Assembly (NCBI GenBank): GCA_014730235.1
Contig: WJIO01000144.1
Span: 1-24,496, forward strand
DNA: 24,496 nucleotides
Origin: Candidatus Poribacteria bacterium
GTDB taxonomy: Bacteria > Poribacteria > DTPJ01 > WJIO01
Direction of reading: 5' to 3'
Numbering within the stretch: position 1 is the first letter of the stretch; each line of letters opens with the position of its first letter. Positions 1 through 24,496 of the stretch are shown here, in pieces. Position numbers and translations under genes: made by a program. The notes beneath the pieces were generated by a model. It was not told the DNA's origin. It saw only the letters and a list, made by a program, of their open reading frames with translations, and did not search any database.

Positions 1-1
1 G

Positions 2-550
2 GAGAGGGAGACAACAGCACCTTACGAAAGGCGTTTGGAAAAGGCAAAGGGCACAGCACTGCATACTACATATCAGGCCCAATTGTATATGGTGCAGGAT
101 GCCGATTTCCGGGAGGATATGCTTTCCCTGTATGAGCGAAGTCTAAAGGCTGGAATGGAGCGCTTTGGTTCTTACAATGAAAAGCTTCAGGAACTGACCA
201 GAGGTTTTTTCTATGCAATATCTGACCAGGATATGGAGCAATTCACTGCTCTGTATGGAACATACAGGAACGCTTCTTCTGACAAAAGTGAGGATATTCT
301 CAAAAAGGCAAAGCCGGAATATGCCCAACTGGCAAAGAAAGTATACGCCTTTGAGCAGGAATACAAGGACATTATCCAGAGGGATATCGTCAACGTGCGG
401 GAGAATATCCACAAGGATCTGTTTCGGGAGCCATTAGACAAAGATGCCGATGTTCTGAAACAGGAAGAGTATGGGATTCTCTTCCCTTACCTGCATGTGG
501 TAAAGACTCTATATTCCCTCATTGATGCCAGAACTGGTTATATTGACTGA
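2..550 (+). CDS. C-terminal part of an unknown protein (5' end outside window)
   Basis: The reading frame is open from base 2 to the TGA at 548-550, so this is most likely the tail of a longer gene. A TTG at 35 is possible as a start but has no ribosome binding site. The roughly 180 visible residues are charged, largely helical in appearance, and rich in Glu, Lys and aromatic residues, with no cysteine pattern, membrane segment or motif that I recognise. It lies just upstream of an excisionase and integrase on the same strand, so it probably belongs to the same integrative element and could be a replication or cargo protein. No function can be assigned. Confidence 0.6.
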   Translation, partial: ERETTAPYERRLEKAKGTALHTTYQAQLYMVQDADFREDMLSLYERSLKAGMERFGSYNEKLQELTRGFFYAISDQDMEQFTALYGTYRNASSDKSEDILKKAKPEYAQLAKKVYAFEQEYKDIIQRDIVNVRENIHKDLFREPLDKDADVLKQEEYGILFPYLHVVKTLYSLIDARTGYID

Positions 551-706
551 TATAACTTCAGTTTCAGAAGGCTTTTTCTTTAGTTTTGGCAAGTGAAAGT
601 GAAATTGAGAATTAAATTATGGGGTACTTGGATACCAACTTGTTCCTTAACACAAAGTATTTTCTTTGAGTATATTACTTACAGTTCTGAATGGGGGTGT
701 ATATAT

Positions 707-1000
707 ATGAAGGACGATATTAGAGATTCAGCTGTTGACAATGCAGTGCGAAACGACTATCATTCTGGGATACTTGGAGATGGTGAGAATCTGTCAACAG
801 CAGAAAACAGGTTGTTGACTGTCCAAGAGATCTGTGAACTCCTGAAGGTATCCAAAACCTACATCTACTCGCTGACCAGTCAGAAGAAGATTCCGCATAT
901 CAAGATGCATGGACACTTGAGATTCAGACAGTCAGCCATAGATGAATGGTTGAGATCCAAGGAGATTCACGATGCCGAATATTTATCAACGGAAAAATAA
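707..1000 (+). CDS. Excisionase-like helix-turn-helix DNA-binding protein
   Basis: A 97-residue protein. Its C-terminal half (about residues 40-88) matches the excisionase-family helix-turn-helix fold: LLTVQEICELLKVSKTYIYS, then a basic wing (KIPHIKMHGHLRFRQSAIDEWL). In such proteins the domain binds DNA near attachment sites or promoters and steers the integrase toward excision. I chose the ATG at 707, preceded by a purine-rich GGGGG stretch (692-698), over the upstream GTG at 593, which would add 38 residues unlike the family and has no ribosome binding site. Its end overlaps the integrase start by 29 bases, which suggests coupled translation. It could equally be a small transcriptional regulator of the element. 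Confidence 0.8.
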   Translation: MKDDIRDSAVDNAVRNDYHSGILGDGENLSTAENRLLTVQEICELLKVSKTYIYSLTSQKKIPHIKMHGHLRFRQSAIDEWLRSKEIHDAEYLSTEK

Positions 1001-2009
1001 AAGGACTGCCAAATGGAGCGTATATGTTGTTTTTCCTAACGGACAAAGATTTAGACGCACTGTTGGCACAAAGAAGGAAGCCGAAAGGGTACAGCGGAAA
1101 CTCGAAGCTGAGATAGTTGAGGGCAAATGGGAACTCTGGCTGAAGGAAGATATAACTTTTTCTGATTTAGTTGAGGGATATCTTGAATATTCCAGTACAA
1201 CAAAAGCCAGAAGCACTTCCAGAGGCGATAAATGCAGGATCAATAAACATTTGCTGCCACATTTCGGCAAGATCCCGTTGAGCCAGATAACCCCGCAGAT
1301 GCTTGAGAACTATAAGCAGAAACGGGTAAAGGAAGGTGCAGCACCGGTTACAGTTAATCATGATTTGTCAAACCTCTCACATATGTTTAAAATGGCAATT
1401 CGCTGGGGTTACATTGATAAGAATGCTGCTTCCAGTGTTGAGAGGATGAAAGTTACGAAAAATCTGCCGAGATTCCTCAATCAGGAGGAGATACAACGGC
1501 TTATCGAAGCCGCAGAAGGATCATATATTCATCCGCTTATTGTCACAGCTCTGCATACAGGGATGAGAAAAGGCGAGTTGTTTAACCTTAAATGGATGGA
1601 TATTGATTTTGATCGACGGACTGTAACTATCCAGTCCAAATCTGATTGGCACACCAAAAACTATAAATCCAGGATGATACAACTGACGCCTGTTCTGTAT
1701 AACATTCTTAGGGAGCATAGGGAACGATCAGGATTAAGCGAATATGTTTTCACCTATTGCGGCAAGAAGCTCAAGAGCAATATCAAGAGGACCTGGTCAG
1801 GCGTATTAGGGAAAGCAGGCCTAGAGAGAGTTACTCTCCACACCCTGAGACATACTTTTGCTTCACATTTGGTAATGGCTGGAGTTGCACTCAGGGAAGT
1901 CCAGGAACTGATGGGGCACCAGAGTTATGAGACGACTTTACTATATGCTCATGTGGCGGAGGAGCATTCGAAAAAAAAGGTTCTTCAACTGCCTTATGCA
2001 GGTGGTTGA
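972..2009 (+). CDS. Tyrosine recombinase (phage/ICE-type integrase)
   Basis: A 345-residue site-specific recombinase that cuts and rejoins DNA through a covalent tyrosine intermediate. Residues 1-60 form an AP2-like arm-binding region (YQRKNKRTAKWSVYVVFPNG). Residues 65-150 are the SAM-like core-binding domain. The catalytic domain follows with the expected residues: Arg in TALHTGMRKGEL, Lys near QSKSDWHTKN, His and Arg in LHTLRHTFASH, His in LMGHQSYETT, and the nucleophile Tyr in LLYAHV. The length is normal for the family. It overlaps the excisionase gene and ends 100 bases from the 3' end of tRNA-Arg, the usual layout when a tRNA gene is the integration site. It looks intact and probably active. 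Confidence 0.93.
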   Translation: MPNIYQRKNKRTAKWSVYVVFPNGQRFRRTVGTKKEAERVQRKLEAEIVEGKWELWLKEDITFSDLVEGYLEYSSTTKARSTSRGDKCRINKHLLPHFGKIPLSQITPQMLENYKQKRVKEGAAPVTVNHDLSNLSHMFKMAIRWGYIDKNAASSVERMKVTKNLPRFLNQEEIQRLIEAAEGSYIHPLIVTALHTGMRKGELFNLKWMDIDFDRRTVTIQSKSDWHTKNYKSRMIQLTPVLYNILREHRERSGLSEYVFTYCGKKLKSNIKRTWSGVLGKAGLERVTLHTLRHTFASHLVMAGVALREVQELMGHQSYETTLLYAHVAEEHSKKKVLQLPYAGG

Positions 2010-2130
2010 GGAACGTCTCTGCCACGTATATGCCACAAACAGCAGGTTTTTTGACTCACTTCAGGATAAATAAAGCGCCGTAAAAGCCTACGGCGCTTCA
2101 CTTTGTGTTTGGTATGCCTGGTCGGATTCG
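2010..2130. other. Probable attachment-site region at the element/tRNA-Arg junction
   Basis: The stretch between the integrase stop and the T-arm of tRNA-Arg is where the element-chromosome junction should lie. A short direct repeat, GCCAC, occurs at about 2020 and 2035 and might be part of an integrase arm site. The likely crossover core is the tRNA 3' half from 2110 onward. The second copy of that core would be to the left of this window: I find no repeat of the tRNA 3' end in bases 1-2000. This is inferred from gene order. Confidence 0.4.
2073..2098 (-). terminator. Intrinsic terminator after tRNA-Arg
   Basis: A perfect 10-bp stem (AAGCGCCGTA at 2073-2082 with TACGGCGCTT at 2089-2098) encloses a 6-base loop. 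On the minus strand it is followed by a T-rich run (TTTATTTATCC), so it terminates transcription of tRNA-Arg. It may also act weakly on read-through from the integrase side. Confidence 0.75.
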
Positions 2131-2186
2131 AACCGACGGCCTTTAGATCCGGAGTCTAACGCTCTATCCATCTGAGCTACAGGCAC
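2110..2186 (-). tRNA. tRNA-Arg (anticodon CCG)
   Basis: On the minus strand a full cloverleaf is visible. The acceptor stem GTGCCTG pairs with CAGGCAT (one G-T pair at the end). The anticodon stem TTAGA/TCTAA holds loop CTCCGGA, giving anticodon CCG for codon CGG. The T arm carries TTCGAAT, the discriminator base is A, and CCA is encoded (2110-2112). The integrase next to its 3' end suggests that this gene is an integration target that the element rebuilds on insertion. Confidence 0.97.
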
Positions 2187-2205
2187 ATAATTGTATATAT
2201 AAAAA

Positions 2206-2234
2206 AGAATAGCATATTTTGATTTATAAATCAA
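2206..2234 (-). promoter_or_regulatory. Sigma70-type promoter of tRNA-Arg
   Basis: On the minus strand TTGATT (2234-2229), a 17-base spacer and TATTCT (2211-2206) are present, with an extended -10 TGC just before the -10 box. The expected start is about 12 bases before the mature tRNA 5' end at 2186. Confidence 0.7.
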
Positions 2235-2250
2235 GAAAAAGTTGTTGGAA

Positions 2251-2514
2251 CCCAAACATAAATTTACATTCCTGTGTTATTACGAAGAATGGGGTGACGA
2301 AGCAATAACATATATAGTAAGTTTTTAGTCTTTATCAGAGGTTTTGGCTCTTCCGGCTTGAGTGTGGAAGTGTAAAAAACATTGTCCAATTAAGATATCC
2401 TCTGTTTGTCATTTCTGCGAAAGCAGGAATGACAAGCTGAGAAAACTTTCAAATTATTACCATACTCAAGCCGGAAGAGCCAAAGTTTTCACGGACATAA
2501 ATTTTATGATTGGG
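2251..2514. repeat. Nested palindromic repeat, copy 1
   Basis: Three palindromes lie inside one another. The outermost arms are CCCAAACATAAATTTACATT (from 2251) and its imperfect reverse complement ending at 2514. The middle arms are a perfect 21-bp inverted repeat (2343-2363 with 2464-2484, core GGCTCTTCCGGCTTGAGT). The innermost is a hairpin at 2408-2433 with arms close to GTCATTCCTGC around GAAA. The left interval also holds a degraded motif resembling CATTGCGAGGAGCG..CGAAGCAATC, a repeat type seen in many bacteria. Related copies lie at 11294-11522 and 20749-20903. There is no open frame of its own, so it is a non-coding, MITE-like or REP-like element. It sits between tRNA-Arg and the trp promoter. 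Confidence 0.85.
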
Positions 2515-2529
2515 CTTGGATTTTTATTC

Positions 2530-2558
2530 TTGACTTATTTAATATTTTCTGGTATTCT
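2530..2558 (+). promoter_or_regulatory. Promoter of the trp leader/operon
   Basis: TTGACT (2530-2535), a 17-base spacer and TATTCT (2553-2558), with an extended -10 TGG immediately upstream. Transcription would start near 2565, giving a leader RNA of about 45 bases before the leader peptide and about 250 bases before the first enzyme gene. Confidence 0.7.
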
Positions 2559-2611
2559 CTATATCAGAATTAATCCTTGTTCATATAATCATTTAAAGCA
2601 GAGGGCACTTA

Positions 2612-2713
2612 ATGTTGATTTCGTTTGCCAATCAAACCAATTTTAATATTAATAACTATTGGCGCTGGTATTGGCGATTTGAAATCTTAATGTGCCCGGA
2701 TGAAAGTGTTTAA
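2612..2713 (+). CDS. trpL: trp operon leader peptide
   Basis: A 33-codon reading frame begins at ATG 2612, preceded by GAGGG at 2601-2605, and stops with TAA at 2711-2713. Residues 16-23 are YWRWYWRF: three Trp codons (2660-2662, 2666-2668, 2672-2674) within five codons, far above chance and typical of a trp leader peptide. It follows a good promoter and precedes an antiterminator/terminator pair and tryptophan genes. The peptide itself is presumably discarded; ribosome stalling at the Trp codons when charged tRNA-Trp is scarce is the signal. The last Trp codon ends 12 bases before the antiterminator arm begins, so a stalled ribosome would leave that arm free, whereas a ribosome reaching the stop would cover it. 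Confidence 0.93.
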   Translation: MLISFANQTNFNINNYWRWYWRFEILMCPDESV

Positions 2714-2762
2714 CTAGAACTAATTTTCATTCAATAATTATAAAAAGCCGCGGGCACATTAA
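2687..2762 (+). promoter_or_regulatory. Trp attenuator: antiterminator pairing
   Basis: TTAATGTGCCCG (2687-2698, inside the last codons of the leader peptide) is perfectly complementary over 12 bases to CGGGCACATTAA (2751-2762). The second segment is also the 5' half of the terminator hairpin, so the two structures exclude each other. A weaker pairing between GGCGC (2661-2665, among the Trp codons) and GTGCC (2692-2696) could act as the 1:2 protector hairpin. This reproduces the four-segment logic of ribosome-mediated attenuation. Confidence 0.88.
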
Positions 2763-2782
2763 AAAGTGTCAGCGGCTTTTTT
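2742..2782 (+). terminator. Trp attenuator: intrinsic terminator
   Basis: AAAAAGCCGC (2742-2751) pairs with GCGGCTTTTT (2772-2781), with a GC-rich 5-bp heart (GCCGC/GCGGC). A small inner hairpin (ACATT with AGTGT, about 2756-2769) and a T run at 2777-2782 complete it. It lies between the leader stop codon and the first enzyme start at 2814 and would end transcription when tryptophan is plentiful. Confidence 0.88.
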
Positions 2783-2813
2783 GTTTGTCAGATCTGACAG
2801 AAGGGGCAGCAAA

Positions 2814-3629
2814 ATGATCGGAAAACAAATCAGAATGGAGCGGATTATAAATCGCGCAACAGAAAAAACTATAATAATTCCTATGGATCACGGTGTTACA
2901 TTGGGGCCTATACACGGTATTACTGATATGGGTAAGACCGTTGATCTGGTGGCCAAAGGTGGTGCAAACGCAGTGGTAGGGCACATGGGTCTGGCCCTTC
3001 ACGGACATCGGGGCTACGGAAGAGATGTGGGTTTAATACTGCACTTGTCGGCCAGTACGTGCCTGAGTCCAGATCCAAATAGTAAAGTCCTTGTAAACTC
3101 CGTCGAACGGGCTATAAAAATGGGTGCTGATGGTGTATCTGTTCATATAAACATTGGTTCAGAAAACGAATCTGATATGCTGATGGATCTGGGAATGATC
3201 TCCCAGCAGTGTATTGATTGGGGAATGCCATTACTGGCCATGATGTATGCCCGGGGGCCAAATATTAAAGACGAAAATGCTGTAGAAGTAGTAAAGATTG
3301 CTGCAAGAGTTGGGGCGGAATTAGGCGCGGATATAATCAAAACCTCATACACAGGTGATCCGGATTCGTTCAGGGAAGTTGTAGATGGATGTCCTGCACC
3401 AGTAGTCATAGCCGGTGGATCAAAGTTGGGTGATCTTAAAACCCTTAAAATGATCGAAGGGGCAATGCAAGCCGGTTGTGCAGGTCTTTCTATAGGTAGA
3501 AATGCTTTCCAGCATGAACATCCTGATAGGTTAGTCCGGGCAGCCTGTGCTATAGTTCACGAAAAATCCACGGCGGAAGAGGCTATGAAACTTCTGGATG
3601 TTCCTGTGGAAGATGATTATTGTAATTAA
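2814..3629 (+). CDS. 2-amino-3,7-dideoxy-D-threo-hept-6-ulosonate (ADTH) synthase, archaeal-type aromatic pathway enzyme
   Basis: A 271-residue class I aldolase-type TIM barrel. The family joins L-aspartate semialdehyde to a 6-deoxy-5-ketofructose-1-phosphate-type donor to make ADTH, which enters the shikimate pathway at dehydroquinate in organisms without DAHP synthase. Visible family marks are [14 protein letters not shown] (Asp25), [22 protein letters not shown] (Tyr145), the Schiff-base Lys176 in [11 protein letters not shown], and [10 protein letters not shown]. Similarity to the Methanocaldococcus enzyme, recalled from memory, runs nearly full length. The start is ATG 2814 with AAGGGG upstream; an in-frame GTG at 2766 lies inside the terminator. 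It is the first gene after the Trp attenuator and is followed 14 bases later by trpC. An annotation as fructose-bisphosphate aldolase (FbaB/DhnA) is possible, but motifs and context favour the aromatic role. Confidence 0.87.
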
Positions 3630-3643
3630 AGGTTATTTCTGTT

Positions 3644-4423
3644 ATGATTCTGGATAAAATTGTCGCTCAAAAAAGGTTGGAAGTTAATAAACAAAAACAA
3701 ACCTTCCCTTTAAACGAAATAAAGTGTAAAATTTATGATACAGATGATATGCGAGATTTCAAAAATGCCATATCATCTTTGGGTAAGGTAAATCTTATAG
3801 CCGAGATAAAAAAGGCTTCACCATCAAGGGGCATTATTCGTCAAGATTTTGATCCAGAGGCAATTGCTGATATATACGAGAACAATGGCGCTGCTGCCAT
3901 ATCAGTTCTCACGGATAAAAAATTCTTCCAGGGTGAGTTAGCCTTCCTGAAAAAAGTTCGCAGTGTGACTGATAGTATTCCCCTTCTGCGTAAAGATTTT
4001 ATAATTGATGAATATCAGATATATCAGTCCAGATTAGCCGGTGCCGATGCTATTTTATTGATAGCGGCGATTCTGGATATTGAAAAAATGAAAAGCTTTT
4101 TGGATACAGCTTACAGCCTACAACTGGATTGCCTTGTAGAAGTGCATACTATTGAAGAGTTAGATACGGTATTAAATACTAATGCGGAAATTATCGGTAT
4201 TAATAACCGAAACCTCAAGACTTTTGAAACTGATATTCATACAACGGAAAAACTTGCTAAAAGGATACCCCGGGATAAGGTTATAGTAAGCGAAAGCGGT
4301 ATATTCACTAAAAGTCATGTTGATATTCTCAGAGGTTGCGGCGTAAATGCTATGTTAGTTGGTGAGTCGCTCATGCGAAGCGATGACATTGGCCTTAAAA
4401 TAAGGCAATTAACTTCACATTAA
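3644..4423 (+). CDS. trpC: Indole-3-glycerol phosphate synthase
   Basis: A 259-residue single-domain TIM barrel that closes the indole ring of tryptophan from carboxyphenylamino-deoxyribulose phosphate, with loss of CO2. The family residues are in place: Glu54 and Lys56 in [11 protein letters not shown], Lys117 in LLRKDFIID, Glu166 in LVEVH, Asn in [10 protein letters not shown], Ser in VSESGI, and the phosphate-binding LVGESLM near the end. The length is normal and there is no fused TrpF domain. It is the second gene of the attenuator-controlled operon, 14 bases after the ADTH synthase and 25 before trpB2. Its ribosome binding site is weak, so translation may depend partly on the gene before it. 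Confidence 0.96.
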
Positions 4424-4448
4424 TTTTAATCTATATAAGGAGAACCAA

Positions 4449-5816
4449 ATGCCAGACAGAACCAAGTTCATACTTGATGAAAAATCAATACCTGCCCAAT
4501 GGTATAACATACAGGCAGATTTGCCGGAACCACTTCCTCCTCCTTTGCATCCGGCAACAGGAAATCCGGTAGGGCCCGATGACCTGGCCCCATTGTTCCC
4601 AATGGAACTGATCAAGCAAGAGGTAAGTACCGAAAGATGGATCGATGTACCCGGTGAAATTCTGGATGTATACAAGCTGTGGAGACCAACCACATTATTC
4701 AGGGCGCATAACCTTGAAAAAGCTCTGGATACACCGGCCAGAATATTCTATAAATACGAGGGAACAAGTCCTCCCGGAAGCCACAAACCTAATACCGCTG
4801 TCGCTCAGGCCTATTACAACGAAAAAGAGGGCATCAAGCGTATTACTACTGAAACGGGAGCCGGTCAGTGGGGAAGTGCCCTTTCTTTTGGCGGCGCTTG
4901 TTTTGATGTGGAGATCAAGGTCTACATGGTGGCCATAAGTTATCATCAAAAACCCTATCGTCGTATAATGATGGAGGCCTGGGGTGGTAAATGTGTACCC
5001 AGTCCCAGCAACGAAACCAACGCCGGAAGAACCATGCTTGAAAAAGATCCTGACTCCCCCGGCAGCCTTGGTCTGGCAATAAGCGAAGCTGTGGAGGAAG
5101 CCGTATCCCGTGAAGACACCCATTATTCTCTAGGAAGTGTGCTTAACCATGTTCTGCTTCACCAAACAGTTATAGGCCAGGAAGCCAAAGAACAGATGGA
5201 AATGGCCGGGTTTTATCCAGATATTATCGTAGGTTGCGTCGGCGGCGGATCAAACGCAGCCGGTATGTATCTGCCTTTCCTGAAGGATAAGATTGATGGC
5301 AAAAAGCCCGACCTTCGCATTATCAATGTTGAACCGGCAAGCTGTCCAACCCTGACAAGGGGACCATATACCTATGACTTTGGTGATGTAGCAGGAATGA
5401 CCCCTCTGCTGAAGATGTTCACCCTTGGTCATGATTTCATTCCGCCTCCTGTACATGCCGGCGGACTTCGCTATCATGGTATGGCCCCGATAATATGTCA
5501 TCTTCATAATCTAGGACTTGTAGAAGCTGTATCCGTACATCAGCTTGAGACCTTTGAAGCTGGTGTATTGTTTGCCAAAACCGAAGGTATAATCAGCGCG
5601 CCTGAGACAAATCATGCAATAAGGGCTGGTATTGACGAAGCTCTTAAATGCAAGAAAAGTGGTGAAGCTAAAACCATACTTATTGCCCATAGCGGTCATG
5701 GTCATGTTGATATGGCAGCTTATCAGGCCTACTTTGAGGGTAAGCTTCATAATTATGATTACCCCGAAGAAAAGATAAAGGAATCACTTTCACACCTGCC
5801 AAAAGTAGGTGATTAA
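4449..5816 (+). CDS. trpB2: TrpB2-type tryptophan synthase beta chain
   Basis: A 455-residue PLP enzyme of the TrpB2 (TrpB-like) group, longer than classical TrpB because of extra N-terminal and internal segments. It carries the substrate-proximal RPTTLFRA, the PLP lysine Lys113 in [33 protein letters not shown], the phosphate-binding [11 protein letters not shown] and the closing HSGHGHVD motif. TrpB2 proteins make tryptophan from indole and serine and usually lack the contact residues that bind TrpA, so they may salvage indole or work alone. A strong AAGGAG (4437-4442) precedes the ATG. It is followed by a strong hairpin and then by classical trpB. No trpA is seen in the window. Confidence 0.92.
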
Positions 5817-5822
5817 TAAGTT

Positions 5823-5859
5823 TATTTGGTTCGGGTATAAAATATACCCGAACCAAATA
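5823..5859 (+). other. Strong hairpin between trpB2 and trpB
   Basis: A perfect 17-bp inverted repeat (5823-5839 with 5843-5859, core TTTGGTTCGGGTATA) has a 3-base AAA loop. It starts just after the trpB2 stop and ends 27 bases before the trpB start. The bases after it (TTTAAGAAAATC) are only weakly T-rich, so it may be an inefficient terminator, an mRNA stabiliser or a processing site that sets different levels of the two beta chains. Confidence 0.7.
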
Positions 5860-5886
5860 TTTAAGAAAATCATTTGGAGTTAAATT

Positions 5887-7074
5887 ATGTTGCCAGACGA
5901 AAGGGGACATTTCGGAATTTACGGAGGTCGGTTCGTACCCGAAACCCTTATGACTGCTCTGCTGGAACTGGAAGAAGCTTATATTAAAGCAAAAGCAGAC
6001 AGCAAATTTCACGAGGAACTTGATTACTACCTGCAGGAATATGCAGGCAGACCCAATCCCCTGTATTATGCGGAAAAACTGACAGAATATCTGGGCGGAG
6101 CTAAGATATATCTCAAGCGGGAAGACCTTAATCATACCGGTTCACATAAAATAAACAACACTCTGGGTCAGGCTTTATTAGCCCGTAGAATGGGAAAAGA
6201 TCGTATTATAGCTGAAACCGGCGCTGGACAGCACGGCGTCGCTGTGGCCACCGTTGCAGCCATATTCGGATTTGACTGCGAAGTCTACATGGGTGATGAG
6301 GATATAGAACGCCAGGCCATAAACGTCTTTCGCATGAAGCTTTTAGGAACTAAGGTTGTGCCAGTATCATCAGGAACCAAAACCCTTAAAGATGCCATAA
6401 ACGAATCATTCCGGGATTGGGTTACAAATGTTCATAATACATATCTCATGGTTGGCTCGGTAGTTTGCGCTCATCCATATCCTGTAATGGTTCGGGATTT
6501 CCAATCTGTCATAGGTAAGGAAGTTAAAACTCAGATAATGGAAAAAGAAGGTCGTTTGCCCGATTACCTGTTAGCTTGTGTAGGCGGTGGAAGCAATTCC
6601 ATGGGGCTTTTTTATCCATTTTACGAAGATAAAGAAGTTAAACTTGTTGGAGTAGAAGCCGGTGGACTGGGACTTAAAACCTTGAAGCATGGGGCATCCC
6701 TGACAGCAGGAACAAGAGGGGTACTTCATGGCAGTATGTGCCATATATTGCAGGATGACGACGGCCAGATAATGCCAACCCATTCGGTATCTGCTGGTCT
6801 GGACTATCCCGGAGTTGGCCCCGAACATAGCTTCTTTAAAGAGAGCAACAGGGCAGAATATGTATCAATTACCGATGAAGAAGCCCTGGAAGCCTTCAAA
6901 CTGCTTTCCGAGCAGGAAGGTATTATCCCAGCGCTGGAATCGGCCCATGCCGTTGCCCATGCCATGAAAATGGCCCCAAAGCTTGATCCTTCTGAGATAA
7001 TAGTTATATGTCTTTCAGGTCGTGGTGATAAGGATGTTCAGACTGTCATTAAGCTTCTTTCAGAAGAGATTTAA
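5887..7074 (+). CDS. trpB: Tryptophan synthase beta chain (classical TrpB1)
   Basis: A 395-residue PLP enzyme that condenses indole with serine, normally in complex with TrpA. All hallmarks are present: [16 protein letters not shown] at the N-terminus, the PLP lysine Lys88 in [23 protein letters not shown], the phosphate loop [18 protein letters not shown], and the C-terminal CLSGRGDKD. The N-terminus and length match the TrpA-interacting class, so a TrpA is expected elsewhere in the genome. GGAG lies upstream of the ATG (5875-5880). It is the last gene of the operon; a palindrome at 7091-7116 separates it from the oppositely oriented ThuA-like gene. Confidence 0.97.
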
Positions 7075-7090
7075 ATTCTATGGGGTTTAG

Positions 7091-7116
7091 CATGGGCACG
7101 TTTCAACGTGCCCATG
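7091..7116. terminator. Hairpin between convergent trpB and thuA-like genes
   Basis: CATGGGCACGT (7091-7101) and ACGTGCCCATG (7106-7116) form an 11-bp perfect stem with loop TTCA, placed in the 50 bases between two convergent genes. Neither side has a clean T run, so bidirectional termination is inferred from position and stem strength. Confidence 0.6.
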
Positions 7117-7125
7117 AATAAAATA

Positions 7126-7755
7126 TTATTCTCCGGCTGAGGCTGCCCATAGGGCCCCGCGCTGAAGAAGAAGCTTAAAGTTTTCATCCCGGCAGGAGTC
7201 GGGATTATGTCCCAGGGCCAGATAAAAAATGCGACCTTTGCCCCAGTCCTTGGTCCACGCCACCGGCATGGCCGTTCCCTTCCACAAAGCAGAAGCCAAT
7301 ACGTTTACACGCGGGTCATAATTTGTAATGTACTGCTCATCAGTAACCATGAATTCATCCAAACCTTCTGTTATGGGATGATCGCTTTCCACAACGCTGA
7401 CCTGATACTGGCGATAACGGGGATGGGTTATAAAATAACCGCCAACCATCGCCCGGTATGCCGGGTCTTCCCTGAAAGAATCGGCGGCAGAATGAATACC
7501 CACATAGCCTTTACCGGATTTAATGAAGTTGGAAAGCCCATCTCTCTGGGCGTCGGTTATTTCACCTATGGTGTAATAGAAAATTATCAGGTCATAGGGG
7601 TCAAGATTAGGCGCAACTAAAGCATCCAGATCGTCTTCCACATAAGTCAGATCAAAATCCTTTTCTTCTGACATTGCCTCCATAATAGCCTCTCCACAAC
7701 CCTTAGCATCGTGGATTTCTCCGCCTGCAAACACGAGAGTCTTTATTTTACCCAT
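7126..7755 (-). CDS. ThuA-like domain protein
   Basis: A 209-residue cytoplasmic protein made of one ThuA-like domain, a class I glutamine amidotransferase-like fold. Features are KTLVFAGGEIHDAKG at the N-terminus, PYDLIIFYYTIGEIT, the GKGYVGIHSAADSF nucleophile-elbow region where a catalytic Cys is replaced by His-Ser, GGYFITHPRYRQY, and the closing WGKGRIFYLALGH. ThuA relatives are linked to trehalose and other sugar use, but their chemistry is poorly known. The ATG at 7755 is preceded by AAAGGAGA. It lies 66 bases after selA on the same strand; TATAAT at 7813-7808 (minus) in that gap could give it its own promoter, though the -35 is poor. The exact substrate cannot be told. Confidence 0.88.
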   Translation of the reverse strand: MGKIKTLVFAGGEIHDAKGCGEAIMEAMSEEKDFDLTYVEDDLDALVAPNLDPYDLIIFYYTIGEITDAQRDGLSNFIKSGKGYVGIHSAADSFREDPAYRAMVGGYFITHPRYRQYQVSVVESDHPITEGLDEFMVTDEQYITNYDPRVNVLASALWKGTAMPVAWTKDWGKGRIFYLALGHNPDSCRDENFKLLLQRGALWAASAGE

Positions 7756-7821
7756 TTCTGGTCTCCTTTTTTCATTGTATTTCAGTAAGATAAAACCAAC
7801 GAAGGGTATTATATCATACAG

Positions 7822-9237
7822 CTATTTCTCATAAAAGAGAAAAGTCTCTTTAAGACTTAATGCTAGTTCTTCTATTTCATTATCCCTTAATGTTCTGAGA
7901 TCAAGCACTAATTTATCATCTTTTATTATACCAAAAACAGGAGTTTCGCTGGATTTCAACCTTTTGTCCAGGTCTTCAACAAATAAACTTTCAGGTTTAA
8001 TAATTACAAGTTTTGTAGCAAATTTGTTTGGATGGGATGGGATATATGAAAAACCATCTTCCGTATCTATCCGGGCTACGTGGGATAAATCATCACCTAT
8101 TAGCTTTAGCAGCTTTTTGACCAGATTTTCAATTTCATCTTTTGATCTGAGTAGATAACCGATAGTGGTATTATTATCAGTTATTTTCTCCATATCAAGA
8201 TAAGACATGAGCGTTGATTCCAGGGTAATAAGAGTCAGCTTTCCGACCCTCATTATCCTATACAGGGGATTTTCCCGCATCATGCTTATGTATTGCGAAT
8301 TGCCTGTAATTATCCCGGCCTGGGGGCCTCCCAAAAATTTATCCCCGCTGAAGCATACAATATCTGCACCGGCTTTTAAGCTATTGAATACTGAAGGTTC
8401 ATCCGGGAGACCATATTGAGTCATGTCAAAAAGAAACCCATTGCCTATGTTGTCAATTACAGGGATATGATATTCTTTCCCAAGCTGTATAAGTTCATCC
8501 AGGGATACATCGCGGGAAAAACCGGATATCTGATAGCTGCTCTTATTTACTCTCATTATTGCCCCGGTTTCATTTCTAATCGCTCCAGTATAATCCCTCA
8601 GATGGGTTTTATTTGTCGCACCGACTGAGACCAGCTTTGCGCCGCTTTTATCAATAACCTCCGGCAATCGGAAGCCGTCGCTGTCTATCAACTGCCCCCT
8701 GGATACAATAACTTCGTTTTGGTTCGCTATTGTATTTAAAATAAGCATAACCGCTGCGGAGTTATTGTTTACCACAAGACAATCCTCTGACTCCACGAAT
8801 TTTGATAACCAATTTTGTATATGATAATCTCTACCTTTTCCATCTTTTGCATCAAGTGATATATATCCTGATGCGTTTTCCGCAAGGACTTTTGCGGAAA
8901 AATTATTTAACGGGGTGCGCCCCATTTTTCCATTCAGCACATTCCCGGTGGCGTTAATAATCCTGCGAAAAGATGGTCTGAATTTCTCCTCTGCCAGGAT
9001 GGATACTTGATGAAAAATTGTATCAAAGGACAAATCTATATCTGCGATCTCTTCCTCCCTGCTGGCAGAAAGGATTTTTTTCTTGTGAGAACCAAATACT
9101 TGGTTTATGGATTCCACGATTATTGTCCGGGGGAAAGTGCTCATAAGCTCCTTTATTTTTTGATGTTCCAGGAATTTTCCCACCGATGGAATTTGAGTTA
9201 TATATTTTCTTATGAAACTGCGATCTTGTTCTGTCAT
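7822..9237 (-). CDS. selA: SelA family: L-seryl-tRNA(Sec) selenium transferase (divergent)
   Basis: A 471-residue PLP-dependent fold-type I protein of SelA length, with the SelA N-terminal domain (about residues 5-50: IPSVGKFL..., FPRTIIVESIN). SelA converts Ser-tRNA(Sec) to Sec-tRNA(Sec). Visible are RRIINATGNVL, VVNNNSAAVMLIL, SRGQLIDSDGFRLPEVI, SVGATNKTHLRDY, the PLP lysine Lys300 in CFSGDKFLGGPQAGII, and a C-terminal small domain. Several positions are unusual: the common HTNLGR is NGKMGR here, the RGSR region reads KGRDYH (residues 134-139), and the D-x-GSG segment reads DNIGNG. No selB, selD or tRNA-Sec is in view. It begins two bases after the stop of the DUF6785-type gene with no clear ribosome binding site, which indicates translational coupling. 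A selenium-independent SelA-like role is possible. Confidence 0.8.
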   Translation of the reverse strand: MTEQDRSFIRKYITQIPSVGKFLEHQKIKELMSTFPRTIIVESINQVFGSHKKKILSASREEEIADIDLSFDTIFHQVSILAEEKFRPSFRRIINATGNVLNGKMGRTPLNNFSAKVLAENASGYISLDAKDGKGRDYHIQNWLSKFVESEDCLVVNNNSAAVMLILNTIANQNEVIVSRGQLIDSDGFRLPEVIDKSGAKLVSVGATNKTHLRDYTGAIRNETGAIMRVNKSSYQISGFSRDVSLDELIQLGKEYHIPVIDNIGNGFLFDMTQYGLPDEPSVFNSLKAGADIVCFSGDKFLGGPQAGIITGNSQYISMMRENPLYRIMRVGKLTLITLESTLMSYLDMEKITDNNTTIGYLLRSKDEIENLVKKLLKLIGDDLSHVARIDTEDGFSYIPSHPNKFATKLVIIKPESLFVEDLDKRLKSSETPVFGIIKDDKLVLDLRTLRDNEIEELALSLKETFLFYEK

Positions 9238-9239
9238 GC

Positions 9240-11180
9240 TTAAATGAATATCTTGTAATTTCTAAACCCGAATAACGGGCCCAGAATGGCCCAGACGCTT
9301 CCAGTTACATAATCACCCAATATAAGTCCCAGGAAGAAAGGAGCGAATTTTCTATGGGTTTTTATACCCCCCTGCTTTAAAAGAATAAACTTTATAAGCC
9401 AGCTTGCGAAAAAAGCAAACCAGAAATAGTCCATTGCGTAGCTTATGGCCAGGGCATATCCGGCGGGATGAAAAGGCCACCACACAAAGCGCATTCGTAA
9501 AATCGTAAGAATAAAGACAAAACCCGTACCACCAAGCATATATGATATTCTAGTCCAGTCCGGATCAGAGGGGAACTGTAACCAGCGCTGAAGCCTGGTA
9601 AATGTTTCACGACCAACCCAGTCTTTAAACCCACCGGCGCTGGCGTTTGCACCTTCACGGTATGTTATGTCCAGATTTGCCCAGTATACTGAGAAAAGGC
9701 TTATGAAAATTGCCACGATTAAGGCCACAATCAGGCCTTTGTTGCTTATTTTTGCGTTCTCAGCCATTTTAAATGCCTCTAGCTGACTTGGCATGGGATG
9801 ATTCCTAAATCCCCGGTTAAACCAGTGTAAGGTTGAGAGCACAGTCTGGCTTGATGATGATATATTCGTGGTACCCACCAGATAGCTTATTATATAAAGG
9901 GGATTTGCGTAGTGATCCCCGGCTGATATTTCATGGGGTGTTCCCAGTTCAGCCCGAACCCTTGTAATAGCCAGGGCCAGGAGCATAAACATAGCTAAAA
10001 ATATGGCTACAACCCACATTTCAATTCCGGCTATATGAAGAAAGCCAAAGACAAAAGCCCCGAATATTAAGCTCCCCAGCAAAGCCACGCGATATGAGAT
10101 TGGTTCTTTTGAGTCATCTATTTCACTGGATAACCCAAGAGCCTTGCCTAATACCTGTATTGTATATTTCCTCATGCTCCATAAAGCCACCAGTCCCACA
10201 GCAAACCACGCACCTGATGCCTGTTCGCTGAAATATGGAAATCCCCTGAGTCCCAGGGCGTGTCCGAACACCTGTTCCATCATTCTGAATACAAAGAAAA
10301 ACCAACATGAAAAGGAAAGATCCAGAGGTAAAAAGAAGGCGAGGCCTATAGCAAATGGATACAGGGAAATCCGAGTACCCCTTAACACATCCCAGGGTCT
10401 ATCGGTAAACACATGACCAACATTGGTAAGTTTTATATAATTTATCCTCGGTATAGATGGATAAAGGGTGTTTAAGCCGTTTATAATACCAATAAGGGCA
10501 GCCACACCGAAACCCATCCACATAATCTTATTTTTAAGAAGGGCTGTACCACCTTCCTGAGTTAACCCCAGGGGAAGCTGGATAACAGGGTAGGCCAGCT
10601 TTTCATGTTCTGTCCAACGCCTTCTTATAAGGGAATTCAGGCAGAGCATCAGAAAGACCAGGGCAACAAAAAACGCACCCCACATAAGCAATGGCTTAAC
10701 CCAGGGTATAAAATTTTGCCTTGTGTATATGCTGGATTCACCCTTATAGTATCCGTCCAGAACTGATTTATCACTTACAGTAAGCCAGGAAGGTATGTAT
10801 CTGAAAAACAACTGTTCCCATTCATTTTCAGGCGTAGCAAACCAATATGCGTGGGATATCTGACCGAAAAGGTTCTGGAAGGTATCATGACCGGCAAAAG
10901 TCATGGACACTACAAGCATTATATAAATTATTAGCAGTTCTGCCTGATTAAGGGCTGTTCGTGGTGAAATTCTATTAAGAGCAAAATTAATGAAAGTCAC
11001 CACAAAAAGTATAAACACAGGCTCTACAAATAGCGGCAAACATGAGCCATCCAGGGAATAATACTTCACTTCCACTAGAGTCACCCAGTAGACATTTATG
11101 GGTATAAGGAGTATACCAATAATTATAGAACGCAAAGTAACCCTGAATAAAGCCTGTTTTTGTTTATTTTCCTGCTCCAT
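9240..11180 (-). CDS. Large polytopic membrane protein, DUF6785/OPT-like
   Basis: A 646-residue integral membrane protein with about a dozen hydrophobic segments, beginning with one at residues 15-38 after a short charged N-terminus. Recognisable stretches are PRTALNQAELLIIYIM, ARW-type loop RRRWTEHEKLAYPVIQLP, TRVRAELGTPHEI and a C-terminal FRNYKIFI tail. The EHEKLAYP and RAELGTP segments are typical of the DUF6784/DUF6785 proteins found in Poribacteria, Planctomycetes and related groups, which resemble oligopeptide transporter folds. The transported substrate is unknown. The ATG at 11180 is preceded by AAAGGG. It is the promoter-proximal gene of a unit with selA and probably the ThuA-like gene, which suggests small-molecule uptake linked to their function, but this is inference. 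Confidence 0.78.
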   Translation of the reverse strand: MEQENKQKQALFRVTLRSIIIGILLIPINVYWVTLVEVKYYSLDGSCLPLFVEPVFILFVVTFINFALNRISPRTALNQAELLIIYIMLVVSMTFAGHDTFQNLFGQISHAYWFATPENEWEQLFFRYIPSWLTVSDKSVLDGYYKGESSIYTRQNFIPWVKPLLMWGAFFVALVFLMLCLNSLIRRRWTEHEKLAYPVIQLPLGLTQEGGTALLKNKIMWMGFGVAALIGIINGLNTLYPSIPRINYIKLTNVGHVFTDRPWDVLRGTRISLYPFAIGLAFFLPLDLSFSCWFFFVFRMMEQVFGHALGLRGFPYFSEQASGAWFAVGLVALWSMRKYTIQVLGKALGLSSEIDDSKEPISYRVALLGSLIFGAFVFGFLHIAGIEMWVVAIFLAMFMLLALAITRVRAELGTPHEISAGDHYANPLYIISYLVGTTNISSSSQTVLSTLHWFNRGFRNHPMPSQLEAFKMAENAKISNKGLIVALIVAIFISLFSVYWANLDITYREGANASAGGFKDWVGRETFTRLQRWLQFPSDPDWTRISYMLGGTGFVFILTILRMRFVWWPFHPAGYALAISYAMDYFWFAFFASWLIKFILLKQGGIKTHRKFAPFFLGLILGDYVTGSVWAILGPLFGFRNYKIFI

Positions 11181-11242
11181 AGTTTCCCTTTCAATATTTA
11201 TATATTTACTATACTTGGCTATAAAATATCACAACAAGTATA

Positions 11243-11271
11243 ATTGTATAAATATAAAGACAATACGTCAA
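11243..11271 (-). promoter_or_regulatory. Promoter of the membrane protein-selA unit
   Basis: On the minus strand TTGACG (11271-11266), a 17-base spacer and TACAAT (11248-11243) form a near-consensus sigma70 promoter. The predicted start is near 11236, giving a 5' untranslated region of about 55 bases before the ATG at 11180. Confidence 0.8.
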
Positions 11272-11293
11272 GTTATAGATTTTGGATACAGGA

Positions 11294-11522
11294 CCAAGCA
11301 TAAATTTTACATCCCTGTGTTATTGCGAAGAACGGAGTAAAAAAAGTTTGGTTTTTCTGGGTTTAGTGGGGTTATAATTGAAAATCCTCTAATCTTGTCA
11401 TTCCTGCTTCAAGCTTTTTGAAAAAGCTTGAAGCAGGAATGACAGCATAAAAAAGTTTCTTATCTTTACCCCAATCAAGCCAGAAGAGGCAAAGTTTTCA
11501 CGGACATAAAATTTATGCTTGG
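11294..11522. repeat. Nested palindromic repeat, copy 2
   Basis: It has the same layers as copy 1. The outer arms are CCAAGCATAAATTTTACATC (from 11294) and a reverse complement ending at 11522. The middle arms diverge: the left reads TTCTGGGTTTAGTGGGG (from 11355) and the right, when reversed, reads TTCTGGCTTGATTGGGG. The inner palindrome is enlarged: 24 bp perfect (11396-11419 with 11421-11444) around a single G, starting TGTCATTCCTGCTTCAAGC. The right flank GTTTTCACGGACATAAA is almost identical to copy 1. The 8-base GGATACAG occurs on both sides (11284-11291 and 11522-11529), a possible target duplication. It lies between two divergent promoters. Confidence 0.85.
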
Positions 11523-11529
11523 GATACAG

Positions 11530-11707
11530 AAAAACAACTTGACCATCAGTAACTTTCCATGATATACTCACAAGGGTTTGAATCGCACCAAATCGTGCTT
11601 TAAAGGGAAAGCAAAGGTGGCCATTTTTGTGCAGTTAATAGCTTTTGGTCGGGCAATATAATGCTTTTTGTAACTATTACTTATCTTCACGGATGCAATT
11701 AGATTTC
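11530..11707. other. Intergenic DNA between repeat copy 2 and the cyclase operon promoter
   Basis: I see no convincing gene, RNA or hairpin here. The sequence is AT-rich with scattered short frames lacking ribosome binding sites. Confidence 0.5.
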
Positions 11708-11737
11708 TTTTCACCCTTTATTAAATGGTATGATAAT
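11708..11737 (+). promoter_or_regulatory. Possible promoter of the five-gene cyclase/RFAP-synthase-like operon
   Basis: TTTTCA (11708-11713), an 18-base spacer and GATAAT (11732-11737); alternatively an extended -10, TGGTATGAT (11726-11734), with a poor -35. It is 75-100 bases before the first start codon. The assignment is tentative. Confidence 0.4.
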
Positions 11738-11809
11738 TGCAAACATATGGTTCTGGTAGTATCAAGAAGCTGATTCAAAAAGGTCTGTTTGAGAAGATGG
11801 AGGACAAAA

Positions 11810-12475
11810 TTGCAGATAACTTTTGATAAGATCATAGACCTTTCATATACTGTGGACGAGGACAGCCCAAGAGAAGCTCCTATAGACCCGGCCAAAATTT
11901 ATGATACGGCAACTATGGAGCATGATGGATACTTCGAAAGCAGAATTGACGTATCAGGACATTATTCCACCCATATTGATGCTCCTGCTTTGATGTATGC
12001 GGATGGGGTAGTTGTAGCTGATCTGAAACTGGAAAAGCTTATGGGTGAAGCCGTAATTATGGATTTTTCAGAACTTGAACCCGGAGATGAGGTTACAGAA
12101 AAGCATGTAAAAAAATGGATCGAAGAAAATGGTGACGTAAAAGGCAAAATCGTTTTCCTGTTTACTGATATGGAAAAACTGGTGAATGACCCGATTTTTA
12201 TTGAAAAGTGGATAGGTTTCACCGGTAAGGCTGCCGAATTCCTGGCTTCCAGGGGTATAAAAGCCATTGGCACAGACAACCCAAACATTGACTGTCTGGC
12301 TGGTAAAGATATTGATTTCCCTGCGCATCATACATTTTTAAAGCACGGTATACCAAACGTTGAAAATCTGCATAATCTTGATAAGATAAAAAAAGGCAGC
12401 TTTTTTGTGATAATAGCACCTATGAAGTTGAAAAAAAGCTCCGGCGCACCAGCAAGGGTAATAGCATTGGTTTAA
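11810..12475 (+). CDS. Cyclase family protein (KynB-like metal-dependent hydrolase fold)
   Basis: A 221-residue protein of the cyclase/arylformamidase family, whose members are metal-dependent amidases or related hydrolases and isomerases. Hallmarks are FDKIIDLSYTVDED at the N-terminus, the metal site GHYSTHIDAP (about residues 47-56), GTDNPNID, and AHHTFLKHGIPNVENL near the C-terminus. The usual motif is HxGTHxDxPxH; here the Gly is Ser and the last His is Leu (DAPALMY), so one catalytic or metal-near residue is missing. I chose the TTG at 11810, six bases after GGAGG, over the TTG at 11789, which has no ribosome binding site. It is the first of five packed genes, 13 bases before the RFAP-synthase-like gene. 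The substrate is unknown. Confidence 0.85.
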   Translation: MQITFDKIIDLSYTVDEDSPREAPIDPAKIYDTATMEHDGYFESRIDVSGHYSTHIDAPALMYADGVVVADLKLEKLMGEAVIMDFSELEPGDEVTEKHVKKWIEENGDVKGKIVFLFTDMEKLVNDPIFIEKWIGFTGKAAEFLASRGIKAIGTDNPNIDCLAGKDIDFPAHHTFLKHGIPNVENLHNLDKIKKGSFFVIIAPMKLKKSSGAPARVIALV

Positions 12476-12488
12476 GGGGTGGTTTTAG

Positions 12489-13535
12489 ATGAGTAATGTA
12501 AAAGTAATAACACCCTCCCGAGTTCATATGGCCCTGATAGACTTAAATGGAAATCTTGGACGTATAGATGGCGGTATAGGTCTATCTTTATCCAATCCGG
12601 GATTTAGTATTACAGCCCGGAAGGCAGATCATAACGAAATAATATGCTCCCCGGATATTAAACAACGTGCAGGTAAAATATTAGATGCTCTCAAAGAAAA
12701 ATGTGGTATTGATAACGTAAAAATCAATATTGAAAAAAGCATACCCTTTCATTCGGGACTTGGCTCTGGAACTCAGTTATCCCTTGGTATAGCTCAAGCC
12801 GCATGTAAATTAAATGGTCTTGAATATTCACCTCAACAGCTTGCATATATCGTAGGCAGAGGCGGAACATCCGGAATCGGCGTTGCAGCATTTTCTCAGG
12901 GTGGATTTATTGTTGACGGTGGACATACCTTCTCAGATAAAAAGAATAATAGCGAAAAAACATCATATCTCCCCTCATCAGCTTCCAAAGGTGTAAAACC
13001 TCCCCCTGTAATTGCCCGTTATGACTTTCCTGAATGGGATGTATTGATTACAATACCCAATTGCAAACACATATCCGGAGATGCAGAAGTAAAACTTTTC
13101 AAAACCCTGTGCCCCATGCCCCTGGAGGAAGTTCAGGCCTTATCCCATATAATACTGATGAAACTCCTGCCGTCCCTTATACAGCAAGAATTGCAACCCT
13201 TCGGCGAAGCGATTGACCTGATTCAAACTCTGGCATGGAAAAAAGTTGAGCTTCAACATCAGGATCCAATTGTTATGGAAATTATGACATTCTTGCGGGA
13301 AAATGGCGGACATGGAGTGGGACTCAGCAGTTGGGGACCGGCAGTATTTTGCTTCGGTGAAAATCTGGCAATCCTTCAGAAAAGGACCCGGGAATTTCTC
13401 GGTAACGCAAAAACAGGTGGGACATGCTTTTTAACAAAAGCTAACAATACCGGTACTCTGATTATAGAGGACGAAAATGGATTTTATGAAGACCGTTCTG
13501 AAAAGACGGACTTACAGAGGGCAGTTTACCCATAA
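12489..13535 (+). CDS. Beta-ribofuranosylaminobenzene 5'-phosphate (beta-RFAP) synthase family protein
   Basis: A 348-residue GHMP-superfamily protein of the beta-RFAP synthase family. The known enzyme joins PRPP to 4-aminobenzoate (or 4-hydroxybenzoate), with loss of CO2, to make an aryl C-riboside, the first committed step of methanopterin synthesis. Family signatures are TPSRVHMALIDLNGNLGRID at residues 8-27, the phosphate loop IPFHSGLGSGTQLSL, and the very characteristic GRGGTSGIGVAAFSQGGFIV. AAGGGGTGG precedes the ATG. Its 3' end overlaps the nitroreductase gene by 59 bases. No other methanopterin gene is visible, so it may feed a different cofactor or C-nucleoside. The family call is firm; the reaction in this organism is inferred. 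Confidence 0.86.
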   Translation: MSNVKVITPSRVHMALIDLNGNLGRIDGGIGLSLSNPGFSITARKADHNEIICSPDIKQRAGKILDALKEKCGIDNVKINIEKSIPFHSGLGSGTQLSLGIAQAACKLNGLEYSPQQLAYIVGRGGTSGIGVAAFSQGGFIVDGGHTFSDKKNNSEKTSYLPSSASKGVKPPPVIARYDFPEWDVLITIPNCKHISGDAEVKLFKTLCPMPLEEVQALSHIILMKLLPSLIQQELQPFGEAIDLIQTLAWKKVELQHQDPIVMEIMTFLRENGGHGVGLSSWGPAVFCFGENLAILQKRTREFLGNAKTGGTCFLTKANNTGTLIIEDENGFYEDRSEKTDLQRAVYP

Positions 13536-14262
13536 ACCTGTTTCGCAAAAAGACCTGGAAACAATTGTTGAAGCTGCCCGATGGTCACCCTCACCCTTTA
13601 ATGTCCAGCCCTGGGAAATAATTACAATAGAAAAACAAGATACTAAAGACAAACTGGCAAAATTAGTGCTTAAAAGTATGTCTGCCCAGATGGGAGACAG
13701 CCGCTTTCTGGATGATGTCAGCAAATGGATGAGTCTGAGTAAAGACGAATGGGTACAGCGTTCAGAGGGTGTTATGATTGACGATCATATGGATATACCC
13801 GGTTTTATTAAAGATAAGAGCAAACTGCGCCCACTGCTGAAAAACGCTAAGAATATGTCGTTTTTGGGCAAGCTGGGCTTGGGTAAAATAGGCGCGTCAA
13901 AGTTTGTTGAACATATAAAAAATGCTCCTCTGATTATGATTATTATAATGAATCTCAAAAGGATGTCTCCCGGTGAAAACAGGATGACCTGGATGTATAT
14001 GGGAATGGGTGCTTTTGTAGAACATATACTCTTAGCCGCTATCTCCCTGAATATAGGAACTCATTTCATAAACGCACCTCTGGAAACAAAAAAGGACAGG
14101 GTGAAATTAAGGCATATACTTTCTATACCCGATCATTACGAACCTGTTTGTTTGCTTAGATTGGGGTATATCCAGGGAAACGCAGGGGAGTCTGTGAGGC
14201 TCCCTTCTGAAAAAATCCTGCATCGTGAGAAGTTTCGACCTAAAGGAAATGATAAGTCATGA
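13477..14262 (+). CDS. Nitroreductase family flavoprotein
   Basis: A 261-residue FMN-dependent NAD(P)H oxidoreductase. The N-terminal RRTYRGQF and ARWSPSPFNVQPWEII segments are the FMN phosphate- and ring-binding signatures of the family. The C-terminal half has GAFVEHILLAAISLNIGTHF, the usual helix after the insert, and ends with a long basic tail. Residues of about 60-140 form an insert larger than in typical nitroreductases of 170-220 residues and may shape a specific substrate pocket. AGAGG (13466-13470) lies six bases before the ATG, inside the preceding gene. The stop overlaps the start of the dehydrogenase as ATGA. Tight overlap on both sides means it is made together with its neighbours. 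It may reduce or dehydrogenate a pathway intermediate. Confidence 0.88.
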   Translation: MDFMKTVLKRRTYRGQFTHKPVSQKDLETIVEAARWSPSPFNVQPWEIITIEKQDTKDKLAKLVLKSMSAQMGDSRFLDDVSKWMSLSKDEWVQRSEGVMIDDHMDIPGFIKDKSKLRPLLKNAKNMSFLGKLGLGKIGASKFVEHIKNAPLIMIIIMNLKRMSPGENRMTWMYMGMGAFVEHILLAAISLNIGTHFINAPLETKKDRVKLRHILSIPDHYEPVCLLRLGYIQGNAGESVRLPSEKILHREKFRPKGNDKS

Positions 14263-15281
14263 AAACTGTAGTACTCACCGCCCCGGGTGAAGACCTTGTT
14301 ACCCGGGAAAAACCTATACCTGAACTATCCCGGGGTGATGTATTGATCAAGGTAGACCTCTGTGGTATATGCACCTCCGACATAAGCGCCCAGCGAGGTG
14401 ATGCCAGCGATTATTCTCCCCCGGTTGTACTGGGACATGAGATAGCCGGTGTTATATGTGAATCCAGGAACAGGAATTATCTGGAAGGACAAAAAGCCTC
14501 TGTTGATCCTGTTATGTGCTGTGGAATATGCTATTACTGCAAGAAAGGACTAACCAAATTCTGCCCTGAAATATGCGGAGTTGGTCATGATATTGACGGC
14601 GGCTTTGCCGAATATGTAAGAATACCAAAAATGCTGGCCGATACCGAAGGTATAGCCGTTGTACCTGACGAGGTAAAGCCTGAGGAATTAATGTTTTTAG
14701 AACCCCTGGCCTGTTGTTTTGGTGCGCTGGAAGAAACGCCGCTGGGGGAAAACGTAGTTATCCTTGGTGCCGGGCCCATAGGACTTCTGTTTATTCAACT
14801 GATAAAACGTGAGGGTGTCAGAATTATTGTAAGTGAACCTCTGGAACATAGAAGACAGATGGCTGCAAAAATAGGGGCTGATGAAATTATTGATCCTTCT
14901 GATGTATCAATAGTTGAAGTGGTAAAAGAATTAACATCGGGCATAGGAACAGATGCAGTGATCGCAGCCACAAATGATCCTTCGGTGATACCGGAAACCT
15001 TCCAGATGCTGAGAAGAGGCGGTTATGCCAATATATTTGGCATTTTCCCCCACGATACCAGCATTAATCTGGATGTAGAACAGCTTCATTATTCCGGTCA
15101 TAAAGTTTTTTCCTCGTGGGCATTAAACAGGAAGGATACAAAAGCCGCCACCGAGGAGATAAGTAAAAGGGAATTAAAACTGGAAGCTATACTGACCGGC
15201 AAATTTACCCTGGCTCAACCCATGGAAGCTTTTAACTATGTGGTTAGTCGAAAAGGAATTAAAGCAGCATTTGCACCATAA
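14259..15281 (+). CDS. Zinc-dependent medium-chain alcohol dehydrogenase
   Basis: A 340-residue MDR-superfamily dehydrogenase of the sorbitol/threonine dehydrogenase type. The catalytic zinc ligands are Cys38 (CGICTSD) and His60-Glu61 (LGHEIAG). The structural zinc site is complete: Cys88, Cys91, Cys94 and Cys102 in CGICYYCKKGLTKFC. A Rossmann fold follows with VVILGAGPIGLL (about residues 164-175), and an acidic Glu after the second strand (IIVSEPLEHRR) points to NAD(H) over NADP(H). Its start codon overlaps the nitroreductase stop (ATGA), so the two are translationally coupled. It probably oxidises a secondary alcohol or polyol in the pathway of this operon; the substrate cannot be read from the sequence. 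Confidence 0.92.
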   Translation: MKTVVLTAPGEDLVTREKPIPELSRGDVLIKVDLCGICTSDISAQRGDASDYSPPVVLGHEIAGVICESRNRNYLEGQKASVDPVMCCGICYYCKKGLTKFCPEICGVGHDIDGGFAEYVRIPKMLADTEGIAVVPDEVKPEELMFLEPLACCFGALEETPLGENVVILGAGPIGLLFIQLIKREGVRIIVSEPLEHRRQMAAKIGADEIIDPSDVSIVEVVKELTSGIGTDAVIAATNDPSVIPETFQMLRRGGYANIFGIFPHDTSINLDVEQLHYSGHKVFSSWALNRKDTKAATEEISKRELKLEAILTGKFTLAQPMEAFNYVVSRKGIKAAFAP

Positions 15282-15315
15282 GCCGTAAGAATCATCTCAT
15301 TGAAAGGAAATATTT

Positions 15316-16209
15316 ATGACAGCTAATCTAACTAATGATGTAAAAGCAGTAGCAAAACAGGCCGGAGCGGATCTGGTAGGAGTTGCTTCTATTGACAGGT
15401 TTGATTATGCGCCATCAGACGTTCATCCCCAATCTATTTTCAGCCATACAAAAAGTGTTATTGCCATTGGTTGTCGAATGGTAAGAGGTGCACTTAAAAC
15501 CGTAGAGGAAGGTCATTACTGGCAGGCCTATAATTGTGATTCTTATCAATTTATAAATGAAATACTATCGCCTATGATACTGCGTAAGATAGTGCTTTTT
15601 CTGGAAGACCAGGGTTACACAGCCGTTCCTATCCATAACCCTTTTGGAACTCATGCCGGCAGACCAGTTTATCCCGGTGGCCCAAAACCCGATGCTATTA
15701 TAAGTCTCAGGCTTATTGGATGTGCCGCCGGTCTGGGCGAACTGGGTATAAGCAAGCTGTTTCTAACACCTCAGTTTGGCCCCCGTCAGCGTATGTTCGC
15801 TGTCCTGACAGATGCTGAATTAGAATCAGACCCATTACTTACAGAGAATGTATGCGACGAATGTGGAGCATGTATCAAAGGCTGTCCTGCCGATGCAATT
15901 CCCAGGGAAAGAACAGTGAAAGCCCGTATCAGTGATAAAATTTTCAGCCACAGCGATATAGACTTTAAAAAGTGTGTATATTTTCATCAGGGATGGGATC
16001 CCAGTTATTCTCCGTTTCTCAAGGAAGATTCCAGCAAGGAAAATCCCCCTTCATATTACAGGTTTCTGGATCATCGTTTTAGACATCGGGCTATATGTGT
16101 AGGGCGCGGGTGTGTCCGGGCGTGCGTGGATCATCTTGAAAAGACAGGCCGTCTGGAAAAGCAGTATAAAACCCCTATGATCGAGGGTGAACAATGGATT
16201 TTGGAGTAA
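15316..16209 (+). CDS. QueG-like [4Fe-4S] protein
   Basis: A 297-residue iron-sulfur protein. The N-terminal 170 residues resemble the cofactor-binding part of epoxyqueuosine reductase and reductive dehalogenase relatives, including the shared stretch CAAGLGELGISKLFLTPQFG and MFAVLTDAEL. A classical cluster motif follows, Cys180-x2-Cys183-x2-Cys186-x3-Cys190-Pro (CDECGACIKGCP). Other cysteines (220, 261, 266, 270) may hold a second cluster, but with unusual spacing. It is not a true QueG: the second CxxCxxCxxxCP is absent and the C-terminal HEAT-like region is missing. AAAGGA lies before the ATG, 34 bases after the dehydrogenase gene. It could supply electrons or perform a reduction for the same operon. 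It ends three bases from the convergent scramblase-like gene. Confidence 0.82.
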   Translation: MTANLTNDVKAVAKQAGADLVGVASIDRFDYAPSDVHPQSIFSHTKSVIAIGCRMVRGALKTVEEGHYWQAYNCDSYQFINEILSPMILRKIVLFLEDQGYTAVPIHNPFGTHAGRPVYPGGPKPDAIISLRLIGCAAGLGELGISKLFLTPQFGPRQRMFAVLTDAELESDPLLTENVCDECGACIKGCPADAIPRERTVKARISDKIFSHSDIDFKKCVYFHQGWDPSYSPFLKEDSSKENPPSYYRFLDHRFRHRAICVGRGCVRACVDHLEKTGRLEKQYKTPMIEGEQWILE

Positions 16210-16212
16210 TAT

Positions 16213-16812
16213 TCAGTTATTATCCTTCTCAAAATGGACAAAATCTATGAGGAATACTGCACCTAGCAGTATTATCTTATATTCCAGTTTCAGATCTGCC
16301 GGAAAAGTTATGCCAAAGTTGTCAGTTTTGGTAAAGGCTTCTTTTAGTAGACCGCTCCACTTCTTTGTTATCTTACCGATTTCTCTATCAGGGGTTTTAA
16401 TTAGAAATGTCCAGGGGTGAATAATCGGGCCAAATAGGTGGAAAATTTCGTAACCCAGATTATTTAAAACTGAATAGCGTCTCTGGAAAACTGAAAAACG
16501 TCTTTCCACCGCCCCAAGATAATTCCAGTTAGGGTCGTATACCTCCAGCTTATGGAAGTAAAACTTAAAAGACCTATGTAAAATAAGTAGACGCTTACCG
16601 TCTAGATCTGAGATATAGATGGTAAAGGGCCTGAGGGATTTAAGGAATATCCTTTCCAGGAAGGACCTGTCCCACTCAGAAGCGACGTAAAGTGGGTTTT
16701 TATCTGTGTCCAGTATTATATAGTTATTTACGGCCTCAAAGCCAGTAAGAATTTCTGACCATTCTTTTTGCTGGCTTATTACCAGCGTTTCCAGTGATTC
16801 GATTTTTTCCAT
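16213..16812 (-). CDS. Phospholipid scramblase-related (LURP-one-like) protein
   Basis: A 199-residue protein with the beta-barrel fold of the scramblase/LURP-one-related family. Typical features are VASEWDRSFLERIFLKSLRPF, GKRLLILHRSFKFYFHKLEV (a long strand pair), GAVERRFSVFQRRYSV, FLIKTPDREIGKITKKWSG and a C-terminal hydrophobic strand or helix (IILLGAVFLIDFVHFE). Eukaryotic relatives are tied to phospholipid movement; the bacterial members have no settled function. There is no signal peptide; a single C-terminal hydrophobic stretch could sit in a membrane. GGGAG lies upstream of the ATG at 16812. It stands alone, tail to tail with the Fe-S gene and next to the tRNA operon. Confidence 0.82.
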   Translation of the reverse strand: MEKIESLETLVISQQKEWSEILTGFEAVNNYIILDTDKNPLYVASEWDRSFLERIFLKSLRPFTIYISDLDGKRLLILHRSFKFYFHKLEVYDPNWNYLGAVERRFSVFQRRYSVLNNLGYEIFHLFGPIIHPWTFLIKTPDREIGKITKKWSGLLKEAFTKTDNFGITFPADLKLEYKIILLGAVFLIDFVHFEKDNN

Positions 16813-17060
16813 GCGAAATTCTCCCTTGTCTTGCTATTAGGCTTCTTTCGCCCTTTAGTCGCTGAGGAAAGTTTTAATAGGTCTGTTGGATTTATGAGAT
16901 ATGGGTTAATCTCCGGGTAAATATATGTTTTTCATTGACTCATGTTCGCTTTTACAATATCAATGAAGACTTTTTATGACCCTGTTTCTATCACATATAC
17001 AGCTCAAAAGATATGTGAGTTTATATAAAACTGATGGTGAATTGAATGCTGAATCGGCTA
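16813..17060. other. Intergenic DNA between the scramblase-like gene and the tRNA promoter
   Basis: No gene is seen. It holds a short inverted repeat (TCACATAT at 16991-16998 with ATATGTGA at 17011-17018) and a TTGACT box near 16937 without a convincing -10. Confidence 0.5.
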
Positions 17061-17089
17061 TTGACAGTAAAGCAAATTTTTGTTAGAAT
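17061..17089 (+). promoter_or_regulatory. Promoter of the tRNA-Gln/tRNA-Glu operon
   Basis: TTGACA (17061-17066), a 17-base spacer and TAGAAT (17084-17089), nearly perfect sigma70 consensus. Transcription would start near 17096, about 24 bases before the first tRNA. Confidence 0.88.
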
Positions 17090-17119
17090 TATCATTACTT
17101 CTTAATGTACCAATTGTGT

Positions 17120-17193
17120 TGCCGGGTCGTCTAAAGGTAGGACTCGTGACTCTGGATCACGCTGTGAGGGTTCGAATCCTTCCCCGGCAACCA
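17120..17193 (+). tRNA. tRNA-Gln (anticodon CTG)
   Basis: The acceptor TGCCGGG pairs with CCCGGCA; the anticodon stem CGTGA/TCACG holds loop CTCTGGA, anticodon CTG for codon CAG. The T arm contains TTCGAAT, the discriminator is A, and CCA is encoded at 17191-17193. A short T run follows directly. Confidence 0.97.
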
Positions 17194-17204
17194 TTTTTTT
17201 AAGT

Positions 17205-17279
17205 GGCGCTATCGTCTAGGGGTTAGGACGGGTGGTTCTCAGCCATCAGACCGGGGTTCGATTCCCCGTAGCGCTACCA
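17205..17279 (+). tRNA. tRNA-Glu (anticodon CTC)
   Basis: The acceptor GGCGCTA pairs with TAGCGCT (G-T at the first pair); the anticodon loop TTCTCAG gives CTC for codon GAG. The T arm CGGGG/CCCCG contains TTCGATT; the discriminator is A and CCA is encoded at 17277-17279. It lies 11 bases after tRNA-Gln, in the same transcript. Confidence 0.97.
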
Positions 17280-17634
17280 CTCTTGTGACCTTCCCTATTT
17301 CAAATTAACCATAACTTTGCAATTTTTTTGATAAGACAAGTTTTCATGAGTTTTTGTGTAGAGCGCACTGAAAGTGTCCATTCTTTCGCAAAACCCTATA
17401 ATTAATTTTCAGAAAATATATTCAAATTTCCCTCTTATTAAGAGGTGAGGAAGGTTCAAGGGGTTGAAAGTTTTAAAAACCTATGAATATTATCTTTAAC
17501 ATAAAATCCATATCTCATATTGCCAAAAACCTCTAAACTCTCCCTTTTATAAGGGAATCTGTAGGATTTTGATTAATTAATCTTTTCTTAAAATTTCCTT
17601 AAGTCAGCACCATTCGAATAAAGGGAGATTTTTA
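17280..17634. other. Intergenic DNA with two small hairpins
   Basis: Two short stems, CCTCTTATTAAGAGG (17431-17445) and TCCCTTTTATAAGGGA (17541-17556), look like worn members of a pyrimidine/purine palindrome family. TATAAT at 17397-17402 could be a -10 for the heparinase operon, but no good -35 is present. The tRNA terminator is not obvious. Nothing else is supported. Confidence 0.5.
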
Positions 17635-19707
17635 ATGCGGATGAAAATTATACGAAATACTCTTTTGCTTTTTTTGATACTGCTGATATTTTCCTTCAAA
17701 GTTCAGTCTCAACAGAAAAAAGGGGTAAGCATCTTGCCTGATCATGATCCTGAACCAGAAAAATCTATACAACTTGTAGACGAAGTTAGCGGTATTCATC
17801 CCCGTCTGCTCTTTATTCCAAAGGACATATCGAAACTCAGGGAATTAGCCCAGAAAGAAGGTAAGATATTCTTTGAGCATATGCAGGAATACCTGAAAGT
17901 ATGCAGAACACCGAAGGATATAAAATTCCTCACAAATTCCACCGACGCACAGCGACATGGCTTATGGCGTATGCCTACAGCGGCGATTCATTATGTAATT
18001 ACCGGTGAACAGGATTCCTTTGATCGTACTATGAGTTATATGCAACTATTGCTGGAACTGGAACACTGGGAAGAAGGCCAGGAACAGGACAGCGGAATGG
18101 GTGCAGCAAATATACTCATCGGAGCTGCTGTTGCTTTCGATTGTCTTTATAACGATCTGGAATCCAAATTCCGGGAAAAATTCCGCAATAAGTTACTTAC
18201 TCAGGCTCGAAGAATGTATTACCGGGGACATCTACACAAGGCAGGAGCCCCCGGTTACTGGAAGCAGGATCCTCAGAATAATCACAGGTGGCATCGCAAC
18301 GCCGGTTTAAGTCTGGCCGTACTGGCTGTTGCCGATAAAGAAACGAGTGACGAAGACTGGCTTTTAACTAAAACTTTGGAAGAACTGGAGTTTATCGCCC
18401 GTTGGCTGCCGGAGGATGGAACAAGCCACGAAGGATCATCCTACATGGTGTTCGGCGGAGGCCATCTGGTTTTGGCCTTTGACGCTGCTGACCGTTGTCT
18501 CGGTACTGATTTCCTGAAACATCCTTTCTTTAAGGAAACTGTAAGTTTCAGGATGCAGACGGTTACTCCGGGTTTTAATGACGTGTTCTGCTTTGGTGAC
18601 TGCGCCGGATTTGGAGGATACAGCAATTACTTGTTTAAGTGCATTTCCCAACACAGACTGGAAGATCACCTGGACGGTGTTCTGAAACTTATGGATAAAC
18701 AGCCGGATGCTTTCTGGTTGGGATGGTGGTCTCTGGTATGGTATGATAGCACAGTTACCAGAGGATCTATTGAAAATCTGCCGAAAGCTAAATTTTTCCC
18801 CGATCTGGGTCTGGGTTTCATTCGCGATGGTTGGAATGAGGATAATACTGCTGTTATGCTAAAATGCGGCCCTTACGGAGGTTATCTGTTGCAGGAATAT
18901 CGTCAGAAGCATGATAACAAATACATCAACATCGCCCACGATGATCCCGATGCCAATTCATTTCTCATATTTGCCGATAGCAAAATGCTGGCAGACTATG
19001 ACCCATACAGCCAGCCAAAACTAACCAGTTCCCATAATACAATCCTCGTTAATGGCAAAGGCCAAAGGCACAGGGGTGAGGGATGGACACAGCCAATCAG
19101 TAATATGATGGATATGGCCTCTATCACCACATGGAATTTTACAGATCAGGCTGTTATAATAGAAGGCGAAGCGGGAAATGCCTATGATGATCTTAGCCGT
19201 TACCGAAGAAGTATGATATGGATACAGGACAAATACATCCTAGTTCTGGATCACATCCAGGCCCATGAAAAAGCTGAAATTACATGGCTTATACAGAGCG
19301 CAGGTACAGAAATACTGGATGAAGAAAAAGCTTATTATCGCTTGAGTGATGGCGGTAGTATGTGCGAATTCAGAATGGCATCCAATGCAGATTTTAAAGC
19401 CCAGATAGGCGAATCCACTGCCAATCACAAAGGTAAGAAGGTCGGCTACAAGCAGTTACAGTTGAAAGCCAATACAGATCAATGGTATACTGCTGTTGTA
19501 TTCGATGTCTGGAAGCATGGTGATCTGGAAGTAAAGCTGGAAATCGTTGAACATAACAAAGCTTTGGTTAAAGTAACCGGGCCGGATATTAATGATAAAT
19601 GGCATTGGCAATCTGCAACTGATCTGCACAATCCATCCGGCCTAAAAGGTGAATGTAATGGTGATGTTATTATTTCCATAAGTTCCCATGATCAGATCAA
19701 ATATTAA
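17635..19707 (+). CDS. Exported heparinase II/III family polysaccharide lyase
   Basis: A 690-residue protein with a signal peptide (positive MRMKIIRN, hydrophobic core to about residue 22, likely cleavage after VQS). It has the two-part layout of heparinase II/III and alginate lyases: an alpha/alpha-toroid (about residues 50-380, with HRWHRNAGLSLAVLA and EDGTSHEGSSYMVFGGGH) and a beta-sandwich (about 390-690, opening with LGLGFIRDGW and carrying AHDDPDANSFLIFA and SSHNTILVNG). Such enzymes cleave uronic-acid polysaccharides by beta-elimination outside the cytoplasm. GGGAG precedes the ATG. The GH99-like gene follows after 20 bases, suggesting a joint role in glycan breakdown. Exact polymer specificity cannot be read. 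Confidence 0.87.
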   Translation: MRMKIIRNTLLLFLILLIFSFKVQSQQKKGVSILPDHDPEPEKSIQLVDEVSGIHPRLLFIPKDISKLRELAQKEGKIFFEHMQEYLKVCRTPKDIKFLTNSTDAQRHGLWRMPTAAIHYVITGEQDSFDRTMSYMQLLLELEHWEEGQEQDSGMGAANILIGAAVAFDCLYNDLESKFREKFRNKLLTQARRMYYRGHLHKAGAPGYWKQDPQNNHRWHRNAGLSLAVLAVADKETSDEDWLLTKTLEELEFIARWLPEDGTSHEGSSYMVFGGGHLVLAFDAADRCLGTDFLKHPFFKETVSFRMQTVTPGFNDVFCFGDCAGFGGYSNYLFKCISQHRLEDHLDGVLKLMDKQPDAFWLGWWSLVWYDSTVTRGSIENLPKAKFFPDLGLGFIRDGWNEDNTAVMLKCGPYGGYLLQEYRQKHDNKYINIAHDDPDANSFLIFADSKMLADYDPYSQPKLTSSHNTILVNGKGQRHRGEGWTQPISNMMDMASITTWNFTDQAVIIEGEAGNAYDDLSRYRRSMIWIQDKYILVLDHIQAHEKAEITWLIQSAGTEILDEEKAYYRLSDGGSMCEFRMASNADFKAQIGESTANHKGKKVGYKQLQLKANTDQWYTAVVFDVWKHGDLEVKLEIVEHNKALVKVTGPDINDKWHWQSATDLHNPSGLKGECNGDVIISISSHDQIKY

Positions 19708-19727
19708 AACAATAGGAGGGTATAGTT

Positions 19728-20741
19728 ATGGGTTTTGAGAAAAAAACGCTTTCATTCTTTTATGTCTGGTACAGAAACCAGTTCGGCCCCCATTCAGATT
19801 CTCTTAAAGGCAACTGGGGAGGTGGCCTGGGATACGATACAGGATGGGTGGAGAGAGGCAGAAGGGATTCAACTGTTCCGCATGCACCTCTTGACGGTTA
19901 TTATGATTCTTTTTCAGATTCAACTATCAGACGGCAGTTCTATGAGCACCAGAACGCCAATATTGATGGCATAATTGTCTCATGGTGGGGATTTGGACAT
20001 GAAGATAATCAGGATAAGTTTACTCATGAGAATTACAGCCACCATGCAACCAAAAAGCTTATAAGTATGTGTCCAGATGACGTAAAAGTCACACTGTATC
20101 TTGAACGCTCTAAATATGGTTATGATAAACGAAAACCTGTGGACGTGGTAGTAAGTGATATAATCAGGATATGCGAGGAATACGGCACAGAAAAAGCATG
20201 GATGAAAATTGATAACCGCCCGGTTGTGTTTATCTATGGTAGAATACTGGGAGAATTCAGGCAGGAATATCCCGACGATATGAAAGCATGGCAGGATGTG
20301 GTTAAAAAAATAAAGAATGCAGGACATAACCCATTCCTGATCGGTGATTCCCTGGATCCGCAATACTATAATGTATTTGATGGCCTGCATACCTATAATC
20401 CCATAGGTACAACAGTAGGACAGGGCATAAAAGGCTTACAGGAAGCTTACAAAATATGTGCAGATGCAGCCAAAAAACATGGCAAGCTTTTCGCTGGCAC
20501 AGCCTGTCCAGGATACGATGACAGAAAACTCCAGGAAAGAAACCCCGGTACTCTTGTAATGCGCAAAGAAGGTGGATATTACGAGGATACATGGGAAGCT
20601 GTATTGGAAGCTGATGCCGACTGGGCCCTTATCTGCACCTATAACGAATGGTGGGAAGGCTCAACCATAGAATCGGCCATAGAATGGGGTCGCGACTACC
20701 TGGATTTAACAAGACAATATGCCAGACGTTTTGGAAAATAA
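19728..20741 (+). CDS. GH99-like glycoside hydrolase (endo-alpha-mannosidase type)
   Basis: A 337-residue TIM-barrel protein of the glycoprotein endo-alpha-1,2-mannosidase-like group. Signatures are FFYVWYRNQFG at the N-terminus, RRQFYEHQNANIDGIIVSWWG, RPVVFIYGR and the C-terminal CTYNEWWEGSTIE with the acidic residues expected near the active site. Relatives cut mannose-containing chains inside the polymer. No signal peptide is seen, so it acts in the cytoplasm or leaves by another route, unlike its exported neighbour. A strong AGGAGG lies upstream of the ATG. It is 20 bases after the heparinase-like gene. Its stop is directly followed by repeat copy 3, whose hairpins may end the transcript. 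Substrate assignment is by family only. Confidence 0.85.
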   Translation: MGFEKKTLSFFYVWYRNQFGPHSDSLKGNWGGGLGYDTGWVERGRRDSTVPHAPLDGYYDSFSDSTIRRQFYEHQNANIDGIIVSWWGFGHEDNQDKFTHENYSHHATKKLISMCPDDVKVTLYLERSKYGYDKRKPVDVVVSDIIRICEEYGTEKAWMKIDNRPVVFIYGRILGEFRQEYPDDMKAWQDVVKKIKNAGHNPFLIGDSLDPQYYNVFDGLHTYNPIGTTVGQGIKGLQEAYKICADAAKKHGKLFAGTACPGYDDRKLQERNPGTLVMRKEGGYYEDTWEAVLEADADWALICTYNEWWEGSTIESAIEWGRDYLDLTRQYARRFGK

Positions 20742-20748
20742 AGTGATT

Positions 20749-20903
20749 CTTCCGGGTTTAGTGTGGAAATATAAAAACTCTACTGATTAAATAAGAGCAT
20801 ATCTACTTCAACAAGTCATTCCTGCGAAAGCAGGAATGACAGACATAGGATGTTTTTTCTTAATTAGACAATGATTTTTACATTTCCACACTAAACCCGG
20901 AAG
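20749..20903. repeat. Nested palindromic repeat, copy 3
   Basis: The middle arms are 29 bp with one mismatch (20749-20777 with 20875-20903, core CTTCCGGGTTTAGTGTGG). The inner hairpin 20815-20840 is perfect: 11-bp arms GTCATTCCTGC around a GAAA loop, a GNRA tetraloop if transcribed. The outermost arms of copies 1 and 2 are missing. The right half, reversed, matches the left half of copy 1 for about 50 bases. It starts eight bases after the GH99-like stop and may serve as that operon's transcript end. Confidence 0.85.
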
Positions 20904-20916
20904 AGCCAATAAAATT

Positions 20917-21012
20917 TTGATACTATTTACTTGAAATCAGATAAAATAACTAACGGGAAGGCGAAGCTTCTGTTGAGCCTTCCTAAAAACCCCGGTTCTT
21001 CAGAATTGAGTA
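20917..21012 (+). promoter_or_regulatory. Leader region of the subtilase gene with a stable hairpin
   Basis: A possible promoter is TTGATA (20917-20922) with TAAAAT at 20942-20947 (spacing 19, poor). Downstream, GGAAGGC (20956-20962) pairs with GCCTTCC (20977-20983), and the loop contains the self-complementary GAAGCTTC. An outer pairing AAC/GTT with CCC may extend it. It does not match a riboswitch that I know. The ribosome binding site before ATG 21013 is weak. Confidence 0.4.
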
Positions 21013-24000
21013 ATGATCAGAAAATTCCTACTATTCCTATGTATAATCCTTATCCTGCTGCCTGTTTATGTAAACTGCTTAAATCCTTCCTTTTCACCAA
21101 ATTTGATAATTGTCAGATTTTCATCTGCGAATAATCAGCAAATTCAGGATTTTGCCAATGATTTAGGGGTTTATTCTTTTGAACGTGTATTTCCCCTTAA
21201 TCACCATCTCTCAGATGTCTACAGCTTTACCCTGTCAACAAATTCTGATATTGAAAAGATTATCAGCACCCACAAAAATAATCCGATAATTAAATACATC
21301 CAGCCAAATTACATCAATTACCCCTGCATAGAAACCAAAGCGGAACTGGATGATCTTTATTACCAGGATCAATGGGCTTTACAGGTTATTGATATACATG
21401 AAGCATGGAAGACGGAAAAAGGCAATATGGATATAGTTATAGCTGTGACGGACACCGGCGTTGATTATAATCATGAAGACCTGAAACAGCGAATATGGGT
21501 TAATTCGGGTGAAATAGCAGGAAATGGTCTGGACGACGATGGTAATGGATATGTGGATGACATAAGAGGATGGGATTTTACCCACTCTCCAAGTCTTCCG
21601 TCGGATTCAGATTATCTTGACAGGGATAATGATCCAATGGATGAGGACGGACACGGAACTCATGTTTCAGGCATCGTCGCCGCCCTTCCCGGCAACGGCA
21701 AGGGAACTGCCGGGGTGATGTGGTATTGTAAAATCATGCCACTCCGGGCCGGAAGCAAATTCCTGGAAGATGACGATCTGGCAGCGGCTATCGTATACGC
21801 AGCCGATAACGGCGCCCATATTATCAATATGAGCTGGGGTAGCTGGAACTCGTCTTACATTATCAGGGATGCACTGGAATACGCCTATAATAAGGGGTGT
21901 ATACTGGTAGGTGCTGTGGGAAATGCCAATGTGCCAGCAATTATATATCCAGCCCTTTATGAAAAAGTCATTGCTGTAGGTGCAACAGACCGATGGGATG
22001 AAAAAGCTTCATTTTCCAACTACGGTATAGGTCTGGACATAATAGCACCGGGTCACAAAATCTTCTCCACAACTATTGACGACAGATACAGCGACTGGAG
22101 CGGCACATCTATGGCAGCACCAATGGTGTCCGGTATCATTGGCCTCATGTTGTCCCGACGGCCTGCACTAAAGGCTGACGAGGTTAAATATATACTAAAA
22201 TCCACAGCCGAGGAACTTGATGATCCCCTGCTTTCCAACGCAGGACGTATAAACGCCGCTCATGCCCTTATGTCTGCCAGTAGTCCTTTAATAGCTGATA
22301 TTATATATCCCGAATCCGAATCCGGCGCAGACAGGCATATTACTATCATTGGCACAGCAGCAGGGGCAAAATTTCAAAGCTATGTACTCGAATACAGACA
22401 GATTTTAAACGCAAAGTCCATAACAGATTTTTCCGACACAGACTGGAAACCAATAAATCATCTATCGCAAGAAAACAAGTTCAACGATGTTTTGGGTGAG
22501 TGGAATACAAACCATTTGGAAGAGGGAATTTACGTTATCAGGTTAAACGTCAACGGATACGAAGATATAGAATACTTTGATGAGGTTATATTTTACGTGG
22601 ATCATTCTTCGCCGGAGATTTTTGATTTGCGCGCCGTATCCCGGATTGACGGTAATAAATACAGGTATTACGTCACATGGAGAACCGACGATCTTACCAC
22701 CGGGGAATTATACTACAGATTGACCGGATCAGATTTCAAAAGGATTACATCTGAGTCTATCAGTTCCCTTCACTCCATATATTTATCAGATGAACTACCC
22801 CCGGGAAAATATGAATACTACATAAGATCCATCAATGCGGCAGATATTGCCTCTCTAGATGATAATTCTGGCGATTACTATCCAATGAATATAAAATCCC
22901 TATATGTGCCTTCTGATTATCTTTCAATTGATATCGCCGGAATTCCGGCTATTCATCCTGCTAAAACATCTGTGGACTTTAATGACAATGGCGTATCTGA
23001 GATAGTGGGTATGGTAAGCTCTAAATGGGATTATGATCCCATAAAGATATACGAAAGAGATTCATCCGGTTTATATCAGGAAATTTACGAGAGCGAAGAT
23101 GAATATTTTCCCTGGAGCATTGATGATACTGACAGGGATGGTCTTATGGAAATTCTCGGCAGCAATGAAGAAGGAACTTCTCTATACGAAAGCCCTTCTG
23201 AAGGTGAATTTCCTACAGATAAAATATGGGAGGCCAAAGGTGTATGGAGTATGGCAATATGGGATGTGGATCAGGACAATCAAATAGATATATTAACCCG
23301 GCATCCGGATACCAACGAAATATACGTCTATGAAAACAGAGGCAATAATGAATATCTGAGAACTACCCGCTTGCAGAATTCCACAAAAGGAAGGAATCGC
23401 TTATCAACCACAGCTTCAGTATCGGATTTTGATGGCGATGGATTTATGGAAATTGTAGCAGGGGATATAGACGGTGATATTTTAATATACGAAAACACCG
23501 ACGATGATAGGTATGTAAACACATGGATGTCAAATGTGGAAAATTCCAGCGTGGAATATATATCATCTGGTGATTTTGATAACGATGGCATGGATGAGTT
23601 TATTGTAGGTTCCCGAGCCACCGGTTCAGCCGCCCAGATTAAAAGCGCATCCCCTCTGGCCAGGCAGAGATGGATTTATACAGTCTTTGACAATGTTTCA
23701 CCGGATACATACCAGGCCGTCTGGTCTCAGGAAATAGCAGGATTAAAAAGCACCAGCGGCGTTGTGACAGGGGATATGGACAATGATGGAACTGATGAAA
23801 TAATTGTAATCGTAACGCCCAATATATACGTTTTTAAATACATAGAACAGGGTGTTTTTATCCCGGTCTGGCACAACCACGCAAACGAAACCTCATGGCC
23901 TGTGATATTCGATGTGGATTCAGATGGTAAAGATGAACTGCTGTTTAATCAGGATAATGCGCTAACCTTTGCCCGATGGGATTTTTCTTCAGTAGATAGG

Positions 24001-24496
24001 TTACAACCTCCATGGGGGTTAAAGGCTTTACCAGTTAGCAAAAGTGCTGTAGAACTACGCTGGAATGGTTCTCCTGAAAGCCTTTATTATAGAGTATATC
24101 GAAGTGAAAGTCAGGCAGGATTTAAGACGGTACAGGAAATTTATACAAACGATTCAAAAGGTGATAATTGGCAAATTATAAAAGAGGTAAATCGACCGGA
24201 CAGGATATATTTGCTTGATACTGGTCTCAAGCAGGATATTACCTATGAATATTATGTAACATCCGTCAACTCCCGGGGTGAAAGTCCTAAATCCGAAATA
24301 ACTTCAGCAACTCCCAACAGTAGACCCGAATTGGTTTCAGCGATATATATAGATCCCAATACAGTTCATCTGGTATTTAATGAACCTATGGGTTCCAACG
24401 CCCAGAACGAATCCCGATATATAATATCATCAGAAAACGGGGATATTTTTTACCCGGGTTCAGCCGTTTTAAATTCCCAGGGAATACGCGTAACCC
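21013..24496 (+). CDS. Large exported subtilisin-like serine protease with FG-GAP/VCBS repeats and fibronectin III domain (3' end outside window)
   Basis: An open frame of at least 1161 codons runs to the window edge. The start is ATG 21013, with an in-frame TGA just upstream (21007-21009). Order: signal peptide (residues 1-21), an I9-like propeptide (about 28-105), an S8 peptidase domain with Asp147 (VTDTGVD), His214 (DGHGTHVSG), oxyanion Asn304 (AVGNANVP) and Ser366 (SGTSMAAP), an Ig-like/linker region, seven calcium-type repeats of pattern DxDxDGxxEI (about residues 654-970, such as DFDGDGFMEIVAGD and DMDNDGTDEIIV), and a fibronectin III domain (about 998-1100). A SbsA-type Ig module then begins. 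It is a secreted or surface protease; whether it has a sorting domain lies beyond the window. The Cys at residue 22 follows VN, not a good lipobox. Confidence 0.9.
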   Translation, partial: MIRKFLLFLCIILILLPVYVNCLNPSFSPNLIIVRFSSANNQQIQDFANDLGVYSFERVFPLNHHLSDVYSFTLSTNSDIEKIISTHKNNPIIKYIQPNYINYPCIETKAELDDLYYQDQWALQVIDIHEAWKTEKGNMDIVIAVTDTGVDYNHEDLKQRIWVNSGEIAGNGLDDDGNGYVDDIRGWDFTHSPSLPSDSDYLDRDNDPMDEDGHGTHVSGIVAALPGNGKGTAGVMWYCKIMPLRAGSKFLEDDDLAAAIVYAADNGAHIINMSWGSWNSSYIIRDALEYAYNKGCILVGAVGNANVPAIIYPALYEKVIAVGATDRWDEKASFSNYGIGLDIIAPGHKIFSTTIDDRYSDWSGTSMAAPMVSGIIGLMLSRRPALKADEVKYILKSTAEELDDPLLSNAGRINAAHALMSASSPLIADIIYPESESGADRHITIIGTAAGAKFQSYVLEYRQILNAKSITDFSDTDWKPINHLSQENKFNDVLGEWNTNHLEEGIYVIRLNVNGYEDIEYFDEVIFYVDHSSPEIFDLRAVSRIDGNKYRYYVTWRTDDLTTGELYYRLTGSDFKRITSESISSLHSIYLSDELPPGKYEYYIRSINAADIASLDDNSGDYYPMNIKSLYVPSDYLSIDIAGIPAIHPAKTSVDFNDNGVSEIVGMVSSKWDYDPIKIYERDSSGLYQEIYESEDEYFPWSIDDTDRDGLMEILGSNEEGTSLYESPSEGEFPTDKIWEAKGVWSMAIWDVDQDNQIDILTRHPDTNEIYVYENRGNNEYLRTTRLQNSTKGRNRLSTTASVSDFDGDGFMEIVAGDIDGDILIYENTDDDRYVNTWMSNVENSSVEYISSGDFDNDGMDEFIVGSRATGSAAQIKSASPLARQRWIYTVFDNVSPDTYQAVWSQEIAGLKSTSGVVTGDMDNDGTDEIIVIVTPNIYVFKYIEQGVFIPVWHNHANETSWPVIFDVDSDGKDELLFNQDNALTFARWDFSSVDRLQPPWGLKALPVSKSAVELRWNGSPESLYYRVYRSESQAGFKTVQEIYTNDSKGDNWQIIKEVNRPDRIYLLDTGLKQDITYEYYVTSVNSRGESPKSEITSATPNSRPELVSAIYIDPNTVHLVFNEPMGSNAQNESRYIISSENGDIFYPGSAVLNSQGIRVT

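Follow-up and report, generated by a model that had tools for sequence, protein, structure and literature searches.

A probable ribosome-mediated attenuator of an ADTH synthase–trp operon and its phylum-wide family of leaders with apparently re-coded control blocks

Which amino acids, and by what switch, control an operon that joins the first step of an aromatic pathway to genes for tryptophan synthesis? The window, by which we mean the whole 24,496-nt stretch analyzed (contig WJIO01000144.1 of a Candidatus Poribacteria bacterium), raises this question through four genes on its plus strand: ADTH synthase (2-amino-3,7-dideoxy-D-threo-hept-6-ulosonate synthase; 2814–3629; TIGR01949, NF005556), trpC for indole-3-glycerol phosphate synthase (3644–4423; PF00218, NF001377), a gene for a trpB2-type TrpB-like enzyme (4449–5816; NF009057, TIGR01415), and trpB for tryptophan synthase beta (5887–7074; TIGR00263). 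ADTH synthase opens an alternative pathway toward the precursor shared by the aromatic amino acids, and also serves the synthesis of Tyr and Phe. A first-pass annotation had described the region directly upstream of these genes as a complete trp attenuator in a host that is probably not a proteobacterium. The phylum concerned contributes 84 genomes to a search set of 97,973 species, and a non-proteobacterial host is indeed very probable. Sequence comparison and folding models lead us to conclude, with a probability of about 0.86, that the region is a ribosome-mediated transcription attenuator and belongs to a homologous family, spread through the phylum, in which the control block has apparently been re-coded operon by operon.

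The promoter, Shine-Dalgarno sequence, 33-codon leader, antiterminator, and terminator with T run that had been listed were all found, as follows and all on the plus strand. A sigma-70-type promoter-like site, TTGACT-17-TATTCT (2530–2558), scores 9/12; since 1.7 such sites are expected by chance, it is at chance level taken alone. Similar TTGAC(T/A)-N17 sites lie upstream of all three of the other trpE and ADTH-synthase leaders. The Shine-Dalgarno sequence AGAGG (2600–2604) stands 7 nt before the ATG of the leader peptide gene MLISFANQTNFNINNYWRWYWRFEILMCPDESV (2612–2713; ATG at 2612, TAA at 2711–2713), next to arm 1 (GGGCACTTAA, about 2602–2611). Arm 1, placed by folding and with an equivalent pairing in three other leaders, overlaps the Shine-Dalgarno/start region, and its predicted pairing with arm 2 would hide the leader's own ribosome binding site. 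The control block YWRWYWRF occupies codons 16–23 (2657–2680), the stall range given by constrained folding, and combines Trp codons 17, 19, and 21 with Tyr codons 16 and 20 and Phe codon 23.

Arm 2, the 5' arm of the antiterminator (2687–2698), is perfectly complementary over 12 bp to arm 3 (2751–2762), its 3' arm, which is shared with the terminator. The annotated spacing was likewise borne out: the last Trp codon is separated from arm 2 by 12 nt. The stop codon sits 12 nt beyond arm 2, so the trailing part of a ribosome there could mask it. That arm 2 lies inside the leader frame is correct; the added remark that the classic mechanism requires this is loose, as segment 2 of the Escherichia coli trp leader lies past the leader stop. 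The intrinsic terminator (2743–2782) consists of stem 3:4 (2743–2780) and a T run to 2782, with a ΔG of −20.6 kcal/mol. A simple terminator scan did not pick it up, probably because of an internal G-A mismatch. As a whole, the 221-nt leader folds with a z of −6.4 relative to shuffles, and 0 of 200 shuffles were as good.

Stalling was modeled by folding transcripts that end just past arm 3 while a 30-nt ribosome footprint was kept single-stranded; the probabilities that follow are thermodynamic rather than kinetic and depend on this assumed footprint. With the ribosomal A site at codons 17–22, the probability of helix 2:3 in the window was 0.95–0.96. It fell to 0.73 at F23, 0.27 at E24, and 0 at codons 25–29, and was 0.04 at the stop. 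In the model, then, arm 2 becomes available when the ribosome stalls at the control codons and is masked when the ribosome stands at the stop. The probability of helix 2:3 likewise peaked just before arm 2, and was lost after the ribosome had passed, in five further leaders. For the leaders of G001 ADTH synthase, G000 trpE (G000 being the window's own genome), and G068, arm 2 was freed well only with the ribosome on the final codons of the control block or on those that immediately follow. RNA folded with no ribosome also favored 2:3 at equilibrium in the window (0.95) and in the G001 trpS leader, unlike the other leaders tested, so that termination without translation in the window would depend on kinetics.

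These features suggest the following course of events. Transcription would begin shortly past 2558 and a ribosome would load on the leader. When charged tRNA-Trp (or tRNA-Tyr or tRNA-Phe) is scarce, the ribosome would stall within codons 16–23, blocking the pairing of arm 1 and of the stem over the Trp codons and leaving arm 2 free to pair with arm 3, and RNA polymerase would read into ADTH synthase-trpC-trpB2-trpB. With a good supply the ribosome would continue and cover arm 2 from about codon 24 to the stop; arm 3 would then pair with arm 4, and transcription would end in the T run near 2782.

The closest relatives of this leader allow its pairings to be examined. We aligned four leaders, those of ADTH synthase and trpE in G000 and in G001, two genomes that represent two families of one order. 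In each of them, a short open reading frame with clustered Trp codons follows a Shine-Dalgarno sequence, as in trpL-type attenuators. The G001 ADTH synthase is 80% identical to that of the window and is followed by trpC and trpB2; its leader MFNTTNYQINIRFWRWYWRFYRLVYPRHGG, an ortholog with the block FWRWYWRF, has the same arms and terminator. The block TGGCGCTGGTATTGGCGATTT is identical in these two leaders, and the differences between their arms are matched. A second attenuator in the window's own genome precedes trpE-trpG-trpS-trpD (L184) and has the leader MRTSDAKKVFQIARNWCWWWRNEVRVCPTPD, with the block NWCWWWR and a 17-bp terminator stem, and the G001 trpE-trpG-trpD operon (L185) has the leader MTSETTKTYPVFDNAELNIRFWRWWWRSVLVCPRQE, with the block FWRWWWR. 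The antiterminator and terminator helices are mutually exclusive and carry compensatory changes, mainly in helix 2:3, which is paired in 40 of 40 cells of the alignment with double compensatory changes at 3 of 10 pairs. Control helices slid by 1–3 columns were 12–60% paired and had zero double changes. Column shuffling gave a modest result with four sequences, as 12–15 of 500 shuffles reached the value observed for 2:3. Helix 3:4 is paired in 96% of cells, and one of its pairs has changed on both sides. All four leaders fold with arm 1, at the Shine-Dalgarno/start codon, paired to arm 2.

A covariance model built from the four leaders was then used to search the 84 phylum genomes. It recovered all four, together with a third G001 leader, MEFIFTTLKKHLYKIGIWRWWCIDVQVCPKL (block WRWWC), immediately upstream of trpS (E 2e-10). 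Weaker matches, with E from 1e-4 to 4e-4, came from families f3, f5, and f6, all upstream of trpE; in one example the leader MQTLNRQPQFQIASHHWHWWWHRVEGSSVPLLR is followed by hisI (PF01502, NCBIfam PRK00051) and then trpE. Trp-rich open reading frames close to the gene had earlier been sought at 60 trpE/trpC loci without yielding a convincing leader; that scan had looked too near the gene, given that most of the phylum has hisI between the leader and trpE. Over the 84 genomes, the pattern TGGMGNTGGTAYTGGMGN matched only G000, G001, and one site in G071. The G071 site was rejected because it falls among overlapping long open reading frames away from trp genes, and so was a match in Desulfobacterales HSG2, in a region covered by a large open reading frame. 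Inspection by eye upstream of ADTH synthase in Desulfobacterales, Bacteroidales, Spirochaetes, and Gracilibacteria records showed no such leader.

When trpE upstream regions were examined in nearly all of the 84 genomes, a leader was found before trpE in 68 (61 by pattern and seven by eye), or in 66 of 82 if G000 and G001 are set aside. Eight of the remaining trpE loci are too near a contig edge, three genomes lack a usable trpE locus, and in five the upstream sequence is long enough but shows no recognizable leader (G023, G061, and G067 of family f8, G043, and G075). A hisI-type motif, profile-checked in one genome, stands upstream of trpE in nearly all genomes other than these, and hisI separates leader and trpE in most genomes outside G000 and G001. 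In most family leaders the arm-2 core is found no more than about ten nt ahead of the stop. In a fixed register, at least 6 of 7 core pairs form in 58 of 63 leaders, and the pair types vary (G-C/G-U/A-U, C-G/U-A, C-G/G-U); the type count took leaders with at least 6 of 7 pairs, so its 100% figure is not independent and the variety of types is the informative part. Shuffling the arm-2 segment gave p ≤ 0.05 for 36 of 60 leaders taken individually. Helix 2:3 has 7–9 bp in hisI-trpE leaders versus 10–12 bp in the window's own order. The comparison with related genomes that the first-pass annotation had proposed therefore supports it: homologous upstream regions retain both the Trp codons and the equivalent of the 2687–2698/2751–2762 pairing, with covariation.

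The control codons differ between operons. Among 59 leaders outside the window's order, 22.8% of control-region codons are His and 17.9% Trp, and the codons flanking the first Trp are His in 50 and 57 of the 59. The fourth codon after the first Trp varies between His CAT (18 leaders) and Arg CGT (17), one base apart. Most hisI-trpE leaders interleave His and Trp codons in a block HWHWW, with a few that do not (G074, ICWWPWW). We regard the HWHWW leaders before hisI-trpE (L192, 880–1800 on the minus strand, and about 65 other trpE loci) as candidate joint His/Trp attenuators. The other blocks are WRWWWR or WCWWWR before trpE, WRWWC before trpS, and (Y/F)WRWYWRF before ADTH synthase. In G000 and G001, trpE is unlinked to hisI and the positions equivalent to His read Arg or Cys; the G000 hisI lies on a separate contig without a visible leader, and hisI was not found in the incomplete G001 genome. 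The ADTH-synthase leaders have Tyr in place of one Trp, and Tyr or Phe at flanking positions. The window block YWRWYWRF looks like a re-coded member of the family in which His positions have become Arg or Tyr and one Trp has become Tyr. We infer the direction from His to Arg from the wider spread of the His form, without a rooted tree. We consider it fairly probable that a His+Trp leader of the HWHWW form over hisI-trpE was copied to other operons across the phylum and re-coded by few substitutions (CAY to CGN or TAT; TGG to TAT), giving sensors of Trp only (trpE, trpS) and of Trp, Tyr, and Phe (ADTH synthase).

Whether the window leader responds to more than tryptophan bears on the word trp in its first description: the attenuator reading stands, and the label may be too narrow given the Tyr and Phe codons of the block and a family whose codons follow operon content. 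Sensing of Tyr, Phe, and Trp together would fit an enzyme that starts the route to their common precursor. Alternatively, the same attenuator could sense tryptophan alone, the Tyr, Phe, and Arg codons being leftovers of neutral drift from an HWHWW-like ancestor. For known trp leaders three Trp codons are sufficient, codons for Tyr and Phe are common, and the G001 ortholog has Phe in place of Tyr16. Against drift, both ADTH-synthase leaders, from two different families, carry Tyr at a position where the two trpE leaders have Trp, although only two ADTH-synthase leaders are known and the constancy of Tyr20 therefore rests on two genomes. Moreover, all codons of the block are aromatic except Arg, all of them sit where a stall frees arm 2 in constrained folding, and His codons in relatives likewise accompany hisI. 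Drift with tryptophan-only sensing is a serious possibility that we judge somewhat unlikely, and we infer that the window leader senses Trp plus Tyr/Phe, not Trp alone.

Less probable still is an additional action in trans of the leader peptide or the short terminated RNA, as described for peTrpL of Sinorhizobium meliloti (PMC7298713). The alternating W-R residues would make an unusual cationic-aromatic peptide, but the peptides diverge outside the control block and the arm-2 region, even between orthologs, and we think such a role improbable. It is very unlikely that the hairpins are real and ribosome-independent, as in a T-box, riboswitch, or protein-bound attenuator: RNA without a ribosome does fold strongly, yet no Rfam family reached threshold (the best, Thr_leader, scored 25.4 bits versus 55, E 0.27), the T-box model (RF00230) gave no match at its gathering score, and across families the Trp codons stay in frame at a constant position ahead of arm 2, with the stop a few nt after it. 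Intrinsic terminators are common, but an ordinary upstream-region terminator beside a chance Trp-rich open reading frame can be dismissed in view of the z of −6.4, the perfect 12-bp second pairing, the matched changes in relatives, and leader homologs in most of the phylum.

Ribosome-mediated attenuation of the kind favored here is of an already known class. The window resembles E. coli trpL (RF00513, Trp_leader) in its close Trp codons, its exclusive 1:2, 2:3, and 3:4 helices, its T-run terminator, and the trp genes downstream. It differs in having arm 2 inside the leader frame, an arm 1 that overlaps the leader ribosome binding site, Tyr and Phe codons mixed into the block, and ADTH synthase as the first controlled gene; RF00513 gave no match to the window leader even at E up to 1. 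The E. coli thrABC and ilvGMEDA operons have multivalent leaders, in which a single leader responds to several of the operon's amino acid products. The present family may be similar as judged from codon content, but those leaders serve threonine and the branched-chain group, whereas here the combination would be Trp+Tyr+Phe or, at hisI-trpE, His+Trp, inside a single homologous family that varies with the operon. Both operons are named in PMC1183508. Passages of PMC1262725 predict trp and trpS attenuators of the classical type in Actinobacteria, including several per genome in Corynebacterium diphtheriae (trpB1EDGC and trpB2A) and one at trpS2 in Streptomyces avermitilis, so attenuation outside Proteobacteria was already known. 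The leaders in those passages carry double or triple UGG repeats, and no mixed His/Trp or Tyr/Trp block is described there. The S. meliloti peTrpL/rnTrpL system likewise combines a trp leader peptide with a terminated leader RNA; it has a known trans role (PMC7298713), which for the window leader would be conjecture. A text search of the literature, with most subscription journals outside its scope, returned no paper on joint His/Trp or hisI-trpE leaders. What is new, as read from the sequences, is the mixed control block, the homologous family spanning four or more types of operon, and its His/Trp form.

Leader-peptide attenuation is usually described operon by operon. Here a single homologous switch can be traced through about 70 genomes and over four or more kinds of operon, and its control codons go with the genes present. 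Two questions thereby become testable: can one leader integrate two amino acids as unrelated as His and Trp, and in what way are attenuator sensors re-aimed in evolution? The covariance model also provides a search tool, in a phylum outside Proteobacteria, for very small leader genes overlooked by gene callers.

Several further observations concern individual leaders. In G069 (L140) and G063 (L219), about 12 inserted codons (EHWQCEAKTNS...GRIWWHSN) separate the first Trp of the hisI-trpE leader from the last two, splitting the control block. The leader on G032:C149 (L206), in a family f3 genome, is identical in the part seen to the leader of f5 genomes, possibly through a mis-binned contig or a transfer. 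A different small open reading frame with Phe, Tyr, and Trp codons, MKSQINHTTKFVSYFWFILSEKGVSLDFLKQEE, precedes ADTH synthase in a record labeled Parcubacteria bin.460 (L002, 2680–2832); accompanied by a 14-bp second pairing and a T-tailed terminator, it is a candidate aromatic attenuator of other origin. In L051, labeled Nanohalarchaeota, a small open reading frame ending in LFFILSFYYFS and then a terminator-like hairpin lie no more than about 250 nt upstream of ADTH synthase, which may reflect a mislabeled bacterial contig or chance.

Other observations concern the surroundings of the two attenuated operons in the window's own genome. The trpE-trpG-trpS-trpD operon includes the tryptophanyl-tRNA synthetase gene (L184, 2850–3887), so that the enzyme that charges tRNA-Trp would itself be controlled by tRNA-Trp charging. 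An inverted-repeat element, ggctcttccggcttgagtgtgg (window 2343–2484; 25-nt arms, 96% complementary), lies just 5' of the attenuator promoter, and related repeats also occur 5' of the trpE attenuator (L184, 1–350). Just upstream of the ADTH synthase operon, window positions 593–2186 hold an excisionase-like open reading frame, a tyrosine-recombinase-like open reading frame (972–2009), and a tRNA (2113–2186, minus strand); this arrangement, its members named by sequence appearance except for the tRNA, resembles the edge of an integrated element.
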